Assembly (NCBI RefSeq): GCF_014855515.1 | Contig: NZ_JACYFK010000002.1 | Span: forward strand, 186,001 to 250,000 | DNA length: 64,000 nucleotides | Source: Euzebyella marina | GTDB lineage: Bacteria; Bacteroidota; Bacteroidia; Flavobacteriales; Flavobacteriaceae | Direction: 5' to 3' | Part shown: in pieces, positions 1-64,000 of the stretch | Numbering within the stretch: position 1 is the stretch's first letter | Layout of the letters: each line of letters opens with the position of its first letter | The notes under the pieces: generated by a model | Seen by the model: only the letters and a program-made list of their open reading frames with translations | Told to the model about the DNA's origin: nothing | The model's database searches: none | Made by a program: the position numbers and the translations under genes

Positions 1-800
1 TTGAAGAATCTTCAGATTTTAGAGATTCGATTATTCGTATCGGTTTTGCCAAAGGAGAGGGTTCTTGGTCATACGTTGGTCGCGATGCTTGGGATATACC
101 AAAAGAGCAAAGAACCATGAACTTTGGGTGGGATATAGTTTCAGACGAGGATACCATTTTACATGAAATAGGTCATGCTATGGGTTTTCCGCATGAACAT
201 CAAAATCCCAAAGCTGGTATAGTATGGGATGAAGAGGCTGTTTACACCTCACTGGCCGGCCCGCCAAACTATTGGTCTCGAGATCAGACCTATCACAATA
301 TCATTAGAAAAATATCGCCCGATGATGTTCAGGGCTCCAGTTGGGATCCCAATTCTATTATGCATTACCCGTTCGGGGCCAACATGATAATATCCCCTGA
401 AGAATATAAAGATGGCCTTAGACCCGAAGATGGTCTTTCTGAGAGAGATATTGCCTGGGTAAAGCAGTTTTATCCAAAAATAGACAAGAGAACCTTCGTA
501 GAATTAAAAGCCTTTCATTCAGAGATTATATCTATTAATGCAGGTGACCAGATTAATTTAGAATTTTCTCCTGAAGAGTCGAGAACCTTTACCGTACGAA
601 CCTTTGGTAATATGGACACGGTTATGGTACTATCTGAAGTTGTAGATGGTGAAAACCAATATCTTTCAGGTGATGATGATAGTGGTGAAGATAGAAACTC
701 TTCAATTCAGATAAAATTGTTAAAAGGCAAAAAGTATATTGTCAACATTCGTTTGTACTATAAAACGAGTGCTGGTGATACCTGTGTAATGGTTTATTGA
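1..800 (+). CDS. astacin-like (M12A) zinc metalloprotease, 5' partial
   Basis: The frame is open from base 3 to a TGA at 798-800, so the gene begins before the window. About 265 residues are visible. The astacin zinc signature HEIGHAMGFPHE starts at visible residue 54 (ligands H54, H58, H64; catalytic E55), and the Met-turn SIMHYP follows. Just upstream, IRIGF and GSWSYVG are typical of the astacin N-lobe. The last ~100 residues, with DTVMVL, a DDDSGED stretch and KGKKYIVNIR, resemble a pre-peptidase C-terminal (PPC) type beta domain. From family knowledge it is probably a secreted or surface endopeptidase; signal peptide and propeptide would lie outside the window. The gene ends 22 bases before a convergent minus-strand gene. 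The protease family is well supported; the substrate is unknown. Confidence 0.9.
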   Translation, partial: EESSDFRDSIIRIGFAKGEGSWSYVGRDAWDIPKEQRTMNFGWDIVSDEDTILHEIGHAMGFPHEHQNPKAGIVWDEEAVYTSLAGPPNYWSRDQTYHNIIRKISPDDVQGSSWDPNSIMHYPFGANMIISPEEYKDGLRPEDGLSERDIAWVKQFYPKIDKRTFVELKAFHSEIISINAGDQINLEFSPEESRTFTVRTFGNMDTVMVLSEVVDGENQYLSGDDDSGEDRNSSIQIKLLKGKKYIVNIRLYYKTSAGDTCVMVY

Positions 801-821
801 GTATAAAGCGGTCGTAAGGGG

Positions 822-1385
822 TTACAGTTGGTACTCCTCATTATTCCGGTCTTTGTTTTCAATTTTTCCCGCCGAAAATAGGTCTTTTAAAATGTAAGCG
901 GCAATAATGGTGATACCTAGAACCAACAGCGGAATAGCAAATTTCCAATTCATTACATTCAAAAGGCTTCCGGCAATGATAGCCAAGGCGCCTACGACCA
1001 TGGCAAAGTTCCACATGACCTGAATTTTCTGATTTTTCGCTTTTCGGTCCTCATCTAGAAAATAGGCCGTACCTTCCATGATGAACCATGTCATAAATGA
1101 AATGCCGACAATGATTTGTAGAAAGAGGGTATGTTGAAAGTCTAAAATCCGAAGTATTCCATTGGTTGTCCAACTTAAAACAAGTACCAGCTTTACAATA
1201 TCAAGAAATTTTCTGTCAGATTTGTTCCAGAACCTAAAGAAGTATAAAATTCCGGTATTGGCAAAACCAAAGAGCACAATAGGTATAGCGTAGGGCCATT
1301 CAAGAATTTTCAATAGCATGCCAAGTAAGATGACTGTCATTGAAATTCTTAAAGGTACCTTTAAAATTTTCTCTTTTTTAGGCAT
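822..1385 (-). CDS. hypothetical polytopic membrane protein
   Basis: 187 residues with about five or six hydrophobic segments (roughly residues 13-33, 35-52, 62-80, 86-104, 124-145, 148-166), separated by short charged loops and flanked by charged tails. I do not recognise a named family. The KILEWPYAIP stretch, and a similar NWKFAIP stretch later, recall the KI-x-WP motif at the membrane start of GldL-like Bacteroidota proteins, so an internal duplication of a two-to-three helix unit is possible. No catalytic motif is visible. It lies just downstream of the nuclease-like gene on the same strand (16 bases between them) and may be co-transcribed. Integral inner-membrane protein of unknown function. 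Confidence 0.65.
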   Translation of the reverse strand: MPKKEKILKVPLRISMTVILLGMLLKILEWPYAIPIVLFGFANTGILYFFRFWNKSDRKFLDIVKLVLVLSWTTNGILRILDFQHTLFLQIIVGISFMTWFIMEGTAYFLDEDRKAKNQKIQVMWNFAMVVGALAIIAGSLLNVMNWKFAIPLLVLGITIIAAYILKDLFSAGKIENKDRNNEEYQL

Positions 1386-1401
1386 AATGAAAGTATTTGG
1401 T

Positions 1402-1845
1402 TTAGATGGCCTTTATGTGCACACGTAGTCCTTCCATAATTCCAAGAATATTATTAACGGTTTCCTTCAGATAATATTTTATAAGTACATGAGGTATTCT
1501 GATGGTCGTAAAACCGTTTTTGAAAGAATGCATGGCTTCTTCCAGATCGTTTATAGCTTGCTCGTGTGTAAGCATATGGTACTCTGCATCAATTTCGATG
1601 TTGAGTTTTACCCTAGAAATGGCAATGTCTATTGACTTGGTACCATCCCACCACTCTAACATGGCGGTAACACCGGCTTCTTTTAAGCCGTAATACAATT
1701 GAATAGCCTCTACTGGAGTTTTATGGCTTTCAATAAGTTTCACCATACGCTTTCGGTGCGCTTGGCAAAGTTCTACTCCTAACGACTCCATGGCGAGCTT
1801 GTGCTCAGAGTGGTCGAGTTGTTTATTACATTCTAAACAGGTCAT
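1402..1845 (-). CDS. conserved protein, zinc-finger plus DUF559/Vsr-like nuclease fold
   Basis: The frame is open upstream to 1956, but the start at 1845 (MTCLECNKQLDHS) gives a compact 147-residue protein and removes a low-quality N-terminal extension. The N-terminus has CLEC...LCQAH, a C-x2-C...C-x2-H arrangement that could bind zinc. The C-terminal half has KSIDIAI, KLNIEIDAEYH and GFTTIRIPHVLI, which match the pattern of DUF559/Vsr-related PD-(D/E)xK proteins (D-x-A, IEIDxxxH, GxxTIRIP). By analogy it could be a DNA-acting protein. No restriction or methylase gene is next to it. The fold is inferred from motif spacing only; function unknown. Confidence 0.6.
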   Translation of the reverse strand: MTCLECNKQLDHSEHKLAMESLGVELCQAHRKRMVKLIESHKTPVEAIQLYYGLKEAGVTAMLEWWDGTKSIDIAISRVKLNIEIDAEYHMLTHEQAINDLEEAMHSFKNGFTTIRIPHVLIKYYLKETVNNILGIMEGLRVHIKAI

Positions 1846-2085
1846 AAAATAGGTTAATTTATTTCGGGGGATTGTAACCCACTTTCGTTTGATTTGGGAA
1901 TATAATAACCCTGTATTTTTTGGAATAGTATGTTGAATCGATGTATCGCACCCCATTATTAGACGAACTACATTTTTTTAGATAAACGACATTAAAAAGT
2001 GTTAAAACTGTTGTGAAAGTCAGGGTTGAGCTAATTCGCTCTATTTAATTTATCGATTTGATAATTTTTAGCCTTTTAAATGGGG

Positions 2086-2093
2086 TAGTTTTG
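2086..2093 (+). promoter_or_regulatory. candidate -7 element for pxpABC
   Basis: TAGTTTTG matches the Bacteroidota -7 consensus TAnnTTTG. Transcription would begin near 2100, which favours translation starts at 2145 or 2157 over the far-upstream ATG at 2058. The nearest TTTG (2057-2060) is 25 bases away, longer than usual for a -33 element, so this is a weak call. Confidence 0.3.
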
Positions 2094-2156
2094 ATTTTTG
2101 TAGCGATAGCCATTAAATTGCTTCGATTGTTATCTTGTAGTATAATGAACGCTGTT

Positions 2157-2885
2157 ATGAATCTAGAATTGAATTGCGATGCTGGTGAGGGCATGGCTAA
2201 TGAAGAGCGCTTATTTGGTTATATAGATTCCTGTAGCATTGCCTGTGGGGGGCATTTTGGAAATCATCATACCATGATCAACACAGTTCGCTTAGGTTTG
2301 CAAAATGATTTAAACGTAGGTGCTCACCCTTCATATCCTGATTTGGAGAATTTTGGAAGGAAATCGATTGAAATAGATAGAAATGTTTTGAAACGGTCTA
2401 TTAAGAGTCAAATCGGGCAATTAAAAGCAATTGTTGATAATGAAGGAGGTTGTTTGCACCATATAAAAGCACATGGTGCTTTGTACAACGATATGGCCGC
2501 GAGCAAAGATTTGTCGGAAGTATTTCTAGAGAGTATCGAAGATTATAAAGAAGGTTTGTTTCTTTTTGTCCCCTACCAATCGGAAATTGAAAAATTGGCT
2601 ATTGAGAATGGTTTCAAGATTAAGTACGAAGCGTTTGCCGATAGAAATTATAACTCTAATTTAAAATTGGTGTCACGGCAAGAGCCGAATGCTCTTATTG
2701 AAGACCCGAATCAGGCCCTTGAACACATACTGATGATGCGCGAAGAAGGTATGGTGAAGACAATTGGTGGTGATAAATTACCGATAAAGGCAGACACATT
2801 CTGTGTGCACGGCGATACCGCTTCTGCATTTAAAATTGTGTCGTATATTAGGCAGGCAATACCAAACCAAAAACCGAAGCATTAG
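2157..2885 (+). CDS. pxpA: 5-oxoprolinase subunit PxpA (LamB/YcsF family)
   Basis: First gene of a three-gene ATP-dependent 5-oxoprolinase operon that hydrolyses 5-oxoproline (pyroglutamate) to glutamate. LamB/YcsF hallmarks are present: LNCDAGEG at the N-terminus, CGGHFGNH, AHPSYPDLENFGR, HIKAHGALYN, FADRNY and CVHGDT near the end. The frame is open upstream to an ATG at 2058, which would add 33 hydrophobic residues absent from the family. I chose the ATG at 2157, which places LNCD at the N-terminus; the ATG at 2145 (four residues longer) is equally possible. The TAG stop overlaps the GTG start of pxpB by one base, implying translational coupling. Family-typical length (~243 aa). Cytoplasmic. 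Confidence 0.93.
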   Translation: MNLELNCDAGEGMANEERLFGYIDSCSIACGGHFGNHHTMINTVRLGLQNDLNVGAHPSYPDLENFGRKSIEIDRNVLKRSIKSQIGQLKAIVDNEGGCLHHIKAHGALYNDMAASKDLSEVFLESIEDYKEGLFLFVPYQSEIEKLAIENGFKIKYEAFADRNYNSNLKLVSRQEPNALIEDPNQALEHILMMREEGMVKTIGGDKLPIKADTFCVHGDTASAFKIVSYIRQAIPNQKPKH

Positions 2886-3622
2886 TGAGTGGCTTTCCTA
2901 TATCAATAAGGCCCTTTGGGGCGCATGCAATACTCATCGAGTGGCCCAAAAGGGTAGAAGAAACGATTTTAACCGATATTCTCAACTTCACCGATTATTT
3001 GAAGAATGTTTGTTTACAGGGCGAACATTGGGAAATGGTTCCTGCTTATAACTCCGTGACACTCATCCACAGAGACCGACCTATAGATTTTAATTCTTTC
3101 AAGGAAAAACTAAGCCAATGGTATAATGACGAATGGTCGGTGACCCAAACAAAGAGGTTCCTTTGGCGACTACCGGTTTGTTATGATGAAGAATTTGGAA
3201 TTGACCTGCCGTTGGTGGCAAAAAACCTTCATATAAGTGAGGAAGAGGTAGTTCGCTTACATACATCACATACCTATACACTTTATGGTATCGGATTTTT
3301 GCCCGGATTTATGTATTTGGGCGGTCTGCCTGAGGCACTTGAAATACCTAGAAAATCACAGCCACGGGCCAAGGTAATACAGGGATCGGTTGGTTTGGCA
3401 GGAAAACAGACGGGTATCTACCCTCAAGATTCCCCTGGGGGATGGAATATTATTGGTAACTGCTCGGTTCGAATGTTCGACCCCCGAAAAGAGGAACCCT
3501 GCTTTATTAATGTGGGTGATAAAGTTCAGTTTTATCCTATTGAAAAAGCGGAGTACGATTTGCATAAAATAGAGGGGGAAGTCGGTATTTATAAACTGGA
3601 TAAATCGGTGTGGAATGCTTAA
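2885..3622 (+). CDS. pxpB: 5-oxoprolinase subunit PxpB (KipI-like)
   Basis: 245 residues, GTG start overlapping the pxpA stop. The cyclophilin-like KipI/PxpB core is clear: YGIGFLPGFMYLGGLP, IPRKSQPRAKV, GSVGLAGKQTGIYP and SPGGWNIIG. With PxpC it forms the subunit pair that works with PxpA in ATP-dependent cleavage of 5-oxoproline; in Bacillus the homologue KipI also inhibits the KinA sporulation kinase, a role not expected here. The stop lies 8 bases inside pxpC, so translation of the three subunits is coupled. Normal length; no missing region seen. Cytoplasmic. Confidence 0.93.
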   Translation: MSGFPISIRPFGAHAILIEWPKRVEETILTDILNFTDYLKNVCLQGEHWEMVPAYNSVTLIHRDRPIDFNSFKEKLSQWYNDEWSVTQTKRFLWRLPVCYDEEFGIDLPLVAKNLHISEEEVVRLHTSHTYTLYGIGFLPGFMYLGGLPEALEIPRKSQPRAKVIQGSVGLAGKQTGIYPQDSPGGWNIIGNCSVRMFDPRKEEPCFINVGDKVQFYPIEKAEYDLHKIEGEVGIYKLDKSVWNA

Positions 3623-4457
3623 GGTGCTAAAATCAGGACTTTTCACTACTATACAAGATAATGGTAGATACGGCTATTTAAATAAAGGAGTACCCGTCGC
3701 GGGGTATATGGATACTTTTGCGGCTACCAAAGTTAATAAGTTGTTGGAGAACTCTATTGATGCGGCCCTTATGGAAATAACCATGACCGGTCCCAAGATT
3801 CAGTTTGAAGCGGCAACTTTTATTTGTTTGGGGGGTGCCGAAATCTCTGCCAAGCTTAACGATGAACCTATAAAAAACTATGTAGTCGTTAAAGTCAAGA
3901 AAGGAGACATTTTAACCTATGGTAAATTAGTGCAAGGTTTTCGGGCCTATTTGGGTGTTAAAAATGGCTTTAAAACTGTGAGAGTTTTGGGTAGTCGCTC
4001 GTTCTTTATATCGGTAACCGAAAAGAACCATTCGAGTGAAGGAGATGTATTGAAGTTTGATGAGGTTGTTGAGTTTTCTCCAAAAATTATGGAGCTAAAA
4101 GTGCCCAATTATTATGATAAAGCTAAGTTGACCGTCAATAAAGGGCCTGAGTACGAACTTTTAAATGATAAGCAGCTCGAATATTTATTTGCTAGAGAAT
4201 TTTCTATCGCCAACGAGAATAACAGAATGGCCTATCAATTAGAAGAGACAATTCCTGGTCATGAAATTTCAATGCTTACCTCCGCAACGTTGCCGGGTAC
4301 CGTGCAATTGACACCGTCCGGCAAACTAATAATTTTGATGAAAGATGGGCAAACGACAGGAGGTTATCCCAGAATCTTGCAATTATCAGATGATGCTATC
4401 AATATGTTGGCCCAGAAAAAATTTGGCGATTTGATTAATTTTAAATTAATCCCTTAA
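3615..4457 (+). CDS. pxpC: 5-oxoprolinase subunit PxpC (KipA-like)
   Basis: 280 residues, overlapping the end of pxpB by 8 bases. N-terminal KSGLFTTIQDNGRYGY and GVPVAGYMD, internal LGGAEISA, GFRAYLG and a C-terminal SGKLIILMKDGQTTGGYPRI are diagnostic for the KipA/PxpC (biotin-dependent carboxylase-like) family. It completes the PxpABC 5-oxoprolinase. It is slightly shorter than some homologues (~300-330 aa), but both N- and C-terminal motifs are present. Last gene of the operon; no strong terminator directly follows, and the ilv leader region begins within 80 bases. Confidence 0.92.
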   Translation: MLKVLKSGLFTTIQDNGRYGYLNKGVPVAGYMDTFAATKVNKLLENSIDAALMEITMTGPKIQFEAATFICLGGAEISAKLNDEPIKNYVVVKVKKGDILTYGKLVQGFRAYLGVKNGFKTVRVLGSRSFFISVTEKNHSSEGDVLKFDEVVEFSPKIMELKVPNYYDKAKLTVNKGPEYELLNDKQLEYLFAREFSIANENNRMAYQLEETIPGHEISMLTSATLPGTVQLTPSGKLIILMKDGQTTGGYPRILQLSDDAINMLAQKKFGDLINFKLIP

Positions 4458-4504
4458 AAAACCAAGGTTCTGATAATAATTACTACAAATTGTCAGTAAA
4501 CTTT

Positions 4505-4533
4505 TTTGATTTTCGGTATTTTGATTAATATTG
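4505..4533 (+). promoter_or_regulatory. candidate promoter of the ilv operon
   Basis: TTTG at 4505-4508 and TAATATTG at 4526-4533 (one mismatch to TAnnTTTG) are 17 bases apart, within the Bacteroidota -33/-7 range. Transcription would start near 4538-4540, almost on the ATG of the leader peptide, giving a nearly leaderless leader ORF. An overlapping TATTTTG at 4517-4523 is a rival -7. Confidence 0.35.
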
Positions 4534-4538
4534 TCTTT

Positions 4539-4595
4539 ATGAAACAAAGAATTCTAGAAGTCATTGTGATTTTGGTCGTCCCTCAGTGGGGGTGA
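4539..4595 (+). CDS. ilv leader peptide, Ile/Leu/Val-rich (attenuation)
   Basis: An 18-codon ORF reading MKQRILEVIVILVVPQWG then TGA. Nine of the eleven codons from position 5 to 14 plus flank are branched-chain residues in a dense block (I-L-E-V-I-V-I-L-V-V), exactly the three amino acids made by the downstream genes. It is far too short to appear as an ordinary gene. The TGA stop is itself the first part of a predicted antiterminator arm, and a T-tailed hairpin follows 23 bases later. By analogy to ilv/leu leaders of enterobacteria it should act as a charged-tRNA sensor by ribosome stalling. The peptide and the structures are read directly from sequence; the regulatory role is inference. 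Confidence 0.82.
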   Translation: MKQRILEVIVILVVPQWG

Positions 4596-4650
4596 TACGG
4601 AATTCTATTGACCTAAGAAGCCTGTATCAGAACGAATTTGATGCAGGCTT
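4548..4650 (+). promoter_or_regulatory. ribosome-dependent transcription attenuator upstream of ilvD
   Basis: Four pairing segments can be drawn. Segment 1, AGAATTCT at 4548-4555 inside the leader ORF, pairs with segment 2a, GGAATTCT at 4599-4606 (8 bp). Segment 2b, TGATACGG at 4593-4600, which contains the leader stop codon, pairs with CTGTATCA at 4622-4629 in segment 3 (8 bp, one G-U). Segment 3, AAGCCTGTATCA at 4618-4629, pairs with segment 4, TGATGCAGGCTT at 4639-4650. Pairings 2:3 and 3:4 are mutually exclusive, as are 1:2 and 2:3. A ribosome stalled on the Ile/Leu/Val codons would cover segment 1 and allow 2:3 (read-through); one at the stop would cover segment 2 and allow the 3:4 terminator. 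Confidence 0.75.
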
Positions 4651-4655
4651 TTTTA
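4618..4655 (+). terminator. attenuator terminator of the ilv leader
   Basis: Stem AAGCCTGTATCA / TGATGCAGGCTT (4618-4629 with 4639-4650, one internal mismatch), 9-base loop, then a T-rich tract TTTTTTATTTT from 4649. Typical intrinsic terminator placed between the leader peptide and ilvD. Confidence 0.8.
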
Positions 4656-4892
4656 TTTTCTCAAGGTTTCAAAGAGTACAATTACTATAAACAAGAAGTT
4701 TTCCCTAGAAAAGAAAACTATTGAATATGATAAAAAATAACATTTAAGTATCTGACTATCAATATTTTAAATTTAAATATAAAATATTGGCTTTAGAAAG
4801 CCTTTTCAAGCTCAAGAATTGAACTTTTATAAATATATACTTTTGAAATAGAAGTTGAACAACCAGCTAAAAACAACACATTATTTATATAG
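4656..4892 (+). other. AT-rich untranslated leader between attenuator and ilvD
   Basis: About 240 bases with no ORF. It contains a perfect 10-bp inverted repeat (CAATATTTTA at 4760-4769 and its complement at 4780-4789, AT-only loop), immediately followed by a small hairpin GGCTTTAGAAAGCC (4789-4802) and TTTT. These could be an mRNA-stability element, a second weak terminator or a protein site. Nothing else is recognised. Confidence 0.4.
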
Positions 4893-6575
4893 ATGGATTT
4901 AAAGAAATACAGTTATAGCGTAACTCAAGACCCAACCCTTCCAGCAGCACAGGCTATGTTGCATGCCATTGGCCTGACCGATGAAGATTTGAAAAAACCT
5001 TTGATAGGTATTGCCAGTACAGGTTATGAAGGTAACCCTTGTAATATGCACCTGAACGATTTGGCCAAACAAGTAAAGCAAGGAACTGAGAATGCTGATT
5101 TGGTAGGCTTGATTTTTAATACAATTGGCGTAAGTGACGGTATTTCGAACGGTACCCCGGGAATGCGTTTTTCGCTTCCTTCAAGAGATTTGATTGCTGA
5201 TTCGATGGAAACCGTAATGGAGGCACAGGGCTATGATGGCTTGGTCACCGTTGTCGGTTGCGATAAAAATATGCCTGGTGCACTAATGGCACAACTTCGA
5301 TTGAACCGTCCATCTATATTGGTATATGGCGGTACCATTGCTTCGGGGTGCCATAATGGTAAAAAGCTAGATATTATTTCGGCATTTGAGGCTTTTGGTC
5401 AAAAAGTGGCCGGTACCATTGATGAAAAAGAATACAAAGAGGTCATTCATAAGGCTTGCCCCGGGGCAGGAGCTTGTGGCGGAATGTACACAGCGAATAC
5501 CATGGCCTCGGCAATTGAAGCATTAGGTATGTCATTACCTTTTAATTCCTCCAACCCGGCCGTTAGTGGTGGTAATCTGAAGGAGAAAGAATGTGTGAGG
5601 GCTGGTGAGGCACTTAGATTATTGTTGGAAAAAGATATTAAACCATCTGACATCGTAACCAAAAAGTCATTGGAGAATGCCATACGTTTGGTAACTATAT
5701 TAGGCGGGTCTACCAATGCGGTATTGCACTTTTTAGCTATTGCAAAGGCGGCGAAGGTTGACTTTACATTAGCTGATTTTCAAAGAATAAGTGATTCGAC
5801 ACCATTATTGGCCGATTTGAAACCGAGCGGTAAATACGCAATGGAAGATTTACACGCCGTTGGCGGCGTTCCGGGCGTGTTGAAATATTTGCTTGAATTG
5901 GGAATGCTGCACGGTGATTGTTTAACGGTGACTGGCAAAACGCTAGCTGAGAATTTGGCGGATGCCCCTGAATTGGATGCAGACCAAGATATCGTTAGAA
6001 AGGTCGATAATCCCATCAAAGATTCTGGACATATTAGAATATTGTTCGGCAATTTGGCCACTGAAGGCGCAGTTGCTAAAATTACGGGTAAAGAAGGCCT
6101 TTCTTTTACAGGTACAGCCAATGTATTTGATAGTGAAGCTGCGGTAAATGAAGGCATCAAAGGCGGAAAGGTCAAGAAGGGCGATGTAGTGATTATTCGT
6201 TACGAGGGTCCTAAAGGTGGTCCGGGTATGCCAGAGATGTTAAAACCTACATCCTCTATTATGGGTGCTGGTTTGGGTAAAGATGTAGCATTGATTACCG
6301 ATGGTAGATTTTCAGGTGGTTCCCACGGTTTTGTTGTGGGTCACGTGGCTCCGGAAGCGCAAGTAGGTGGTAATATTGCCTTGGTTGAAAATGGAGACAC
6401 CATTGTCATCGATGCCGTAAAAAATACGATCAACATAGAGATATCCGACGAAGAACTTGAGAAGAGAAGGGCCCAATGGAAGGCTCCGAAATTAAGATTT
6501 GACAGAGGAGTTCTGTATAAATATGCAAAGACGGTTTCGTCGGCTTCAAAAGGCTGTGTTACCGATGAGTTTTAA
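4893..6575 (+). CDS. ilvD: dihydroxy-acid dehydratase
   Basis: 560 residues, full length. Converts 2,3-dihydroxy-isovalerate or -methylvalerate to the 2-oxoacids, the third shared step of Val/Ile synthesis. Fe-S ligands expected of the family are present: C50 in GNPCNMHL, C123 in GCDKNMPG and C195 in [10 protein letters not shown]. The C-terminal [14 protein letters not shown] carries the catalytic serine region, and [13 protein letters not shown] is also diagnostic. First structural gene after the attenuator, so its transcription should respond to the leader peptide. 73 bases separate it from ilvB; that gap holds a small hairpin TGGTGA/TCACCA (6609-6626) without a T-run. Cytoplasmic. Confidence 0.98.
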
Positions 6576-6648
6576 TAAAGAGATTATTTTCTGATTGTTT
6601 AAAAAGTCGTGGTGACAATCTTCACCATGTTAGAATGACCGTTTAAAG

Positions 6649-8382
6649 ATGGAAGCAATTAAAATGAAAACCGAAGAGACAAAGAGTAAGACCAAATTAA
6701 AAATTTCAGGGGCCGAGGCGATTATGCATTGTCTATTGGCTGAAGGGGTCGATGTTCTCTATGGATATCCTGGGGGTGCTATAATGCCCGTTTATGATGA
6801 GCTTTATAAGTTTCAAGACAAACTTAATCACGTTCTCACTCGTCACGAACAAGGTGCCGTTCATGCGGCTCAAGGTTTTGCCAGAGTTTCTGGTAGGGTT
6901 GGTGTTGCCATGGCAACATCAGGGCCGGGTGCGACCAATTTAGTGACCGGTTTAGCCGATGCACAGATTGATTCAACCCCCATGGTCTGCATTACGGGCC
7001 AGGTGACTCGCCATTTATTAGGTTCAGATGCTTTTCAAGAAACTGATATCATTGGTATTTCAACACCGGTAACCAAATGGAATTATCAAATCACTAAGGC
7101 CGAAGAAATTCCGGAAATCATGGCAAAGGCGTTCTACATCGCTAAGTCTGGTCGTCCTGGTCCTGTGCTGATTGATATTACCAAAAACGCACAGTTCGAT
7201 GAGTTCGAGTTCAGCTACAAGAAATGTACTGGGGTAAGAAGTTATACACCGGTACCCAAACCAGACCCAAAGGCGCTTGAGGCGGCGGCCGACTTGATCA
7301 ATGCGGCCAAGAAGCCGATGATAGTTTGGGGTCAAGGTGTCATATTGGGCAAAGCAGAGGAAGAACTAAAGGCTTTGGTCGAAAAAGCCGGTATTCCTGC
7401 GGCATGGACCATCATGGGTGCCTCTGCAATTGATACAGACCACCCTTTAAATGTGGGCATGGTAGGTATGCATGGTAATTACGGTCCTAACTTATTGACC
7501 AATGAGTGCGATTTGCTTATTGCTATAGGCATGCGATTTGATGATCGTGTGACAGGAAATTTAGACACCTACGCCAAACAGGCCAAGGTCATTCATTTTG
7601 AAATTGACAAGGCTGAGGTTAATAAGAATGTTCACGTAGATGTGGCCGTTTTGGGCGATAGCAAAGAGACTTTAGGTTTGATTCTTCCTTTAATAGAAGA
7701 GAACAGTCACGAAGAATGGCACAATGAATTCAAGAAAAAATATGAAATTGAATTCAAAGAGGTCATTGAAAAAGATATACACCCGACCAAGCAAGGTCTG
7801 ACCATGGGCGAGGTTATTGAAGAAATTAATAAGGCTTCTGGTAATGAAGCAGTTATTGTAACCGACGTTGGTCAACACCAAATGATAGGTTGTCGTTATG
7901 CTAAGTTCAAAAAGTCAAAAAGTAACATTACTTCTGGTGGTTTAGGTACCATGGGCTTTGCCCTGCCTGCAGCTATCGGTGCCAAAATGGGTGCTATGGA
8001 TAGAGAGGTAGTGGCCATTATAGGCGATGGAGGCTATCAAATGACCATTCAGGAGCTAGGTGTCATTTTTCAACATAACCTTCCTGTGAAAATCGTGGTT
8101 TTGAACAACGATCACTTAGGTATGGTAAGACAGTGGCAAGAGTTGTTCTTTGATCGAAGATATGCATCGACTGTTATGGTGAATCCTGATTTTGTCAAAA
8201 TAGCTGAAGGATATCATATCGAGGCCAAAAGAGTTTCTGAGCGAAAAGATCTGTCTGCCGTAGTTCAAGAAATGATGGCTTCGGATAAGCCTTATTTTCT
8301 AGAGGTTAAAGTTGAGAAAGAAGATAATGTTTTCCCAATGATTCCGACGGGTGCGTCTGTGTCAGACATCCGTTTGAAATAA
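6649..8382 (+). CDS. ilvB: acetolactate synthase large (catalytic) subunit
   Basis: 577 residues. Thiamine-diphosphate enzyme that condenses pyruvate with pyruvate or 2-oxobutyrate, the first common step of Val/Leu/Ile synthesis. Seen in order: N-terminal pyrimidine-binding domain with GYPGGAIMP and the catalytic glutamate E67 in RHEQGAVHAA; GPGATNLVTG; a central FAD/Rossmann-like domain; and the C-terminal GDGGYQMTIQEL...NNDHLGMV that binds the cofactor pyrophosphate and Mg2+. The first ATG (6649) gives a short charged extension; ATG 6664 is an alternative start. The partner small subunit ilvN lies downstream, but two methyltransferase genes intervene. Confidence 0.97.
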   Translation: MEAIKMKTEETKSKTKLKISGAEAIMHCLLAEGVDVLYGYPGGAIMPVYDELYKFQDKLNHVLTRHEQGAVHAAQGFARVSGRVGVAMATSGPGATNLVTGLADAQIDSTPMVCITGQVTRHLLGSDAFQETDIIGISTPVTKWNYQITKAEEIPEIMAKAFYIAKSGRPGPVLIDITKNAQFDEFEFSYKKCTGVRSYTPVPKPDPKALEAAADLINAAKKPMIVWGQGVILGKAEEELKALVEKAGIPAAWTIMGASAIDTDHPLNVGMVGMHGNYGPNLLTNECDLLIAIGMRFDDRVTGNLDTYAKQAKVIHFEIDKAEVNKNVHVDVAVLGDSKETLGLILPLIEENSHEEWHNEFKKKYEIEFKEVIEKDIHPTKQGLTMGEVIEEINKASGNEAVIVTDVGQHQMIGCRYAKFKKSKSNITSGGLGTMGFALPAAIGAKMGAMDREVVAIIGDGGYQMTIQELGVIFQHNLPVKIVVLNNDHLGMVRQWQELFFDRRYASTVMVNPDFVKIAEGYHIEAKRVSERKDLSAVVQEMMASDKPYFLEVKVEKEDNVFPMIPTGASVSDIRLK

Positions 8383-8413
8383 CTAAAAATTGGTTTAAAT
8401 AACGTTATTTATC

Positions 8414-8998
8414 ATGTTAGATTCCAATATTCTAGACTTTCCTGAAGTGTACTCCGAATTGCTGGCGAAAACCGCCGAGTTGAATTTCTCAATGCCTTCT
8501 GATGTATATATCGGTACCCTGCTTAAAACTTTGATCGGCTCTAAACCAGACGGACATTTTTTGGAGCTAGGGACGGGAATGGGCCTAAGTCTTTCTTGGA
8601 TGTTGGAAGGTTTGGCTGAGAAGGCCACTTTAATCAGTGTTGATAATGACCCTGAATTGATATCAATTGTTGGTGATTATGTAAAAGATGAAAGGGTTCA
8701 ACTAGAATGTATGGATGGAGCAGATTGGATCATGGAATATGATGGCCCGAATTTCGATTTAATTTTTGCTGATGCTTGGCCAGGTAAATACAGTCATCTC
8801 GATGAAGTTATTAGTCTGTTAAAGGTCGGCGGGTTTTATGTAATTGATGATATGAGGGCCCAGCCAAACTGGCCCGATGGTCATCAAGATAATGTGGATA
8901 GACTGGTAAATGATTTAGAAGATAGAGATGATTTAGTGTTGACTAAGTTGAATTGGTCGACCGGATTGATTATTGCATCAAAAGTCGCTTCTAATTAA
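8414..8998 (+). CDS. class I SAM-dependent methyltransferase (substrate unknown)
   Basis: 194 residues. SAM-binding motif I is GHFLELGTGMGLSLSWML, followed by an acidic motif II end (LISVDNDPE), then QLECMDGADWI and FDLIFADAWPGKY, where Asp-rich motif IV resembles that of O-methyltransferase-3/CheR-like small enzymes. ViDDMRAQPNWPDGHQ follows. The gene is 31 bases after ilvB and 8 bases before a second methyltransferase, on the same strand and inside the ilv gene order. No branched-chain pathway step needs a methyltransferase, so this is either operon hitch-hiking or an unknown side function. Methyltransferase fold is secure; substrate not deducible. Confidence 0.85.
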   Translation: MLDSNILDFPEVYSELLAKTAELNFSMPSDVYIGTLLKTLIGSKPDGHFLELGTGMGLSLSWMLEGLAEKATLISVDNDPELISIVGDYVKDERVQLECMDGADWIMEYDGPNFDLIFADAWPGKYSHLDEVISLLKVGGFYVIDDMRAQPNWPDGHQDNVDRLVNDLEDRDDLVLTKLNWSTGLIIASKVASN

Positions 8999-9006
8999 TA
9001 CTGAAG

Positions 9007-9777
9007 ATGGAACAAGTTGCACATAGATGGAATGCGAAACAGTACAATGATAAGTATTCATTCGTATACGATTATGGTAAAAGCCTAATAAAATTGCTAG
9101 ACCCGCAACCGAAAGAGCAAGTTCTTGATTTAGGTTGCGGCTCAGGTCAGCTCACTTCTGAAATAGCTGCCTTTGGTAGTGAGGTTACGGGCATAGACAA
9201 GTCTGAATCAATGATTGAAGAGGCTAAAAAGAGGTTCCCGAATCTTCATTTTGAAGTTGGGGATGCCACTTCGTATGATGCCGAAGGTACATATGATGCC
9301 GTCTTCTCGAATGCAGCATTACATTGGGTAACCGATTATCAAGAGGCAATCGTAAAAATGTACCAGAATTTGAAACCGGGCGGTAGATTGGTTGTAGAAC
9401 TGGGTGGTGAAGGAAACGTAGAGGCCATAGTTTCCGCTCTTAGGCATAGTTTGTTGACCCATGGTTTTGTCGAGCAGTCGAATTTAAAACTTTGGTATTT
9501 TCCCTCTGTTAGCGAATACACTTGGGCTTTGGAAGCCGAAGGTTTTAAGGTAACTTTTGCCCAATGGTATGAACGATCAACAGAACTTGCAGATGAAGAA
9601 TCCGGTTTACGTGATTGGTTGGGCATGTTTGCGAAACCTTTTTTCAAAGGGGTCGATAAGAAAATGGTGTCCGAAATAATTTCTGAAGTAGAACAAACTA
9701 TTAAACCAGAATTATACCAAGAAGGTAAATGGTTGGCAGATTATAAAAGAATTAGGGTTGTGGCCCAAAAAATATAG
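9007..9777 (+). CDS. SAM-dependent methyltransferase, trans-aconitate-methyltransferase-like
   Basis: 256 residues. Motif I VLDLGCGSGQLTSEIAAFG, motif II end TGIDKSESMIEEA, then FEVGDATSY, DAVFSNAALHWV and NLKPGGRLVVELGGEGN, an order typical of Methyltransf_11/Tam-like (trans-aconitate methyltransferase or ubiE-type) enzymes; SNAALHWV is especially Tam-like. Eight bases after the preceding methyltransferase and 89 bases before ilvN. The region between it and ilvN contains a GC-rich repeat pair. A role on a small carboxylic acid is possible given Tam similarity, but that is inference. Confidence 0.85.
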   Translation: MEQVAHRWNAKQYNDKYSFVYDYGKSLIKLLDPQPKEQVLDLGCGSGQLTSEIAAFGSEVTGIDKSESMIEEAKKRFPNLHFEVGDATSYDAEGTYDAVFSNAALHWVTDYQEAIVKMYQNLKPGGRLVVELGGEGNVEAIVSALRHSLLTHGFVEQSNLKLWYFPSVSEYTWALEAEGFKVTFAQWYERSTELADEESGLRDWLGMFAKPFFKGVDKKMVSEIISEVEQTIKPELYQEGKWLADYKRIRVVAQKI

Positions 9778-9783
9778 TTCGAA

Positions 9784-9848
9784 CCTCTCGGGCGCAGTCG
9801 AGAGGAGGTGTCAAATTTGAAGCTTGTATATCGGCTGCGCTCGAAAGA
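9784..9848. repeat. GC-rich palindromic intergenic repeat, two related copies
   Basis: CCTCTCG (9784-9790) and CGAGAGG (9799-9805) form a perfect 7-bp stem around a GGCGCAGT loop; a second, inverted relative CGGCTGCGCTCGA lies at 9832-9844. The core GCGCAGTCGA and its complement resemble short interspersed repeats I associate with flavobacterial genomes. A similar string GAGCGCAGTCGA occurs inside the M1 aminopeptidase gene near 27045-27056. No T-tract follows, so it is not a classical terminator. Confidence 0.5.
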
Positions 9849-9866
9849 TTATTTAGCAATTGAATC

Positions 9867-10397
9867 ATGAAAAAACAATGGTTTACCATTTCGGTTTACT
9901 CCGAAAACAACGTAGGACTTTTAAATAGAATATCAGGTATATTCTTAAAGAGACACATTAATATAGAAAGCTTAAATGTCTCAAAATCAGAAATAGAAGG
10001 TGTTAGCAAATTTACTATTGTTGTCAATACGACCGAGAAGTGGGTTCGTAACATTGTAGGGCAAATAGAAAAACAGATTGAGGTCATAAAGGCCTTTTAT
10101 CACACTGATGAAGAAACGATATATCAAGAATCGGCTTTATTCAAAATAGCTTCTAATTTGCTATTTGACGAACGTCAGATTCAGAATATCATTAAAGACA
10201 ATAATTCTCAAATCGTCACCGTGGCCCGTGAGTTTTTTGTAATCGCTAAATCGGGAAGAAGAAACGAAATTGATGAGATGCACGAGCAACTAAAGCCTTT
10301 TGGCATTATGCAATTTGTTCGTTCCGGAAGAATATCGGTAACAAAATCTGAAATGCAGATTTCGGCGCTTCTTCAAGAATTTTATGAAGAGGCTTAA
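9867..10397 (+). CDS. ilvN: acetolactate synthase small (regulatory) subunit
   Basis: 176 residues. N-terminal ACT domain (residues ~4-75) with WFTISVYSENNVGLLNRISG and HINIESLNVSKSE, the valine-sensing region of IlvN/IlvH; a C-terminal ALS_ss_C-type domain follows (IVTVAREFFVIAKSG, PFGIMQFVRSGRI). It binds and activates IlvB and confers feedback inhibition by valine. Although separated from ilvB by two methyltransferase genes, it is on the same strand in the same cluster. Length fits the family (~160-175). Confidence 0.95.
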   Translation: MKKQWFTISVYSENNVGLLNRISGIFLKRHINIESLNVSKSEIEGVSKFTIVVNTTEKWVRNIVGQIEKQIEVIKAFYHTDEETIYQESALFKIASNLLFDERQIQNIIKDNNSQIVTVAREFFVIAKSGRRNEIDEMHEQLKPFGIMQFVRSGRISVTKSEMQISALLQEFYEEA

Positions 10398-10471
10398 TTA
10401 AATAAGTAAATAATCTATTAATATCTATATTTTCGCTCGTCGAAAGTTTAAAACCAATAATTGAACATTTT

Positions 10472-10484
10472 CCTGCCGGGCAGG
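10472..10484. repeat. short GC-rich palindrome upstream of ilvC
   Basis: CCTGCC-G-GGCAGG is a perfect 6-bp inverted repeat in otherwise AT-rich DNA, 20 bases before the ilvC start. It has no T-run and may be a repeat-derived element or an RNA hairpin near the translation start. Confidence 0.4.
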
Positions 10485-10503
10485 ATGAAAAGAAAAATTA
10501 ACT

Positions 10504-11979
10504 ATGGCAAATTATTTTAATACACTATCGCTAAGAGATCAACTGACCCAATTGGGTAAATGTAGATTTATGGAGTCTTCGGAATTCGCCGATGGTGTAT
10601 CCGCTTTAAAAGGTAAGAAAATCGTCATCGTAGGTTGCGGTGCCCAAGGTCTTAATCAAGGTCTCAACATGCGAGATTCCGGTTTGGATATTTCTTATAC
10701 CCTTCGTGAAGGTGCTATTAAAGAAAAGCGACAATCTTATATCAACGCTACCGAGAACGGTTTCAATGTAGGTACTTATGATGAATTGGTGCCTAGTGCA
10801 GACTTGGTGATCAACCTTACCCCTGATAAGCAGCATACAGGTGTAATCAAAGCGGTAATGCCATTGATGAAAGAGGGTGCCACCCTTTCTTATTCTCACG
10901 GTTTTAATATTGTGGAAGAAGGCATGCAAATTCGTGAAGACCTTACAGTGATCATGGTGGCGCCAAAATGCCCAGGTTCTGAGGTTAGAGAGGAATATAA
11001 AAGAGGTTTTGGGGTACCAACGTTAATTGCCGTTCATCCTGATAACGACCCACAAGGTAAAGGTCTAGAACAAGCAAAAGCTTATGCGGTTGCAACAGGC
11101 GGACACAGAGCTGGTGTGTTGGAATCTTCTTTTGTGGCCGAAGTAAAATCAGACCTTATGGGTGAGCAAACCATACTTTGTGGTCTTTTGCAGACAGGAA
11201 GTATTCTTTGTTTTGATAAAATGTTGGAAAAAGGGGTTGATGCCGCTTATGCTTCCAAATTGATTCAATACGGTTGGGAAACCATTACCGAAGGAATGAA
11301 ATACGGTGGTATCACCAATATGATGGACCGTCTTTCTAATCCTGCTAAAATTAAGGCATTTGAACTTTCGGAAGAATTGAAGGAAATTATGCGTCCGCTG
11401 TTCCAAAAGCATATGGATGATATCATGACCGGTCATTTCTCAAAAACAATGATGGAAGATTGGGCGAATGATGATAAGAATCTTTTGACTTGGAGAGCCG
11501 AGACAGGTGAGACCGCTTTTGAAAAGACTCCTGCCGGAGATATGAAGATTTCCGAGCAAGAATACTATGATAACGGTGTGTTGATGGTAGCGATGGTTCG
11601 CGCCGGTGTTGAATTGGCCTATGAAAGTATGACCGAGTCAGGAATCATCGGTGAGTCGGCATACTACGAGTCACTTCATGAAACTCCATTGATTGCCAAT
11701 ACTATAGCTAGAAAGAAATTGTTCGAAATGAACCGTGTTATTTCAGATACCGCTGAATATGGTTGTTACCTGTTCGATCATGCTTGCAAGCCTCTTTTGG
11801 CCGATTTCATGAAGAAAATAGATGTTGACGTAGTAGGTAAAAAGTTTGGTGAAGGTGAAGGCAATGGTGTTGATAATGCCAAGTTGATCGCTGTAAACAA
11901 AGCTTTACGTGAGCATCCCGTCGAAATTGTAGGCGCTAGATTACGTGCGTCTATGACGGATATGAAGCCGATTGTATAA
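10504..11979 (+). CDS. ilvC: ketol-acid reductoisomerase, class II (long form)
   Basis: 491 residues, the length of the enterobacterial/plant-like class II enzyme with duplicated knotted C-terminal domains (class I is ~330). N-terminal [14 protein letters not shown], Rossmann motif [20 protein letters not shown] binding NADPH, then [16 protein letters not shown] and [18 protein letters not shown]. Conserved metal/substrate acidic residues fall in the [16 protein letters not shown] segment. Rearranges and reduces acetolactate or acetohydroxybutyrate. Followed within 10 bases by a strong T-tailed hairpin that abuts ilvA. Confidence 0.97.
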
Positions 11980-11987
11980 ATTTATTT

Positions 11988-12046
11988 AAACCCTGTTCTG
12001 TAATTAACTACTACCTTTGGGTGGTTTTTATCGAACAGGGTTTTTT
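11988..12046 (+). terminator. terminator-like structure between ilvC and ilvA
   Basis: An 11-bp perfect stem (AAACCCTGTTC at 11988-11998 with GAACAGGGTTT at 12033-12043) is followed by TTTTTT to 12046. Inside the loop lies a second hairpin, ACTACC (12010-12015) with GGTGGT (12020-12025), itself followed by TTTTTA. The run of T ends two bases before the ilvA ATG at 12049, so ilvA has no room for an independent promoter and must be read through this structure. Confidence 0.7.
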
Positions 12047-12048
12047 CT

Positions 12049-13299
12049 ATGCCATATTTTCCTTCCATAGCAGATATAAGAAGTGCTGCCGAGACCATTA
12101 GTCAGGTTGCATCTTTAACTCCTTTGACGCAAAGTATTCGGTTGTCTGAACGTTATGGGGCAAACATTATGCTCAAGCGCGAAGATCTTCACCAAGTGAG
12201 GTCCTATAAAATAAGGGGTGCTTTTAATAAAATTAATTCCTTAACCGAAAAAGAGCGGCAAAACGGTATTGTCTGTGCCAGTGCTGGTAATCACGCGCAA
12301 GGGGTAGCGTTTGCCTGTAATCATTTGGGAATTAAAGGAACCATTTATATGCCTTCGGTCACCCCCAAACAGAAAATTGAGCAAACACAAATGTTCGGTG
12401 GCGACTGGGTAGAGGTGGTATTGGAAGGGGACACTTTTGATGACTCTTTCAAGAGTTCCATGAATTTTTGTATCGAGAACAACAAAACATTTATCCATCC
12501 TTTTGATGACCCTAAGGTTATTGAAGGTCAAGGTACGGTAGGTCTCGAATTGCTACAGCAATTTAATCAGCCCATAGATTATATTTTCGCTGCCGTTGGG
12601 GGCGGGGGACTGGTTTCTGGTCTCATAGGTGTTTTTAAACCTTTATCGCCAAGTACTAAGATCATAGGTGTGGAGCCAGAAGGAGCCCCATCTATGAAAA
12701 CATCAATTGAAAAGGGAGTGAATACCGAGCTTTCGGCCATTGATAAGTTTATCGATGGTGCGGCCGTTCAAAAAGTTGGCGATTTGACTTTTTCGATTTG
12801 CAAAGACAATTTGAGCGATATGGTGGTGGTACCTGAAGGTAAGGTTTGTCAAACCATATTAGACTTGTATAATCGCGATGCTATAGTTGTTGAACCTGCA
12901 GGGGCCTTAACCATTGCTACCTTAGACTCTTATGCTGAAGAAATAAAGGGTAAAAATGTGGTTTGTATTCTAAGTGGCAGCAATAACGATATTACACGAA
13001 CCGCAGAGATTAAGGAGCGAGCCCTCCTTTTTGCCAAATTGAAGCATTATTTCATAGTTCGCTTTCCTCAAAGGCCAGGAGCTTTAAAACAGTTTGTAGC
13101 CGAAATTTTAGGTCCTGATGATGATATCACCCACTTTGAATATTCAAAGAAATCGAGCAGAGAAAATGCACCTGCCATCGTTGGTATAGAGTTAAAGAGA
13201 CCTGAAGATTTACGCCCATTGATGGATAGGATGAAGGCCAATAACTTTTTTGGCGATTACCTGAATGATAAGCCAGACTTGTTTCAGTATCTTATTTAA
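12049..13299 (+). CDS. ilvA: threonine ammonia-lyase (threonine dehydratase), biosynthetic
   Basis: 416 residues. PLP enzyme making 2-oxobutyrate from threonine, the committed step to isoleucine. PLP lysine is K54 in RSYKIRGAFN; the glycine loop AVGGGGLVSG and SGSNND are present. After ~residue 325 a single ACT-like regulatory domain begins (FIVRFPQRPGALKQFV), so the protein is the ~420-residue one-ACT form rather than the two-ACT E. coli IlvA (~514). Its start lies immediately after a terminator-like hairpin, suggesting graded expression relative to ilvC. No leucine-rich leader is seen here. Confidence 0.95.
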   Translation: MPYFPSIADIRSAAETISQVASLTPLTQSIRLSERYGANIMLKREDLHQVRSYKIRGAFNKINSLTEKERQNGIVCASAGNHAQGVAFACNHLGIKGTIYMPSVTPKQKIEQTQMFGGDWVEVVLEGDTFDDSFKSSMNFCIENNKTFIHPFDDPKVIEGQGTVGLELLQQFNQPIDYIFAAVGGGGLVSGLIGVFKPLSPSTKIIGVEPEGAPSMKTSIEKGVNTELSAIDKFIDGAAVQKVGDLTFSICKDNLSDMVVVPEGKVCQTILDLYNRDAIVVEPAGALTIATLDSYAEEIKGKNVVCILSGSNNDITRTAEIKERALLFAKLKHYFIVRFPQRPGALKQFVAEILGPDDDITHFEYSKKSSRENAPAIVGIELKRPEDLRPLMDRMKANNFFGDYLNDKPDLFQYLI

Positions 13300-13419
13300 A
13301 ATTATTGAATTGTTCTGTGATTTAAGTTAATCCGCAACGATTTAGTAATATTTCTGAGTTTTTTATTCCGTATTTTCGTTAGATAACAAATTTGACAATA
13401 CATTTTTATATAGCCACTA

Positions 13420-15000
13420 ATGAAAAGCATTCCTGAAGAGTTTCAAATTAAGGAGCTCATTGAACAGAAAAAATATTTAGTAAACGGTGAATTAAAAACT
13501 TGGGCCGGTAACGTAACAGAGGTATTCTCTAGTATTTCTTCCACCGAAGAGTATAAACCTACACTTTTGGGCAGTATACCCGATATGGGTGAACCAGAAG
13601 CTATGGCAGCCTTAGATGCTGCTCTAGCGGCCTATGGTAAAGGGCAAGGGGTTTGGCCCACCATGCATGTAAAGGATAGAATTGAGTGCATGGAGAATTT
13701 TGTTCGTAAGATGGAGACCAAGCGCGAGCAGATAGTGAAACTTTTAATGTGGGAAATCGGTAAATCGCTACCGGATTCGCAAAAAGAGTTCGACCGTACC
13801 GTAGAGTATATTTATGATACGATCGAAGAGTACAAAGACTTAGACAGAAATTCGGCCAAATTTCAAAAGCATGACGGCGTTTATGCTCACATAAAAAGAG
13901 GTCCGTTGGGGGTTGTACTCTGTTTAGGGCCGTACAATTACCCATTGAACGAAACCTTTGCACTGTTGATTCCGGCCATTATAATGGGCAATACCACCAT
14001 TTTCAAACCGGCCAAACATGGGGTGCTATTGATTACGCCTCTTCTTGAAGCGTTTCAAAGTTGTTTTCCTAAAGGCGTGGTCAATATTCTCTTTGGAAGG
14101 GGTAGGGCCGTGGCCGCCCCTATCATGCAAACGGGAAAGGTAGATGTATTGGCACTTATCGGAAACAGCAAATCGGCCAATGCCCTGCAAGAACAACACC
14201 CTAAAAGTAACCGTCTTCGATTGGTGTTGGGTCTTGAGGCCAAGAACCCGGCGATTATATTGCCAGATGCTGATTTAAATTTGACCATTGATGAATGTAT
14301 TGCGGGAACCTTATCGTTCAACGGGCAGCGTTGTACCGCTCTCAAAGTAATTTATGTTCATGAGCAGGTAAAAGATGAGTTTATGAAACGGTTTACTAAG
14401 CGAGTGGATTCCCTTAAATTCGGTAATCCTTGGGATAATGGGGTTAAGTTGACACCGCTTCCCGAGCCTGGAAAACCAGCTTATATTCAAGAGCTGATTG
14501 ATGATGCCGTTCAAAAAGGTGCGCAGATAAACAATAAAAAAGGGGGGCAGCATTTTGACAATTATATCTGGCCCGCAGTTTTACATCCTGTTACAAAAGA
14601 TATGAGAGTGTATCAAGAAGAACAATTTGGCCCGATTATTCCAGTTCTTTCTTTTTCTGATATTGAAGAGCCTTTGAACGATATGGCAGAAAGTAACTAT
14701 GGGCAGCAAGTAAGTCTGTTTGGCAAAGATGTATATACGCTTTCACCTTTAATCGATACACTGGTGAATCTGGTATGTAGGGTAAACCTAAACAGTTCTT
14801 GCCAAAGAGGTCCTGATGTGTATCCGTTTACTGGTAGAAAAGATTCGGCCCAAGCTACCCTAAGCGTTCATGATGCACTTCGTTCTTTTTCAATTAGAAC
14901 ATTCGTTGCGTTTAAAGATAATGATTTGAACAACGAGACTATTCAGCAGTTGTTGGAAGCTAAGTTGTCGAATTTCGTAAGCACAGACTATATTTTATAG
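13420..15000 (+). CDS. gapN: NADP-dependent glyceraldehyde-3-phosphate dehydrogenase, non-phosphorylating (ALDH superfamily)
   Basis: 526 residues. Aldehyde-dehydrogenase fold: cofactor-region FKPAKHG, catalytic glutamate in [10 protein letters not shown], catalytic cysteine C305 in [11 protein letters not shown], and [10 protein letters not shown] near the C-terminus. [10 protein letters not shown] and the PLPEPGKP stretch are GapN-like. The reaction oxidises GAP to 3-phosphoglycerate with NADPH formation, bypassing ATP-yielding glycolysis and supplying NADPH (which IlvC consumes). Separated from ilvA by 120 bases, so probably its own transcription unit, ended by a terminator. Alternative: another aldehyde dehydrogenase close to GapN. 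Confidence 0.85.
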
Positions 15001-15025
15001 ATTTACTAGTCTTTTTTAGACCATG

Positions 15026-15056
15026 AAACCTTTGCGGAAGCAAGGGTTTTCTTTTT
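15026..15056 (+). terminator. intrinsic terminator after gapN
   Basis: AAACCTTTGC (15026-15035), loop GGAA, GCAAGGGTTT (15040-15049), then TCTTTTT. Ten pairs with one G-U. Confidence 0.8.
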
Positions 15057-15328
15057 AATGCAAAAAAAGTTCATATGAGTGTTAGACCTTGAATACCAGC
15101 ATATTTGTTAAAGAAAAGTCTTATAATCGTTAGACTTGTGTTAATTCTTAACTCTATGTTAGGCTAAAAATAGCCAGTAGGGGTAATATTGCATATATAT
15201 TGGATAAACGTGTAAAGTCTTTTCCAAATTAACCACTGTAATTTTGTATCAACAAATTAGACAAAGTTCCCGGTTGTCAACTTTAAAGTAAAGAGGGAAT
15301 TTAAGTTGAACCTACAATTTGGAAGATT
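15057..15328. other. non-coding region between gapN and MFS gene
   Basis: Together with the terminator, 328 bases without a gene. No ORF or RNA gene is visible. It contains a -7-like TAATTTTG (15239-15246), about 80 bases before the MFS start, but no clear TTTG at the expected -33 distance. Confidence 0.5.
15239..15246 (+). promoter_or_regulatory. candidate -7 element for the MFS transporter
   Basis: TAATTTTG is a perfect TAnnTTTG match; the upstream half is only T-rich (CTTTTCC near 15219). Transcription would begin near 15253, leaving a ~75-base untranslated leader that includes CTTTAAAGTAAAG (15281-15293), a small hairpin. Confidence 0.4.
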
Positions 15329-16531
15329 ATGGAAACAAAAATAAATAATAGTAAAGCCTTGTTCGCCTTAGCGGTGGGCGGCTTTGGAATAGGACTTACG
15401 GAGTTTGTAATCATGGGTATTTTACCTGACGTAGCAAAGGGTTTGGATATTACCATCTCTCAAGCAGGCCACTTTATTGCTGCTTATGCTTTGGGTGTAG
15501 TAGTAGGAGCTCCCTTGCTCACTCGTTTTAGTACTAAAATGAATTCAAGAACCATTCTTTTGTTGTTGATGGGGTGGTTTACTTTATTTAATACCTTATC
15601 CGGTTTTGCAACCAATTACACCGCATTGTTGCTGGTTCGATTTTTATCGGGTCTTCCACACGGTGCATTTTTTGGTATCGGAGCAGTAGTTGCCGGTAAA
15701 TTGGCACGTGAGGGTAAGGCTGCAAGAGCCATTGCTGTCATGTTTTCGGGCCTTACCATTGCTAACGTCATCGGTGTTCCTGCGGGTACATATATCGGTC
15801 ACCATTATAATTGGAGTATTTCTTTCTATATGGTGGGCTTGGTCGGTCTTTTGGCCGTTGCCAGTATTTTGTTATGGATGCCGAAATTTGCCGCCCAAAA
15901 ACCGCAGCCCTATTCTAAGGAAAACAAAGGGCTTAAGAATGGAGAACTGTGGGCTTTGATTGCACTTACTACCATTGGTACGGGAGGCTTTTTCGCTTGG
16001 TACAGTTACATAGCACCTTTAATCACTGATGTGGCCGGTTGGGGTGAATATATGGTAGGTTATGCCATGATTTTAGCAGGTTTGGGAATGGTTTTCGGAA
16101 ACTTTATCGGAGCCAAAATGGCAGAAATCTTTTCGCCTTTAAGGGCTGTCGCTATAAGTTTATCGATAATGGTGGTGCTTTTATTGGTCAATTCTATGTT
16201 GGCATTTAACCCGTATATCGTATTGGGTATGACCTTTTTAGTTGGTATGGCAGCATTTACGGTATCCACTCCAATTCAAATGGCGATTATAAATACTTCA
16301 AAAGGTAATGAAATGCTCGGTTCTTCAATGAACCAGAGTGCCTTTAACATGGGTAATGCTTCCGGTGCTTATTTAGCAGGGTTGCCAATGACTTTTGGTC
16401 TGAGCGTGGTATATGCAGGAGTTGTTGGCTCTGTTTTAGCCGGATTGGGAGTTATGATTGCGATAGGAATTATATTATACCGTCGGCACAAAGCTGGGTA
16501 CAGCCTAAAAAAGATGGCCTTCGGAAATTAA
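15329..16531 (+). CDS. MFS transporter, AraJ-like DHA1 family
   Basis: 400 residues with about 12 hydrophobic helices. The N-terminal GGFGIGLTEFVIMGILPDVA and GVVVGAPLLTRFSTKMNSR are characteristic of the AraJ/YdhP-type sugar-efflux or multidrug antiporters of the major facilitator superfamily; FLSGLPHGAFFGIGAVVAG is the usual helix-4 region. Located in the inner membrane; probably proton-coupled export of a small molecule. The substrate cannot be deduced. Isolated gene with its own likely promoter and a strong terminator, convergent with the histidine kinase gene. Confidence 0.9.
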   Translation: METKINNSKALFALAVGGFGIGLTEFVIMGILPDVAKGLDITISQAGHFIAAYALGVVVGAPLLTRFSTKMNSRTILLLLMGWFTLFNTLSGFATNYTALLLVRFLSGLPHGAFFGIGAVVAGKLAREGKAARAIAVMFSGLTIANVIGVPAGTYIGHHYNWSISFYMVGLVGLLAVASILLWMPKFAAQKPQPYSKENKGLKNGELWALIALTTIGTGGFFAWYSYIAPLITDVAGWGEYMVGYAMILAGLGMVFGNFIGAKMAEIFSPLRAVAISLSIMVVLLLVNSMLAFNPYIVLGMTFLVGMAAFTVSTPIQMAIINTSKGNEMLGSSMNQSAFNMGNASGAYLAGLPMTFGLSVVYAGVVGSVLAGLGVMIAIGIILYRRHKAGYSLKKMAFGN

Positions 16532-16552
16532 ATAAAGATTATCTCTTAAAGT

Positions 16553-16582
16553 AAAAGACCGGCCAACAAGCCGGTCTTTTTT
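16553..16582 (+). terminator. strong intrinsic terminator between MFS and kinase genes
   Basis: AGACCGGC (16556-16563), six-base loop, GCCGGTCT (16570-16577), then TTTTT; the A-run before the stem lets it act in both directions, fitting its position between convergent genes. Confidence 0.9.
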
Positions 16583-16651
16583 ATTAACCTATCCACAGTA
16601 TTGATCATCCATCTTTTTAGAGGAAATACAATTTTTATTTGAGTTATAGCA

Positions 16652-18418
16652 CTAGTCCAAATCAATCTCAATTTTTTTATTCAGTGTTTCCGACAAAATT
16701 GCAAATAGTTCATCGGGATTAAAGGGTTTGGTAATTAGTCCGTTGATACCAAATTTCAGAAGGTCGGTTTTTATGGCAGTAGATGTGGAGGCTGATAAAG
16801 CAAAAATAGGAACTTTTCGAGTGTAGGGCCTATCTAATTTTCTTATAGCCAAACTGGCGTTATATCCGTCCATAACAGGCATTTGAAGGTCCATTAAAAT
16901 TAAGTCATATTCATTCGAAGCCGCTTTTTCCACGGCAATTTTACCATTAGTGGCAATATCAAAGCCGACTCCCCATTTTTTCAAAAACTTTTCGACCACC
17001 AAAAGGTTGATTCGATTATCATCGACCACTAAAAAGCGTCGACCGAACAAGCTTGACTGGTCTGGGGTATCTTTCTCGTGCAACTCATCTTCGAAAAGTG
17101 AGGCAATAGGGTTGCCTTTCTTCAATTTCACTTCAAAGCTGAATGAAGAGCCAGTGCCAAAAGTGCTCTCCACTTTGAGCGATGTGCCCATCAGTTCCAA
17201 TAATTTTTGACATATGGCCAAACCGAGGCCTGTACCCCCATAAAGACGCGTAGTACTAGGGTTCGCTTCGGCGAAAGATTCAAAGATTTTTTCAATCTTG
17301 TCATCGGGTATGCCTATACCCGTATCGATTACGGTAAAAGATAGTTTTGAATCATCTTCCGATTCTTCAACGACTTTAATTTTGAGATTTACTTGACCCT
17401 TTTCGGTAAACTTAATGGCATTACTCACCAGATTGGTCAAGACTTGTGATAGACGCGTGCTATCACCGATTATAGAGTCTTGCAATAAGGCATCCTTTTC
17501 TATTTTAAAGGATATTCCTTTTTTGGATGCTATGTTACTGAAGATGCTTTCAACAGTTGTCAATACCTGTTTTAAACTAAAATTGGCTTCTTCTAAATGA
17601 AGTGAACCAGAAGCAATCTTATCATAATCAAGAATATCGTTCACAACCCCCAGAAGATGCTCGGAAGAATACTTAAGTGTTTCCAGGTTTTCAATTTGTT
17701 CTTGCTTGGGATCTTCGATCAAAAGTAAATGGGCGATACCGATGACGGCATTTAACGGAGTTCTGATTTCATGCGACATGGTAGAAAGAAACTCTCCCTT
17801 TGCCTTATTGGCCTTGATTTCTTTTTCCCGCGATTTAATGAGCTGCAATTCGGTTCGCTTAAGATTGGTAATATTGGCAATAGTACCGATATAACCGTCA
17901 ATGGTGCCTAAATCAGATTTAATACAATTGATGGTAAACTTCAGCCAAATCTTCTTACCGTTTCTATCAAGTGATTCCAGGGTTTTGCTAAATGTATTTG
18001 TTTCAGGACTTTCTAGATTGATTAAGTTTAAAAATGGCTTCCCTTTCGTATTTTTCAAACATTCCCCAACGGGTTTGCCGAGGGTTTCTTTTACCGGTTG
18101 TCCGGTGAGTTCTTCCCAGGCATTGTTCAGATAAGACCAATTTCCGTTAAGGTCGATTTCAAAAATTACATCTTTGATATTGCTGGCCACTTTGTTCAAT
18201 TGGCCCTTTACCTCCTTTACATTATTTTTTAGCTGTTGGTTTCTTAAGAAAAGTTCTTTTGAGCTTTCTTCCAATATTGATTCGGCATGTTGCATGTCAA
18301 AATCGAAAAGACGATAGCTATCATCTACCATTTTTAAAAACGGGGCGAGTTGTTCTAGCTGTTTAGAATCAAGTTGGGCCGACTGCAGTTGTCTGCGTAA
18401 TTTGTGATGGTACTTCAT
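16652..18418 (-). CDS. PAS hybrid sensor histidine kinase (PAS-HisKA-HATPase-REC)
   Basis: 588 residues from the ATG at 18418, which overlaps the upstream FIST gene stop in an ATGA; a longer frame to 18442 exists but the overlap start is preferred. Order: N-terminal helical/coiled region (~1-75), PAS (~80-190; VIFEIDLNGNWSYLN, IWLKFTINC, IGTIANITN), HisKA with phospho-acceptor H216 in MSHEIRTPLNAV, HATPase_c (NAIKFTEKGQV, DTGIGIPDDKIEKIFE, GGTGLGLAI) and a C-terminal receiver with D510 in LMDLQMPVMDG. No membrane helix, so cytoplasmic. No separate output regulator is adjacent, so phosphotransfer partner is unknown. The FIST protein is its likely sensory partner. Confidence 0.93.
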   Translation of the reverse strand: MKYHHKLRRQLQSAQLDSKQLEQLAPFLKMVDDSYRLFDFDMQHAESILEESSKELFLRNQQLKNNVKEVKGQLNKVASNIKDVIFEIDLNGNWSYLNNAWEELTGQPVKETLGKPVGECLKNTKGKPFLNLINLESPETNTFSKTLESLDRNGKKIWLKFTINCIKSDLGTIDGYIGTIANITNLKRTELQLIKSREKEIKANKAKGEFLSTMSHEIRTPLNAVIGIAHLLLIEDPKQEQIENLETLKYSSEHLLGVVNDILDYDKIASGSLHLEEANFSLKQVLTTVESIFSNIASKKGISFKIEKDALLQDSIIGDSTRLSQVLTNLVSNAIKFTEKGQVNLKIKVVEESEDDSKLSFTVIDTGIGIPDDKIEKIFESFAEANPSTTRLYGGTGLGLAICQKLLELMGTSLKVESTFGTGSSFSFEVKLKKGNPIASLFEDELHEKDTPDQSSLFGRRFLVVDDNRINLLVVEKFLKKWGVGFDIATNGKIAVEKAASNEYDLILMDLQMPVMDGYNASLAIRKLDRPYTRKVPIFALSASTSTAIKTDLLKFGINGLITKPFNPDELFAILSETLNKKIEIDLD

Positions 18419-19548
18419 GATTCTGAAAATGTGGTGATGCACATGGTCAAGTTGTGTAGTGAGGTGGTTTTATATCCGTAAAACGGAGATATTTCACCGT
18501 ATGAGTAAAAGCCAATGGACTTTGTGTGTTCAGGAAACTGGTCCATGACGGCCACAATTTCATCTGAAACCAAATCGCCCATTACTTTTCGTCTTCCCGC
18601 GCAGCTGATCAAAATGGCCAGCTGGTGGTCGTTGTCGTTGCGTTCTATAATTGTTTTGGCCGAAGTTTCGGCCCCGTAAATCAATCGATCGATATTGCCC
18701 CTCATTATTCTAACGTAAGAGCCTTCAGGTATTTCTTCTGACATAATGAGACTTTTTTCGTCTTCATCAACCGATAATAAGGCCCTTATTACCGGATTGG
18801 TATGCTGTTCGTTACGAACTTTGATTGGGTATTTAAACCCTTCGTTATCAACATCGTTAAAGATATTTGATGGAATTCGGGATTTGTAAAAATCAAGTGC
18901 AGGGCGTCCGTCTACTTCTAAAATCCTGTTATTGGAAGATTTGGTTACTAAGCATTCCACGCCATAGCTGTCCCATCCTCCTCGAGCATTGTAATTGACC
19001 TGAAGTGAATCACCATAAAGACCCAGGGCAACAATTCTATTGCGTTTGAGTTCACCATTTTCGATGATAAAATTAGAATCGATATAAGTACTTCTACCCG
19101 CTAAACCACCGGTAACTCCTATTTCACCTTTCAAGTTGTCGCTCAGACCTTTGAGTAAATCGGAAGCGCTAAGGGTCTGAACATCTGAGAGAATAAAAAG
19201 ATGCTTAAGGTTACTTTGATCGATATCGTTGGCAAAACTTTTACCGGTAGCATAAATCTCGTCCGCTTCGGCGGGCAAATCAACACCATATAGTTGGATT
19301 TTGGTAGACTCAAAATGAACGGCAGCTAGCGCTATGGTACCATCAACGACCTCACGGCCGATAATTTCTCCTACCGTAGTGCCACCTATAATTATAGCTC
19401 TCGGATATCTTTTTGTTATCTCAGTTAAAGATTCCTCAACTCCCTCGTAGGATAGCGAGACAAAAAGAAACACCACATCCGGTTCAAAAGAGAGCTCGAG
19501 ATGGGCTATGTCACTTTTAGTCGTGATTTGTCTTCTAAAAATTTTCAT
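18415..19548 (-). CDS. FIST-domain sensory protein (FIST_N/FIST_C)
   Basis: 377 residues from ATG 19548 (MKIFRRQITTKSD); the open frame to 19581 adds 11 unlikely residues. N-terminal FIST_N features: VFLFVSLSYEGVEESL, RAIIIGGTTVGEIIGREV and the GVTGGLAGR core; C-terminal FIST_C features: GWDSYGVE, SCAGRRKVMGD and a GFYSYGEISPF ending characteristic of the family. FIST domains are thought to bind small ligands such as amino acids and to pair with signalling proteins. The four-base overlap with the hybrid kinase gene indicates translational coupling and a two-protein sensor. No membrane segment; cytoplasmic. Ligand unknown. Confidence 0.92.
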   Translation of the reverse strand: MKIFRRQITTKSDIAHLELSFEPDVVFLFVSLSYEGVEESLTEITKRYPRAIIIGGTTVGEIIGREVVDGTIALAAVHFESTKIQLYGVDLPAEADEIYATGKSFANDIDQSNLKHLFILSDVQTLSASDLLKGLSDNLKGEIGVTGGLAGRSTYIDSNFIIENGELKRNRIVALGLYGDSLQVNYNARGGWDSYGVECLVTKSSNNRILEVDGRPALDFYKSRIPSNIFNDVDNEGFKYPIKVRNEQHTNPVIRALLSVDEDEKSLIMSEEIPEGSYVRIMRGNIDRLIYGAETSAKTIIERNDNDHQLAILISCAGRRKVMGDLVSDEIVAVMDQFPEHTKSIGFYSYGEISPFYGYKTTSLHNLTMCITTFSES

Positions 19549-19648
19549 TGATATATGTAAGAAAAAGTTTACACACATCATTAACGAAAAAAAGTCTTAA
19601 TTCATATATAGAAACAGTATAGTTATCAAGACTAAGGTAGTAGTAGAC

Positions 19649-19685
19649 AAAAAAACAGCCATCAAATCAATGATAGCCGTTTTTT
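19649..19685 (-). terminator. terminator of the leu operon
   Basis: On the minus strand the arms CGGCTATCA and TGATGGCTG (19664-19656 side) pair with G-U wobbles and are followed by a T-run. It lies about 35 bases past the leuB stop; the plus-strand side also has a T-run, so it may serve both directions. Confidence 0.75.
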
Positions 19686-19717
19686 ATATTCTCGGTCTGT
19701 AAGACCTAAAAAATGTA

Positions 19718-20773
19718 TTAAATATTGCTAGCCAACCAGTCACCGACCTCACTAGTCTTGTATGATTTACCTCCTTCGGACAAATCTTCGGTAACAACCC
19801 CTTCGGAAAGGGATTTATTTACAACACGACGTATATCATCGGCCTCTTGTTGTAAACCTAAATCTTCAAACATCATGGCTGCTGAAAGCACGGTAGCTAA
19901 AGGGTTCGCAATGTCTTTACCGGCAGCTTGAGGATAAGAACCGTGAATAGGTTCGTATAGGGAAACCTCACTACCAACGGAGGCAGATGGCATTAATCCC
20001 ATCGATCCCGATATCACGGAAGCCTCATCGGTTAAGATATCTCCGAACAAATTCTCAGTGATGATTACGTCATAGGCTTTAGGCCATTGGACCAATCTCA
20101 TCGCGACTGCATCAACAAATTCATAAGAAACTTCTACCTCAGGATAATCTTTCTCCATAGCTTGTACGGTCTCTCTCCATAGGCGAGAAGATTCCAGCAC
20201 ATTGGCTTTATCGACACAGCACAATTTTTTTCCTCTGGCCATCGCCATTTCAAACCCTTTTTTTGCCAAACGCTGAATTTCAGCACGCGTGTAGGTCATC
20301 GTATCATATGCTGTATTGCCATCATCTTCGCGCCCGCGTTTACCAAAATAAACCCCACCGGTCAATTCTCTAAGAATAATAAGGTCGGTTCCTTCAATTC
20401 TGTCTCTTTTCAAAGGAGACTTATCTATTAAAGAAGGAAAAGTAAAGGTTGGTCTTACGTTTGCGAAGAGCCCTAGTTTTTGACGCATTTTCAACAAGCC
20501 TTGCTCGGGACGTACTTTGGCAGAAGGATCATTGTCAAAACGAGGGTGCCCTATAGCACCGAAAAGAACGGCATCGGCACTGGCACATACTTCATGCGTA
20601 TCATCAGGATAAGGTTCACCTACCGCATCAATTGCTGCAGCTCCGGTCAAAGCGGGCTTCCAAGCAATTTCATGTTCGTACTTAGTTGCGATGGCGTCGC
20701 ATACTTTCACCGCTTGATCAATAACTTCAGGGCCGATTCCATCTCCGGCCAAAAGGGCAATATTTAGTTTCAT
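19718..20773 (-). CDS. leuB: 3-isopropylmalate dehydrogenase
   Basis: 351 residues. NAD-dependent oxidative decarboxylation of 3-isopropylmalate to 2-oxoisocaproate, third specific step of leucine synthesis. Family signatures: LAGDGIGPEV at the N-terminus, LLKMRQKLGLFANVRP (substrate loop), RELTGGVYFG, DKANVLESSRLWR, the metal-binding NLFGDILTDEASVISGSMGLMPSA and YEPIHGSYPQAAGKDIANP. Full length. Last gene of leuC-leuD-leuA-leuB, 69 bases after leuA and followed by a terminator. Cytoplasmic. Confidence 0.97.
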   Translation of the reverse strand: MKLNIALLAGDGIGPEVIDQAVKVCDAIATKYEHEIAWKPALTGAAAIDAVGEPYPDDTHEVCASADAVLFGAIGHPRFDNDPSAKVRPEQGLLKMRQKLGLFANVRPTFTFPSLIDKSPLKRDRIEGTDLIILRELTGGVYFGKRGREDDGNTAYDTMTYTRAEIQRLAKKGFEMAMARGKKLCCVDKANVLESSRLWRETVQAMEKDYPEVEVSYEFVDAVAMRLVQWPKAYDVIITENLFGDILTDEASVISGSMGLMPSASVGSEVSLYEPIHGSYPQAAGKDIANPLATVLSAAMMFEDLGLQQEADDIRRVVNKSLSEGVVTEDLSEGGKSYKTSEVGDWLASNI

Positions 20774-20842
20774 TTATATGATTTTCAAATTCAAGTTGAC
20801 TTTGGCATTTAGCTTTTAAGCCATAACCAATCGCACAACGTT

Positions 20843-22354
20843 TTAAATTATGTTCAACATTTTTTCGGTAGCCTTTATGGCCGAAACCGTTTGGTCAGAA
20901 TCGAGACCTCTCGAGGTGAATTCTTTTCCATTGAAATCCCAAGTAATAATGGTTTCGCAAAGGGCATCTGAATTACTTCCGGGAGGTATTCTAACGGCGT
21001 AGTCTACCAATTTGGGCAATTCCATTTTGCGGCCATGATAAATTTTACGCAAGGCATTCATAAAGGCATCATATTGCCCATCTCCGGAAGCGATTTCCTC
21101 ATGAATTTTCCCATCTATTTCCAAAGATAGGGTAGTGGATGGTCTTAAACCTTTTGAGTGTGTAAGCACATAAGATTTTACAAACACCTTTTGATGATAA
21201 TCGGTATCCAACACATCGGAAATGATGTAAGGTAGATCCTCTTTGGTGACCTTTTCTTTTTTATCGCCGAGTTCAATTATTCGGGCGGTAACTTTTTTCA
21301 GTTCTTCATCATTGAGAGTAAGGCCCAATTCCAAAAGGTTCTTTTGAATATTGGCTTTCCCCGACATTTTGCCCAATGCATATTTTCGCTTTCTGCCAAA
21401 GCGCTCAGGCATTAGATCACTGAAATAGAGATTCTTTTTATTGTCTCCATCCGCATGTATTCCAGCAGTTTGAGTGAATACATTTTCACCAACAATAGGT
21501 TTGTTGGCAGGTATGCCCACCCCGGTAAATGCCGAAACCAATTTGCTTACCTTATAAAGTGCTTTTTCATTTACTTCAATGGAGACGTCAGGTAAAAAGT
21601 CGTTTATTACCGCAATAGCACTGGCCATGGGTGCATTACCGGCTCGTTCACCCATTCCGTTAACGGTTAGATGCAAACCGTGACAGCCTGCCTTAACAGC
21701 TTCCATGATATTGGCAACCCCTAAATCATAGTCGTTATGACCATGAAAATCGATATGCATATTAGGAAACCTTGATATAATCTCTGTTAGATAATCAGAA
21801 ACTTCATTATGGGTCAAGATGCCCAAGGTGTCCGGTAGCAGTACTCTTTTAACCGGCTGAGATGATAGAAAATCAAGAAAAGCGAATACATACTCTTTTG
21901 AGTTGCGCATTCCATTACTCCAATCCTCTAAATAAATATTATTGATAAAGCCTCTATCGGATGCTTTTTTGAAAGTTTCCGCAATCTCGCCGAAATGTTG
22001 TTCGGGAGTCTTCTTTAACTGATATTTGAGGTGATTAATAGACCCTTTCGTTAAAAGGTTCTGAGATTTGGCACCTGCATTCTCCATCCAATCCAAAGAA
22101 ACACCACCATCAACAAATGTCAGTACCTCGACACGGTCAAGATAGTTTTGTTCGTCGGCCCAACGTGTTATCTGCTTTACGGCCTCTAACTCTCCCTCAG
22201 AAACCCTAGCGGAAGCCACCTCTATTCGGTCGACCTTCAGCTCATCCAACAACAACTTTGCCAAGGTAAGTTTTTCTGAAGCGGTAAATGATACACCAGA
22301 AGTTTGCTCGCCATCGCGTAGCGTGGTGTCCATTATTTCCAGCTGTCTTTTCAT
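20843..22354 (-). CDS. leuA: 2-isopropylmalate synthase-type enzyme (LeuA / citramalate synthase family)
   Basis: 503 residues. HMGL-like catalytic TIM barrel with MDTTLRDGEQTSGVSF (metal Asp and catalytic Arg), LLPDTLGILT, DFHGHNDYDLGVAN (metal His-x-His) and TVNGMGERAGNAP; then a communicating region (GVGIPANKPIVGENVF, QTAGIHADG) and a C-terminal LeuA_dimer-type regulatory domain (~residues 380-500; PGSNSDA, TVSAIKATEKMLN). Being inside a leuCD-leuB operon favours 2-isopropylmalate synthase (acetyl-CoA plus 2-oxoisovalerate). The short spacing and sequence style are also like (R)-citramalate synthases, which share all these motifs; the ilvA gene in the same window makes a citramalate route unnecessary. 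Family certain, substrate choice inferred. Confidence 0.85.
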   Translation of the reverse strand: MKRQLEIMDTTLRDGEQTSGVSFTASEKLTLAKLLLDELKVDRIEVASARVSEGELEAVKQITRWADEQNYLDRVEVLTFVDGGVSLDWMENAGAKSQNLLTKGSINHLKYQLKKTPEQHFGEIAETFKKASDRGFINNIYLEDWSNGMRNSKEYVFAFLDFLSSQPVKRVLLPDTLGILTHNEVSDYLTEIISRFPNMHIDFHGHNDYDLGVANIMEAVKAGCHGLHLTVNGMGERAGNAPMASAIAVINDFLPDVSIEVNEKALYKVSKLVSAFTGVGIPANKPIVGENVFTQTAGIHADGDNKKNLYFSDLMPERFGRKRKYALGKMSGKANIQKNLLELGLTLNDEELKKVTARIIELGDKKEKVTKEDLPYIISDVLDTDYHQKVFVKSYVLTHSKGLRPSTTLSLEIDGKIHEEIASGDGQYDAFMNALRKIYHGRKMELPKLVDYAVRIPPGSNSDALCETIITWDFNGKEFTSRGLDSDQTVSAIKATEKMLNII

Positions 22355-22402
22355 TTCTACCCTAAGGTTATAGCGTTCCTTTTTTAATTCAAGGATTTTG
22401 AA

Positions 22403-22428
22403 GGCCCTAGTTAGAAAAAACTGGGGCC
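22403..22428. repeat. intercistronic hairpin between leuD and leuA
   Basis: GGCCCTAGTT (22403-22412) pairs with AACTGGGGCC (22419-22428) except for one T-G position. A T-run follows only on the plus strand, where there is no gene to terminate; on the minus strand (operon direction) no T-run follows, so an mRNA processing or stability role is more likely. Confidence 0.5.
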
Positions 22429-22435
22429 GATTTTT

Positions 22436-23032
22436 TTAGATAGGTCTGTTCTCTGCGAATTCTTGAATATCTTTCTTGATGTTCAAAAGGTAATCGATAT
22501 CGTCGAATCCGTTGGTCATATTGCCTTTTTTATAGGTGTTGATATCAAATGATTCGCTTTCACCCGTTGCCAAAATGGTTACTTTTTGTTCAGGAAGGTT
22601 CACTTCAAACTTGGCTTTTGGGTCTTTTTCAATTTCACCAAAAATCTTCTGAAGGAATTCAGCACTTACCTGAACCGGTAATACCCCGATATTAAGACAG
22701 TTGTTTCTGAAAATGTCGGCAAAAAAGCTTGAAATTACACAGCGAAAACCATAGTCGTAGACTGCCCAAGCCGCATGCTCTCTTGAGGAGCCCGAACCGA
22801 AGTTTTTACCGCCTACTAAAATTTCGCCCCCATAAATAGGATTGTTAAGAATAAAATCTTCCTTAGGGGTATTATCTTGATTATATCTCCAATCGCGAAA
22901 AAGGTTATCGCCAAAGCCTTTACGTTCGGTAGCCTTTAGAAAGCGAGCAGGAATTATTTGATCGGTATCTACATTTTCAATTGGTAAGGGTACCGCTGTA
23001 GAAGTCAATATATTGAATTTATCGTATGCCAT
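22436..23032 (-). CDS. leuD: 3-isopropylmalate dehydratase small subunit
   Basis: 198 residues. Swivel (aconitase C-terminal) domain that completes the active site of LeuC. Family motifs: PLPIENVDTDQIIPARFLK at the N-terminus, the substrate loop NFGSGSSREHAAWA, and SSFFADIFRNNCLNIGVLP. Isomerises 2- to 3-isopropylmalate together with LeuC, which is 61 bases upstream. Normal length for the bacterial small subunit (~200). Cytoplasmic. Confidence 0.97.
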   Translation of the reverse strand: MAYDKFNILTSTAVPLPIENVDTDQIIPARFLKATERKGFGDNLFRDWRYNQDNTPKEDFILNNPIYGGEILVGGKNFGSGSSREHAAWAVYDYGFRCVISSFFADIFRNNCLNIGVLPVQVSAEFLQKIFGEIEKDPKAKFEVNLPEQKVTILATGESESFDINTYKKGNMTNGFDDIDYLLNIKKDIQEFAENRPI

Positions 23033-23069
23033 CTTTTTGTTCTTTGAAATTTAATAAATGGTAGGTATG

Positions 23070-23096
23070 AAAAAATGAGCCCAAAGCTCTTTTTTA
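23070..23096 (-). terminator. possible weak internal terminator between leuC and leuD
   Basis: Minus-strand GAGC (23089-23086) and GCTC (23080-23077) form a short stem flanked by A-run and T-run that can lengthen it with A-T pairs, then TTTTT. Short GC core, so termination would be partial at most; could set the LeuC:LeuD ratio. Confidence 0.35.
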
Positions 23097-24512
23097 ACCG
23101 GCTACCACTTCTTGCATTAGTTCTCTAGGATCAGTGACTTTTCCGGTTACAGCAGCCGCAGCGGCCACCAACGGGCTGGCCAATAAGGTTCTTGAACCTG
23201 GGCCTTGTCTTCCTTCAAAGTTTCTGTTCGAGGTACTCACCGCTAGTTTGCCCGCCGGAATTTTATCATCGTTCATGGCCAAACACGCAGAACAGCCGGG
23301 TTCGCGAAGCTCAAAACCTGCTTCTGTGAAAATATCCAAAAGTCCTTCCTCCTTAATGGCAGCTTCTACCTTATGGCTACCAGGAACCAACCAAGCGGTA
23401 ACATTATCCGCCTTTTTTCTTCCTTTTACAACGGAAGCAAAAGCCCTAAAGTCTTCAATTCGACCATTGGTACAACTACCGATAAATACAAAATCTATTG
23501 GCTTGCCGATCATCGCATCGCCCTCGCCGAATTGCATGTACTGCAAAGACTTTTTGTAACTTGAAGCAGCGCCCTGCGTTTCATCGTAGTTAGGAATGGA
23601 TTTACTGATACCCATACCCATACCCGGATTGGTACCATAAGTGATCATCGGCTCGATGGCAGAACCATCAAAAGTCAGTTCTTTATCAAAAATAGAATCG
23701 TCATCGGTATATAAAGTTTCCCAATAGGTCATCGCCTTATCCCAAGCAGAACCGGTAGGAGCAAATTCACGGCCTTTGATATACTCGAATGTTTTTTCAT
23801 CAGGAGCAATCATTCCGCCGCGGGCACCCATTTCTATACTAAGGTTACAGACGGTCATACGACCTTCCATACTCATATTTTTAAACACATCGCCCGCGTA
23901 TTCGACAAAATAGCCCGTTGCACCCGAAGTGGTCAATTGTGAAATAATAAAAAGAGCCACATCTTTAGGTGTTACGCCATATTGCAGTTCACCAGTGATG
24001 TTGATACGCATTCTTTTAGGCTTTGGCTGCATAATACATTGAGTGGCCAGAACCATCTCAACTTCTGAAGTACCGATACCAAAAGCGATAGCGCCAAAAG
24101 CACCATGTGTAGAAGTATGTGAGTCACCACAGACAATGGTAGCCCCAGGAACCGTTATGCCGTACTCCGGACCGACTACGTGAACAATGCCGTTCTTTTC
24201 ATGACCCAGACCCCAATAAGAAATACCATGCTCATTGGCATTGGCTTCCAACATTTTTAACTGATTCGCCGATAATGGGTCGGCCACAGGAAGGTGTTGG
24301 TTGATGGTTGGGGTGTTATGATCGGCCGTCGCGAATGTTTTTTCAGGATGCATCACCCCAATGTTGCGATTTTTCAACCCGAGAAAAGCAACTGGACTCG
24401 TTACCTCGTGAACCATATGACGGTCAATGAACAGCACATCTGGCCCGTTTTCTATTTGGTGGACTACATGAGAATCCCACACTTTATCGAACAATGTCTT
24501 TTTAGCACTCAT
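23094..24512 (-). CDS. leuC: 3-isopropylmalate dehydratase large subunit
   Basis: 472 residues. Aconitase-superfamily [4Fe-4S] enzyme. The cluster cysteines are in FIGSCTNGR and the pair in [37 protein letters not shown] and the C-terminal [12 protein letters not shown] are diagnostic. Acts with LeuD in leucine synthesis. First gene of the minus-strand leu operon, with a candidate promoter just upstream. No Leu-rich leader peptide is visible in the 156 bases between it and recG, unlike the ilv operon. Confidence 0.97.
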
Positions 24513-24533
24513 AATCTTTCAATTCTAAGCTAA

Positions 24534-24565
24534 CAAAACTAGTGAAACATGAAGATTTTAAGAAA
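24534..24565 (-). promoter_or_regulatory. candidate promoter of the leu operon
   Basis: On the minus strand TAGTTTTG (24541-24534) matches TAnnTTTG, with TTTC (24565-24562) 20 bases upstream as an imperfect -33. Predicted start near 24528, about 16 bases before leuC. Confidence 0.45.
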
Positions 24566-24668
24566 TTATTACATTTTAAAATTACGATGTTCAACCCTCA
24601 AATTAGCATTCTTCGGTTCGGTTTTTACAATGATGTTTAAAAATAAAAAACAGAACTAAAAGAGGTGT

Positions 24669-26774
24669 TTAGCTAATGTAATTCCAGATATTCTTGTTTT
24701 TTAAAATTTTGATATAGGTGTTTCTGACAACTAAATTTTCAGGTCTTTCAAGTTGAGGGTCACTTTTTAAAAGTTGTAGGGCGTAATGCCTAGCCGTCTT
24801 GAGAATATCGTTATCCTTGACAATATCGGCAATCTTTAAATTAAGCACACCGCTTTGCTGTGTACCCATTAAATCGCCCGGCCCGCGTAATTTAAGGTCG
24901 ACCTCTGCGATTTCAAACCCGTCATTGCTTTGGGTCATGGTCTGTAATCTGGTTTTGGCTTCGGAAGAAAGTTTATGGCTGGTCATCAAAATACAATAGC
25001 TTTGGTCTGCCCCTCGGCCTACACGCCCCCTTAGCTGATGTAATTGTGAAAGCCCAAAGCGTTCGGCACTTTCGATAATCATGACAGAAGCATTGGGTAC
25101 GTTTACGCCGACTTCGATTACGGTAGTAGCTACCATAATGTGGGTTTCTCCGCGCACAAAACGGTCCATTTCATAATCTTTATCGACAGGTTTCATTTGA
25201 CCGTGAACAATAGAAATTTGATAATCGGGCAGCGGAAAATCACGGGCGATACTTTCATAACCATCCATCAGATCTTTATAATCCAACGCTTCCGATTCTT
25301 GAATAAGTGGGTACACGATATAAACCTGTCTTCCTTTTTTGATCTCATCCCTCACAAAAGCAAAAACCTTGAGTCTATTGGTATCGTAACGGTGTACGGT
25401 TTTTATCGGCTTTCTTCCAGGAGGCAGCTCGTCGATTACCGAAATATCCAGATCTCCGTAAAGGCTCATGGCCAGCGTTCTTGGTATGGGGGTAGCCGTC
25501 ATTACCAAAATATGAGGGGGGAGCAAATTTTTATGCCACAGTTTAGCTCTTTGTGCAACTCCGAACCGATGTTGTTCATCAATAATGGCTAATCCTAAAT
25601 TTTGAAACTGTACTTTATCTTCCAATAGCGCATGGGTGCCCACCAAAATGTGGAGTTCCCCGCTTTCAAGGGCTTCATGAATTTGGTTGCGGTCCGATTT
25701 TTTGGTTGATCCGGTCAACAGGGCACAACTAACACCAACCTTGTCTAATAATTCTTTGATTCCTGTAAAATGTTGGTTCGCAAGAATCTCAGTTGGTGCC
25801 ATTAGACATGCTTGGTAACCATTATCTATGGCCAATAACATGCTCATTACCGCGACGATTGTTTTGCCAGAACCTACATCGCCCTGTAACAAACGGTTCA
25901 TTTGGGCATTACTGCCCAAATCGGACCTTATTTCTCTAAGAACTCTTTTTTGTGCGCCCGTCAGCTCAAAAGGAAGGTGTTCTTCATAAAACTCATTGAA
26001 CCGCTCACCGACTTGGTCAAAGACCAAACCTTTAATTTTTTGTTTTCGAAGTGCCTTTTTGGTTAAAAGTTGTAGTTGAATGTAAAACAGCTCTTCAAAT
26101 TTTAATCGGAACTGGGCTTTGGCCAATAATTCTTGATTTTTTGGAAAGTGTATATTCAATAGGGCTTCCGGCTTTGGCATAAGGTGAAGCTCCTGTAACA
26201 ATTGATCCGATAAAGTTTCTGAGAACCTTGCTTTGGTTTCCATAAACAATTGCTGGATCATTTTACTGATAACACGATTGGTAATGCCTTTGTTACCTAG
26301 TTTTTCTGTGGATGGGTAAATGGGCTGCATCGCTACTTTTAGTCCTTTTTGGTGTTCCGTCAGCAATTCCATATCCGGATGCGGCATAGAAAACTTACCA
26401 TTGAACCAATTACATCGCCCAAAAACTACATAGGGGACATTTATTTTTAGATTTTCACGAATCCACTTTTGCCCTCGAAACCAGACCAATTCCATTTCGC
26501 CAGTATCATCGACAAATGTGGCCACCAAACGCTTACCTTTTTTTTGCTCAACGGTTTTAAGGTTGACTATTTTACCGACAATCTGAACATCGGCATTGCT
26601 ACGTTGAAGTTGGCCTATTTTGTAATATTGGGTTTTATCTAGGTAACGATTAGGAAAAAAACTTAATAAGTCTTGAAAGGTATGAATACCCAGCTCTGAT
26701 TGTAGTGTCTCGGCTCTACTGGGCCCGACCCCTTTCAAATAAGCAATAGGTGTTTGTAGCAATTGGCCAATCAT
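24669..26774 (-). CDS. recG: ATP-dependent DNA helicase RecG
   Basis: 701 residues, full length. N-terminal wedge/OB region (YLKGVGPSRAETLQ, FFPNRYLDKT, GKIVNLKTVEQKKGKR), then SF2 helicase motifs: Walker A QGDVGSGKTIVA, TEILANQH, DEQHRFGVAQR (DEQH motif II typical of RecG/PriA), VMTATPIPRTLA, VATTVIEVGVNVPNA and the TRG-like QLRGRVGRGADQSYCIL. Reverses stalled forks and processes Holliday junctions. Divergent from the M1 aminopeptidase gene. No co-transcribed partner obvious; leuC lies 156 bases downstream on the same strand. Confidence 0.97.
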   Translation of the reverse strand: MIGQLLQTPIAYLKGVGPSRAETLQSELGIHTFQDLLSFFPNRYLDKTQYYKIGQLQRSNADVQIVGKIVNLKTVEQKKGKRLVATFVDDTGEMELVWFRGQKWIRENLKINVPYVVFGRCNWFNGKFSMPHPDMELLTEHQKGLKVAMQPIYPSTEKLGNKGITNRVISKMIQQLFMETKARFSETLSDQLLQELHLMPKPEALLNIHFPKNQELLAKAQFRLKFEELFYIQLQLLTKKALRKQKIKGLVFDQVGERFNEFYEEHLPFELTGAQKRVLREIRSDLGSNAQMNRLLQGDVGSGKTIVAVMSMLLAIDNGYQACLMAPTEILANQHFTGIKELLDKVGVSCALLTGSTKKSDRNQIHEALESGELHILVGTHALLEDKVQFQNLGLAIIDEQHRFGVAQRAKLWHKNLLPPHILVMTATPIPRTLAMSLYGDLDISVIDELPPGRKPIKTVHRYDTNRLKVFAFVRDEIKKGRQVYIVYPLIQESEALDYKDLMDGYESIARDFPLPDYQISIVHGQMKPVDKDYEMDRFVRGETHIMVATTVIEVGVNVPNASVMIIESAERFGLSQLHQLRGRVGRGADQSYCILMTSHKLSSEAKTRLQTMTQSNDGFEIAEVDLKLRGPGDLMGTQQSGVLNLKIADIVKDNDILKTARHYALQLLKSDPQLERPENLVVRNTYIKILKNKNIWNYIS

Positions 26775-26830
26775 GCGACTAAATTAGCGGTTCGGCAAAT
26801 TAATAGCAACAAAAGCTATGGCAATAGTCA

Positions 26831-26864
26831 TTTTCAGCAGACCCTATTAAAAATGCTAAATTTG
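26831..26864 (+). promoter_or_regulatory. candidate promoter of the M1 aminopeptidase gene
   Basis: TAAATTTG at 26857-26864 is a perfect -7 match; TTTTC at 26831-26835, 21 bases upstream, is an imperfect -33. Predicted start near 26871, 19 bases before the ATG. Confidence 0.5.
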
Positions 26865-26889
26865 GTTCACCTTTTGTTCTGCAATTATT

Positions 26890-28947
26890 ATGATTAGATT
26901 TTTTTTGGTTTTCTTTTTTTTATGTGGAAGGTTTTATGGCCAGCATCAACAGCATGTCAACTTTGTAGAATCAAAAGTGGTTATTGAACCGCTGCCAAAG
27001 GAAAAGGCAATAAAAGGAACGGTAAGTTATACCTTCAAAATTTTGAGCGCAGTCGATTCTGTTTTTTTAGATGCCCAGAACATTCATTTGAACGAGGTAA
27101 GTATTGATGGTGAAAAAACGGCATTTGAAAATAACGGAAAAAGGCTTGTTCTAAAGAAGAGGTTCAAAAAGAATAAAACGTATCAACTTAAAATAGCATA
27201 CACCACTAAGCCCAAACAGACAGTTTATTTTTTAGGATGGGATGATAACATTAGGCATAACGAACAAATATGGACCCAAGGTCAGGGAAAGTACACCAGC
27301 CATTGGTTACCCAGTTTTGATGACATGCAAGAAAAAGTAGAATTCGATGTGAGCATTCTTGCCGAAAAGAACTATGAGGTTATCGCTAATGGTCAATTAC
27401 GTTCACAGAAAGATTCCCTCAATAAAACGTTGTGGCAGTATGATATGCAAAAGCCAATGAGTAGCTATCTTTTGGCTTTTGCTATAGGCAATTATAATAA
27501 ACAAAAGTTTATTTCGAAGAGTGGCGTTTCCATCGATAACTATTACTATCCTTCAGATAGTCTTAAAGTAGAGCCCACTTATAGATACACTCAAGAAATT
27601 TTTGATTTTTTAGAATCTGAGATAGGGGTGACGTACCCTTGGCAAAATTACAAACAGGTGCCGGTTCGTGATTTTATATATGCTGGTATGGAAAATACCG
27701 GCTGCACCATTTTCTCCGAGGGTTATGTGGTCGATTCCACAGGGTTTGTAGACAAGAACTATGTCAACGTGAACGCCCATGAGTTGGCACATCAATGGTT
27801 CGGCAATCTAGTAACAGAAAAGGATGGGCATCACCATTGGTTGCACGAGGGTTTTGCCACTTACTACGCATATATGGCAGAGAAAAAGGTTTTTGGTAAT
27901 GATTTTTTCTATTGGAAATTGTGGGATACCGCTCAAGAGCTACACCGAATGTCAGAAGCTGGTCGGGGCGAAGCTTTGACCGACCCAAAATCGAGTAGTC
28001 TTACTTTTTACGAAAAAGGCGCATGGGCCTTGGCAATTTTAAGGGAAAGAGTGGGGGAGGATGCTTTTCAAAATGGGATGAAGAGCTACCTTACCAAATA
28101 CAGTTTTCAAAATGCGACCATAGAAGATTTTTTGAATGAAATAAAAGCGGAAACCAACACCGATCTCACTGAATTTGAACAGTCTTGGTTGAACTCCGAT
28201 AAATTTCCTGAGGAAGAAGCCATCACCTATCTTAAGAAATACAATGAATCGATAAGGGCATTTGTTGACAATGAGATGAATGGTAACCAATTGAAGAATG
28301 TTTTAAGCGGTAATCATCCTCATCAATACAAGATAGCGTTATTGGAAAAGTTCAAAAGCACCTTGTCTTCAGAAGCTTTAATTAACTCAGCTATTGAATC
28401 GGATTTACTAACCAGACAAAAAATGCTTCAGTTAGTAGAAGATATTCCGATGGAATCTAAGGAAGATATAGAAACGCTACTCGGTGATAAAAGTTACATA
28501 AGCCAAGAGTTGGCTTTGTATAAACTATGGTCATCGTTTTCTAATGACAGAGAAAAATATCTTGAAGTTACCGAGGGTGTAGAAGGTTTGCCTAATAAAA
28601 ATGTTCGGTTGTTATGGTTGACTTTGGCCATTGTTACCGAAAGTTTCAAACCCGAAAGCACCAATGAATATTATAATGAACTGGTCGATTATACCGACCC
28701 CTCATTTTCTTGGGATGTTCGCATGGGTGCTTTTCAATATCTAGCTGAAATAGGTCTTTCCGATGATGCTCTTGTGAATTTAATCGACGCTACCGAACAC
28801 CATAGTTGGCAGTTCAAGAAATACGCTCGTAATTTAACCGATGAGTTATTGCAACAAAAAGAATATCAAAAAAGAATAGCGACCGTTTTTAAGAAACTAA
28901 ACCAAAACGATTTCCGTTATATAAACAGTAAATTAAAGGAAGAATGA
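26890..28947 (+). CDS. M1 family zinc aminopeptidase, exported
   Basis: 685 residues. A signal peptide (MIRFFLVFFFLCGRFYG, cleavage near residue 17) points to the periplasm or surface. The exopeptidase motif is AGMENTG and the zinc site is H297-E298-L-A-H301 with third ligand E320 in WLHEGFATYY, i.e. HExxH-x18-E. After ~residue 450 a helical HEAT-like C-terminal region follows. It removes N-terminal residues from peptides. The gene ends in an ATGA overlap with the patatin gene, so the two are translationally coupled. Intact and catalytically complete, in contrast to the M1-like protein at 45368-48220. Confidence 0.94.
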   Translation: MIRFFLVFFFLCGRFYGQHQQHVNFVESKVVIEPLPKEKAIKGTVSYTFKILSAVDSVFLDAQNIHLNEVSIDGEKTAFENNGKRLVLKKRFKKNKTYQLKIAYTTKPKQTVYFLGWDDNIRHNEQIWTQGQGKYTSHWLPSFDDMQEKVEFDVSILAEKNYEVIANGQLRSQKDSLNKTLWQYDMQKPMSSYLLAFAIGNYNKQKFISKSGVSIDNYYYPSDSLKVEPTYRYTQEIFDFLESEIGVTYPWQNYKQVPVRDFIYAGMENTGCTIFSEGYVVDSTGFVDKNYVNVNAHELAHQWFGNLVTEKDGHHHWLHEGFATYYAYMAEKKVFGNDFFYWKLWDTAQELHRMSEAGRGEALTDPKSSSLTFYEKGAWALAILRERVGEDAFQNGMKSYLTKYSFQNATIEDFLNEIKAETNTDLTEFEQSWLNSDKFPEEEAITYLKKYNESIRAFVDNEMNGNQLKNVLSGNHPHQYKIALLEKFKSTLSSEALINSAIESDLLTRQKMLQLVEDIPMESKEDIETLLGDKSYISQELALYKLWSSFSNDREKYLEVTEGVEGLPNKNVRLLWLTLAIVTESFKPESTNEYYNELVDYTDPSFSWDVRMGAFQYLAEIGLSDDALVNLIDATEHHSWQFKKYARNLTDELLQQKEYQKRIATVFKKLNQNDFRYINSKLKEE

Positions 28948-29864
28948 AGGCATTGGTCATTTCTGGAGGCGGTAGCAAAGGAGCATTTGCGGGTGGGGTA
29001 GCACAATATCTCATGCAAGAAAAGCAATGCGAGTACGATCTTTTTCTAGGTACCTCCACAGGCAGCCTACTGATTTCGCATTTGGCACTACAGAAAATAG
29101 ATAAGATCAAAGAGATCTATACTTCGGTCAATCAAGACAGCATCTTTAGCAATTGCCCCTTTACCATTGAAAAAAAGTATGGCGTTCATACGATTGGCAT
29201 CAATCACTGGAACGTTCTCCGTAATTTCTATAGAGGCAGAAAAACCTTTGGCGAAAGCAAAAATTTACACAAGCTCATCAAAAATACACTTACCAAAGAA
29301 GAGTTTGAGATTTTAAAGAACGGACCCAAGGAAATAGTCGTTACAGTGGCCAATCTATCTTTAAATCAAGTAGAATACAAATCCATCAACGATTATAGCT
29401 ACGAAGATTTTTGTGAATGGGTCTGGATATCTTGCAACTACACGCCATTTATGAGTTTAGTTCGAAAAAACGGATGTGAATATGCCGATGGCGGCCTAGG
29501 AAATATGGTGCCAATTGAAGAGGCCGTAAGAAGAGGTGCTACCGAAATCGATGTGATAGTTTTACAGACCGAAGTGACGCATCTGAACCGCCTGCCTTCA
29601 AAGAACGCTTTCTCATTGTTAACGACCATGTTTGAGTTTATGCTTGACCGTATCGAGTTTCAGAATATTAAAATAGGAAAGTACGCGGCGGGGCATAACA
29701 AGGCTATCATTAACTTTTATTATACACCAACCGTTTTAACCACCAACTCTTTGGTTTTTGATAAGGAAAAAATGACGGCTTGGTGGCAAAGCGGATTCAA
29801 CTATGCAAAATATAAGAATACCGAACTTAATCAGATAGAACCTGAAAAAGGCGAAGTACTCTAA
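28944..29864 (+). CDS. patatin-like phospholipase / acyl hydrolase
   Basis: 306 residues. Patatin features: oxyanion loop SGGGSKGAFAGGV, nucleophile serine in GTSTGSLL (GxSxG) and the catalytic aspartate in YADGGLGN (DGG). It should hydrolyse acyl esters of lipids with a Ser-Asp dyad. Starts four bases inside the aminopeptidase gene; this pairing of a peptidase with a lipase gives no obvious pathway. No signal peptide, so cytoplasmic or membrane-associated. A hairpin terminator overlaps its stop codon. Confidence 0.92.
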   Translation: MKALVISGGGSKGAFAGGVAQYLMQEKQCEYDLFLGTSTGSLLISHLALQKIDKIKEIYTSVNQDSIFSNCPFTIEKKYGVHTIGINHWNVLRNFYRGRKTFGESKNLHKLIKNTLTKEEFEILKNGPKEIVVTVANLSLNQVEYKSINDYSYEDFCEWVWISCNYTPFMSLVRKNGCEYADGGLGNMVPIEEAVRRGATEIDVIVLQTEVTHLNRLPSKNAFSLLTTMFEFMLDRIEFQNIKIGKYAAGHNKAIINFYYTPTVLTTNSLVFDKEKMTAWWQSGFNYAKYKNTELNQIEPEKGEVL

Positions 29865-29885
29865 CTATAGAGCACCTCGCCTTTT
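29847..29885 (+). terminator. bidirectional terminator after patatin gene
   Basis: Long imperfect stem: AAAGGCGA...CTCTA (29847-29863) with TAGAG...TCGCCTTT (29868-29884), then T-rich. It spans the stop codon and lies between convergent genes, so it can serve both. Confidence 0.75.
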
Positions 29886-29904
29886 ATTTAGATTTTTCAA
29901 AAGC

Positions 29905-30423
29905 TTACCAGAGCTCGCCAATTTCCTTTTTAACGAACGATAGGGCAGTGGCCGATGGCGATTCTTTGTCCATCGTTTCGGTAAGAATGTCTTCCCTGAG
30001 TTTATCGGCTGCATCCGTTTCGCTCATAGCCGCTTTGCGGATCATTTGTACGGTAGCACTTTTGGCCGCTTTGATTACGTTCCAACACTCATCGGTCATA
30101 TAAATTTGTTGTGACAGATTGTGGTCGAATTCGGTTTCAATAGTTCTGATAAGTAGCTGTTCGTAGTCGTTTTTATTGGTCGACTTAGGCGCTACCCGAA
30201 CCACCAAGCTAGGTATGGCAATGCGTTCTAGAAAAAGAGCCATTCGCTCATAGGCCTGCAAACGTACGGGTAATGTATTCTTTTGTGTGTCTTTATGTAA
30301 TAGAAATCTTCTTCGCCCTTCTTCGTTTCGAGTATGTAACTTGAAAAAATAGAAGGCGACAAGACCAGTAACAACGGCAGGTAATAAAAAACCGAAAAAT
30401 TGTAAAATAGTTTCTCCAGACAT
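29905..30423 (-). CDS. conserved single-pass membrane protein, unknown function
   Basis: 172 residues. One N-terminal membrane helix (residues ~8-27, FFGFLLPAVVTGLVAFYFF) followed by a soluble, charged, mostly helical region (LQAYERMALFLERIAIPSLV, FDHNLSQQIYMTDECWNVIKAAK). The N-terminus out/C-terminus in orientation is suggested by the basic stretch after the helix. I do not recognise a named domain with confidence; similar proteins occur in other Flavobacteriia as far as I recall. No catalytic motif. The start at 30423 places the helix at the N-terminus. It is downstream of a convergent terminator and 159 bases from the OmpA-like gene. Confidence 0.7.
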   Translation of the reverse strand: MSGETILQFFGFLLPAVVTGLVAFYFFKLHTRNEEGRRRFLLHKDTQKNTLPVRLQAYERMALFLERIAIPSLVVRVAPKSTNKNDYEQLLIRTIETEFDHNLSQQIYMTDECWNVIKAAKSATVQMIRKAAMSETDAADKLREDILTETMDKESPSATALSFVKKEIGELW

Positions 30424-30534
30424 GTTTTTGGGTGGTTTGGGGCCATCGATGAAGATAGCCGGTTACTTTGTTTAGAGAACGGTCTATTTTTAAAAAAAGT
30501 ATGGTGTTTTACTTCCTTTGTGAATTACCTGTTC

Positions 30535-30565
30535 AGGTTGATAAAATAATTCTCAAAATCAACCT
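30535..30565. repeat. inverted repeat downstream of the OmpA-like gene
   Basis: AGGTTGAT (30535-30542) and ATCAACCT (30558-30565) are perfect complements around a 15-base AT-rich loop. It lies 18 bases past the stop of the minus-strand gene at 30583. No T-run follows on the minus strand, so terminator or regulatory site is undecided. Confidence 0.4.
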
Positions 30566-30582
30566 ATATAGTAATTGAAAAA

Positions 30583-31350
30583 CTAGTTTTTCATCTCTTC
30601 CCTGGCCATGAGGTAGAATTGGTCATAGGCAGGGTGAATATTCACTTGAATTCCTTCTTTTAAATTACCGTCTCTTCCAAGACTCGAAACGCGTTCGGCC
30701 TCTACACCGGCTTCCTTCAGCTTTCTTGCCACCGACAAGGCTTGTTGAGCGGGTATATGAATATCCCCCGTCATACTCAAACCTTCTACCGTTACCGAAG
30801 TTTTAGGATTGGCCGCTAGAATTTGGGCTACTTTTTCTGTCCATGACCCTCCTTCGGCCGTAAGTTGGTCGCCCGTATCGCTTCCAAAAAGACTATTCAG
30901 GTCCGATGAAATAACCACGCCCCCGTTTGAAACAGAAATTTTGGCATTTTCTCCCATAGTTTGCTTTACATTGGTCAATACCACAATGGCCGTAGAATCA
31001 TTACTGCTAATGGCGTCTTTAATCGATTTCAATTGATTTTCCTTCGCCTCTAGACTGGCCATGGCACTGGTAACGATGTTACTGTTCTTATTGGATACTT
31101 CGGCAAAACTCTTCATGTTAGCCATTAAGGTATTGTTGGCGTCTTGCAATTCGTTTACCTGACTTTCAAAAGATTCAGCCTTGGCTACCGCAATACGTTC
31201 GGTTTTTTTCGTTTCCAATAGCTCATTGTTCACAGAGTCCAACTCATTTTTTAACTGATCGATTTCAGCGATCAAATCACTTTTGCGTTGCGCCTGAACG
31301 GAAATAACGGTGAAAACAAGTAGAATGGAAGCAAGTAAATTTCTTTTCAT
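30583..31350 (-). CDS. exported coiled-coil protein with degenerate OmpA-like C-terminus
   Basis: 255 residues. Signal peptide ending ...VQAQ (residue ~20, non-lipoprotein), then a long coiled coil (~22-115), then an OmpA-like region: SVSNGGVVISSDLNSLFG, SWTEKVAQILAANPKTSVTVEGL, ALSVARKLKEAGVEAERVSSLGRDG. The layout and the end (YDQFYLMAREEMK) parallel the OmpA lipoprotein at 38653-39504 (IDQFYSMIEEGMK). However, the peptidoglycan-binding aspartate/arginine motif (GHTD, N-x2-LS-x2-RA-x2-V) is replaced, and the lipobox is missing. It therefore looks like a diverged paralogue that may not bind peptidoglycan. Periplasmic or outer-membrane associated; function unknown. Confidence 0.75.
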   Translation of the reverse strand: MKRNLLASILLVFTVISVQAQRKSDLIAEIDQLKNELDSVNNELLETKKTERIAVAKAESFESQVNELQDANNTLMANMKSFAEVSNKNSNIVTSAMASLEAKENQLKSIKDAISSNDSTAIVVLTNVKQTMGENAKISVSNGGVVISSDLNSLFGSDTGDQLTAEGGSWTEKVAQILAANPKTSVTVEGLSMTGDIHIPAQQALSVARKLKEAGVEAERVSSLGRDGNLKEGIQVNIHPAYDQFYLMAREEMKN

Positions 31351-31401
31351 TTATGGGGATTTATTATGATACTTCTAATGTTGGGTACAATTTATAGGGC
31401 A

Positions 31402-31432
31402 CAAAAATATATTTTTCTGCTTTCCTGCGAAA
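31402..31432 (-). promoter_or_regulatory. candidate promoter of the OmpA-like gene
   Basis: Minus-strand TATTTTTG (31409-31402) is a perfect TAnnTTTG match; TTTC at 31432-31429 lies 19 bases upstream. Predicted start near 31395, 45 bases before the ATG. Confidence 0.4.
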
Positions 31433-31474
31433 ATTCCGTAAATCAAAAATATGTGTACTCTATATGTGATAATA

Positions 31475-32749
31475 TTATAACTCTAAATAATCGAGGCTCA
31501 TTTCAGTGAGCGCTTTAACCCCCAGTATCAATCCGCTATCATCAATCATAAAATCAGGCGTGTGGTGAGGGAAAGATTCGGTTGTACCCGGAGCCATTCC
31601 TCCTAAAAAGAAGAAAAATCCTGGAATCTCATTTTGATAATAGCTGAAATCTTCACCTCCGGTAACCGCTTTTTGCAATTCTACCTTATCTTTTCCTGCT
31701 ACCTTTTGAAGGCTGGGAAGCATTTTATCGACCAAATCGGGGTCGTTAAAAGTAATGTCGGTATTGTCTTTGATCGTAAAAGTAGCGTCACCCCCATAAG
31801 CACGGGCGATAGCAGGCACCATTTCTTGCATTCGTCGGGTGATCTGCTCTTTCATGTCATAATCCAAAGTACGTACTGTACCGATCATTTCCGCTGATTC
31901 GGGAATAATATTAAAACGGACACCACTGGTTATTTTGCCAACGGTAATAACGGCGGCTTCATTGGTAAGTTCGGCTTCACGGCTGATAATGGTTTGTAGT
32001 CCGTCAATTATTTTAGCACTGATCAAAATGGGGTCGATACCCGACCAAGGTTGCGAACCGTGGCTCTGTTTCCCTTTAACATTGATGGTGAAATGTTGTA
32101 CTGCCGCCATAGTACCACCTGGCTTATATCTAATCGTGCCTACCGGAGTTTCCGAATTGATATGAAGGCCAAAAATAGCCTCAACATCAGGGTTTTTCAG
32201 AACACCTTCTTTAATCATCAAAGAAGCTCCGCCTTCTTCCCCAGGTGGTGGGCCTTCCTCTGCCGGTTGAAAGATGAACTTTATGGTGCCTTTAATCTTA
32301 TCGGTATGTTTTGAAAGAATTTCGGCGACCCCCATTAAAATGGCAATGTGTGTATCGTGGCCACAGGCATGCATAACAGGAACGGTCTCGCCCCTAAATT
32401 CAGCGGTAACATTTGATTTGAAGGGCAAGTCATTACGTTCAGGTACCGGTAAGGCATCAATGTCGGCACGAAGTGCTATCACCTTTCCTTTTTTCTTGCC
32501 TTTTAAGATACCAACTACCCCGGTATGGGCAACTCCGGTTTCTATCTCTATGCCTAAGGATTTTAAGTGTTCGGCAATTTTTTCGGCCGTTTTAAACTCA
32601 CGGTTTGAAAGTTCAGGGTTTTGATGAATTTCTCTGCGCCATTCAACGACCTTAGGTTCTATGGCAGTATAATCTTTATCGAAACGAAGACTTTGAGCAA
32701 AAAGACCCGAAAAAGTCAACATTAATGAACTGAAGAGTATTTTTTTCAT
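31475..32749 (-). CDS. M20D amidohydrolase, exported (hippurate/IAA-amino-acid hydrolase type)
   Basis: 424 residues with a signal peptide (MKKILFSSLMLTFSGLFAQ). M20 dimetal features: VVEWRREIHQNPELSNREF, LRADIDALPV, the cysteine/histidine site MHACGHDTHIA, QPAEEGPP (catalytic Glu pair), and TGGEDFSYY near the end; a dimerisation domain lies between. These enzymes cleave N-acyl or amide bonds of amino acid conjugates. The export signal places it in the periplasm, suggesting scavenging of acylated amino acids or peptides. Divergent from the helicase gene. Exact substrate unknown. Confidence 0.93.
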   Translation of the reverse strand: MKKILFSSLMLTFSGLFAQSLRFDKDYTAIEPKVVEWRREIHQNPELSNREFKTAEKIAEHLKSLGIEIETGVAHTGVVGILKGKKKGKVIALRADIDALPVPERNDLPFKSNVTAEFRGETVPVMHACGHDTHIAILMGVAEILSKHTDKIKGTIKFIFQPAEEGPPPGEEGGASLMIKEGVLKNPDVEAIFGLHINSETPVGTIRYKPGGTMAAVQHFTINVKGKQSHGSQPWSGIDPILISAKIIDGLQTIISREAELTNEAAVITVGKITSGVRFNIIPESAEMIGTVRTLDYDMKEQITRRMQEMVPAIARAYGGDATFTIKDNTDITFNDPDLVDKMLPSLQKVAGKDKVELQKAVTGGEDFSYYQNEIPGFFFFLGGMAPGTTESFPHHTPDFMIDDSGLILGVKALTEMSLDYLEL

Positions 32750-32908
32750 AATAGCTTAGCTTGTTTAAATATACACATAGCGCCCAAAACCACCTAAGTC
32801 TTGGTTGTTTCTTGTTTGTTGAAAAGAATATCCTCAGAATTGGTGGGCAAATTTTAGCATAAGCCCAATAATGGCTAAATTCACAGCGCTAAAAAAGAAG
32901 GTTTAGGT

Positions 32909-35236
32909 TTGAAGAATTTTATCGATGAATTGAATGATGCCCAGAGGGCTCCGGTATTGCATAAAGATGGTCCGTTAATGGTAATTGCCGGTGCGGGTTC
33001 AGGTAAAACCAGGGTTTTGACCTACCGTATCGCCCATCTAATGGCACAAGGGGTCGATTCGTTCAATATTCTTGCCCTCACCTTTACCAATAAGGCGGCC
33101 AGGGAGATGAAGGCACGTATTGCCCAAATTGTGGGTAGTTCGGAAGCCAAAAACCTATGGATGGGTACTTTTCACTCCGTATTTGCCAAGTTGTTACGTT
33201 TTGATGGAGACAAGTTGGGTTTTCCGAGCAATTTCACCATTTACGACACCCAAGACTCACAGCGATTGATAGCTTCTATTATCAAAGAGATGGGTCTCGA
33301 TAAGGATGTTTACAAATACAAACAGGTTCAGAATAGAATATCATCCTACAAAAACAGTCTCATTACGGTTAAAGCGTATTTTCAGAATCCGGAATTAATG
33401 GAAGCCGATGCCATGGCCAAAAGACCAAGATTGGGAGAAATTTATCAGAATTACGTTGATCGCTGTTTTAAAGCGGGTGCCATGGATTTTGATGATCTTC
33501 TTTTGAGAACCAACGAGTTGTTGAACCGGTTTCCTGAAGTGTTGATGAAGTACCAAGAGCGGTTCAAGTATATTCTTGTAGATGAGTATCAAGATACGAA
33601 CCATTCGCAATACTTGATTGTGAAAGCCCTGGCAGACCGTTTTCAGAATATTTGTGTGGTGGGCGATGATGCACAAAGTATCTATTCGTTTCGAGGGGCC
33701 AATATCAGTAACATTCTCAATTTTCAAAGAGATTATGACAATGTTGCAATGTACCGTCTTGAGCAGAACTACCGTTCTACGAGAAATATCGTAAACGCCG
33801 CCAACTCGATTATTGCCAAAAATAAGAACCAATTAGAAAAATCGGTATGGACCGATAATGATGACGGTGCATTGATAAAAATTCACCGCAGCCCTACAGA
33901 TGCAGAGGAGGGGCGCTATGTTGCCGGTAATATTTGGGATACCCGAATGAACCAGCATACACCGAATGGTCATTTTGCGGTACTCTATCGAACCAACTCG
34001 CAATCAAGGGCCATTGAAGATGCCCTTAGAAAACGCGATATACCTTATAGAATTTATGGCGGACTTTCGTTCTACCAGCGCAAAGAAATTAAAGATGTAC
34101 TAAGTTACCTAAGGTTAGTGGTCAACCCTAAGGACGAAGAGGCCTTAAAACGGGTCATTAACTTTCCTGCTCGAGGCATCGGCCAGACGACCGTAGATAA
34201 ATTAACGGTCGCCGCCAATCATTACAATCGCTCCATTTTTGAGGTGATGGAGCATTTGGGCAAACTCAATTTGAGCATAAATGCCGGCACCAAGCGTAAA
34301 CTGGAAGATTTCGTAAACATGATCAAGAGTTTTCAGATCATGAACGAAGGTTCCGATGCATTTACCTTGGCAGAGCATGTGGCCAAAAAAACAGGTTTGT
34401 TGCTCGAGTTTAAAAAGGATGGCACGCCAGAGGGAATAGCTCGAATGGAAAACATAGAAGAACTCTTGAACGGGGTCAAAGATTTTGTCGAAGGGCAAAA
34501 AGAGGTGGTCGATGCCAAAGGCGACCTAAACGAATTCTTGGAAGACGTAGCGTTAGCAACAGATTTGGATAAGGATACCGGCGACGATGACCGTGTGGCC
34601 CTAATGACCATTCACTTGGCCAAGGGCTTGGAATTTCCCTATGTGTACATTGTAGGTATGGAAGAAGACCTTTTCCCCTCGGCTATGAGTATGAACACCC
34701 GAAGTGAGCTTGAAGAAGAGCGAAGACTGTTCTATGTGGCCTTAACAAGGGCTGAAAAGCAGGCGTACTTAACCTACACCCAAAATCGCTATCGTTGGGG
34801 TAAGCTCATAGATGCCGAACCTAGCAGGTTTTTAGAGGAAATAGACGAGAAATATATTGAGAACCTAACGCCTATTGATACGGGTTATCGCTACAAACCA
34901 CTGGTAGATAGCGATATTTTCGGTGAAGTAGATAAAAGTAGATTAAGGCAGAACAAACCAACGAACAGTACACCACCAAGCCATAAGCGCCCTAATGAAT
35001 CTCAGTTGAGAAAATTGAGAAAATTAAAGCCAGAACTGTCAAATCCCGTAGGTAACACCAGTGCTTTAGATGAAAATTTAGATGTCGGATCCCTGGTCAA
35101 CCATACACGTTTTGGGCGTGGCAAGGTCTTAAAAATAGAAGGTGTGGGCAATGATAGAAAGGCCGAAATTAAGTTTGATCAAGGTGATGTAAAGAAACTT
35201 TTGCTTCGCTTTGCCAAATTAGAGGTAGTGGGTTAA
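32909..35236 (+). CDS. uvrD: UvrD/PcrA-type ATP-dependent DNA helicase
   Basis: 775 residues from a TTG start (32909), the only start that gives the conserved N-terminus MKNFIDELNDAQRAPV. SF1A motifs: Walker A AGAGSGKTRVLTYR, TFTNKAAREMK, FDDLLLRTNEL, motif II LVDEYQDTNHSQY, GDDAQSIYSFRGA, LEQNYRST, MTIHLAKGLEFPYV and the RLFYVALTRA motif. The C-terminus (~700-775) has a Tudor-like stretch (VGSLVNHTRFGRGKVLKIEG) as in PcrA. 3'-5' helicase for repair and removal of RecA or RNAP. The Crp/Fnr gene begins 3 bases downstream. Confidence 0.95.
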   Translation: MKNFIDELNDAQRAPVLHKDGPLMVIAGAGSGKTRVLTYRIAHLMAQGVDSFNILALTFTNKAAREMKARIAQIVGSSEAKNLWMGTFHSVFAKLLRFDGDKLGFPSNFTIYDTQDSQRLIASIIKEMGLDKDVYKYKQVQNRISSYKNSLITVKAYFQNPELMEADAMAKRPRLGEIYQNYVDRCFKAGAMDFDDLLLRTNELLNRFPEVLMKYQERFKYILVDEYQDTNHSQYLIVKALADRFQNICVVGDDAQSIYSFRGANISNILNFQRDYDNVAMYRLEQNYRSTRNIVNAANSIIAKNKNQLEKSVWTDNDDGALIKIHRSPTDAEEGRYVAGNIWDTRMNQHTPNGHFAVLYRTNSQSRAIEDALRKRDIPYRIYGGLSFYQRKEIKDVLSYLRLVVNPKDEEALKRVINFPARGIGQTTVDKLTVAANHYNRSIFEVMEHLGKLNLSINAGTKRKLEDFVNMIKSFQIMNEGSDAFTLAEHVAKKTGLLLEFKKDGTPEGIARMENIEELLNGVKDFVEGQKEVVDAKGDLNEFLEDVALATDLDKDTGDDDRVALMTIHLAKGLEFPYVYIVGMEEDLFPSAMSMNTRSELEEERRLFYVALTRAEKQAYLTYTQNRYRWGKLIDAEPSRFLEEIDEKYIENLTPIDTGYRYKPLVDSDIFGEVDKSRLRQNKPTNSTPPSHKRPNESQLRKLRKLKPELSNPVGNTSALDENLDVGSLVNHTRFGRGKVLKIEGVGNDRKAEIKFDQGDVKKLLLRFAKLEVVG

Positions 35237-35239
35237 GAC

Positions 35240-35821
35240 ATGCAACCTTCCGTAGACATATCGTTTTTAGCTCAGGTATACAATCATCCTTTGTTGAGCC
35301 GTAACGATATTGTAAAACTTAGTGGAATACACACTAGGGAATTCATTAAAAAAGGGACATTTGTTCTCGAAAAAGGGAGTGTACCGCAAGAATACTACAT
35401 TCTTGAGAGCGGTTTGTTACGTTCTTTTGTTCACGATTATAATGGAAAAGATATTACGGTTAACTTCTTTACCGAAGGCGAACTGATTATTGAAGTAGCT
35501 TCGCTTTTTCAACGCATACCTAGTTCTGAAAATATCGAGGCCTTGACCAACTGTACTGTGTACAAAGTGGATTTTGAAGAGTTTCAACAGCTTTTTCATG
35601 AAATGGAAGGCTTTAGAGAATGGGGCCGCGCGTGGATGTCTAAAAGCCTTTTTGATTTCAAACAGCGTTCTACCTCCATGATTGTCGATTCTGCAAAAGA
35701 GCGGTACGAACACCTGATGAAACACCGGCCGTCGGTAAGCCAAAAGGCGCCATTAAAACATATTGCCTCTTACCTCGGCATTACCGATAGTTCTTTAAGC
35801 CGCATTCGCAAGGCGAAATAA
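35240..35821 (+). CDS. Crp/Fnr family transcriptional regulator
   Basis: 193 residues. N-terminal cyclic-nucleotide-binding-like barrel (~20-120): FVLEKGSVPQEYYILESGLLRSF, NFFTEGELIIEVASLF and a C-terminal winged helix-turn-helix (~150-190) with PLKHIASYLGITDSSLSRIRK. The cNMP-contact residues of true CRP (R-x-A-S-V) are not visible, and no FNR cysteine cluster is present, so the effector is unknown. Such short Crp-like proteins are common in Bacteroidota beside single enzyme genes; here the VOC gene 78 bases downstream may be its target. Starts 3 bases after the helicase gene. Confidence 0.88.
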   Translation: MQPSVDISFLAQVYNHPLLSRNDIVKLSGIHTREFIKKGTFVLEKGSVPQEYYILESGLLRSFVHDYNGKDITVNFFTEGELIIEVASLFQRIPSSENIEALTNCTVYKVDFEEFQQLFHEMEGFREWGRAWMSKSLFDFKQRSTSMIVDSAKERYEHLMKHRPSVSQKAPLKHIASYLGITDSSLSRIRKAK

Positions 35822-35899
35822 TTTCATTTCTTGCCATAGGTCAAGTTGAAGGCCTACTATACTTTCTATCTTGTCTACATAATTCAAAACCAACAAAAA

Positions 35900-36292
35900 A
35901 TGGAAGTTAAGAATCCCGTGGGTTGGTTCGAAATCTATGTTGATGATATCGAACGCGCCCAAAAATTTTATGAAAACCTTTTACAGGTAAAACTTGATAA
36001 CTTGGCGGACCCGAACGAGCAATCAGGAGAAATATTGGTCATGCGCTCTTTTCCGGCCGACATGAGCCAACATGGCTGTTCAGGGGCCTTAGTGCATATG
36101 CCAGGTTTCAAGGCAGGGGCCAATAGTACAGTTATCTATTTTCATAGCGATGATTGTGCCATAGAAGAAGGGCGTATCGAATCTGCAGGGGGCAAAATTT
36201 TTAAGAACAAAATGAGTATTGGGGAATATGGTTTTATTTGTCTTGGTACTGATACCGAAGGTAATATGTTTGGTGTTCATTCTTTGAAATAA
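35900..36292 (+). CDS. VOC family protein (glyoxalase/bleomycin-resistance fold)
   Basis: 130 residues from ATG 35900 (MEVKNPVGWFEIYVDD); the open frame begins at 35846 but would add 18 non-conserved residues. Typical vicinal-oxygen-chelate pattern: WFEIYVDDIERAQKFYENLL, MSQHGCSGALVHMP, VIYFHSDD and a final GNMFGVHSLK. Two beta-alpha-beta-beta-beta modules per chain, usually with a divalent metal. Close relatives include YQ-type PhnB/glyoxalase-like proteins of unknown substrate. Follows a Crp/Fnr regulator; likely in the same unit or controlled by it. Cytoplasmic. Confidence 0.85.
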   Translation: MEVKNPVGWFEIYVDDIERAQKFYENLLQVKLDNLADPNEQSGEILVMRSFPADMSQHGCSGALVHMPGFKAGANSTVIYFHSDDCAIEEGRIESAGGKIFKNKMSIGEYGFICLGTDTEGNMFGVHSLK

Positions 36293-36409
36293 GAATTATG
36301 AACATTGTTCGTTACCAAATCTTTGGAATGAACTAATAGTAAAATGGTTAGGGGTTAGTTTAATCTAAAAATGTTTTACTTTGGTGGTCATATTCCAAGT
36401 AGTAGACCA

Positions 36410-37030
36410 ATGGCCGAATTTATTCGAATTTATGAGGAAAATCCTAATCCCAAGGAGGTAAATAAAGTAGTACAGGCCCTTAGAAAGGGAGGTCTCGTTA
36501 TTTATCCGACCGATACGGTTTATGGTCTAGGATGCGATATTACGAATTCTAGGGCTTTGGAAAAAATTGCGCGAATCAAGGGTATCAAATTGGCCAAGGC
36601 CAATTGGTCGTTTATCTGTGCCGATTTGAGTAACCTTTCCGATTATGTTCGCCAAATAGATACCGGAACGTTCAAAATATTAAAAAGGGCCCTTCCAGGC
36701 CCTTATACCTTTATATTGCCTGGAAACAATAACCTACCTAAAGACTTTAAAAAGAAAAAAACGGTTGGTATTCGGGTTCCCGATAATAATATTGCCAAAG
36801 CGCTGGTGGAAGGCTTGGGGAACCCAATAGTTTCAACTTCTATTCGGGATGACGATGCGGTTTTGGAGTACACTACCGATCCCGAACTTATTTTTGAAAA
36901 ATGGCAAAATCTCGTAGATGTGGTTATCGATGGGGGATACGGAGATAATATCGCCTCTACGGTAATCGATTTATCTGAAAGCGAACCTTTTGTGGTAAGA
37001 GAAGGAAAGGGAAGCCTCGATATTTTTTGA
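36410..37030 (+). CDS. Sua5/YciO/YrdC family protein, YciO type
   Basis: 206 residues from ATG 36410 (MAEFIRIYEENPNP), matching the ~206-residue length of E. coli YciO; the open frame starts at 36371 but the extra 13 residues are not conserved. Motifs: GGLVIYPTDTVYGLGCDI, WSFICADLSNLSDYVRQ, LPGPYTFIL, KKKTVGIRVPDN, GNPIVSTSI, VDVVIDGG and a C-terminal VVREGKGSLDIF. The family is related to threonylcarbamoyl-AMP synthase TsaC for tRNA t6A; YciO itself has weak or debated activity, so I do not assign tsaC. Isolated gene with no evident operon. Confidence 0.85.
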   Translation: MAEFIRIYEENPNPKEVNKVVQALRKGGLVIYPTDTVYGLGCDITNSRALEKIARIKGIKLAKANWSFICADLSNLSDYVRQIDTGTFKILKRALPGPYTFILPGNNNLPKDFKKKKTVGIRVPDNNIAKALVEGLGNPIVSTSIRDDDAVLEYTTDPELIFEKWQNLVDVVIDGGYGDNIASTVIDLSESEPFVVREGKGSLDIF

Positions 37031-37066
37031 GAACTTCCCTTTATTGAACACACTCACTTATAGTTC

Positions 37067-38371
37067 TTAGTTATTATAATTGATGGTTCCCACGACACCG
37101 CCACTTAACATTTTTTTGTCTGTACTCGCTTTTATCAATTTAGCAGCCTCCTCTAGTTTTGGTGAAAAACCATCTCCATCTTCAATAAGTCTTCCTGTAT
37201 CATTAGAAATATAAACATGTTGTGGGTCACCTTTGTCGTCAAGCATTAGAGCAGCTAATCGAACATCGGCAAAGCCACCTTCTACCACGGTTCCTGAAAT
37301 GGTGAATGTAGTTTCAACAGGGTATGAGCCTATCTGAGAGGTTGTCTTTAAGTAGATGGTGAAATTATTGCCTTCTCCGGAGATGAAAGAACCATCGCCT
37401 TCATCTACCTGGGATCCACCTTGCCCGTAATAATCCAGAGTCAGGCTTTCATTGTTCTGATTGCTGATTTCAGCCCTGTAATCAGGAAATCTCATTCCCG
37501 GGGCATCTCCTGGAACGGAACTTTCTACCAAGATGGCTGGGCTGATCAGGTAGGCACCTTCTAAACTTGGCGGGTTATCCCCCAGATTCAGTGAAATACC
37601 TAAATCTTCTAGGGCTTGAACATGTTCGGCTGAATAAAAATTCTCAACCGCTGAAATGGAGCCGTCAAAATTTTCTTCTGTTGTAAATTGAAAGATTTCA
37701 CTCTCTGTCGAGAGTTCTGAATCATTTGCAATTACCTTCCAGTAGTATACTTTGTTGCCTTCCAAAGGGTTGGAAAGTTCAAAAGAAGTATCGCTAAGGT
37801 CTGATGCAATAATGGTTTTCGGGTCTTCATTTTGGTCTAGATAAACGGCGTAGGTGACGCTATCTCCATCAGGATCGGTTGACTGCTCCCAAGATAGTAA
37901 TGGCAAGGTAACAACATCAATGCTATTATTTTCAGGAGTTAGAAGGCTGAAGTTTTCAGGAGATTCATTTGGTAAGCGCTCTATAGTCTTAAAAGTGAAT
38001 ATTGCACTCTTTTTGATATTGCCTTCAGTATCTTTTGCCTCAACATACCAATAATAGGTCGTGTTTAAAGCTAGTTCGTCGGTCAATATTAATGACTCTC
38101 TCGTTAGATTACTACCTATTTGAGTTGAAGGTTCAGAATCAGTGTCCAAATAGAAGTTATAGCTCACATTGTCCCCATCGGGGTCTACTGCTTTTTGCCA
38201 AGTAAATTCAGGAAGTAAATCGACTTCTACTGAATTATTGGCAACTTCAGTCAAGGTAAAATTGTTCGGCGCTGAATTGGTAGGTTCCGGGTTGTTTTCA
38301 CTTTTAGAACAGCTTGTGAAAACTGAAAATGCCAATACATAGCATAAAATTGCTTTGTTCAATCGAATCAT
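37067..38371 (-). CDS. lipoprotein with two FN3-like repeats and a novel C-terminal domain
   Basis: 434 residues. Lipoprotein signal with lipobox FTSC (Cys ~21) and SKSE, directing it to the outer membrane. Two tandem ~100-residue modules follow (~34-130 and ~136-230), each with DPDGD-x-V-x-Y, YYW-x-V-x-A and a closing FxFxT: fibronectin type III-like. The remaining ~200 residues (NFYSAEHVQALEDLGIS, GAYLISPAILVESS, VETTFTISGTVVEGG) are not recognised, but the AYLISP and GSYPVETTFTI pattern looks like a secreted beta-rich domain. Probably surface-exposed binding protein. No neighbours in operon; function unknown. Confidence 0.8.
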   Translation of the reverse strand: MIRLNKAILCYVLAFSVFTSCSKSENNPEPTNSAPNNFTLTEVANNSVEVDLLPEFTWQKAVDPDGDNVSYNFYLDTDSEPSTQIGSNLTRESLILTDELALNTTYYWYVEAKDTEGNIKKSAIFTFKTIERLPNESPENFSLLTPENNSIDVVTLPLLSWEQSTDPDGDSVTYAVYLDQNEDPKTIIASDLSDTSFELSNPLEGNKVYYWKVIANDSELSTESEIFQFTTEENFDGSISAVENFYSAEHVQALEDLGISLNLGDNPPSLEGAYLISPAILVESSVPGDAPGMRFPDYRAEISNQNNESLTLDYYGQGGSQVDEGDGSFISGEGNNFTIYLKTTSQIGSYPVETTFTISGTVVEGGFADVRLAALMLDDKGDPQHVYISNDTGRLIEDGDGFSPKLEEAAKLIKASTDKKMLSGGVVGTINYNN

Positions 38372-38601
38372 ATCAATAGTGGTTGGTTAAAAGGTCGTTT
38401 AAGTCGGCTTTTGAAGCCGGTCTAAATGTATCTGATTACCAAGGCCATGACAATTGAAATTTATTGAGTGTAGACAAATCTTGTTTGACCGTATCTTAAT
38501 TATGTATAGTTGGTAGAACTAAATGCCCATGAAATGTAGTCGGTTATACAAGATGCCTTCTTTCGATGTAGGAATTTATCGGGGAAAATAATCAAACAAA
38601 A

Positions 38602-38629
38602 AAAGCCGCGACCTTAAGGTCGCGGCTTT
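38602..38629 (-). terminator. strong terminator after the OmpA lipoprotein gene
   Basis: GCCGCGACC (38605-38613), TTAA loop, GGTCGCGGC (38618-38626), with A/T pairs extending the stem and a T-run on the minus-strand side. Lies about 25 bases past the OmpA gene stop. The 281 bases between 38371 and 38653 hold nothing else recognised. Confidence 0.9.
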
Positions 38630-38652
38630 CGCTATTTTTTAAAAATACAATC

Positions 38653-39504
38653 TTAGTTATTGATTGCTGGGTCTTTCATACCCTCTTCGATCATGCTATA
38701 GAACTGATCGATTTTTGGAAGAACAACGATACGGGTTCTTCTGTTTTTAGATTTCTCTGAAGAAGATACAGGAATGTACTCTGATCTACCGGCAGCAGTC
38801 ATACGCTTAGGATCTACGTTGTAATCGTTCTGAAGAATACGAACAACGGCAGTAGCACGTTTTACACTCAAATCCCAGTTATCTAAAAGAACACCGCTTC
38901 TGTAAGGTACATCATCGGTATGACCTTCAACCATAAATTCGAAATCAGGTTTGTTGTTCACTACTTGAGCAACTTTACCCAAAACTTCTCTAGCTTTTCT
39001 GGTTACGTTATAGCTTCCGCTGCTGAACAATAATTTGTCAGAGATAGAAACGAAAACTACACCTTTCTCTACGCTGATCTCTATGTCTTCATCATCCAAG
39101 TTGCCCAAAACACCTTTCAAGCTCTGTACCAACGATAGGTTAACAGAATCTCTTCTGGTGATAGCGTCTTGAAGTTTGCGAATGGTCAAATCTTTTTCTT
39201 TCAAGCTTTCCAAAGATTTTTCCAAATTCTCGGCACCTTTAGTAGTCAAAGTAGTAAGGTTGCCCATATTATTGATCAATTCTTGATTGTTAGCTTTCAA
39301 GAAAGCATTTTGATCAGATAAGGTTTTATTTCTAGAGTCTGCTGTAGCTTTTTCTTCTAAACAATCGTTAAGCTTAACAGTGGCAGAGTTCAACAAGTCT
39401 TGTGTTTCTTTGTGTTTAGCCTCTAGATCGGCATATTTTTTAGAAGATACGCATGAGCCTAAAAGCAGGGTTGCACCTAAACAACCTAAAATCATTCTTT
39501 TCAT
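38653..39504 (-). CDS. OmpA family peptidoglycan-associated lipoprotein
   Basis: 283 residues. Lipobox LLGSC (Cys ~18) in MKRMILGCLGATLLLGSC; then a coiled coil (~20-120), then an OmpA C-terminal domain: DKLLFSSGSYNVTRKAREVLGKVA, FMVEGHTDD, NWDLSVKRATAVVRIL, AAGRSEYIPV and the ending NRRTRIVV. These carry the Asp and Arg that bind meso-diaminopimelate of peptidoglycan. It should tether the outer membrane to the wall. Tail DQFYSMIEEGMK is shared with the degenerate paralogue at 30583-31350. Strong terminator downstream and two -7-like elements upstream. Confidence 0.93.
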   Translation of the reverse strand: MKRMILGCLGATLLLGSCVSSKKYADLEAKHKETQDLLNSATVKLNDCLEEKATADSRNKTLSDQNAFLKANNQELINNMGNLTTLTTKGAENLEKSLESLKEKDLTIRKLQDAITRRDSVNLSLVQSLKGVLGNLDDEDIEISVEKGVVFVSISDKLLFSSGSYNVTRKAREVLGKVAQVVNNKPDFEFMVEGHTDDVPYRSGVLLDNWDLSVKRATAVVRILQNDYNVDPKRMTAAGRSEYIPVSSSEKSKNRRTRIVVLPKIDQFYSMIEEGMKDPAINN

Positions 39505-39568
39505 AATGTGTGATGTGGGTTACTAAGTATTAATTTTTGTTATTTGTTTTGTTATCGACAATAAGCGA

Positions 39569-39576
39569 CAAAATTA
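39569..39576 (-). promoter_or_regulatory. candidate -7 element for the OmpA lipoprotein gene
   Basis: Minus-strand TAATTTTG is a perfect TAnnTTTG match, about 65 bases before the ATG. A second identical octamer occurs at 39608-39601. No well-spaced TTTG was found. Confidence 0.35.
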
Positions 39577-39609
39577 TATAATCGCCAAATTTACTTTTTC
39601 CAAAATTAG

Positions 39610-40611
39610 TTAATCTTTTACTAAAACGTTAAAATTCTTTATATGATGTACGAAATGGGCCCATACAATGGATTTTGTTTGGTAGTATTTTAGTAGAAAT
39701 TTCACCTTTTCTCTTTTTTTGTACATTTTTCTAAAATGCCAGTAGAAGCTAAAATGAGCTTTTAAAATGGCCAAAAAGTGTCTGAACTTTAATTGAAAAA
39801 TAAAACGAATCGCGGCGACTGCATCAAGAAGCAAGCGAATGAATATGATGGTAAAGGCCTTTCTTCTCGGTAAGTTTTTTGTAATTGAAAAAAGGGAATT
39901 TCTAAAATTCAAAAATGTTTTCTTGGGGTTCATATTACTAAGGGTAGAACCTCCGAGGTGATATACCTTCGAAGCTCCCGTATAAAAAACTTTATACCCC
40001 TTGTTTTTGGCCCGCCAACAAAGGTCGACCTCTTCTTGATGGGCAAAATAGCTTTCATCAAAACCATTCAACTCCCAAAAAACCTCTTTTCTAATGAACA
40101 TACAAGCCCCGGTAGCCCAAAATATTTCTATGGTATCGTCGTACTGACCCGTATCTTGCTCTAAAGATTGAAAAATTCTACCTCTACAGAACGGATAACC
40201 CAATTGATCAATATAGCCGCCAGCGGCCCCGGCATACTCGAAGTAGTCTTTTTTAAGCATATCGAGAATCTTTGGCTGTACGATGGCTACCTCTTTGTTC
40301 TCTTGAAAAAGTTTTTCGATAGGGATCAGCCAATCGGGAGAGACCTCTACATCAGAATTTAATAGGCAGTATACATCTGCTTCAATAGTGCGAAGACCTA
40401 GATTGTAGCCTGTGGTAAATCCGCCATTTTCAGAATTGACTATTACCTTTACCTCTGGGTGGTTGTTTTTGATGTAGGCCACCGATCCGTCGGTCGATGC
40501 ATTGTCAACCACATAAATGTCGGCACCCGGGGAATACTCTATGACCGTTCCCAGGTATCTTTCGAGAAGTAGTTCTCCGTTCCAGTTAAGTATGACTACG
40601 GCAATCTGCAA
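39610..40611 (-). CDS. GT2 family glycosyltransferase
   Basis: 333 residues. GT-A fold signatures of family 2: AVVILNWNGELLLERYL, DIYVVDNASTDGS, NGGFTTGYNLGL, YCLLNSDVEVSPDWL, ATGACMFIRKEVFWELNGFDESYFAHQEEVDLCWRAKNKGY (the ED-like acceptor motif), then a basic C-terminal tail with hydrophobic helices. Closest in style to rhamnosyl/WbbL-type transferases for surface polysaccharides. Probably acts on the cytoplasmic face of the inner membrane. The upstream gene on the same strand ends 12 bases before it. Sugar and acceptor unknown. Confidence 0.92.
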   Translation of the reverse strand: MQIAVVILNWNGELLLERYLGTVIEYSPGADIYVVDNASTDGSVAYIKNNHPEVKVIVNSENGGFTTGYNLGLRTIEADVYCLLNSDVEVSPDWLIPIEKLFQENKEVAIVQPKILDMLKKDYFEYAGAAGGYIDQLGYPFCRGRIFQSLEQDTGQYDDTIEIFWATGACMFIRKEVFWELNGFDESYFAHQEEVDLCWRAKNKGYKVFYTGASKVYHLGGSTLSNMNPKKTFLNFRNSLFSITKNLPRRKAFTIIFIRLLLDAVAAIRFIFQLKFRHFLAILKAHFSFYWHFRKMYKKREKVKFLLKYYQTKSIVWAHFVHHIKNFNVLVKD

Positions 40612-40623
40612 AACGTTGGCAAA

Positions 40624-41070
40624 TTAACGGCTAAATTCAGGAATATCCCTTAGAAACATATACTTTTCTGAATCATAATCCATTTTACAATAAAAATGAT
40701 TTAAACCATTGGTGACCATGAGATAATCAGCCTCAAGTTGCAGATTGTAACGTGCAATCTGGTCAAAAGTCTTTTGGTCAATAGTAATTTGTGGCGCTTT
40801 GCATTCAATCAAAAGATTGATTTTTCCGGTGGAATGAAAAACTACGATATCATAACGCTTACTCAAATTATTCACGGTCAACTGTTTTTCAACATTGACG
40901 AGACTTTTCGGGTATTTCTTTTCATTTATAAGGTAATTGACCGCATGTTGCCGTACCCATTCCTCAGGTTGAAGAACTACGAATTTTTTACGAATGACGT
41001 CAAAAATAAGGATGTTATTTTCGCTATTTTTGAACCGAAAGTTATAATCGGGAAAATTTAAAGGAAGCAT
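40624..41070 (-). CDS. type I restriction R_N-like (HSDR_N) orphan protein
   Basis: 148 residues. The core SKRYDIVVF...KINLLIECKAP carries the PD-(D/E)xK pattern (D, then E-x-K) typical of HSDR_N type nuclease domains, followed by QIARYNLQLEADYLMVTNG. No helicase domain follows and no HsdM or HsdS gene is near, so it is not a remnant of a full restriction system in this window. In other Bacteroidota I recall the same small protein lying next to holA. Function unknown; a repair or replication-linked nuclease is a guess. Divergent from holA, shares a transcription unit with the glycosyltransferase. Confidence 0.75.
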   Translation of the reverse strand: MLPLNFPDYNFRFKNSENNILIFDVIRKKFVVLQPEEWVRQHAVNYLINEKKYPKSLVNVEKQLTVNNLSKRYDIVVFHSTGKINLLIECKAPQITIDQKTFDQIARYNLQLEADYLMVTNGLNHFYCKMDYDSEKYMFLRDIPEFSR

Positions 41071-41099
41071 TTCGAAACCAAAAATTTAAGTGGTTTTCC

Positions 41100-41107
41100 C
41101 AAAAGTA
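41100..41107 (-). promoter_or_regulatory. candidate -7 element for the HSDR_N-like gene
   Basis: Minus-strand TACTTTTG matches TAnnTTTG; predicted start near 41093, about 23 bases before the ATG. No clear -33. Confidence 0.35.
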
Positions 41108-41170
41108 GAATAAATATTAAACCTATTAAGGAATAGGGTTCATCATTCTACTTTTTTGATTGTGTTATAT

Positions 41171-42172
41171 ATGGATGAAGCTAGACAAATAGTAAAGGAT
41201 ATAAAACAAGGAACCATTAAACCGGTCTATTTCTTGTTTGGCGAAGAACCTTATTATATCGATGCTATTTCTTCTTACATAGACAAAAATGTACTTTCAG
41301 AAGAAGAAAAAGGCTTCAACCAAATGGTTTTATACGGCAAAGATGTCAGTATAGACGATATTGTGGGCAATGCCAAGCGCTACCCTATGATGGCTGAAAG
41401 GCAAGTGGTGATTGTAAAAGAGGCACAGCACTTATCGCGTACCATTGAGCAGTTGACCGACTATGTCAACCAACCGCAACCCACTACGGTTTTGGTCATT
41501 TGCTACAAGTACAAAAAGCTCGATAAACGAAAAAAACTCTACAAAGCAGTAAAAAGCAATGGTGTTCTTTTTGAAAGTAAAAAGTTATATGAGAACCAGG
41601 TTTCAGATTGGATTATAAAAAATCTTAAATCGAAAGGGTATGGTATTTCACATAAGGCCGCTGTGCTGCTTACCGAATATCTCGGAACTGATTTAAGCCG
41701 AATTAATAACGAACTCGAAAAGTTACAGTTCGTTTTGCCGGCCCAATCTGAAATTACCCCCCAACATATCGAAACCCATATCGGTATCAGTAAGGATTAT
41801 AATAATTTCGAGCTTAAAAAAGCCATTGGTGAGCGTAATGTTCTAAAAGCCACTCGAATAATCAATTACTTCGCTCAAAATCCAAAAGATAACCCTTTGG
41901 TCTTGACCGTCTCTCTTTTAAACACCTTTTTCACCCAATTGCTGCAATACCATGGGCTAACCGACCATTCTGCTAAGAACGTGGCCAGCGCTTTGCATAT
42001 TAGTCCCTTTTTCGTGGGCGAGTTTCAGACGGCTTCCAGAAATTATCCCATGAAAAAAGTGAGCAATATTGTGGCTCATTTGAGAGAAATAGATCTTAAA
42101 GGAAAAGGTGTGGGCGCCAATACCGTTTCGCAGGCCGACCTTCTTAAAGAGTTACTCGTTAAAATAATCTGA
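41171..42172 (+). CDS. holA: DNA polymerase III delta subunit
   Basis: 333 residues from ATG 41171 (MDEARQIVKDIKQG); a TTG at 41156 would add five residues. HolA features: KPVYFLFGEEPYYIDAI near the N-terminus (degenerate P-loop typical of delta), ERQVVIVKEAQHL, KLDKRKKLYKAV, then the middle and C-terminal helical domains (LLTEYLGTDLSRINNELEKLQ, NPLVLTVSLLNTFFTQLLQYHG). Clamp-loader subunit that opens the sliding clamp. Moderate conservation is normal for this protein. Convergent with the DoxX gene 9 bases later; no terminator in between. Confidence 0.92.
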   Translation: MDEARQIVKDIKQGTIKPVYFLFGEEPYYIDAISSYIDKNVLSEEEKGFNQMVLYGKDVSIDDIVGNAKRYPMMAERQVVIVKEAQHLSRTIEQLTDYVNQPQPTTVLVICYKYKKLDKRKKLYKAVKSNGVLFESKKLYENQVSDWIIKNLKSKGYGISHKAAVLLTEYLGTDLSRINNELEKLQFVLPAQSEITPQHIETHIGISKDYNNFELKKAIGERNVLKATRIINYFAQNPKDNPLVLTVSLLNTFFTQLLQYHGLTDHSAKNVASALHISPFFVGEFQTASRNYPMKKVSNIVAHLREIDLKGKGVGANTVSQADLLKELLVKII

Positions 42173-42180
42173 TAAATTAC

Positions 42181-42555
42181 CTATCTTCTATCTACGCTGA
42201 ACTTACCTGGTCCCGTTAGGGCCAAAGCAACAAAAATGGTAAGGTAAAGCAAGGCCATTTCTTTTTTCTGAAATGGATCTGCACCGTGGGCTATAAAAGC
42301 GGCAACTGCCATAGTGATAGCCGTAGGAATAGCCGCCCATTTGGTCTTATACCCGAAGATGATCAAGATAGGACAAACGAATTCCCCAATCATAGCCAAA
42401 AAAAGTGAAGGTGTTGAACCAATACCGATAGGGTTACCAAACTCGGCACCGTTGATCAGCATCTGCAATTTGCCATAACCGTGGGTAAGCATCATGGCCG
42501 ATGCTCCAATTCGTAAAATGGCTAGGCCAATATCTTTAAGTAGGGAATTGTTCAT
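42181..42555 (-). CDS. DoxX family membrane protein
   Basis: 124 residues with four membrane helices. DoxX pattern: GLAILRIGASAMMLTHGYGKLQ (helix 1 with a His-Gly-x-x-K motif), SLFLAMIGEFVCPILIIFGY, WAAIPTAITMAVAAFIAHGAD and LLYLTIFVALALTGPGKFSVD. The ALTGPGKFSVD C-terminus is diagnostic. Small inner-membrane proteins of this family are associated with quinone or thiol redox chemistry, but the role is not settled. Isolated gene, 237 bases upstream of the next minus-strand gene stop. In that gap I see no ORF or clear element. Confidence 0.88.
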   Translation of the reverse strand: MNNSLLKDIGLAILRIGASAMMLTHGYGKLQMLINGAEFGNPIGIGSTPSLFLAMIGEFVCPILIIFGYKTKWAAIPTAITMAVAAFIAHGADPFQKKEMALLYLTIFVALALTGPGKFSVDRR

Positions 42556-42792
42556 GTTCTTTTGTTGTTTAGAGAGGCTTAAAAGTAATTTATTTTTTCT
42601 TCAAATAGCGGCCTAGACCGTTGATTGCTACTAAAATAGCACAATCGGTATATTTAATCCAAATGGTGGACAGCAATTTATTTGAACAATTTTTTAAGCA
42701 AGCTTAGATGTGAAAATCTAGTTGTCTGTAAAACAGAGATATAAATCGCTAATTGGCGAAAAAATTAAATTGAAATAATATTCCAAAAAAAA

Positions 42793-45225
42793 TTACCTCA
42801 ATTTTGGGTAGCTATCCGGGTCGGTTTCGTGAATCATGGCATACACCTTTTCGAAAACATCTTCGACATTAGGTTTTGAGAAATAGTCACCATCGCTACC
42901 GTAGGCAGGCCTATGTGCTTGGGCACTTAGCGTCTGTGGCTGGCTATCAAGATATTGATAACCACCTTGTTTTTCGACAATTTCATTTAAGATATATGCA
43001 GAACAGCCTCCGGGAACATCTTCATCGATTACCAATAGGCGATTGGTTTTTTCCACGCTTTTAACCGTATCATGATGAATATCAAAAGGTAAGAGCGTTT
43101 GTGCATCGATTACTTCGGCATCAATACCAACTTCTTTAAGCTCTTGGGCAGCCTGTTCAACTATGCGAAGGGTTGAGCCATAGGAAACCAAAGTGATATC
43201 GGTTCCGCTTTTAACTGTTTCTACCACGCCTATTGGAGTACAGAACTCCCCTAAATTCTCCGGTTTTCTTTCTTTTAATCGATAACCGTTTAGGCTTTCA
43301 ATAATAATAGCGGGTTCATCACTTTTCATGAGCGTATTGTAGAACCCGGCAGCCTGGGTCATATTTCTCGGCGAGAGAATATACATGCCTCGAAGGGAAT
43401 GAATTAAAGCTCCCATAGGGGAACCTGAATGCCAGATACCTTCGAGTCGATGCCCTCTTGTTCTTACAATTAATGGTACTTTTTGCTTCCCGAAGGTTCG
43501 ATATCTTAAACAGGCTACATCATCGGTCAAAGTGGCCAAAGCATAAAATATGTAGTCTAGATATTGAATTTCGGCAATGGGCCTCAATCCTCTCAAGGCC
43601 ATTCCTGTACCTTGGCCAATAATCGTGGTTTCTCGAATGCCGGTGTCTGCGATGCGTAACTTTCCGAATTTACTTTGAAGACCTTCCAATCCTTGATTAA
43701 CATCACCAATAGCTCCAGTATCTTCACCGAAAACTAAAGCGTTCGGGTAGTTCTCGAAGAGTTTTTCAAAATTGTCCCTCAATATAATGCGTCCATCAAC
43801 CTCTTCCGTTTTTTCGGCATATAAAGGTTTTACTATTGGAATATTGGTCGCTCTCATGGTGCCTTCATTATAAAGGTCGGCACTATATTTTGGTTGAGAA
43901 TCTTTTAGAAAATTATTGGTCCATTGTACCAAAGCTTCCCTTTCATTATTGTTCTCGCCAATGAGATAGCGTAGGGCTTTACGAGCTGCTACTGCCATAT
44001 CTTTTTTTAAAGGTTCTTCATTGGCAATCAAATCATTCTTAATCTTGGTAATAAAGTTCTTGTTCTGACTTTTATTTGCCGCAGTATCTAACAGCTGAAT
44101 CAACTTTTTTCTCTGAGGTTGATGGGTAGCCAAATATTCGGACCAAGCCTCTTTTTTGGCCAAACGAACTTGTCTTGAAATATTTTTTTCAAGGGTGCTC
44201 AATTCTTCTTCTGAGGTGATACCTGTTTCAAGAATCCACTCCCTGAACCTTTTGTTGCAATCGTTTTCTTTTTCCCAGTTAAGCCGCTCTTCACTTTTAT
44301 ATCTTTCGTGTGAGCCGGAAGAGGAATGGCCTTGGGGTTGTGTGAGTTCTGTAACATGAATGACCACAGGAACATGTTCTTCCCTAGCAATATCAGAGGC
44401 ATTTTCGTATGCGTGCATCAGTGCCGTGTAATCCCACCCTTTTACTTTTAACATTTCAAAACCTGCCTTTTCATCCGTTCTTTTAAAACCTGCAAGCATT
44501 TCAGAAATGTCTTCTTTGGTGGCATGGTATTCGGCAGGCACAGAAATACCGTAATCGTCATCCCAAATACTGATGACCATGGGCACTTGTAAAACTCCGG
44601 CAGCATTAATTGTTTCTAAAAACATACCTTCGCTCGTACTTGCGTTACCGATAGTACCCCAAGCTACTTCATCACCATTTTTAGAGAATTTAGAAGCGTC
44701 AATGTTCTTAAGGTTACGGTACATTTTTGAAGCTTGAGCCAAACCTAATAATCTCGGCATTTGACCTGCAGTACAAGAAATATCTGCACTACTGTTTTTT
44801 TGTTTGGTCAAGTCTTTCCAACTACCGTCCTCGTTCAAGCTATAGGTAACGTAATGGCCGCCCATTTGCCTACCAGCGCTCATAGGTTCTTTTTCTATAT
44901 CGGTAGTAGCATAGAGGGCGTGAAATAAGTCTTTAGGGGTCAATAGCCCTAACGCCATCATAAAAGTCTGGTCGCGGTAGTAGCCGCTGCGCCAGTCACC
45001 ATCTTTGAAGGCACGGGCCATAGCCAATTGCGGAAGCTCTTTTCCGTCACCGAATATCCCGAATTTGGCCTTACCTGTAAGTACTTCCTTTCTACCCATT
45101 AAACTGCATGTTCTACTGAGAACGGCAATTTTGTAATCACTTAAAATCTGGGTCTTGAAATCATCGAAGGAAATATCGTTACTGGTCTTAGGTGAAATAT
45201 CCATTGAAGCTATATCGGTTTTCAC
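42793..45225 (-). CDS. fused branched-chain 2-oxoacid dehydrogenase E1 (alpha-beta)
   Basis: 810 residues joining E1alpha (~1-400) and E1beta (~460-810) of a thiamine-diphosphate 2-oxoacid dehydrogenase. Alpha: GRQMGGHYVTYS, GTIGNASTSEGMFLETINAAG, SIWDDDYGIS, GSHERYK. Beta: VFGEDTGAIGDVNQGLEGLQ, RIADTGIRETTIIGQGTGMALRG, EIQYLDYIFYA, SPRNMTQAAGFYN, VSYGSTLRIV, DAQTLLPFD. It decarboxylates 2-oxo-isovalerate, -isocaproate and -methylvalerate, feeding branched acyl-CoA to iso-fatty acid synthesis or catabolism. In the alpha ThDP loop the usual acidic GDG/GEG is GNA and the later Asn is Asp (DDDYGIS). E2 and E3 are not in the window. ATG 45204 is an alternative start. Confidence 0.88.
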   Translation of the reverse strand: MKTDIASMDISPKTSNDISFDDFKTQILSDYKIAVLSRTCSLMGRKEVLTGKAKFGIFGDGKELPQLAMARAFKDGDWRSGYYRDQTFMMALGLLTPKDLFHALYATTDIEKEPMSAGRQMGGHYVTYSLNEDGSWKDLTKQKNSSADISCTAGQMPRLLGLAQASKMYRNLKNIDASKFSKNGDEVAWGTIGNASTSEGMFLETINAAGVLQVPMVISIWDDDYGISVPAEYHATKEDISEMLAGFKRTDEKAGFEMLKVKGWDYTALMHAYENASDIAREEHVPVVIHVTELTQPQGHSSSGSHERYKSEERLNWEKENDCNKRFREWILETGITSEEELSTLEKNISRQVRLAKKEAWSEYLATHQPQRKKLIQLLDTAANKSQNKNFITKIKNDLIANEEPLKKDMAVAARKALRYLIGENNNEREALVQWTNNFLKDSQPKYSADLYNEGTMRATNIPIVKPLYAEKTEEVDGRIILRDNFEKLFENYPNALVFGEDTGAIGDVNQGLEGLQSKFGKLRIADTGIRETTIIGQGTGMALRGLRPIAEIQYLDYIFYALATLTDDVACLRYRTFGKQKVPLIVRTRGHRLEGIWHSGSPMGALIHSLRGMYILSPRNMTQAAGFYNTLMKSDEPAIIIESLNGYRLKERKPENLGEFCTPIGVVETVKSGTDITLVSYGSTLRIVEQAAQELKEVGIDAEVIDAQTLLPFDIHHDTVKSVEKTNRLLVIDEDVPGGCSAYILNEIVEKQGGYQYLDSQPQTLSAQAHRPAYGSDGDYFSKPNVEDVFEKVYAMIHETDPDSYPKLR

Positions 45226-45278
45226 AAAAATAGCAAATCAATTACATTTTTACAATCACAAAAAATCTTAAAAAATCT

Positions 45279-45300
45279 AATTTATTTTTAAAAATAAATT
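45279..45300. repeat. perfect AT palindrome upstream of the E1 gene
   Basis: Arms AATTTATTTTT (45279-45289) and AAAAATAAATT (45290-45300) are exact complements with no loop, 54 bases before the E1 ATG. On the minus strand two further T6 runs follow, so it may end the upstream transcript or be a protein site. Confidence 0.45.
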
Positions 45301-45367
45301 GTCACGATCAATGAAAAATCAATAAAAATGAAAAATAGTCGATTTTAATGAGGATTTTTCAAACTTT

Positions 45368-48220
45368 TTAAAACCACTTTCGTGTAAATAGGCCCGTAAG
45401 AGTTTTAGGGCTAACAGTGATAATGAATCTAATTCGCTCACCGTAATTGGGTTGGCCAACTTCCCAACCGTTGTTGGAATAAAGCGGAAAGTACAATTCG
45501 AAATAGTCGGTCAACAGATTAAGTCTTATTCCGGAATCATAAACAAATTTACCGGGAATACCCTTATTTTTCACATAGCCCAAATCTCCATAAACCTCTA
45601 TCCAACGCCATAGATTAACGCTTGTATTTATGGTGGTCATCCAATCATTTGCAAATCGGTATTGCTGTGGCAAGAACGATTTAAAACCACCCTCGGCTAT
45701 TATAATCTGCTGGCTGTAAATACCGGAATCTTCGGAGCGGCCCAAATAACCATAATCGAATAAATAATCGGTCGGTCGGTCTAGAGCAAAGCTAAAATAA
45801 TTGGGGTCTGTATAATCGGTAGTCTTGTTTCTTAAGAACTTGCCTGCAAAGAATCGCAAGTTAAACTGCCGGTTATTTTCAAAAAGTTGGCGGTACTCCA
45901 ACTCAAAAGCTAGTTTGCTAAAATCTTTGGCATGTTGGGCATCGGCAAACCAAGACAGGTAATTGATGATTCCCGGATTTCTATTGGTATATCTGGCATT
46001 GAAGACCCCGTAATCGGGGGGGGTTTCAAAATCGGTGAGACTTTCATCCTTATCCCTTAAAACGTTAACGAACCGAAAAGTCAAGAATTCCCTTTTGTTA
46101 GAAATAAGGTTTTCCGGTCGCCAACCCAATGAGAAAGAAGGCGTTATTTTCGAATACCGTGAATTTTCCTGAAAGTGGTAGGTTGAAGCGCCTAAACCAT
46201 AATTTGCTACATAAAGTCCACTTTTGCTAAGGTATTTTCGGTAACTGAAACTTCCGGAGCCCACAAATGATTTTTCCCTAAAGGAGTAGGAGGGAGAGAA
46301 GTCGTAAACAAAAGGCCTTTCCAATAAGGTTTTATTATAAAGGCGCATACCGGGCGTCCATCCGTCATAAATATTGAAATTCAAAACCGGCACATAAAAA
46401 ACCTGATTGTAATATGGGTTTTCAGAGTCTCTAAAGAAAGTGAACTTTAATTTCTTATTGCTTGAAAAAAAACCTCCCAAAGATTTCCAGTTGTCCCTTT
46501 GATTGAACTCCGGTATTTTCTGATCGTAGTTTAGTACAAGTCTTTTTTCGTCTTTTCGGGGTATGGCTACCGTTTTTTCGGTTTCTATATCTGAAAACCA
46601 ATATTTTGAGACCACCGAATCGTTTTTGAGCCCGAAAAGGGAAATAGGTACATTGGTACCCTTTTTGTTTTTTAAAGTGACGTAAAGAGAATCTTCGGTT
46701 TTTTCGACCTTTTTTATTTTGAAGTCAATTTTACGGTCGGTCGAAACATAATCTTGAAAGAACCAATCAATATTGCTATTGGTCATTCGTTTTAAAATCG
46801 ACTCAAAATCAAGCGTTTTTACGCGACTTAATTTATAATGTTTGTAGAACGTTTTTATTCCCTTATCAACTTTGTCTTTACCCACATAACTGGCCAAATA
46901 CGACAACCCAAGGCCGGCTTTATACTTATTCGCTATTTTTTGATTGAATTTTATCAGACTATCATTACTCGTCAAAAGCGGTTGGTCTAAATTCTTTCGT
47001 GCCGTGAGCATATACAGAAACGGATATTGCTCATTAAAATCCATTTTGGCAAGATTAAAGCTTCTGAGTCCCCATATCTTTGAGAGTTTACCCAGTAATT
47101 TTTGATCGGGATAAAACTCTTCTACATATGCTATCATGAGGTAGTTCGCAATTGCATCGCTAAGCCATTGGTCTTTTCTGGGGTCTAAGAAAAGTGTTTC
47201 CTCAAGAATGTTGATAAGGGCCGTTTTCAAGAACTTCATTTCATACTGAAACTGTTCTTCATAGGGCCTTATAAAAGAAGGTAATTGGTTAATACCGTAT
47301 AACGGGTTCTTGTTGTAATCAATCTCGCTGACCAATAAATGCGAATGCGGATAAACCCCTAGATTTTCTTCGATAAACTTGGTGATTCTATTTACTGAAA
47401 TTCCCTTAGCGATATCATTGTACCGAGCTGATTCTATGTCGGTTATAACGGTCATTTCAGGCGTGACATGGGTGGTGAATCTCTTCGTTGAAGTTAGAAT
47501 GATTTCACAATTCTTTTGCTGAATCGACCGTAGTTGGGCAATTTGCCCGTTAGGAAAACTGCTGCTACCCAATACATCAAAGTTGGAGACCAGATTTAAT
47601 GATGTAGGAAAGTTAAAATTGACATTGGTTTTGGTGACACCCGTGTAAAGATCTTCTAAATTTTTATTACTGTATAGATGCCACTCCCCATCAAAATAAG
47701 CGGGAGTGAGGTACCAATCTTTCAAATAGTAATTATTGTTCTTGTCGTAACCGTAGGGCGTGAATTTATTCGCCGGAAGCTTGACGGTGTACGTGAGAAA
47801 AAATTTGGCGGACTCGCCAGGCATTAAGGGCGAGTTCAACTCAATTCTAATGATGTCTTGCTCGGTGGTTCTCTTCCATCGAAGACCCCGATAATTATCA
47901 TCTACCGCACTTAGAATTTTGGTATAACCCCGTTCGCTGTCTTTGGCCAGGTGAAGACTTCGCTTGAATTCTTCATCAAACCGTTTGGCAAGCCCTGTAT
48001 TTTTGTTAGAATAGGCATGCGCCCAATCATTGAAATAAAGAACATTCAAAATGATGTCTGAATTGTTCTCGTAAGCGAATTCTTGTTGAACACTTATTTC
48101 TTTGGTGTCGCCATCAAGAGTTACTGTAAGGGTATTGGTGTGTTGGGCAAAAGAGAACACCGTTGCCAACATGGCAAGGGCAGAAGCCAAAATAGTTGAT
48201 ATGGAATGCCTAACAATCAA
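45368..48220 (-). CDS. M1-peptidase-like protein fused to an outer-membrane beta-barrel, catalytic motif lost
   Basis: 950 residues. Signal peptide ending ...FSFAQ (~26). Residues ~30-560 follow an M1 aminopeptidase-like layout (beta domain, then a helical region around AIANYLMIAYVEEFYPDQ and later GLGLSYLASYVGKDKVDKGIKTFYKHY), but where HExxH-x18-E should be I read LINILEETLF...QWLSDAIANYL: no His and Glu replaced by Asp. Residues ~570-950 look like a 12-16 strand outer-membrane barrel (alternating aromatic strands, Tyr/Phe-rich) ending in ...FTRKWF with a terminal Phe. So a pseudoprotease presented on a barrel. Ends in -8 spacing with the LOG gene upstream; likely co-transcribed. Role unknown. 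Confidence 0.75.
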   Translation of the reverse strand: MIVRHSISTILASALAMLATVFSFAQHTNTLTVTLDGDTKEISVQQEFAYENNSDIILNVLYFNDWAHAYSNKNTGLAKRFDEEFKRSLHLAKDSERGYTKILSAVDDNYRGLRWKRTTEQDIIRIELNSPLMPGESAKFFLTYTVKLPANKFTPYGYDKNNNYYLKDWYLTPAYFDGEWHLYSNKNLEDLYTGVTKTNVNFNFPTSLNLVSNFDVLGSSSFPNGQIAQLRSIQQKNCEIILTSTKRFTTHVTPEMTVITDIESARYNDIAKGISVNRITKFIEENLGVYPHSHLLVSEIDYNKNPLYGINQLPSFIRPYEEQFQYEMKFLKTALINILEETLFLDPRKDQWLSDAIANYLMIAYVEEFYPDQKLLGKLSKIWGLRSFNLAKMDFNEQYPFLYMLTARKNLDQPLLTSNDSLIKFNQKIANKYKAGLGLSYLASYVGKDKVDKGIKTFYKHYKLSRVKTLDFESILKRMTNSNIDWFFQDYVSTDRKIDFKIKKVEKTEDSLYVTLKNKKGTNVPISLFGLKNDSVVSKYWFSDIETEKTVAIPRKDEKRLVLNYDQKIPEFNQRDNWKSLGGFFSSNKKLKFTFFRDSENPYYNQVFYVPVLNFNIYDGWTPGMRLYNKTLLERPFVYDFSPSYSFREKSFVGSGSFSYRKYLSKSGLYVANYGLGASTYHFQENSRYSKITPSFSLGWRPENLISNKREFLTFRFVNVLRDKDESLTDFETPPDYGVFNARYTNRNPGIINYLSWFADAQHAKDFSKLAFELEYRQLFENNRQFNLRFFAGKFLRNKTTDYTDPNYFSFALDRPTDYLFDYGYLGRSEDSGIYSQQIIIAEGGFKSFLPQQYRFANDWMTTINTSVNLWRWIEVYGDLGYVKNKGIPGKFVYDSGIRLNLLTDYFELYFPLYSNNGWEVGQPNYGERIRFIITVSPKTLTGLFTRKWF

Positions 48221-48227
48221 GTTAATC

Positions 48228-48914
48228 TTAAAAGTTGGGGCTTAGGGTGCGACCTTTATAAAAGGCATCGATGATTTCAACAACTTCCTCTGCACTATCG
48301 ACTAGTTTTATCAAATCGAGGTCATGGGGACTTATATTTTTGACATCTAGCATGGTATTCTTTACCCAATCCATTAATCCGGTCCAGAATTCGGTTCCTA
48401 CCAAAATAATCGGAAACTTCTCAATTTTGTTGGTCTGAATCAGGGTAATCGCCTCAAAAAGTTCATCGAGGGTACCGAAACCACCGGGCATTACGACAAA
48501 ACCTTGAGAGTATTTAACGAACATTACCTTACGGACAAAGAAATAGTCGAAATCGAGACTTTTATCAGAGTCAATATACGGGTTGTCATGCTGTTCAAAA
48601 GGTAGGTCTATATTTAAACCGACCGAAGTACCACCCGCCAAATTAGCTCCTTTGTTTCCCGCCTCCATAATTCCCGGGCCGCCCCCAGTAATAACTCCGT
48701 AGCCGGCTTCAGCGATTTTTTGCGCTATATCTACCGCCAGTTCATAATAAGGGGCGCCTTCTTTTGTACGGGCAGAACCAAATATGGAAACACAGGGGCC
48801 AATAGTTCCCATTTTTTCGAACCCATTAACAAACTCGCCCATAATCTTGAATATGGCCCATGAATCGTTCGTTTTAATTTCATTCCAACCCTTATGGTGC
48901 TGTTCTTTACGCAT
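48228..48914 (-). CDS. LOG family protein (TIGR00730, nucleotide 5'-monophosphate phosphoribohydrolase)
   Basis: 228 residues. Lysine-decarboxylase-like Rossmann fold of the LOG family: VSIFGSARTKEGAPYYE, VITGGGPGIMEAGNKGA and the catalytic PGGFGTLDELFEA (PGGxGTxxE), with the conserved Arg in SARTK. Members hydrolyse the N-glycosidic bond of purine 5'-monophosphates and, in plants, activate cytokinins. The long N-terminal extension (~35 residues) is common in the TIGR00730 long subfamily. Immediately upstream (7 bases) of the barrel protein in the transcript. Cytoplasmic. Physiological role in Bacteroidota unknown. Confidence 0.9.
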   Translation of the reverse strand: MRKEQHHKGWNEIKTNDSWAIFKIMGEFVNGFEKMGTIGPCVSIFGSARTKEGAPYYELAVDIAQKIAEAGYGVITGGGPGIMEAGNKGANLAGGTSVGLNIDLPFEQHDNPYIDSDKSLDFDYFFVRKVMFVKYSQGFVVMPGGFGTLDELFEAITLIQTNKIEKFPIILVGTEFWTGLMDWVKNTMLDVKNISPHDLDLIKLVDSAEEVVEIIDAFYKGRTLSPNF

Positions 48915-48933
48915 ATACTATTTATTTTACGCT

Positions 48934-48948
48934 TCGGCGGAGCCGAAA
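48934..48948. terminator. hairpin between uvrA and LOG gene
   Basis: TTCGGC (48934-48939), loop GGA, GCCGAA (48943-48948): a perfect six-pair stem. On the minus strand it is followed after GCG by a mixed A/T tract rather than a clean T-run, so uvrA termination here is only probable. Confidence 0.45.
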
Positions 48949-49002
48949 ATAAGCTTTATTTTAGAAAATCTAGAAAAGGAATCCTTTAATGGACTGATTT
49001 CG

Positions 49003-51834
49003 TCAATGAAGTTCTTTTTTTAAGAATTGGGCCGTATAGCTCTTTTTGTCATTGGCCACTTCCTCTGGCGTTCCCTTTGCAACTACCATGCCACCGCCAC
49101 GGCCACCTTCGTAACCAATGTCAATGATGTAGTCGACCATTTTGATTACATCCATATTGTGTTCTATCACCAAAATGGTATTTCCTTTGTCTACCAAACG
49201 GTTTAAAACTTCCATAAGTACACGAATGTCTTCAAAATGTAATCCGGTAGTGGGTTCGTCCAAGATATAAAACGTATTGCCCGTATCTCTTTTAGATAGT
49301 TCAGTGGCCAATTTTATCCGTTGAGCTTCGCCACCTGATAGGGTCGTAGATTGTTGCCCTAACGAAATATAACCAAGACCAACATCTTTAATGGTCTTAA
49401 GTTTTCTATATATTTTAGGAATATTCTCAAAGAAATCAACTGCCTCATTAATGGTCATTTCCAATACGTCGGCAATTGACTTGCCCTTGTATCTAATTTC
49501 AAGGGTTTCTCTATTAAAACGTTTGCCATTACAAGTCTCGCAATCAACGTATACATCTGGCAGAAAGTTCATTTCAATGACACGCAATCCGCCGCCTTGA
49601 CAAGTTTCACACCGACCACCCTTCACATTAAAACTGAACCGCCCGGGTTTGTAACCTCTAATAGCGGCTTCAGGAGTTTTGGTAAATAGAGAACGAATTT
49701 CACTGAAAACTCCGGTATAGGTGGCCGGGTTTGACCGAGGCGTTCTACCAATGGGCGATTGATTGATATCGATTACTTTATCGATATGTTCAAGACCTTT
49801 AATTTTTTTGTATGGCATGGGCTTTTTAACGCCATTAAAATAATAGGCGTTCATAATAGGGTAGAGGGTCTCGTTGATCAGTGTCGACTTGCCGCTACCG
49901 GAAACACCTGTAACACCAATCATTTTTCCTAAAGGAAATTCTACCGTAACGTTCTTAAGGTTGTTGCCTGTACAACCGGATAGAACAATCTTTTTGCCAT
50001 TGCCTTCCCGTCTTTTTTCGGGTACGGCAATTTCTCTAACACCTGTGATATATCCGGCAGTTAAAGTGTTGTGCTTTTTTAATTCGGACGGCTTACCCTC
50101 AGATATAATTTCCCCACCGTGTTTACCGGCCTTTGGTCCGATATCAATAACGTGGTCTGCGCGTTCTATCATATCTCTGTCATGCTCGACCACGATTACC
50201 GAATTGCCAATATCCCGAAGTGATTCCAAAGATTGAATAAGTCGCGTATTGTCACGTTGATGCAGGCCGATACTAGGTTCATCTAAAATATAAAGCACAC
50301 CTACTAACTGCGAACCAATTTGTGTTGCTAAGCGAATACGTTGTGCCTCCCCGCCGGATAACGATTTTGAGCTACGGTTTAGGGATAGGTAATCTAGCCC
50401 GACATCTAGTAAAAACCGTACTCTGGCCCTAATTTCCTTAATTATTTCTTCAGCTATCTTTTTTTGATTGCCAGTTAGCTCGTTTTCCAACCCTTCGAAG
50501 AAAACGGAAAGATCAGAAATATCTAAATGGGCAAGCTCGGCAATATTTTTTTCGCCAATCTTAAAATTCAAAGATTCTTTGCGTAAGCGCGACCCTTCAC
50601 ATTCGGGGCACACTATTTTATCCATAAAGTCTTTCGCCCACCTTTTTAAGGAAGTGGTGGCCGCCTCTTCGTATTGAGTTTTAATGAAGTTAGAAATACC
50701 TTCGTAATCGATTTTATAGGTGCGCTTGACCCCTAAGGTTTTTGAGTCGACATCAAAACTTTCATTTCCTCCATGAAGAAGCACCTTGATAGCTTCTTGA
50801 GGTATTTTTTCGATAGGGTCGGTCAACTCGAAACCATACCGTTGCGCGATGGTTTCTACTTGTTTGAAGGCCCATGATTTTTTATAATCTCCCAAGGGAG
50901 CAATGCCCCCTGATTTAATGCTCAGCTTTTTATTCGGAAAGATTTTATTCTCGTTTACCTCATATACATGGCCAAGACCATTGCAATGGGGGCACATACC
51001 TTTCGGGGAATTAAAGGAAAAAGTATTGGGTTCGGGAACAGGGTAAGATATGCCGGTAGTAGGACACATGAGGTCACGGCTAAAATAACGAGCCTCTGCT
51101 TGACCTTCTTCTAAAACCATGAGCACATTATCACCGCTGTACATGGCCGTATTTATAGTTTCGGTCAGACGTTTGTCTAGCTCCTCTGAATCAGCAATTT
51201 TAAGCCTATCGATTACTATTTCAATATCATGGGTTTTGTACCGGTCGACCTTCATACCTTTCACGATATCTTTAATCTCTCCATCGACTCTCACCTTTAC
51301 AAACCCCTGCTTGCCTATTTGTTCGAAAAGTTCGCGGTAATGACCTTTTCTAGATTTGATTACCGGGGCCAGAACATTTATTTTCTTGCCATTGTAATCT
51401 TCTTTAATAAGTTCCTTTATTTGTTCATCGCTATAACTGACCATTTTTTCACCTGTATTATAGCTATAGGCATCTGCGGCCCTCGCAAAAAGCAGGCGTA
51501 AAAAATCGTAAATCTCGGTAATGGTACCAACGGTAGATCGAGGCGATTTCGAAGTAGTTTTCTGTTCAATCGCAATTACGGGAGAGAGCCCATCGATTTT
51601 ATCGACATCGGGTCGTTCTAATCCGCCTAGAAACTGGCGGGCGTAGGCAGAAAAAGTTTCGATATACCTTCTTTGACCTTCGGCATAAATTGTGTCGAAT
51701 GCCAGAGACGATTTGCCACTACCGGAAAGACCGGTAATCACCACTAGTTTTTCACGTGGTATAGTAACGTCAATATTTTTTAAATTATGAACCCTGGCCC
51801 CTTGAACCTCAATGTTTTCTTCGTAATTGATCAT
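49003..51834 (-). CDS. uvrA: excinuclease ABC subunit A
   Basis: 943 residues from ATG 51834 ([20 protein letters not shown]); the frame to 51846 begins at a TTG and adds four residues. Two ABC-ATPase halves: Walker [15 protein letters not shown] and [23 protein letters not shown] signatures in both; zinc-finger cysteines CPHCNGLG and CETCQGGG / [23 protein letters not shown] and [14 protein letters not shown]. Damage recognition in nucleotide excision repair with UvrB/UvrC. Normal length. Gene 103 bases downstream of the DUF4130 gene on the same strand, so three DNA-metabolism genes line up here. Confidence 0.97.
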
Positions 51835-51950
51835 TTTCGATAGCAAAGCTGCAAAGGTACGGTTTTAAGGGCGAATCGAGAAGTTGGTACTGTTTATTTG
51901 TGGTGCTCAAAGCATTCAAAAAGTATCTATATAAACCTGAATATAAAAGT

Positions 51951-52727
51951 TTAGACCACTTCCCTTTTTTCACTCAAATATTTCCAATACCGTTTGGGCA
52001 CGTGTTGCTTGTGAAGCTTTAAATTTATGCGACTTTTAATGTTGGTGCTTTTAAAATAATTATTCCATAAATTTTGAAAATCATACTCTTCATCCACAAG
52101 GCTTTTGCTTTTATGTACGCTATTGGTAATGATTTCCTTTAAATCCATCGTGACTATTTCGACCTTTTCTAAATCGTAATAAAGGCCGTATTTTCTTTTT
52201 ATATCATAAATCAGCCAATATTGGTCTGCATAGCGGTTTCTAAAGTGCTTGGATATGAGGGGCAAAACATTGAAATCAGGTTCTATATTGGCAAAGTAAA
52301 TACCATCTTTTGTTAATTGAAAACGCACAAAAGCCTCCATTCTGTGTTTTTCTCTTCCCACCGATTTGGCCAACTGGCTTATTTTTAAGACGACACCGTC
52401 TGAGTAATCAAAAGCAATGCTTTTATCTTTAGCAAAGAACTTTCTGATATATCTGTACAGTAACATTTCAACACCTTGGGCTTCACTTAAAAAAGCAAAA
52501 TAAATGTTGGTGATGGCAGAGTGACTTTTTTTATCGATACCGAACCATACCCTTTTGGCTTTTGTGGCATCGGTAATGACGGTTTCAGATTCAGAAAAAA
52601 GTCCGTTTTGGCTATCTGATTCCCTCTGAATGTCCGAAACTGCGATTTTTTCTTCAAAAGCAACAAAAACAGCAGTTAAGAACCCGTTGAAACTGCCATC
52701 GTATATTAAGATTTTTGAATTATCCAT
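51951..52727 (-). CDS. DUF4130 (TIGR03915) probable DNA metabolism protein
   Basis: 258 residues. ILIYDGSFNGFLTAVFVAFEEKI at the N-terminus, VWFGIDKKSHSAITNIYFAFLSE, then KISQLAKSVGREKHRMEAFVRFQL and a C-terminal DUF4130-like stretch (FNVLPLISKHFRNRYADQYWLIYDIKRKYGLYYD). Family recalled as TIGR03915, which is repeatedly found with the radical SAM TIGR03916 family; in some lineages DUF4130 is fused to a uracil-DNA glycosylase-like domain (absent here). Biochemical activity is, to my knowledge, unproven. The radical SAM gene is 10 bases upstream in the same operon. Function inferred from context as DNA repair or base modification. Confidence 0.85.
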   Translation of the reverse strand: MDNSKILIYDGSFNGFLTAVFVAFEEKIAVSDIQRESDSQNGLFSESETVITDATKAKRVWFGIDKKSHSAITNIYFAFLSEAQGVEMLLYRYIRKFFAKDKSIAFDYSDGVVLKISQLAKSVGREKHRMEAFVRFQLTKDGIYFANIEPDFNVLPLISKHFRNRYADQYWLIYDIKRKYGLYYDLEKVEIVTMDLKEIITNSVHKSKSLVDEEYDFQNLWNNYFKSTNIKSRINLKLHKQHVPKRYWKYLSEKREVV

Positions 52728-52737
52728 AGCTGAAATA

Positions 52738-54012
52738 TTATACTGCCATTTTATCGAAAAGTTGAAGCTGGTTGCTATATTCTTTACGGAATTTACCCGT
52801 TGAGTTTTGCAAAATCATGCCTTTTATGGTGTCGGCCTGTAAATCACGTTTCTCCCATTTATTCGAATCACAAATCATGAAATACTTAGCCCTATTGAGA
52901 GCAATGCCAATTTTTCTAAGATGATCCCAATTCAATTTCCTAAACTTTCGGGCATTCATAATCTTGTGAACCGACTGCATACCAATACCCGGCACTCGTG
53001 CCAAAAGTTCTTTCGGAGCCTTATTGATATCAATTGGAAATAAATGAAGGTTTCTTAAGGCCCAACCCAATTTAGGGTCAACATCCATATCTAAATTCGG
53101 ATGCTGGTTATTTAATAGTTCTTTTACATGAAACCCATAAAAACGTAAGAGCCAATCGGTTTGATATAATCGATTTTCTCTTAAAAGAGGCACCTGCGAA
53201 CCGATAGCCGGTAATCTTTTATCCTCCGCAACAGGTACATAACCGGAATAATACACCCGTTTCATATGATATTTTTGATAGTAATGCGTGGCAGAGTACA
53301 TGATGTCTTTATCGGATTCGCCCGTGGCACCAATTATCATTTGCGTACTCTGCCCAGCAGGAGCATACTTCGGTGTGCTCTTGATTATTTTTTTTTCGGC
53401 CTTGTATTGAATTATTTCATTCTTGACCTTGAGCATGGGTTTGGTGAAATCTTCGTAACGTTTGTCAGGAGCCAACAGCTTTAACCCAGAAACAGTAGGC
53501 ACCTCAATATTAACAGAGAGTCGGTCGGCGTAAAGACCGGCTTCCCTCATTAGCTCATCGCTTGCCCCCGGAATAGATTTTAAATGAATATACCCATTGA
53601 AATTCTCTTCTTCCCTCAGCTTTTTGGCAACAGCTATCAAACGTTCCATCGTATAATCGGCATTCTTGAAAATACCTGAGCTTAAGAACAGCCCTTCAAT
53701 ATAATTTCTTCTATAAAAGTTGATAGTAAGGTCAACTACCTCCTGAATTTTAAAGGCAGCCCTTTTGATATCGTTACTTTTTCTAGTGACACAATAAGCG
53801 CAATCATAAATACAATGATTGGTCATTAAAATTTTAAGCAACGATACACAACGCCCATCTTCGGTATAGCTATGACAAATACCCATGCCACTACTATTAC
53901 CAAGCCCCTTGTTCTTATTGGCTCGGGTGCTTCCGCTACTGGCACAGCTCACATCGTACTTTGCGGCATCGGCCAGAATGTTCAGTTTTTCCTTAATTCT
54001 TTCGAACGACAT
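52738..54012 (-). CDS. radical SAM DNA modification/repair protein (TIGR03916-like)
   Basis: 424 residues. The radical SAM cysteines are C67, C71 and C74 in CIYDCAYC (Cx3Cx2C), binding a [4Fe-4S] cluster; TIM-barrel features GLFLSSGIF and HLKSIPGASDELMREAGLYADRLSVNIE follow. Around residue 325-355 a helix-hairpin-helix appears (LLARVPGIGMQSVHKIMNARK), a DNA-binding module. Further N-terminal cysteines (C23, C46, C55) could bind an extra cluster or zinc. First gene of an operon with the DUF4130 protein, divergently paired with an HTH-S24 regulator across a region full of TGGAA half-sites. Likely DNA-damage related; substrate unknown. Confidence 0.88.
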   Translation of the reverse strand: MSFERIKEKLNILADAAKYDVSCASSGSTRANKNKGLGNSSGMGICHSYTEDGRCVSLLKILMTNHCIYDCAYCVTRKSNDIKRAAFKIQEVVDLTINFYRRNYIEGLFLSSGIFKNADYTMERLIAVAKKLREEENFNGYIHLKSIPGASDELMREAGLYADRLSVNIEVPTVSGLKLLAPDKRYEDFTKPMLKVKNEIIQYKAEKKIIKSTPKYAPAGQSTQMIIGATGESDKDIMYSATHYYQKYHMKRVYYSGYVPVAEDKRLPAIGSQVPLLRENRLYQTDWLLRFYGFHVKELLNNQHPNLDMDVDPKLGWALRNLHLFPIDINKAPKELLARVPGIGMQSVHKIMNARKFRKLNWDHLRKIGIALNRAKYFMICDSNKWEKRDLQADTIKGMILQNSTGKFRKEYSNQLQLFDKMAV

Positions 54013-54025
54013 AATGATGTTGTAA

Positions 54026-54094
54026 TTATTCCAAAAATATGGAATAAATCCTAATTATGGAAATAATCCAAAAAATATATTGGAATATTTCCAA
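54026..54094. promoter_or_regulatory. cluster of TGGAA/TTCCA operator half-sites (likely S24 regulator binding sites)
   Basis: Palindrome A: TTATTCCA (54026-54033) and TGGAATAA (54040-54047), six-base spacer. Site B: TGGA (54058-54061) and TCCA (54067-54070). Palindrome C: TTGGAA-TAT-TTCCAA (54080-54094), perfect. Six half-sites of the same TGGAA/TTCCA word lie in 69 bases. A lies over the -7 of the minus-strand operon and C over the -33/spacer of the regulator's own promoter. The arrangement is that of an autoregulated divergent repressor. Confidence 0.7.
54032..54063 (-). promoter_or_regulatory. candidate promoter of the radical SAM operon
   Basis: Minus-strand TATTTTTG (54039-54032) is a perfect -7; TTTC at 54063-54060, 20 bases upstream, is an imperfect -33. 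Start predicted near 54026, 14 bases before the ATG. The 54026-54047 palindrome covers this -7. Confidence 0.5.
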
Positions 54095-54108
54095 AAACCG
54101 TATATTTG
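54080..54108 (+). promoter_or_regulatory. candidate promoter of the HTH-S24 regulator
   Basis: TATATTTG (54101-54108) is a perfect -7; TTG at 54080-54082, 18 bases upstream, is the possible -33. Start predicted near 54115; leader of ~43 bases to the ATG at 54158. Confidence 0.55.
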
Positions 54109-54157
54109 AGCGGATAGGAAGGAATTTATCCCAGTGGGATTTAAAATTTGAATAGGT

Positions 54158-54922
54158 ATGGAGAATGAATTAACCTTGAAGAGATTTACAGATATCAGAC
54201 GTGATTTAGGTTTTACCCAGGCCGAATTTGCCAAGCTGCTTGGGGTTTCAAGTACTACAGCCGATATAGAAAGAGGTCGAACAAAGCTGTCAGGTAAGGT
54301 GGTAGCCGAACTTTTAAAGCAATTCAAGATAAATCCTCTGTGGTTGTTCGGGGAAAGTGAGAACAAATATTTGGAAACATCGCAAACCAGTGTTATTCCA
54401 AAAGTAGTGACCGTTGATAGTGAAGATCGCGAGAATATGGTTCTGGTGAATGCCAAGGCCGCTGCAGGATATCCGCAAAACATTCAAGATACCAGTTGGT
54501 ACCGTCAGTTACCGGCCTTTGATTTGCCTATTCCGGAATTTAGAAATGCCACTTATCGGGGTTTTCAAGTAGAGGGTGATAGTATGTTGCCCAACTTGAG
54601 GCCAGGGGAATGGGTTCTGGCCAAGGCCGTAGAGCATATCGATGATGTTAGCCCCAATAAAATGTACGTGGTCGTTTTACAAGATGCCGTTTTGGTCAAG
54701 AAAATTGAGCGAAGACCCAATTCGAACAATGTAACATTGGTTTCCCTCAACGAGGCTTATCCACCCTACGAAATCAAACCGTTTCAAATTCAAGAGCTTT
54801 GGCAGGTGAGCAGTAGAATCACCTTTGGTGAGGATGCCAGTACCGAAAAAGGCCTTCTCAAGCAACTTCAAGAATCTATGGAAGAGCTAAAGGGCCAGCT
54901 ACAGCATGTAAAAAAAGTGTAG
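54158..54922 (+). CDS. HTH (XRE-like) plus S24 peptidase domain regulator, LexA-like
   Basis: 254 residues. N-terminal helix-turn-helix (~10-60; LGFTQAEFAKLLGVSSTTADIERGR), then a linker and an S24/LexA-type protease: putative self-cleavage site A103-G104 in AAAGYPQ, nucleophile S142 in VEGDSMLPN, general base K181 in VLVKKI; spacings (38 and 39 residues) are close to those in LexA. A short C-terminal coiled coil follows (~225-250). It likely represses itself and the radical SAM/DUF4130 operon and could be inactivated by RecA-stimulated cleavage. Bacteroidota usually lack canonical LexA, so this could be a local SOS-type switch. Convergent with the GNAT gene, two bases apart. Confidence 0.88.
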   Translation: MENELTLKRFTDIRRDLGFTQAEFAKLLGVSSTTADIERGRTKLSGKVVAELLKQFKINPLWLFGESENKYLETSQTSVIPKVVTVDSEDRENMVLVNAKAAAGYPQNIQDTSWYRQLPAFDLPIPEFRNATYRGFQVEGDSMLPNLRPGEWVLAKAVEHIDDVSPNKMYVVVLQDAVLVKKIERRPNSNNVTLVSLNEAYPPYEIKPFQIQELWQVSSRITFGEDASTEKGLLKQLQESMEELKGQLQHVKKV

Positions 54923-54924
54923 CG

Positions 54925-55359
54925 TTATTTTCTAAAACTTAGGTTATAGACCCCGCTTTCCCTTATTTTGAATCCTAAGCTTTTATAAAGGTTGATAGCC
55001 GCAGTTCTGTGGTGACCGGTAAATAACATTACTTCGTCGATTCCTTTTCGCCGAGCTTCTTCCAACAAGCTATCCATAAGTTTTCTACCAATGCCTTTTC
55101 CTCGGTAAGCTTCATCTACTACCACATCTTCAACAAGGCCTCTAAATCCTGAAACTACCTTATAGGTGGCCATTAGGGCAATGCCGACAATTTCTCCTTT
55201 TTCATCTTTACAGACCATAAAGATGACGTGGTTATCCTCTTGTAAAACCTGATGTAAAGCTCTTGGGGTGATCGTAGCGTTCAGTTGCCTGTACAAGGCA
55301 CGAATGCGGGCTTGGTTCTTATCGTTTAATTCGAATTTATGTAGTACTTCTATCGTCAT
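54925..55359 (-). CDS. GNAT family N-acetyltransferase
   Basis: 144 residues. Acetyl-CoA binding motif VVDEAYRGKGIGRKLMDSLLEEARRKG (R/Q-x2-G-x-G/A), motif D FTGHHRTAAINLYKSLGF and an N-terminal RALYRQLN region. A general GNAT fold; substrate unknown. Its stop codon lies two bases from the stop of the convergent S24 regulator, leaving no room for a terminator between them, so antisense overlap of transcripts is likely. Upstream gene ggt is 65 bases away on the same strand. Confidence 0.85.
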   Translation of the reverse strand: MTIEVLHKFELNDKNQARIRALYRQLNATITPRALHQVLQEDNHVIFMVCKDEKGEIVGIALMATYKVVSGFRGLVEDVVVDEAYRGKGIGRKLMDSLLEEARRKGIDEVMLFTGHHRTAAINLYKSLGFKIRESGVYNLSFRK

Positions 55360-55424
55360 GTGAGTCTTATTTCAGGCATAAAATTAAAAACAAATCGCAA
55401 GGGTAAAAAAATCATTGTTCATAT

Positions 55425-57125
55425 TTAAAAACCGACCGCAGTATCGTCGCCCCTTTTGTCTGCTCCACCTTCTAAACGACCATCGGCCAATACTCTTATG
55501 GCATCTACCTTGCCAATAATGGGTGTGCGCTCTTCATTGATAAGGTAACCTTTTGACTTTAAGCTTTCAATCAGGTCGTTTGAAAAACCTTCGGGTTCAA
55601 AAATAACGACATCAGGTAGCCATTGATGATGAAAGCGAGGTGCGTTTACGGCCTCTTGCATACTCATATTGTATTCGTAACCGTTCAAAATGGTTTGGGC
55701 AACCGCAGTAATAATGGTCGAACCACCTGGGGTGCCTACGACCATCCAAAGCTCGCCCTCTTTTTCAACAATAGTAGGAGTCATGCTGCTAAGCATTCTT
55801 TTTTCTGGGGCGATACTATTGGCCTCGGCACCTATGAGACCGAACATATTAGGTACACCGGCCTTGGCACTAAAATCATCCATCTCATTATTTAAAAAGA
55901 AACCTAGTTCGTCGCTGTAGAGCTTAGAACCATAGGCCCCGTTTAGAGTCGTGGTAACCGAAACCGCATTGCCTTGTGCATCAACGATAGAGTAATGGGT
56001 AGTTTCCATGCTTTCTGCCATTTGAACACTCCCTTCGCTAATGTCTGATGATTTAGTAGCTTTTTCAAATGAAAAGTCGGCCATTCTATTTTCTAAATAT
56101 GCTTTTCCGAGAAGTACGTCTAGTGGTATCTCGGTGAAGTCAGGGTCGCCCAAATAATAATTTCTATCTGCGTAAGCCCTTCTGGCCGCCTCAGTAAACA
56201 ATTGAATGCTTTTTTCTGAATTATGATCAAAATCGCCTATGTCGTAAGGCTCGATCATCTTAAGGATTTGATTGATGGTTACCCCGCCGCTACTGGGTGG
56301 ACTCATGGAGATTATCTTTAAATCTTTGTAATTGAATATGATGGGCTGTCGCCAAACCGCTTCGTATTTGGCCAAATCTTCTTCAGTGATGAACCCACCC
56401 TTTTCTTGAATAAAACTGGCCAGAGTTTTTGCGATTTCCCCTTTATAAAAACCATCATGACCTTCTTTTGCTATTTTTCGCATGGTTCGCGCCAATGCAG
56501 GATATCGTACCGTATCGTTCACCTTACAATCGATGGGAAACGTCGTTACACTATCATTGACCTCCAAAATACGGTCTTTGACGGCAGCAAAACGATTGGC
56601 CTGGTTTTCAGTAACCACTATGCCGTTTTCAGCCAATTCTATAATGGGTTCGAAAATTTCCTCTAAAGGCAATGACCCAAATTTTTCATGTACCGCCATA
56701 ATGCCTGCGACCGTTCCGGGTACACCTACGGCCGTGGCTCCTTTGGTACTCATTTCCGGGATGACATTTCCTAAAGAATCTAAATACATGTCTTTATGGG
56801 CAGCCAGGGGCGCTTTTTCGCGATAATCGAGCCCGCCCACATCACCATCCGATTTTCTATAGACCATAAATCCGCCGCCACCTAAGTTTCCCGCGAATGG
56901 ATAGGCGACCACTAGGGCCATTTCTGTGGCGACCATGGCATCGAAGGCATTGCCACCCTTTTTCATGATTTCCGCACCTATTTTTGAGGCTTCCTCCCTT
57001 GCAGAGACGACCATTGCCTTTTCGGTTACTAAACCCGTTGGTGCTGCAGGCCTGCTTTTGCAATTGGTCAATACCAGTAAAAATAGAAGGGAGAAGGAGA
57101 GGAGTAGGGAAAGTGGTCTTTTCAT
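55425..57125 (-). CDS. ggt: gamma-glutamyltranspeptidase, lipoprotein form
   Basis: 566 residues. Signal with lipobox LTNC (Cys ~22), anchoring it to a periplasm-facing membrane. GGT features: MVVSAREEASKIGAEIMKKGGNAFDAMVA, LGGGGFMVYR, SPPSSGGVTINQIL, and the autoprocessing site before the catalytic Thr in METTHYSIVDAQGNAVSVTTTLN. Cleaves gamma-glutamyl bonds of glutathione, releasing glutamate and Cys-Gly. It connects with the PxpABC 5-oxoprolinase at the other end of the window, both being steps of glutathione/5-oxoproline turnover. The AcpH gene lies 22 bases upstream on the same strand. Confidence 0.95.
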   Translation of the reverse strand: MKRPLSLLLSFSLLFLLVLTNCKSRPAAPTGLVTEKAMVVSAREEASKIGAEIMKKGGNAFDAMVATEMALVVAYPFAGNLGGGGFMVYRKSDGDVGGLDYREKAPLAAHKDMYLDSLGNVIPEMSTKGATAVGVPGTVAGIMAVHEKFGSLPLEEIFEPIIELAENGIVVTENQANRFAAVKDRILEVNDSVTTFPIDCKVNDTVRYPALARTMRKIAKEGHDGFYKGEIAKTLASFIQEKGGFITEEDLAKYEAVWRQPIIFNYKDLKIISMSPPSSGGVTINQILKMIEPYDIGDFDHNSEKSIQLFTEAARRAYADRNYYLGDPDFTEIPLDVLLGKAYLENRMADFSFEKATKSSDISEGSVQMAESMETTHYSIVDAQGNAVSVTTTLNGAYGSKLYSDELGFFLNNEMDDFSAKAGVPNMFGLIGAEANSIAPEKRMLSSMTPTIVEKEGELWMVVGTPGGSTIITAVAQTILNGYEYNMSMQEAVNAPRFHHQWLPDVVIFEPEGFSNDLIESLKSKGYLINEERTPIIGKVDAIRVLADGRLEGGADKRGDDTAVGF

Positions 57126-57147
57126 GGTCGGTGGTTTGTTTTAGAGG

Positions 57148-57738
57148 TTAGTCATTTAACGAAATGAATTTATGTTTTGCGAATACAACCAATTCTTCAA
57201 AAAAATCGGTAAACTCCTGTTCAAAGGCATCGTAGTTTTTTTCAAGGTCTAAAATGGCAAAGTTCATCTTAGAACGGTTTTGGGTACGACGGTTCATTCC
57301 GTTCAAAACCTTGCCAATGCCTTCCATTTTAGAATAGTTGTAGATCCAATTATCGGCAATCATATAGGGCATCATTCTTTTGGTTCCGTCAGGTAAAATG
57401 GCATAGTGGTCTTCTAATAAATCGTAGAAGCTTTCAACATAAATATCAAGAGGTGTTTTGCAATACAGATGCCAGTTTTTTGCCAAAAAGTGGTCATAGA
57501 AAATGTCAACGATGACCCGACTGTAATGACTGTAGTTTTTATGCAATCGCTTACTGCTTTTTTTAGGTATTGGGTGAGTGTCGGTAAAGGTGTCTATTTC
57601 CCGATGCAATAAAATGCCTTTTTGAACTTTGTTGGGTAGGTGTTTGAATTTGTTTCCCCTAATACTATCGGCAATGAAATTACCTAAAGTGATTTCGTTG
57701 TCATTGAAGGAAAGATAAATATGGGCCAAGAAATTCAT
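57148..57738 (-). CDS. acpH: ACP phosphodiesterase family protein (AcpH, DUF479)
   Basis: 196 residues. Start MNFLAHIYLS, GNFIADSIRG, GILLHREIDTFTDTHP and HYSRVIVDIFYDHFLAKNW are the hallmarks of AcpH, an HD-like metal-dependent hydrolase that removes 4'-phosphopantetheine from acyl carrier protein. Conserved His/Asp residues (HREID, D-x-FYDHF) are intact. Divergent from glmM with a shared 73-base spacer. Family assignment is strong; in vivo role in Bacteroidota not proven. Cytoplasmic. Confidence 0.9.
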   Translation of the reverse strand: MNFLAHIYLSFNDNEITLGNFIADSIRGNKFKHLPNKVQKGILLHREIDTFTDTHPIPKKSSKRLHKNYSHYSRVIVDIFYDHFLAKNWHLYCKTPLDIYVESFYDLLEDHYAILPDGTKRMMPYMIADNWIYNYSKMEGIGKVLNGMNRRTQNRSKMNFAILDLEKNYDAFEQEFTDFFEELVVFAKHKFISLND

Positions 57739-57784
57739 TGGTTCGAATTTACAAATTGCTTACGTAGGTTTTATACCAGACCTG

Positions 57785-57792
57785 TATATTTG
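57785..57792 (+). promoter_or_regulatory. candidate -7 element for glmM
   Basis: TATATTTG is a perfect TAnnTTTG match; start predicted near 57799, 13 bases before the ATG. No TTTG at the standard -33 distance. Confidence 0.45.
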
Positions 57793-57811
57793 CTAAAACT
57801 TTTACTACAAT

Positions 57812-59200
57812 ATGACACTGATTAAATCTATTTCTGGAATAAGGGGAACCATCGGAGGAAACCCTGGTGATAATTTAACCCCTATTGATGCCGTAAAATT
57901 CGCTGCGGCCTATGGTATATGGTTAAAAGAATATTCCAAAAAAGATAAGTTGAAAGTGGTTATTGGTAGAGATGCCCGCTTATCGGGAGAAATGATCCAA
58001 AATTTGGTGGTCTCGACATTGATTGGTCTGGGAATCGATGTGATCGATTTAGATTTGTCGACAACACCAACGGTCGAAATTGCGGTTCCTTTGGAAGAGG
58101 CTGATGGTGGAATCATATTGACGGCCAGTCACAACCCGAAACAATGGAACGCGCTCAAGCTTTTAAATGAAAAGGGAGAGTTTTTAGATGCAGAGCAGGG
58201 CGCTAAAATATTAGAGATTGCTGAAAAGGAAGATTTTGCGTTCTCTGAGGTAGATGACCTGGGTACTATTACCAAGAATGATTCGTATATCGATATTCAC
58301 ATCGATGAAGTGCTAGATCTTGATTTAATCGATGCCGATACCATTAGAAAAGCAAAATTTAAGGTGGCTGTAGACGGTGTTAATTCCACCGGGGGTATCG
58401 CCATACCAAAGCTTCTGGAGGAGTTGGGTGTAGAAGTCGTCAAATTGTATTGCAAACCGACTGGCCAATTTCCTCATAATCCTGAACCCTTAAAAGAGCA
58501 TTTGGCAGACATCTGCAAATTGGTAGTTGAAGAGGAGGCCGATTTTGGTATCGTAGTAGACCCAGATGTAGACCGTTTGGCATTTATAGATAATAAGGGT
58601 GAAATGTTCGGTGAAGAATACACATTGGTGGCCTGTGCCGATTATGTTTTGGGTAAAACAAAAGGTAATACCGTTTCAAACCTTTCATCTTCACGTGCTT
58701 TAAGGGACATAACCCAAAAGCATGGAGGCACTTATGAGGCAGCTGCCGTAGGAGAGGTGAACGTAGTTATTAAAATGAAAGCGAACAATGCCATTATTGG
58801 GGGTGAAGGAAATGGTGGAATTATCTATCCAGCAAGTCATTATGGGAGGGATGCCTTGGTCGGTACGGCTATGTTTTTGATGCTCATGGCAGAGCGAGGG
58901 GGTACTGTTGCCGAATTAAGAGCAAGTTATCCAGCTTATTTTATGAGTAAGAAGAAAATACAATTGACACCCGAATTGGATGTGGATGGTATTTTAAAGG
59001 CCATGGCCGATAAATATAAAAATGAGGATATTTCTACCATCGATGGTGTGAAAATTGACTTTCCTGAAAATTGGGTCCACTTGAGAAAATCGAATACCGA
59101 ACCGATCATCAGAATATATACGGAAGCTTCCACTCAAGAGAAGGCAGATGTTTTGGCTGATGACATTATTGCCGACATCAAGAATATTGCCGGTATTTAA
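57812..59200 (+). CDS. glmM: phosphoglucosamine mutase
   Basis: 462 residues. Phosphohexomutase superfamily: N-terminal SGIRGTIGGNPGDNLTP, phosphoserine S106 in LTASHNPKQWNALK, metal loop DPDVDRLAF, sugar-binding GGEGNGGIIYPASHYGRDAL (a GEGNGG variant instead of the GEMSGH seen in many mutases) and the phosphate-contact RKSNTEPIIRIYTEA. Converts glucosamine-6-P to glucosamine-1-P for peptidoglycan and LPS. The length (~460) and TASHNP match GlmM or phosphomannomutase-like enzymes of Bacteroidota; the substrate preference is by similarity. The EEP gene starts 3 bases downstream. Confidence 0.9.
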   Translation: MTLIKSISGIRGTIGGNPGDNLTPIDAVKFAAAYGIWLKEYSKKDKLKVVIGRDARLSGEMIQNLVVSTLIGLGIDVIDLDLSTTPTVEIAVPLEEADGGIILTASHNPKQWNALKLLNEKGEFLDAEQGAKILEIAEKEDFAFSEVDDLGTITKNDSYIDIHIDEVLDLDLIDADTIRKAKFKVAVDGVNSTGGIAIPKLLEELGVEVVKLYCKPTGQFPHNPEPLKEHLADICKLVVEEEADFGIVVDPDVDRLAFIDNKGEMFGEEYTLVACADYVLGKTKGNTVSNLSSSRALRDITQKHGGTYEAAAVGEVNVVIKMKANNAIIGGEGNGGIIYPASHYGRDALVGTAMFLMLMAERGGTVAELRASYPAYFMSKKKIQLTPELDVDGILKAMADKYKNEDISTIDGVKIDFPENWVHLRKSNTEPIIRIYTEASTQEKADVLADDIIADIKNIAGI

Positions 59201-59203
59201 GTA

Positions 59204-59992
59204 ATGAAAATCATGAAAGCAAAGGGCATTCTATTTGTTCTTGTAGTTTTGTTTGCATCGAAAAATTGGGCGCAGACCGATACTCTTAGGGTAACGAGCT
59301 TCAATATTCTTCACGGGGCGACCGTAGAGAATGATTTCAACCTAGATTCAATCGCAGGTGTTATTAAATCATACAATCCTGATTTGGTTGCCATGCAAGA
59401 AGTTGACTTTAAGACTGAAAGAGCTATAAAGTATGATTTGCCGACCGAGTTAGGCTATCGTACTCAAATGGCCTCACTTTTTGCCAGAGCGATGTATTAT
59501 GATGGAGGGGAGTATGGTGAGGGCATTTTATCGAAATACAGTTTTATTGCTACGGAGAATATCGCCTTACCGCATTTGCCTGATTCTGAGCCTCGTGCTG
59601 CCGCAGTCGCACTTATCAAAACCAAAAATGGAAATACCATTCAGTTTGTCGGAACCCATCTAGATCATCAGAAAGACGAAAAAGATAGGGAGATGCAAGC
59701 TAGGGCATTGGTAGAGCAATTTCATGATACGAACTATGCAACTTTACTTTTGGGTGATTTAAATGCCGAGCCCGATTCCGAGACAATCAGGATTATCAAG
59801 ACGGTCTTTACCGAACCTGAACATAAAGAAGCCCAGCAGGGGACTTATCCTTCAAATGGGCCTCAAAAGAAAATCGATTATATACTTTACAACCAACCCG
59901 ATTTATGGGAGGTTATCGATTATCAAGTTTTATGCGAGAACTATGCCAGTGACCATTGTATAGTAATGTCAACGCTTGTTTTTACGCCGTAA
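59204..59992 (+). CDS. exported endonuclease/exonuclease/phosphatase (EEP) family protein
   Basis: 262 residues. Signal peptide (MKIMKAKGILFVLVVLFASKNWAQ); ATG 59213 is an alternative start. EEP fold: VTSFNILHG, MQEVDFKTE (metal Glu), GTHLDHQ, LLGDLNAEPDSE and ASDHCIVM (catalytic His). It could be a nuclease, a sphingomyelinase-like or inositol phosphatase enzyme outside the cytoplasm; motifs alone do not discriminate. Directly follows glmM. The 3' end overlaps the convergent sterol-desaturase-like gene by 11 bases. Confidence 0.88.
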   Translation: MKIMKAKGILFVLVVLFASKNWAQTDTLRVTSFNILHGATVENDFNLDSIAGVIKSYNPDLVAMQEVDFKTERAIKYDLPTELGYRTQMASLFARAMYYDGGEYGEGILSKYSFIATENIALPHLPDSEPRAAAVALIKTKNGNTIQFVGTHLDHQKDEKDREMQARALVEQFHDTNYATLLLGDLNAEPDSETIRIIKTVFTEPEHKEAQQGTYPSNGPQKKIDYILYNQPDLWEVIDYQVLCENYASDHCIVMSTLVFTP

Positions 59993-60977
59993 CCTTTTGG
60001 GTGTTGAAATATTCGTCACGTACCACCTTTGCCGTTTTATGGTCTCCGGTGTGGTGCCACCCGGGAGGCATGAAGATATAGCTCATCTTGTTTTTTAGAC
60101 CCGGTGCTGACCAGACATCTTTGGCCAAGGCTGTAATTTCACCAAAATAGACATCCATAAAATTACCGGAATCCATTTCTCGAGTAATTCCATATTTTAT
60201 TTTTTCATCTTCGTGTTCTTCTTGATAGGTACCGAAAACCCTATCCCAAATATTTAGAAGGTTACAGAAGTTGGTATCCATATATAGTGGATTTTTAGCA
60301 TGGTGTACCCGATGGTGCGATGGGGTAAGGATGTATTTTCCCAAAAAACCGAATTGGCCCTTTTTCATTACATTTTCTCCTACGTGAATGAATGCGCCAT
60401 ATGTTCCGTCAATAAACATGATAATGAAAAGCATTTCTGGCTGAACCCCTGCCAGTATACATACTGTAGTTCGAATAGTATCGGCATAAGGTGCCTCAAG
60501 AAAAAAATGGGCGTAGGTAACCGATAGGTTCATTTCTTCAGGAGCATGGTGGGTAGAGTGCAAGCACCAAAATAGGCGTACTTTGTGACCGAGGTAGTGA
60601 TAAATGAAATGGCCAAACTCCCAGATTATATAGGCATAGATGAACCAATACCATGTGGGTTCTGTCTGAAATAAGGCCAATGGCTGAAACCACCCGATAC
60701 ATAGTGTCACCATTGCGATGGCAATAAATCGGCCAATGAATCGATTGAAAATATAGATGAGAAAATTGACACGGTAAACCTTCGTATGGGGCTTTTTGTA
60801 GATGAGGCCGAGAATCAATTCTAAAATAACCAATAACGGTATAAGCGGTAAGATAAAAGAGGTTACGCCTTCATAAGTTCTTAGGGCGTCGTAATTGCCG
60901 GTACTTAAAATTTCCCATGCTCGGGAAATACCTAAAAAACCGATAAGTTCATCATAAATAGTTTCAAAAATTTCCAT
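59982..60977 (-). CDS. sterol desaturase / fatty acid hydroxylase family protein
   Basis: 331 residues with several membrane helices. The eight-histidine di-iron pattern is present: HFIYHYLGHK, CLHSTHHAPEEMN and later HRVHHAKN. Integral-membrane oxygenase of the sterol desaturase/fatty acid hydroxylase superfamily, probably hydroxylating a lipid; similar proteins in marine Flavobacteriia are linked to carotenoid or ornithine/fatty acid hydroxylation, but I cannot choose. The 3' end overlaps the EEP gene by 11 bases. Upstream is the LpxL-type gene on the same strand (66-base gap), suggesting linked lipid metabolism. Confidence 0.9.
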   Translation of the reverse strand: MEIFETIYDELIGFLGISRAWEILSTGNYDALRTYEGVTSFILPLIPLLVILELILGLIYKKPHTKVYRVNFLIYIFNRFIGRFIAIAMVTLCIGWFQPLALFQTEPTWYWFIYAYIIWEFGHFIYHYLGHKVRLFWCLHSTHHAPEEMNLSVTYAHFFLEAPYADTIRTTVCILAGVQPEMLFIIMFIDGTYGAFIHVGENVMKKGQFGFLGKYILTPSHHRVHHAKNPLYMDTNFCNLLNIWDRVFGTYQEEHEDEKIKYGITREMDSGNFMDVYFGEITALAKDVWSAPGLKNKMSYIFMPPGWHHTGDHKTAKVVRDEYFNTQKVTA

Positions 60978-61043
60978 GAATAATTTAAATTTTTTTGGAT
61001 AGTAATAAGTTGTTTGGTCTTGAAATATACCAAGAACTATTTA

Positions 61044-61937
61044 CTATTCCGATTTAAACTTTTCAGGAACTTTATCTCTATGCTTCCAACGGCGATGCGT
61101 CCAAAGGTAATGCTCTGGTCTTTCCAGTATTTGCTGTTCGGTAAGCCGCAAGAATGCGTCGGTAATTTCATTTTTAGAAGTTTTTGAACCCGAGTCGGTT
61201 ATCAAAGTAAACCTGGCATCGTAAAACCCTCTTTTTACTTTCGATACCTTAAGAAATACAACTGCCAAATCCATTTTTCTGGCCATTATTTCAGCACCGT
61301 TTACCACGGGCACCTTAATGCCCATAAACTCGGTCCAATAATGGGCCAAGTGCTTTTGCGGAGATTGGTCACTGACCATTCCGAAGATGCCTCTCACTCC
61401 GTTCTTATGATTTTTGACTACCGTTGGTACTACTTGTTTTTGTGTAATAAGGGTTGTGTTCCACCGCGAGCGTATTTTACGGATCCATCGGTCAAAATAG
61501 GGGTTGCCTATTTTTTGGTAAACGGCGTAGCCTTTAGAACAAAAATAATTGTTGATACTTACGTTCCATTCCCAGTTGGCATAGTGCGAACATACGACCA
61601 ATACTGTTTTTTCCTTCTCGATATTATGGATCATATCCGGATTGATAACGTTGTATTTCTTTTTGATCTTTTCGGTGCTTATAGACATGGTTTTGACCAT
61701 TTCTAAAAAAGTGTCGCAAAGATGTGAGTAGAATTTCTTTTCAATAGATTTCAATTCTGCCTCTGGTTTCTCTGGAAATACAAGTCTTAAATTGTTTCTG
61801 ACGACCTTTGTCCTGTACCCAACAAGTCTATAAACAATAAGGCAGATAAAGTCTGAGAAGGCGTAAAATAAGCGGTGAGGAAGTCTTGAAATGATCCACA
61901 AAAGAGGGTAGGCCAAGACAAAGACAAGCAATTGCAT
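61044..61937 (-). CDS. lysophospholipid acyltransferase, LpxL/HtrB family (lipid A acyltransferase)
   Basis: 297 residues. N-terminal membrane anchor (LLVFVLAYPLLWIISRLPHRLFY), then the catalytic H-x4-E/D motif in CSHYANWEWN, MVSDQSPQKH (substrate motif), KVPVVNGAEIMARKMDL and a basic C-terminal HLWTHRRWK stretch. Transfers a fatty acyl chain to lipid A on the inner membrane. The divergent rhomboid gene shares a palindromic promoter region. The downstream hydroxylase gene (66 bases) may be in the same operon, both acting on lipids. Confidence 0.92.
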   Translation of the reverse strand: MQLLVFVLAYPLLWIISRLPHRLFYAFSDFICLIVYRLVGYRTKVVRNNLRLVFPEKPEAELKSIEKKFYSHLCDTFLEMVKTMSISTEKIKKKYNVINPDMIHNIEKEKTVLVVCSHYANWEWNVSINNYFCSKGYAVYQKIGNPYFDRWIRKIRSRWNTTLITQKQVVPTVVKNHKNGVRGIFGMVSDQSPQKHLAHYWTEFMGIKVPVVNGAEIMARKMDLAVVFLKVSKVKRGFYDARFTLITDSGSKTSKNEITDAFLRLTEQQILERPEHYLWTHRRWKHRDKVPEKFKSE

Positions 61938-61955
61938 GGTTCGGTTTTAATGGGC

Positions 61956-61973
61956 AAATATAGCTATATTTGG
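61956..61973. promoter_or_regulatory. palindromic divergent promoter core
   Basis: CAAATATA (61956-61963), GC, TATATTTG (61966-61973) form a perfect 18-base palindrome in which each arm is a perfect outward-facing TAnnTTTG -7 element. Predicted starts lie near 61949 (minus) and 61980 (plus), 12 and 15 bases before the lpxL-type and rhomboid starts. The outer bases GGG/CCC extend the symmetry. Confidence 0.6.
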
Positions 61974-61994
61974 CCCGAATTTAAGGTGTCCTCT

Positions 61995-62645
61995 ATGTAC
62001 AATCTCGATTTGGCTACCATTGTGGTCATTGCTGCCAATGTTTTGGTTTCCCTAAAAGGTTTTAACGATACATCATTTTTTGAACGCTATAAGTTCAATA
62101 TTGCGGCCATCAATTCAGGTCAAAAGGATCGCATGGTTACTTCCGGGTTTTTGCATGTAGACTGGGCGCACTTATTTTTCAACATGTTTACCCTTTATTT
62201 TTTTGCACCTGTTATCATCGGGTGGTTGGGTACCGGCAAGTTTTTTATTGTCTACTTCGTAAGTCTTCTGGCCGGTAGTTTATTGGCAATGGTCTTCCAT
62301 AAAAATGAACCTTATTATAGCGCAGTTGGTGCCAGTGGTGCCGTAACCGGCGTATTATATGCGGCTATTTTGCTGCAACCTAATATGCAGCTAGGCATCA
62401 TGTTCATTCCGATACCCATGCCCGCTTATGTGTTCGGCATCGGGTATTTGCTTTATTCTATCTACGGTATGAAGAGTCGTATAGGCAATATTGGCCATAC
62501 GGCCCACTTTGGTGGCGCCATAGGCGGTTATCTTACCGTGCTGATTTTCATGCCAAGATTATTGGTAGACGAAACTTTGATGGTTCTCTTATTGGCCGTG
62601 CCCATTATAATTTTGTTTGCCATGGAAAAATTGGGAAAGATATAG
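61995..62645 (+). CDS. rhomboid family intramembrane serine protease
   Basis: 216 residues from ATG 61995 (MYNLDLATIVVIAANVLV); the frame is open to 61932, but that start lies upstream of the predicted transcription start and overlaps the divergent gene. Six membrane helices. Rhomboid signatures: FLHVDWAHLFFNM (H-x-N oxyanion), catalytic serine in GASGAVTG (GxSG), and catalytic His in HTAHFGGAIGG. Cleaves substrate proteins within the membrane. Substrates unknown. No co-transcribed neighbour; next gene starts 164 bases later. Inner membrane. Confidence 0.92.
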   Translation: MYNLDLATIVVIAANVLVSLKGFNDTSFFERYKFNIAAINSGQKDRMVTSGFLHVDWAHLFFNMFTLYFFAPVIIGWLGTGKFFIVYFVSLLAGSLLAMVFHKNEPYYSAVGASGAVTGVLYAAILLQPNMQLGIMFIPIPMPAYVFGIGYLLYSIYGMKSRIGNIGHTAHFGGAIGGYLTVLIFMPRLLVDETLMVLLLAVPIIILFAMEKLGKI

Positions 62646-62732
62646 ATATGACTCAGTTTACTCGATTTATTTCCAGTAAACTACATTTTAGGTCATTTCA
62701 ACTATAGAAAATAAACCATTGGTCGAAAAAAG

Positions 62733-62764
62733 TTGACCTTTAATATACACTTCGCTTATTTTCG
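62733..62764 (+). promoter_or_regulatory. candidate promoter of the LVIVD lipoprotein gene
   Basis: TTG at 62733-62735 and TATTTTCG at 62757-62764 (TAnnTTCG, one change from consensus) are 21 bases apart. Start predicted near 62771, 39 bases before the ATG. Confidence 0.45.
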
Positions 62765-62809
62765 CCGTTAGATTAGAACCCAAATCTAATTGAATTAAAC
62801 CTACTAGTA

Positions 62810-64000
62810 ATGAAAAGAGTTTCCCTCACAGCTCTAGCTGTGCTCGTGTTGGCTGCTTCTTGTAGCGACGAAACCACGGTGTACAGTGATCCTTCCGAAG
62901 ATGTTTCGGTAGAAAAGAGCGAATCCGTTTTACAAAATAGTATATTGTTTGATGATGCCGGTGTTCTGGAAATTGCCGGCGAAGCTGCTTTAACGGGCAA
63001 GACCGCAAAAGGTGCCGATGAAGAAGCAGGTGATTACCCCTTGACATTGGTCGCCCGTGTTGACCCGCCTTCGTACAGTGGCGCAGAAAACCTAACGGCA
63101 TCGCATGTTCATGTTGATGGTGATTACGCTTATGTAGCCTATAATACGGTTGAGGACGGTTATGCCGGGGCCATCGACATTGTAAATGTGAGTGATCCCA
63201 ACGACCCAAGGGTAACTTCTAGATTGTACTACACCAACGCTGATATCAACTCTGTAGAATACAATGACGGTTATGTTTATGCCGTAGGGGGAGTGGATTC
63301 CGAAAAATCGGTTAGGGCCACATCCAATTCTTTTGTAGTTAAGATTCCAGTTTCTGGAGGAAGAATGGATACCGGTGGTTTAGCTTATGGATTTCAAGAA
63401 GGTTTCAACGCTACCGATATTGAAATTACAGGTAATACCGTTTATGTAACAAGTGGTAAAGACGGTTTGCTTACTGCCTATAACAAAGCAAATCTATCTG
63501 TTAAGAACGATGCTTCATTTGCTGATTTACGTTCCGTAGCCCTTCATAATGAAACGGTTGCTGTTCTTGATGCAAGCACTGGGGTAGTTTTGATGGATCA
63601 AGGCTTGAACGTGTCTCAGGAAATCGCCATTAGTTCCGATTTTGGGGACTTTAGTAAAAGAACTTTAGATATTTCAGATGATAAGATTGTCGTATCGGAA
63701 GGTTCTAAAGGTGCCGGTATTTATGACCGTTCCAATGGAAGTTTGTTGGAATACGTCCCGATTATGATCAATCCTGAAGGTTCTGAGCAGAGCAATAATG
63801 TAACCAATGCCGTAGCTACCAACGAAAATATTCTGTTAATGGCCAATGGTGGTGCCGGTCTTTGTCTTTCTGAAACGCAGGCAGACAATACCGATATGGT
63901 GGGTATCATCGACTTGAACGGTTCCATCAATTATGTAGAATCAAAAGGAGATTACATTTTTGCAGCTTCTGGTAAAGCTGGTCTTCAAATCGTAAAATTG
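62810..64000 (+). CDS. LVIVD-repeat beta-propeller-like lipoprotein, 3' partial
   Basis: 397 codons are visible and the frame remains open at the window end. Lipoprotein signal MKRVSLTALAVLVLAASCS with lipobox AASC. Repeating segments of about 45-50 residues, such as SHVHVDGDYAYVAYNT, IDIVNVSDPNDPRVTSR, NSVEYNDGYVYAVGG and YVESKGDYIFAASGKAGLQIVKL, match the LVIVD-type repeat that forms beta-propellers on the cell surface. Substrate or partner unknown. Two minus-strand ORFs over this region are shadows. Probably ends outside the window. Confidence 0.85.
   Translation, partial: MKRVSLTALAVLVLAASCSDETTVYSDPSEDVSVEKSESVLQNSILFDDAGVLEIAGEAALTGKTAKGADEEAGDYPLTLVARVDPPSYSGAENLTASHVHVDGDYAYVAYNTVEDGYAGAIDIVNVSDPNDPRVTSRLYYTNADINSVEYNDGYVYAVGGVDSEKSVRATSNSFVVKIPVSGGRMDTGGLAYGFQEGFNATDIEITGNTVYVTSGKDGLLTAYNKANLSVKNDASFADLRSVALHNETVAVLDASTGVVLMDQGLNVSQEIAISSDFGDFSKRTLDISDDKIVVSEGSKGAGIYDRSNGSLLEYVPIMINPEGSEQSNNVTNAVATNENILLMANGGAGLCLSETQADNTDMVGIIDLNGSINYVESKGDYIFAASGKAGLQIVKL

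Follow-up and report, generated by a model that had tools for sequence, protein, structure and literature searches.

The regulator encoded at 54158–54922 of the window (the whole stretch of 64,000 nucleotides that was analysed) very probably serves this Euzebyella-like flavobacterium as its SOS repressor, repressing its own gene and the divergent radical SAM–DUF4130 operon, together with a Y-family polymerase gene and a PA0069-family radical SAM gene of the same genome. The locus is an ordinary, well-supported member of a recently described system. Its study assigns the genome to the SOS system that was described for Bacteroidetes in 2021 and puts right the register in which its operators are to be read. 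Across a group of Flavobacteriaceae, the operators of the shared promoter stay in a very rigid array. The locus also offers a lead, open to testing, on a repair pair that is still uncharacterised: the DUF4130 protein apparently depends on the radical SAM protein encoded beside it, and its fold may be RecJ-like.

The interval 54013–54157 is the entire gap between two divergent start codons, that of the radical SAM gene on the minus strand (54012) and that of the regulator on the plus strand (54158). The radical SAM protein (52738–54012, minus strand, 424 aa) matches TIGR03916 (rSAM_link_UDG, putative DNA modification/repair) with 673 bits against a cut-off of 343.5; we take this family to be the same as COG4277. 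The adjacent second gene of the operon (51951–52727, minus strand, 258 aa) encodes a DUF4130/TIGR03915 putative DNA repair protein (285 bits, cut-off 112), so that both models are above their curated cut-offs. Downstream of DUF4130 on the same strand is uvrA (49003–51834; NF001503, 1387 bits, cut-off 1147), which has its own TACCTTTG box in the gap between the two genes. The N-terminal part of uvrA falls inside the 3 kb upstream of the regulator in 30 of the best 80 of at least 565 related loci, and read-through from the array into uvrA is a possibility that this layout raises.

The 254-aa regulator has an N-terminal HTH_3 domain (PF01381, 31.4 bits) and a C-terminal Peptidase_S24 domain (PF00717, 50.0 bits), both above cut-off, as expected of the LexA-like S24 repressor that an earlier note, made from the letters of this DNA, had taken it to be. 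The residues named there, A103-G104, S142 and K181, were correct, and they are invariant in 15/15 orthologues and 44/44 close rows. The winged-helix DNA-binding domain of LexA (PF01726) has no match in the regulator. That note had also held that canonical LexA is lacking, and this agrees with the genome-wide result: the one PF01726 match above cut-off is in a 452-aa protein of another kind, and a second, at 21.5 bits against a cut-off of 23.7, is in a 158-aa frame. AlphaFold gives a poor model for the regulator (mean pLDDT 56.6), so the fold matches of this model, of which lambda repressor (CI) is the best and LexA another, are weak support. By its domains, residues and predicted sites, the regulator carries every tested mark of the non-canonical CI-like LexA proteins of Bacteroidetes, GGA-N5-TCC group, described in 2021 (PMC8565304); the Salegentibacter agarivorans protein to which it is compared is known here by its published description.

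Five exact TGGAA/TTCCA half-sites lie in the gap, at 54029, 54040, 54058, 54081 and 54089. Six had been counted before, the sixth perhaps being a degenerate ATCCA. The window holds 172 such half-sites with at most three per 69 bases outside the cluster, so the cluster is far from chance. Read as GGA-N5-TCC, the gap contains three predicted operators: O2 (ATGGAATAAATCCTA, 54039–54053, core 54041–54051), O3 (ATGGAAATAATCCAA, 54057–54071, core 54059–54069) and O4 (a perfect TTGGAATATTTCCAA, 54080–54094, core 54082–54092). These are the only ones among the eight GGA-N5-TCC cores of the window that lie 17–24 bp from another, and the genome has no perfect TTGGAANNNTTCCAA besides O4. To the left is a degenerate operator, O1 (TTGTAATTATTCCAA, 54020–54034), with a GTA-N5-TCC core at 54022–54032. 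The spacings O1–O2, O2–O3 and O3–O4 are 19, 18 and 23 bp.

Both promoters have a -7 box of the TAnnTTTG type, which is the type of Bacteroidota promoters. That of the radical SAM operon (CAAAAATA = TATTTTTG) is at 54032–54039 on the minus strand, and that of the regulator (TATATTTG) is at 54101–54108 on the plus strand. A sigma-70 scan found promoters no more numerous than in shuffles, which is expected for Bacteroidota. O4 starts on the TTG of the -33 region of the regulator promoter, 18 bases before its -7 box, and is the palindrome previously said to cover that region; the view that operators sit over both divergent promoters is likewise borne out by predicted GGA-N5-TCC sites at each. The palindrome previously said to cover the -7 box of the radical SAM operon, TTCCA-N6-TGGAA, is there to the letter, and 67 of 78 related arrays share its core, but as an operator it was read in the wrong register: the published register is GGA-N5-TCC, and this palindrome is the right half of O1, the -7 box and the left half of O2.

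The regulator would thus join an HTH of the phage CI kind to an S24 domain capable of self-cleavage. Its dimers would occupy O2, O3 and O4, and probably O1 weakly, covering the -7/start region of the radical SAM–DUF4130 operon and the -33 region of the repressor gene. Since the operators cover both promoters, both would be repressed. When DNA is damaged, RecA filaments would set off cleavage at A103-G104 via S142 and K181, and the dimers would dissociate. Induction would then follow for the repressor gene and the operon as well as for a second Y-family polymerase and the radical SAM gene of the PA0069 family. We infer the RecA dependence of the cleavage, repression in Euzebyella marina itself and the repair function of the operon. 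A DNA-damage circuit, as the earlier note had proposed, is likely.

Conservation of the array was followed in 80 named loci, the best 80 of at least 565, at 83–94% identity and picked by protein alone. The nearest named records among the matches listed are Cytophaga sp. FL35, Euzebyella saccharophila and Pseudozobellia. Absence of the palindromes from close relatives had been put forward as evidence that would count against a circuit, and the sites are kept: at least two GGA-N5-TCC sites are found upstream in 80/80 of these best 80 (of at least 565). Successive spacings, listed without choosing, include 18-23 in 70/80, 18-22 in 8/80 and a single 23 in 2/80; the last two loci, L055 and L072, keep two sites each. 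The triple at 18/23 or 18/22 bp is therefore kept in 78/80, and these 78 arrays, drawn from the best 80 of at least 565 loci, have 74 distinct sequences. Within the same 78, the minus-strand TAnnTTTG box lies, as CAAAnnTA, nine bases before the O2 core in every case. The -7 box of the regulator lies 19 bases after the start of the O4 core in 76 and 20 bases after it in one; in one it was not found. The distance from O4 to the regulator ATG is variable (30–245). In 66/78, O1 reads GTA-N5-TCC and lies 19 bp away from O2; a full GGA-N5-TCC at 23 bp replaces it in 11/78, making a 23-18-23 array in records labelled Allomuricauda, Muricauda or Flagellimonas, and 1/78 has neither.

In the 70 arrays with 18-23 spacing, the columns of O2, O3 and O4, minus the six fixed by the motif, hold 1.41, 1.62 and 1.37 bits per column, the gaps between operators 1.23 and 1.15, and the flanks outside both -7 boxes 0.29 and 0.25. 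Set against the flanks, the operator and gap columns point to selection acting on the whole array as one unit, as judged from the aligned sequences. Common descent accounts for part of the conservation, since the 80 loci are close relatives at 83–94% identity. The 2.0-bit conservation of GGA and TCC themselves was dropped as evidence, the arrays having been selected with that very motif.

More distant relatives were taken from a survey of 60 genomes, including the window's own, of which 25 had a match at E 1e-20. The orthologues range from 100 to 44% identity, and 16/16 have two or more GGA-N5-TCC sites in the ~320 bp upstream; the most distant (L016, 44%) has two stop codons inside the match. 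At 44–63% identity the spacings are mostly 19–23, with 32 in L010, an additional 43 in L015 and an additional 85 in L014. Seven of 11 distant paralogues have a usable upstream stretch, and among these GGA-N5-TCC is found in 0/7 and a CTA-N7-TAG element in 6/7. The other four (L017, L021, L024 and L025) were set aside because the match starts inside the protein, so that the stretch upstream of it is not the promoter. The promoter of the window regulator has GGA-N5-TCC without any CTA-type site.

A more ambitious reading, which we regard as possible though on balance doubtful, combines two proposals. The array would be a cooperative switch, with three strong operators beside a deliberately weakened O1, near-invariant 19-18-23 spacing and differing thresholds for the repressor and the operon, along which CI-like repressor dimers would assemble on the DNA; and DUF4130 would be a RecJ/Cdc45-like DHH-fold partner dependent on the radical SAM protein.

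Within 3 kb of the regulator, radical SAM and DUF4130 are both found in 62/80 loci, DUF4130 alone in 17/80 and neither in 1/80 (best 80 of at least 565). TIGR03916 occurs anywhere in the genome in 8/16 genomes, and G020, G028 and G034, which are without it, still have a DUF4130 gene beside the array (in G034 judged by eye). Only 12 of 77 inner branches of the regulator tree are well supported, and these force at least four changes of the DUF4130-alone state, which we infer to be losses of the radical SAM gene. The DUF4130-alone label does not cluster on the regulator tree beyond what is seen in shuffles.

The median identity of DUF4130 to the window protein is 53% at the 17 loci without radical SAM vs 70% at the 62 loci with it (from the best 80 of at least 565; Mann–Whitney p ~1e-9, uncorrected for relatedness). 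The regulators of the same two groups of loci are alike (85.0 vs 85.2, p 0.98). That DUF4130 is less conserved where radical SAM is missing suggests, from these comparisons, that the two act together, and its fast divergence wherever the partner is missing is what the more ambitious reading takes as dependence upon it. As to the fold, the predicted model of DUF4130 has a mean pLDDT of 79.5. Foldseek matches it to PAP phosphatase and RecJ-type DHH proteins (E 3e-4, TM ~0.4), and the first nine rows of VIA-align are PAP phosphatase and RecJ at Z 8.9–8.3, where unmatched models typically reach a best Z of 7–8. Most of the lower rows are presumably of the DHH type also. The DUF4130 consensus has no DHH triad, and Pfam at E up to 1 gives no DHH match to 51951–52727. 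A RecJ/DHH-like fold is accordingly offered as a lead only. The uracil-DNA glycosylase (UDG) function considered for the operon is unsupported here: at E up to 1, Pfam detects no UDG domain in the same gene and gives DUF4130 only.

How far the control by the predicted SOS repressor extends was read from operators elsewhere in the genome. The strict 15-mer pattern WWGGAWWWWWTCCWW has 14 sites genome-wide vs 12 for a reversed-pattern control, and 7 vs 17 in a genome of the same genus (G001). Since these totals are not above control, single sites are uninformative and clustering alone carries signal. Strict sites within 24 bp of another are confined, in this genome, to the array and to two pairs, one ahead of a Y-family polymerase and one ahead of a radical SAM gene of the PA0069 family. 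The sites of both pairs are 19 bp apart. One pair is 34 bp before the polymerase, on contig C1 (NCBIfam PRK02406, DNA polymerase IV, 266 bits, cut-off 256), and the other is ~50 bp before the PA0069-family gene (460 bits, cut-off 360), whose family we take to belong to SplB COG1533. The same two promoters in G001 likewise have pairs. Two other regulon markers were tried and rejected, as neither is enriched: TGGAA/TTCCA inverted pairs (80 sites vs 155 in the reversed control) and TTGGAANNNTTCCAA with one mismatch (41 vs 41). Site counts alone thus cannot define the regulon, and clustering does.

Matches to PF00817 across 16 genomes fall into two score classes. The lower-score class of Y-family polymerases has at least two sites at 10 of 15 loci (nine of the 10 at 19 bp), a CTA-type site at 1/15 and neither kind at 4/15; the higher-score, housekeeping-DinB-like class has a site at 1/15. 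Four Y-family matches came without a locus; the C1 copy of the window genome was read, and the other three are outside these counts. GGA-N5-TCC precedes recA at 0/15 loci. SRAP loci have an operator pair in 0/7; a lone GGA-N5-TCC is present in two of the seven, 322 bp ahead of the domain match in one and 278 bp in the other. In G012 (L180, G012:C8:29000–39600) the array faces a one-direction run that reads SRAP, a 98-aa gene, a Y-family polymerase, a DnaE-type polymerase, radical SAM and DUF4130 (the last judged by eye). This run, divergent from the SOS repressor, is independent support for the radical SAM–DUF4130 pair in the SOS response. Looser GGA-N5-TCC pairs were outside the genome-wide search, so the regulon may be larger than the pairs found.

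The earlier note had pictured a dedicated local module, in which the regulator has no targets besides its own gene and the divergent radical SAM operon. The gene order is indeed kept, with DUF4130 within 3 kb in 79/80 and radical SAM in 62/80 of the best 80 of at least 565 loci. We nevertheless consider such a module unlikely, because the same genome has operator pairs ahead of the Y-family polymerase and of the PA0069-family gene, because relatives have them ahead of Y-family polymerases, and because L009, L010, L011 and L014 keep their sites with neither radical SAM nor DUF4130 seen in the adjoining 1.5 kb (DUF4130 judged by eye). Going by its operator pairs, the locus is the predicted hub of a small SOS regulon. 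Still less probable is the repressor of a prophage or phage remnant with operators of its own, unrelated to host damage control. The CI-like HTH with S24, the lambda repressor as best fold match of a low-confidence model, and the phage origin proposed for the family (PMC8565304) would all suit it. Against it, the locus is flanked by uvrA, a GNAT gene and a gamma-glutamyltranspeptidase-like gene (the last judged by eye), DUF4130 adjoins in 79/80 loci of several genera (best 80 of at least 565), and site pairs precede host repair genes. That the repeats belong to promoters or to A/T-rich low-complexity sequence would fit the genome-wide count and the ~1.2 bits in the gaps between sites, by which some conservation may belong to the promoters, but it is hardly credible given at least two sites in all of the best 80 of at least 565 loci, picked by protein alone, fixed spacing in 78 arrays of 74 distinct sequences with nearly unconserved flanks, and a motif with published EMSA binding (PMC8565304).

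The predicted repressor resembles canonical LexA in its S24 self-cleavage residues, the operators at its own promoter and its SOS targets, and differs in being without the winged-helix domain PF01726. With lambda CI it shares a CI-like HTH. The OR region of lambda has tandem operators over divergent promoters, resembling the array. The regulator differs in being chromosomal and in the 19-18-23 spacing of its array, for which cooperativity is a proposal only. The CTAA-N5-TTAG group also combines HTH and S24 but has another operator, where the window regulator has GGA-N5-TCC. A second S24 regulator, 30% identical, occurs on contig C7 of the window's own genome (G000, L207:7766–13640) with a CTACAATTTGTAG operator; by resemblance, its CTAC-N5-GTAG promoter site would put it in the CTAA-N5-TTAG group. 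It is back to back with a run of Y-family polymerase, DnaE-type polymerase and SRAP genes; a conjugation gene of TraK type lies ~5 kb away (80.5 bits, under the cut-off of 152), and the whole is possibly a mobile SOS-like mutagenesis module.

The closest likeness is to the GGA-N5-TCC group itself, as presented in the main sections of PMC8565304. There, the S. agarivorans repressor (WP_075324850.1) bound GGA-N5-TCC in EMSA, binding was abolished by altering a dyad half or the spacer length, and induction by mitomycin was reported. Shared with that protein are HTH_3 plus S24, the Ala-Gly and Ser-Lys residues, GGA-N5-TCC at its own promoter and a host among the Flavobacteriaceae; recA was uninduced there and is without a site here. 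The predicted targets of the group, a two-gene COG1573–COG4277 operon, DinB/UmuC and SplB, are of the types that have sites here, namely the operon, Y-family polymerases and an SplB-like radical SAM gene, and two or more sites per promoter were noted for the family. The operon is termed a uracil-DNA glycosylase repair system in that paper, whereas its partner gene here is a DUF4130 without a detectable UDG domain. Literature on the operator motif, DUF4130, COG4277 with LexA and the TIGR/Pfam names gave only PMC8565304, PMC3765255 or nothing. Euzebyella, Zobellia and Maribacter are absent from the main text of PMC8565304, and its main sections, supplements apart, do not describe a fixed geometry of three to four operators, a conserved weak O1 or dependence of DUF4130 on radical SAM. 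The novelty of the lineage-specific SOS-like circuit suggested earlier was overstated, as the repressor family, its motif, binding and induction and the predicted regulation of this type of operon are already known (PMC8565304). What this locus possibly adds is an array of fixed geometry in which a weak O1 is conserved, the recurrent absence of radical SAM with fast divergence of DUF4130, and the RecJ/DHH-like fold predicted for DUF4130.
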